From positions 1 to 6,586 of the forward strand of contig JACOVB010000443.1 in NCBI GenBank assembly GCA_016177555.1: a stretch of DNA of 6,586 nucleotides. The letters run 5' to 3'. The DNA comes from Candidatus Rokuibacteriota bacterium. GTDB taxonomy: Bacteria > Methylomirabilota > Methylomirabilia > Rokubacteriales > CSP1-6. How positions within the stretch are numbered: the stretch's first letter is position 1; every line of letters begins with the position of its first letter. The position numbers were made by a program, and so were the translations under genes. Shown here piece by piece: positions 1 to 6,586 of the stretch. The notes under the pieces are model-generated. The model did no database searches. It had not been told where the DNA came from and saw nothing but the letters and a program-made list of their open reading frames with translations.

Positions 1-386
1 CCGCGATCTTCTTCCCGCCCGCCCCGACGTTCCTCGTCACTGACGGCACCCGATCTTGACGAATTGTGATAGTTTCCCCCCGCGCACGCCGCCAGCCCCC
101 TGCGTGGCGCGCAGGAAATGCCAGGCTTCTCGGCGTCATAGGGGGTGAAGAGACTGCGCGGGAGAGGTCGGGCATCGGAATTGCTCTGAACGGATGGGCG
201 GCGGCGCTGGGCCGTCACCCTTGCGGAGGGGACGCGGAGGGCCGGAAGGCTCCCGGGTCTTGCCTCGGAGACCATGGGGAAGATCAGGGATAGAAAAGCG
301 TCGGGTTTCGCGCTAGATTCATGCGGGTTGGGTCACGGTCGCGGGAGCAGGCGGCGAATGGTCACGGACCAGAAGGGGAGGCGACG
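1..386. other. Region without a convincing gene, upstream of mlaA
   Basis: I see no supported gene here. The + strand reading frame at 66-293 starts with GTG, has no Shine-Dalgarno and encodes an Arg/Gly/Pro-rich product typical of chance frames in GC-rich DNA. At the left edge, a minus-strand frame is open from a GTG at 49-47 to position 1 (first residues MPSVTRNVGAGGKKIA). It could be the start of a divergent gene, but 16 codons without a ribosome binding site cannot establish this. On the + strand, three short frames close at 67-69, 40-42 and 57-59, and any of them could be the end of an upstream gene. I found no tRNA-like fold and no convincing sigma70 promoter. The best -10-like hexamer before mlaA (TAGATT, 314-319) has no acceptable -35. 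Confidence 0.5.
375..381 (+). promoter_or_regulatory. Shine-Dalgarno that sets the mlaA start
   Basis: GGGGAGG ends five bases before the GTG at 387. The GGAGG core and its spacing match those before nrdJ. This favours GTG387 over the in-frame ATG at 321, which has no such site in front of it and would give an unusually long n-region before the lipoprotein signal. Confidence 0.7.
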
Positions 387-1436
387 GTGCGCGTGAGATC
401 GTGGATTCCAGCGGGTGCGCGGACGGTGACGATGCTCTTCGGCGTGCTGGCTCTCGCGCTCGGTGGCTGCGGGAGCCTCTCGGGAGGGCTGCACAGCGAT
501 GCGCTGTCTCTTGCCGCGCCGCCATCGATGGTGGCGGCCGCGACACCGGACGAGGCCATCGCGCCCGCGCGAGACACCGACGCGGTGGTGGTGGACACCG
601 ACGCAGCGGTGGTGGTGGACGCGACGCCCGTCGAGCGCGTCGCCGTCACGGACCTCGCTGTGGCCGTGGGCGAGAGCGTCGCGACGCCCGCGGCCTTCGA
701 CATCGCCAGCATCGAGCTGCTGCGTGACGAGCACGTCTCCTCCGCGTTCCTGGCGCTCGAGGACTCCATGATGGTCGCCCAGGCGCCTTCCGGGAGCCGC
801 CCCTCGCAGCCGCCGCTCGACGCGGCCATCGAGGAATACGACCCGTGGGAGTCGTTCAACGAGTCGATGTTCACCTTCAACCGGAACCTGGACAAGTTCG
901 TCCTCAAGCCGGCGGCGCAGGCGTACAACTTCGTCGTGCCGGACGAGCTGCAGCAGATGATCGACAGGGGCTTCGAGAACATCCGCGTGGTGCCGCGCGT
1001 GGTGAACAACCTCTTGCAGGCCAAGTGGGCGGGGGCCGGCCGCGAGATCGCCCGCTTCCTCATCAACTCCGTCGTCGGGATCGGCGGCCTCTGGGACATG
1101 GCCAAGCAGGAGTGGGGCATCGAGAGGAGCAAGGAAGACTTCGGCCAGACGCTCGGCGTCTGGGGCGCTGGCCCGGGGCCCTATCTGGTGCTGCCGCTCC
1201 TGCCTCCCATGACGATCCGCGATGGCATCGGCACGGCCGTGGACGGGGCGATGGATCCCCTGAGCTACTTCCTGCCCTTCATCTGGGAGCGCTTCGCCAT
1301 GAAGGCGGGCGACATCGTCAACGACCGGTCGCTCAACCTGGAGCTGTTCGAGGGCGTGGAGGAGACGACGGTGGACCTCTACACCGCGGTCCGCAACGCC
1401 TACCTGCAGCGGCGGGCGCGCCAGATCAAGGAGTAG
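387..1436 (+). CDS. mlaA: MlaA (VacJ) family outer-membrane lipoprotein
   Basis: MlaA is the outer-membrane lipoprotein of the Mla system. It removes mislocalised phospholipid from the outer leaflet and passes it to periplasmic MlaC and the inner-membrane MlaFEDB transporter. From GTG387 the product has 349 residues. It has a short basic N-terminus, a hydrophobic stretch (about 15-27, MLFGVLALALGG) and a lipobox cysteine at residue 28 (codon 468-470). A low-complexity linker follows to about residue 150. The MlaA domain then runs from YDPWESFNESMFTFN (about 151) through RFLINSVVGIGGLWD and the hallmark DFGQTLGVWGAGPGPYLVLP (251 onward) to DPLSYFLPF. The domain is complete, but the linker of about 120 residues is much longer than in typical MlaA proteins of about 250 residues. 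The stop is 12 bases from the stop of the converging downstream gene. No other mla gene is in the window, so it stands alone here. An ATG at 321 in the same frame would add 22 residues. Confidence 0.93.
   Translation: MRVRSWIPAGARTVTMLFGVLALALGGCGSLSGGLHSDALSLAAPPSMVAAATPDEAIAPARDTDAVVVDTDAAVVVDATPVERVAVTDLAVAVGESVATPAAFDIASIELLRDEHVSSAFLALEDSMMVAQAPSGSRPSQPPLDAAIEEYDPWESFNESMFTFNRNLDKFVLKPAAQAYNFVVPDELQQMIDRGFENIRVVPRVVNNLLQAKWAGAGREIARFLINSVVGIGGLWDMAKQEWGIERSKEDFGQTLGVWGAGPGPYLVLPLLPPMTIRDGIGTAVDGAMDPLSYFLPFIWERFAMKAGDIVNDRSLNLELFEGVEETTVDLYTAVRNAYLQRRARQIKE
573..617 (+). repeat. Imperfect tandem repeat in the MlaA linker
   Basis: Two adjacent units start with GACACCGACGC and end with GGTGGTGGTG. 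The first is 21 bases (573-593) and the second 24 bases (594-617), one codon longer. They encode DTDAVVV and DTDAAVVV, followed by a partial third unit beginning VDAT. The unit length is a multiple of three, so copy number can change without breaking the frame. It lies in the low-complexity linker between the lipidated cysteine and the MlaA domain. Confidence 0.75.
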
Positions 1437-1448
1437 CTCGGGGCTCGC

Positions 1449-1979
1449 TCACCCCCGCGGGCGCAGACGCCCGAGCGCGCGTGCCGCGGCACGGGCCTTC
1501 TTGGGGAGCCGGCGCGGGTTGCCCTTCCTGGGCCGCGCGGAATCCGTCTCGTCGCCCTCGCCCTCGTCCTTGTCCGTGGGGCCGTCCTCACGCGCAGCCG
1601 GCGACGGGACGCGCAGGCGCTCGAGCCTCGCCAGGAAGTCGTCGGTGCTGACGGCCACGGCGCCCGCGCGGGAGGCCGCCTGCAGGACGGCGCGATCGTT
1701 GGACACGACGGCGCCTCCGCGCGCGGCCATGCGGGACAGGACGCGGTCGGCCGTCTCGCGCGCGCTCGAGAACACCACGTGCACGCCGGCGCCGCCCGAC
1801 CCGGCCCCTCCGGCCCCCGCCCCGTCGAAGACCACGGTGAACTGATCGCCTGACGCGCGAGCGACCCCGGCCAGAACACCGCAGAGGGCCGCCCGCCCCA
1901 AGGCCAGCCCCTGCGTCTCCTTCGAGGCCAGTTCCGGCGAGCGCCGGATCACGTTGTAGCCGTCCACCAGCCAGCGCAT
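1449..1979 (-). CDS. YacP-like NYN (PIN-fold) domain protein, probable ribonuclease
   Basis: This 176-residue protein starts MRWLVDGYNVIRRS, the signature opening of the NYN/YacP family. The best known member is Bacillus subtilis Rae1 (YacP), an endoribonuclease that acts on ribosome-associated mRNA. The family's acidic metal-binding positions are visible: D6 in VDGYN, D52 in VVFDGAG, D78 in ETADRVL and D95 in VVSNDRAV, followed by STDDFLARL at about 111-119. Two parts look added. One is a Gly/Ala-rich loop at about 53-65. The other is a C-terminal tail, acidic at about 131-146 and then strongly basic (RPRKGNPRRLPKKARAAARALGRLRPRG), which could bind RNA or ribosomes; that role is inference. 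The ATG at 1979-1977 is chosen because it begins the conserved motif. I see no good Shine-Dalgarno. A TACAAT hexamer on this strand at 1994-1989 lies only nine bases upstream of the ATG, so a very short leader is possible. The gene diverges from nrdJ and converges on mlaA. Substrate unknown. Confidence 0.85.
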   Translation of the reverse strand: MRWLVDGYNVIRRSPELASKETQGLALGRAALCGVLAGVARASGDQFTVVFDGAGAGGAGSGGAGVHVVFSSARETADRVLSRMAARGGAVVSNDRAVLQAASRAGAVAVSTDDFLARLERLRVPSPAAREDGPTDKDEGEGDETDSARPRKGNPRRLPKKARAAARALGRLRPRG

Positions 1980-2060
1980 GGCCTGCGTATTGTACCCCTC
2001 GGTCAGCCCATGACGCGCTGCTCAACGATGGGGAGCCCGCATTTGGGAATATTCTCTCAA

Positions 2061-2076
2061 GCACTAAATAAAGGTT
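2061..2076 (+). promoter_or_regulatory. Candidate NrdR box 1 (upstream, overlaps -35)
   Basis: GCACTAAATAAAGGTT matches about 11 of 16 positions of the NrdR box consensus acaCwAtATaTwGtgt (consensus from memory). The CAC-T-A left half and the central AT are the conserved parts. It begins exactly 32 bp before the better box at 2093, which is the spacing known for paired NrdR boxes, and it overlaps the first two bases of the -35 hexamer at 2075. On its own this match would be weak; the spacing and position before a ribonucleotide reductase gene are what support it. Confidence 0.55.
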
Positions 2077-2102
2077 GACCTGTGCGGGACCACCACTATA
2101 TC
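2075..2102 (+). promoter_or_regulatory. Sigma70-like promoter of nrdJ
   Basis: The -35 TTGACC (2075-2080) and the -10 TATATC (2097-2102) are separated by 16 bases. The -35 matches the consensus TTGACA at five of six positions and the -10 matches TATAAT at four of six. Transcription would start near 2109, giving a leader of about 70 bases before the nrdJ ATG. The stretch around it (2041-2104) is clearly more AT-rich than the rest of the window, as expected for a promoter in a GC-rich genome. Both hexamers are covered by NrdR-box-like sequences, so a bound NrdR would block RNA polymerase. Confidence 0.65.
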
Positions 2103-2108
2103 TTGGGC
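2093..2108 (+). promoter_or_regulatory. Candidate NrdR box 2 (downstream, overlaps -10)
   Basis: CCACTATATCTTGGGC matches 13 of 16 positions of an NrdR box (A-C-A-C-W-A-T-A-T-M-T-W-G-T-G-T, from memory), and it is partly palindromic. The core CACTATATCTTG is intact; mismatches are at positions 1, 14 and 16. It covers the -10 hexamer. NrdR is the ATP/dATP-sensing zinc-ribbon and ATP-cone repressor of bacterial ribonucleotide reductase genes, so a site here is biologically expected. The nrdR gene itself is not in the window. Confidence 0.72.
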
Positions 2109-2169
2109 ATCGCCCCGCAACCGCGGCGTTCGCTCTGTCACAGTCCGAGAGCACTCAGGGATCCGCTTC

Positions 2170-2175
2170 AGGAGG
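2170..2175 (+). promoter_or_regulatory. Strong Shine-Dalgarno of nrdJ
   Basis: AGGAGG lies five bases before the ATG at 2181. It fixes the start of the reductase and implies efficient translation. Confidence 0.88.
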
Positions 2176-2180
2176 TTCGT

Positions 2181-5100
2181 ATGAAGATCACCCGCCGGTT
2201 CACCCGGGAAGGTCAGAGTCCCTACGCCGGGCTCGAATTCGACCTGCGCAACTCCGAGATCAAGAACCCGGACGGCTCCACGGTCTTTCGCCAGGAGGGC
2301 GTCTCGGTGCCGGCCGCCTGGTCGGCGGTGGCCACCGACATCCTGGCCCAGAAGTACTTCAGGAAGTCCGGGGTGCCGCAAACCGGCACGGACGGAAAGC
2401 CCCTCCTCGACACGGAGGGACGCCCCGTCCTGGGCGGCGAGCGGGATGCCCGGCAGGTCTTCCATCGGCTGGCCGGGTGCTGGACCCAGTGGGGCGAGCG
2501 CTACGGCTACTTCGACAGCCACGCTGATGCCAAGACCTTCTACGACGAGCTGTGCTACATGCTCGCCGCCCAGATCGCGGCGCCCAACTCGCCGCAGTGG
2601 TTCAACACGGGGCTCTCGTACGCCTACGGGCTCACCGGTCCCGCGCAGGGGCACTACTACGTGGATCCGGAGCTCGGCACGCTGACGCGCGCCACCTCCG
2701 CCTACGAGCGCCCGCAGCCTCATGCGTGCTTCATCCTGTCCGTCTCCGACGATCTCGTCAACGACGGCGGCATCATGGACCTCTGGACGCGCGAGGCCCG
2801 CATCTTCAAGTACGGCAGTGGCAGTGGCTCGAATTTCTCCGCGCTCCGCGGCGAGAACGAGCCCCTGTCGGGCGGCGGCAAGTCGTCCGGGCTCATGTCC
2901 TTCCTCAAGATCGGCGACCGCGCGGCCGGGGCCATCAAGTCCGGCGGGACCACGCGGCGGGCGGCCAAGATGGTGTGCCTCGACCTCGATCACCCGGATG
3001 TGATGCAGTTCATCCGCTGGAAGGTCGTCGAGGAGCAGAAGGTCGCGGCCCTCGTGGCCGGCTCGCGACTCGGCAAGCGCCGGCTCCAGGCGGTGGTGAC
3101 GGCCTGCCGCGCGACGGGACCGACCGGCGAGCAGATCGACGCTGATCCGAAGAAGAGCCCGACGCTGCGCGCGGCGCTCCGCGAGGCGCGGGCGGCCATG
3201 GTGCCCGAGGCCTACATCCAGAAGACGCTGCAGCTCGCGGCCCAGGGCGTCACCGAGCTCGCGTTCCCGGAATACGATACGGACTGGGACAGCCAGGCCT
3301 ATCTCACCGTCTCCGGCCAGAACTCCAACAACAGCGTCCGCATCCCCAACCGCTTCTTCGAGGCGCTCGAGCGCGACGGCGAGTGGCTGCTCGTGCGGCG
3401 CACCGACGGCAAGGTCTCCAGGCGGCTCCCGGCTCGCGAGCTGTGGGAGGAGATCGCCTATGCCGCCTGGGCCTGCGCCGACCCCGGGTTGCAGTTCGAC
3501 ACCACCATCAACGAGTGGCACACCTGTCCCGAGGACGGCCGCATCAATGCCTCCAACCCGTGCGTCACCGGCGACACCCTGGTGGCCACGGCCGGCGGCT
3601 GGCAGCGGATCGACGCGCTGGTGGGCCGGCCGGAAAGGATCATCGGCGCCGACGGCCAGCCGCATCTCGTCACCAAGATCTTCCCCACGGGCCGCAAGCC
3701 CGTGTTCGTCCTGACCACGCGCTCGGGCTACCGCGTCCGCATCACCGGCGACCACCGTGTGCTGACGGTAGGGCGTGGCGACGTTCCGGTCAGTGATCTC
3801 ACCATGGACGACCGCCTCGTGCTGCAGGGGCCCGGCTTCGGCCGGCGGACGCTCGCCGCGAACCTGGCACTCGGCATCGGCGTGGCGGTCGGGGACGGCT
3901 GCCTTACGCGGGCCACGACCACCGGACGGTTGCAGGAGTCTGTGATCCTCACGATGCATGCCTCAGAGGCCCCGGTGCTGGCCTCGGTCGCGCAGGCGGT
4001 CAACGAGCAGAAGGCCGCTCTCAAGGCGGTGGGCTCGGTGGGCCGGAACGACGGCGTACAGGTCACGCGCGGCTCCACCGGCGCTCGCCTCGCCTTCGGC
4101 TCCCGTCCCGTGGTGGATCTCTTCCGCCAGTTCGCCGTCCTCGACGAGGGGGCCGCGCACAAGCGCTTCACGCCGGCGGTGTTCGAGCTGGACAGGCCGG
4201 CGCTGGCCGCCGTCCTGCGGGGGCTCTTCACCACCGACGGGACGGTGGCCAATTATGGCGGCAAGTCGCAGTACGTCTCCCTCGACTCGAGCTCGGAGGA
4301 ACTGCTCCGCCAGGTGCAGCTCCTGCTCCTGTCCTTCGGGATCAAGTCCAAGCTGTACGACGGGCGCCGCGGCGACACGACGACCGCCCTCCTTCCGGAC
4401 GGGCGGGAGGGGAGCCGCGAGTACCCTGTGCAGCCCATGTTCTCCCTCAGGATCAGCCGCTCCTCGCGCTTCATCTTCGAGCGGGAGATCGGGTTCCATC
4501 CCGAGAGCCCGAAGGCAGCGGCTCTGGCCCGGCTCAACGCCGAGGTCGCAGCCTACCGGGACGAGCTGACGGACCGGGTCGCGTCCATCGAGCCGGCCGG
4601 CGAGGAGGATGTCTTCGACCTCACCGAGGAGGCCACGCGGCACTTCGTGGCGGGCGGGCTCGTCGTCCACAACTGCTCGGAGTACCTCTTCCTGGACGAC
4701 ACCGCGTGCAACCTCGCCAGCGTGAACCTCGTGAAGTTCCTCCGCGAGGACGGGAGCTTCGACATCGACGGCTTCCGCCACGCCTGCCGGCTGTGGACCG
4801 CCGTGCTCGAGATCAGCGTGCTCATGGCGGCCTACCCGAGCCCGACCATCGCCCAGAAGAGCTGGGAGTTCCGCACGCTCGGCCTCGGCTACGCCAACAT
4901 GGGCACGATGCTGATGCGCAAGGGCATCGCCTACGACTCGCCGGAAGCCGTGGCCACGTGTGGCGCGCTCACGGCCATCATGCACGGCGAGGCCTACGCG
5001 ACCTCCGCCGAGATGGCGCGCGACCTGGGCCCCTTCCCCGGCTTCGTCCGCAACCGCGACCACATGCTGCGCGTGATACGCAACCACCGGCGTGCCGCCT

Positions 5101-6586
5101 ACAACGCCTCGACGGCCGAGTACGAGCAGCTCAGCATCCCGCCGCTCGGGATCGAGCCCGCCTGCTGCCCGGCCCCGCTGATCCAGGCGGCGCGCGAGAC
5201 CTGGGACCGGGCGCTCGCGCTGGGCGAGGCCCACGGCTACCGCAATGCCCAGGTCACCGTGCTGGCCCCGACGGGCACCATCGGCCTCGTGATGGACTGC
5301 GACACCACCGGCATCGAGCCCGACTTCGCCCTCGTGAAGTTCAAGAAGTTGGCGGGCGGCGGCTACTTCAAGATCATCAACCAGAGCTTGCCCGTCGCGC
5401 TCCGCACGCTGGGCTACACCGGGCGCCAGATCGACGACATCATCGCCTACGGCGTCGGGCGAAAGACCCTCCGCGGCGCCCCGGCCATCAACCACGAGAC
5501 GCTCCTGGCGCGGGGCTTCGACGAGGCCGGCATCGCCCGGGTGGAGGTGGCGCTGGAGGGCTCCTTCGACATCACGTTCGCCTTCAACCCGTGGGTTCTC
5601 GGGGAGGGCTACGTGGCCCAGCAGCTCGGGCTCAACGAGGCGCGGCTCGCCGAGTGGAACGGCAACCTCCTCCGGGCGCTGGGCTTCACGCCGGCCGAGA
5701 TCGAGGCCGCCAACGACTACTGCTGCGGCACCATGACTGTCGAGGGCGCGCCCCACCTCAAGGCCGAGCACCTGCCGGTTTTCGACTGCGCCAGCCGGTG
5801 TGGCCGGAAGGGCAGGCGCTTCATCCCCGTGGCCGCGCATATCAAGATGATGGCCGCCGCCCAGCCCTTCCTCTCCGGGGCCATCAGCAAGACCATCAAC
5901 ATGCCGGCCGACTCCACCGTGGAGGACGTCAAGCAGGCCTACCACGCCTCGTGGCGGAGCATGCTCAAGGCCGTGGCGCTCTACCGGGACGGCTCCAAGC
6001 TCTCCCAGCCGCTCAACGCGGTGACGGACGAGGAGGAGGCGGTGGCGGCGGCCGACGTCGAGGCCGTGGCCGAGAAGATGACCGAGCGGGTGGTGACCCA
6101 GTACCTGCGCGAGCGGCACAAGCTGCCCGACCGCCGTGCCGGCTACACCCAGAAGGCCGTGGTCGGCGGGCACAAGATCTACCTGCGGACGGGGGAGTAC
6201 CCGGACGGGACCGTGGGCGAGGTCTTCCTCGACATGCACAAGGAGGGCGCCGCGTTCCGGTCCCTCATGAACTGCTTCGCCATCGCGATCTCGCTCGGGC
6301 TCCAGCACGGCGTGCCGCTCGAGGAGTTCGTGGACGCCTTCGTCTTCACCCGCTTCGAGCCCAACGGCATGGTCCAGGGCAACGATCGGATCAAGATGGC
6401 CACCTCGGTGATCGACTACGTCTTCCGGGAGCTGGCCATCACCTACCTCGGGCGCACCGATCTCTCGCACGTGGCCGAGGAGGACCTGCGCGGCGACGCG
6501 ATGGGGAGCAAGGCCGGCCAGGGCCCGGTGGCGCTGCCGCCCCTCGCGCCGCCGGTCGCCCAGCCCGCAAGCCCCGGCGCGCGCCC
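2181..6586 (+). CDS. nrdJ: Adenosylcobalamin-dependent (class II) ribonucleotide reductase with intein, 3' end cut by window
   Basis: NrdJ reduces ribonucleotides to deoxyribonucleotides using a radical made from coenzyme B12, so it needs no oxygen and no separate radical subunit. The frame is open for 1468 codons to the window edge; removing the 371-residue intein leaves 1097 residues. It is the long form of the family: it opens [20 protein letters not shown] and has no N-terminal ATP-cone. Key residues in precursor numbering: C183 (PHACFILS), the first redox cysteine; N459-P460 joined after splicing to C832-S-E834, the N/C/E active-site triad with the thiyl-radical cysteine; C843 (DTACNLAS), the second redox cysteine; and APTGTIG at 1029-1035, the phosphate-binding loop. 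Later conserved blocks include [35 protein letters not shown] and [19 protein letters not shown]-type domain starts near 1334 ([13 protein letters not shown]). The usual Cys-rich C-terminal tail lies beyond the window. No frameshift or missing active-site residue is seen. Regulation by NrdR is likely from the upstream boxes. Confidence 0.97.
3561..4673 (+). mobile_element. Intein inserted in the NrdJ active site (371 residues)
   Basis: This in-frame protein intron lies between NrdJ residues P460 and C832. Block A begins at Cys1 with [20 protein letters not shown]. Block B is [10 protein letters not shown], with the T-x-x-H pair at intein positions 62 and 65. Block F is [21 protein letters not shown], and block G ends with penultimate His (370) and Asn (371) before the +1 Cys. 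All residues of a standard class 1 splicing pathway are present: N-S acyl shift at Cys1, transesterification to Cys+1, and Asn cyclisation. Excision restores the NrdJ motif [15 protein letters not shown] exactly. The residue at -1 is proline, which can slow the first splicing step, but it is fixed by the host motif. Base composition resembles the flanking gene, so the intein is either long resident or from a similar GC-rich donor. Boundaries are exact by motif; activity is not shown. Confidence 0.95.
3864..4600 (+). other. LAGLIDADG (DOD) homing endonuclease domain of the intein
   Basis: This domain would cut intein-free nrdJ alleles at the insertion site so that the intein is copied in by repair. 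Two dodecapeptide motifs are visible. The first is [14 protein letters not shown] (precursor 562-575), with its acidic residue D572 (intein 112). The second is [13 protein letters not shown] (677-689), with D686 (intein 226). Their separation of 114 residues is normal for a two-motif monomer. Each keeps its catalytic aspartate and the small residues that pack the helices, so the domain looks intact, not degenerate. The outer limits given are approximate: the start is the first motif and the end is just before block F of the splicing domain. Confidence 0.85.

Follow-up and report, generated by a model that had tools for sequence, protein, structure and literature searches.

The window, as we call the whole stretch of 6,586 nucleotides analysed here, comes from a Rokubacteria-type bacterium and carries the gene of a class II ribonucleotide reductase, NrdJ, interrupted by an intein directly before the cysteine that would carry the catalytic radical. 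The question raised by this locus is whether such a placement reflects control of the enzyme through splicing or the habits of a mobile element. The gene starts at ATG 2181, with GGAGG at 2171-2175, and its reading frame is still open at the end of the window. It was identified as a class II NrdJ by the family match of its product (NF005736, 1835.3 bits for a cut-off of 1737) and by the radical-cysteine motif N-P-C-x-E. The best-matching protein among the 120 listed was P0003 from Candidatus Rokubacteria GWF2_70_14 (92% over the region searched). Open reading frames of 631 (2064-3959) and 835-873 amino acids (3963-6584) on the minus strand were set aside, since in our judgement they mirror the GC-rich coding frame. 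Six relatives (L100-L105) likewise have DNA resembling the MlaA and/or the YacP-like NYN gene ahead of NrdJ.

Table 1 Features of the window, with the basis of each assignment
Feature	Position	Strand	Basis or remark
MlaA lipoprotein	321-1436	+	upstream of NrdJ
YacP-like NYN protein	1449-1979	-	upstream of NrdJ
NrdJ N-extein (B12-dependent ribonucleotide reductase), residues 1-460, ending ...INASNP	2181..3560	+	PF08471, PF02867, NF005736
C183 codon, equivalent of T. maritima C134	2727..2729	+	alignment; intein site in relatives, empty in the window
Intein of 371 residues (C461-N831 in precursor numbering)	3561..4673	+	PF14890, PF14528 and TIGR01445 over cut-off; flanks join without gap in intein-free relatives
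Block B, T-G-D-H, intein residues 62-65	3744..3755	+	T62 and H65 at least 98% conserved (121 inteins)
Divergent endonuclease-core block, against G093/L102	3756..4524	+	left edge within 3631-3757, right edge ~4523-4562
LAGLIDADG motif 1, acidic D112, then C114	3870..3899	+	read from the sequence by eye
LAGLIDADG motif 2, LRGLFTTDG, acidic D226	4215..4241	+	within the PF14528 match
Splicing-domain blocks F and G, ending VVHN	4611..4673	+	H370 and N371 in 121/121 inteins
NrdJ C-extein	4674..6586	+	open at window end
C832 codon, +1 splicing nucleophile and presumed thiyl-radical cysteine (equivalent of T. maritima C322)	4674..4676	+	alignment via L012
C843 codon, equivalent of T. maritima C333	4707..4709	+	alignment; intein site in relatives, empty in the window

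Searched on its own, the inserted segment, which lies between P460 and C832 of the NrdJ precursor, matched the Pfam families Intein_splicing (PF14890; E 1.2e-14, 54.8 bits for a cut-off of 35.8) and LAGLIDADG_3 (PF14528; E 1.8e-18, over its cut-off, intein residues 215-311) as well as the NCBIfam family intein_Nterm (TIGR01445; E 2.9e-6, 28.2 bits for a cut-off of 24.5). The NrdJ flanks align gap-free with relatives that have no insert and, in the comparison with intein-free NrdJ proteins proposed by the first-pass annotation, they join seamlessly at NP/C (the slash marks the point of insertion). An intein elsewhere or out of frame was ruled out by the family matches, the empty sites and the HN/C junction. 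The interval given earlier, 3561-4676, correctly contained the intein (3561-4673), but its end included the +1 codon (4674-4676), which lies outside.

The segment has the signature of a class 1 intein (C1, T62-x-x-H65, H370-N371 and C832 as +1 residue), and C1, T62, H65, H370 and N371 were each at least 98% conserved in a set of 121 inteins whose extraction pattern required C1 and the HN end, a pattern that no sequence failed. It also has the two motifs of a LAGLIDADG homing endonuclease with their acidic catalytic residues, D112 and D226. In the same set, position 112 was Asp in 107 inteins, Glu in 13 and Asn in one, and position 226 Asp in 120 and Glu in one, so that an acidic residue is kept in 120/121 and 121/121 inteins, respectively. 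The best sequence match to solved inteins was 4o1r (E 1.1e-12); AlphaFold2 on six inteins gave a poor model (mean pLDDT 52.5). Values of dN/dS of 0.14-0.18 against four relatives, for the whole intein and likewise for residues 96-330, point to purifying selection; the value for residues 331-371 against L102 was 0.50, calculated on very few changes. To judge from its sequence, the insert in NrdJ is a class 1 intein that carries the motifs of a LAGLIDADG endonuclease.

The active site was mapped by aligning the intein-free NrdJ of locus L012 to solved structures, including that of Thermotoga maritima NrdJ (1xje). C474 of L012 aligned with T. maritima C322, which we take to be the thiyl-radical cysteine, and N472, P473 and E476 with N320, P321 and E324; C195 and C485 aligned with C134 and C333, presumably the redox pair. 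Through L012, the +1 residue C832 maps on C322, in agreement with the earlier proposals that the intein lies directly before the catalytic cysteine and that C832 would act both as splicing nucleophile and as radical cysteine, the second role being that of C322. As also proposed, N459 and E834 (which, with the cysteine, presumably correspond to N437, E441 and C439 in E. coli numbering) lie on opposite sides of the intein, as read from the precursor coordinates, and the unspliced precursor is probably inactive. All three cysteines (195, 474 and 485) were present in 75/75 NrdJ sequences in which the window's site is empty, the conservation of C474 being partly by construction because this set was chosen by its NPCSEY motif.

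The locus is best explained as a mobile class 1 LAGLIDADG intein that occupies a repeatedly used position of the class II NrdJ in a bacterium of Rokubacteria type, to judge by the closest named proteins; we give this reading a probability of about 0.9. It is based on the position of the intein, on the conservation of its motifs for splicing and for the endonuclease, on purifying selection and on its scattered occurrence among relatives. After translation, C461 would attack the carbonyl of P460, the N-extein would pass to C832, and N831 would then cyclise; ligation would restore N-P-C-S-E, so that the enzyme would become active only after splicing. The use of the NP/C site would be explained by its location in an invariant core of the gene, where the endonuclease would recognise one target sequence in a wide range of hosts, an inexact deletion of the intein would destroy the enzyme, and Cys, Ser or Thr would be at hand as +1 residue.

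The occupancy of this site varies among relatives. Among the closest relatives by C-extein (the best 80 of 589 confirmed loci), 78 have an empty NP/C site, one is filled (L035) and one unscorable (L073). Of the listed protein matches, 120/120 carry an intein at NP/C, one of them with Ser for Pro, in a search whose query included the intein and from which the 120 listed proteins were examined (of 7,999 candidates scored, 6,842 were within the E-value limit). A survey of 95 genomes of the phylum with an exact DNA pattern gave matches in 14 and recognised the window's NrdJ site in seven, of which four are filled and three empty. On viral contigs we found three loci (L108-L110), of which the one examined, L108, is filled at NP/C, with 182/362 aligned residues identical. 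The 14 matches in phage records, one of which was examined, all came from SPbeta-like Bacillus phages (24-26% identity), and plasmids gave three weak matches to the intein. Such patchy occupancy would be consistent with a homing endonuclease cutting the empty allele. Horizontal spread predicts inteins more similar than their exteins, as seen in 59/172 precursors (for example, 72.8% versus 49.4% in a Thermoanaerobaculia protein); in 113/172 the intein is not more similar, which suggests that vertical descent also contributes. Not every copy need be an active endonuclease, since among 173 inteins at NP/C simple patterns recovered motif 1 from 129 and motif 2 from 151; nine of the 173, with fewer than 200 amino acids, are too short for an endonuclease. 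The placement at the radical cysteine is thus a common landing site, of a kind ordinary and already known. In the Gemmata genome G004, the N-part of an intein lies at a contig end and the C-part near another (the L081/L083 pair, 47% and 65% identity), which may be a broken assembly or two different inteins.

The NrdJ inteins most like that of the window (P0003-P0122 and part of P0123-P0241) share its site and Cys1 and end in HN in 171/172 cases and RN in one; among the hosts named are Methylomirabilota, Nitrospirota, Thermoanaerobaculia, Eisenbacteria and a Diapherotrites archaeon. In phage SPbeta, BnrdE (class Ib) is interrupted ahead of the equivalent cysteine (SNL/CSEV) by an intein that matches residues 1-371 at 25% identity but, unlike that of the window, has Leu at -1 and ends in GN. 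An intein also precedes the radical-cysteine equivalent in a second reductase of Rokubacteria, the copy in genome G001 matching residues 177-370 at 39%. The NrdJ-1 intein from a marine metagenome shares with the window an NrdJ host (by name) and the same catalytic motif; in contrast, it is split and, according to passages of its description, has flanks NPC and SEI, one residue later, with Ser+1 (PMC13123727). Being contiguous and at NP/C, the window's intein is not an NrdJ-1 allele, and the NrdJ-1 position was used by one of 239 precursors (P0224). The rir1 alleles (rir1-b, -g, -k, -l and -m) are reductase intein sites, and rir1-b is said to span class and domain boundaries (PMC4071816); the passages of that paper give them without residue positions, and their comparison with the window is by name.

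One region of the intein departs from this family picture. Between the window and P0003 or its counterpart in genome G093 (locus L102), whose intein proteins are identical to each other and 90.8% identical to that of the window, the endonuclease core has diverged much more strongly than the remaining sequence of NrdJ. Against L102, 127/769 bases differ within 3756-4524 (16.5%) and 61/2,708 outside (2.3%). The corresponding dS was 0.046 for the N-extein, 0.069 for the compared part of the C-extein and 0.363 for the intein, reaching 0.587 in the core, far above the adjoining extein stretches (0.025 and 0.071). The core dS between L102 and the more distant L103 (0.300) is close to that of their exteins (0.292 and 0.264), whereas that between the window and L103 is 0.543, which points to the core of the window as the foreign one. 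We lean towards an exchange within a resident intein, in which a divergent allele took the place of the endonuclease core (residues about 66-321) and both the exteins and the outer parts of the splicing domain were left as they were; this refines the mobile-intein explanation and does not compete with it. The edges of the block are blurred by stretches without differences, the left one falling anywhere from 3630, where the last difference before the block lies, to 3757, its first difference (intein residue 24 to the end of block B), and the right one between the last dense site at 4523 and the next difference at 4562. An assembly chimera would be an alternative source of the break, a search for the donor of the core gave none (P0003, at 89%, came closest among the 120 listed proteins, in a database clustered at 90%), and of the two close pairs compared the other, L100 and L101, was uniform, without a break. 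The passages of open-licence literature consulted describe no core swap of this type.

We mapped inserts, in L012 numbering, in 239 related precursors (120 from the first search and 119 more). Boundary placement gave a bonus to a Cys, Ser or Ala start, an Asn/Gln or HN end and Cys, Ser or Thr at +1; insertions scoring below 20 were dropped, namely that of P0087 at site 195 (score 19), one in P0182 (score 8) and three unplaceable P0183 rows. Inteins occurred at sites 195 (61), 227 (7), 266 (2), 270 (3), 474 (172), 475 (1), 485 (119), 675 (32), 880 (8) and 1008 (2), counts enriched by design, since both searches had the inteins of sites 474 and 485, and not those of 195, as their targets. Site 195 was filled in 28/120 first-search proteins, or 29 with P0087. 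At all ten sites the intein starts with Cys, and the residue that follows it at +1 is a cysteine at four (195, 474, 485 and 1008), a serine at two (266 and 475) and a threonine at four (227, 270, 675 and 880); this +1 residue is at least 95% conserved at 8/10 sites, the exceptions being 227 (88%) and 1008 (81%). NrdJ has 13 cysteines at least 95% conserved, and those with an intein directly before them are just the three that correspond to T. maritima C134, C322 and C333, with all three sites filled together in 15/239 precursors. The chance of hitting exactly those three was computed as 1 in 286, a figure not to be taken at face value because the searches were aimed at 474 and 485. In the passages of open-licence literature consulted, we found no report of three catalytic cysteines as intein sites. 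The precursors P0130, P0152 and P0176 have five inteins each, with lengths of up to 3,228 amino acids.

How far the cell would depend on splicing can be seen from its relatives. The first-pass annotation had dNTP supply depending wholly on it; however, 7/7 site-scored genomes of the phylum encode the large chain of a second reductase, intein-free in three (G064, G093 and G095), and the intact spare enzyme in G093, which among the seven is closest to the window, leaves that claim unsupported. In the other four (G001, G062, G063 and G074) the second reductase is itself interrupted at the homologous cysteine, by an intein that ends in HQ, unlike the HN of NrdJ. Both large chains found carry an intein in G063 and G074 (in the NrdJ of G074 at site 195), and in some strains dNTP supply could depend wholly on splicing. 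The G001 copy, the sole one family-tested for class II, scored over cut-off for NF006417 and TIGR02504. The second-reductase pattern matched in 67/95 genomes, with 48 NP/C (empty), 20 HN/C or HQ/C (filled) and four neither, occupancy outside the seven examined genomes being read from the DNA pattern alone. Class III reductases were detected in 0/7 site-scored genomes, and the class I small subunit gave weak matches in 2/7, one over cut-off. Reciprocal occupancy of the two reductases at the radical cysteine was observed in 6/7 genomes (one-sided, 0.11), too few for a claim. Intein-bearing second reductases, with the insertion before the homologous cysteine, are encoded at L106 8731-12258 (-), L114, L123, L124 and L125. 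The NrdJ of G074 (L105 828-5483 (-), P0242) has the window's site empty and is interrupted by an intein immediately ahead of the cysteine that corresponds to T. maritima C134.

It is very improbable that the intein serves to control reductase maturation in response to redox state or metals, with oxidation, or metal bound to Cys1 and C832, holding the precursor until the thiols are free. Cys1 and Cys+1 are both present in 172/172 inteins at NP/C, and published passages on other inteins describe catalytic-cysteine disulfides and inhibition by divalent cations (PMC4031507, PMC5874633), so that a redox or metal response in vitro would not surprise. However, Cys+1 belongs to the enzyme itself, NrdJ sites whose +1 residue is Thr or Ser are also filled, and the extra shared cysteine, C114 (Cys in 104/121 inteins), lies in the first LAGLIDADG motif, outside the splicing domain; the intein-free second reductase in three of the seven relatives, including the nearest, also speaks against such a switch. 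We dropped the Cys/Cys pair as evidence for regulation: the +1 residue follows the host residue at every mapped site, and the pair therefore says little on redox control. No specific redox sensor appears to be favoured on sequence grounds, and a regulatory role is unproven and not favoured. A wider version, to which we give just as little credence, would make the inteins before all three class II catalytic cysteines a checkpoint of thiol state, with Pro(-1) slowing the radical-cysteine one and activity released only under reducing conditions; if so, each intein would splice only with Cys1 and the enzyme's catalytic Cys reduced and metal-free. Target conservation explains most of this multi-cysteine pattern, and inteins are described as preferring conserved sites in passages of PMC2814812.

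The proline at -1 had been put forward as part of the case for redox- or metal-sensitive splicing. It belongs to the host's own NP motif and is no special arrangement, but it is chemically odd. It was found in 171/172 precursors with an NP/C intein; the sole exception is Ser in P0006, whose spliced active site would read N-S-C-S-E, or which may be a sequencing error. In the split intein NrdJ-1, Pro(-1) compromised splicing and is reported to disrupt its first step, and the authors describe its incompatibility as well known (PMC13123727), for which reason efficient splicing in the window can only be presumed. The NP/C intein family must live with this proline. The Mth RIR1 intein of Methanothermobacter, reportedly a mini-intein in a reductase, without endonuclease and with Pro at -1 and Cys at +1, is said to splice poorly with Pro(-1) at moderate temperature, which would point the same way.

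Least probable of all is that inteins at NP/C are retained because they aid enzyme maturation, given that the site is empty in 78 of the best 80 relatives and 3/7 scored genomes of the phylum and that, to our knowledge, this subunit of a class II reductase needs no metal loading. The proposal was made for the Aquifex aeolicus R2 intein, which lies between two metal ligands and whose spliced protein is described, in passages of that report, as containing more iron and being twice as active (PMC8772380). The mobile-intein explanation accounts for the data with no need for a regulatory role.

The window is one more case of an intein in an essential active site, and as a case it is ordinary. Worth bench follow-up are Pro(-1), the multi-cysteine precursors and the apparent core swap. 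Precursors in which the radical and redox cysteines all serve as +1 residues are natural constructs for asking whether splicing couples to host chemistry, and a large natural family with Pro(-1), reported to be disruptive in a well-used engineered relative, is of value for protein engineering. If true, an in-place swap of the endonuclease core between near-identical hosts would mean that the parts of an intein evolve separately.
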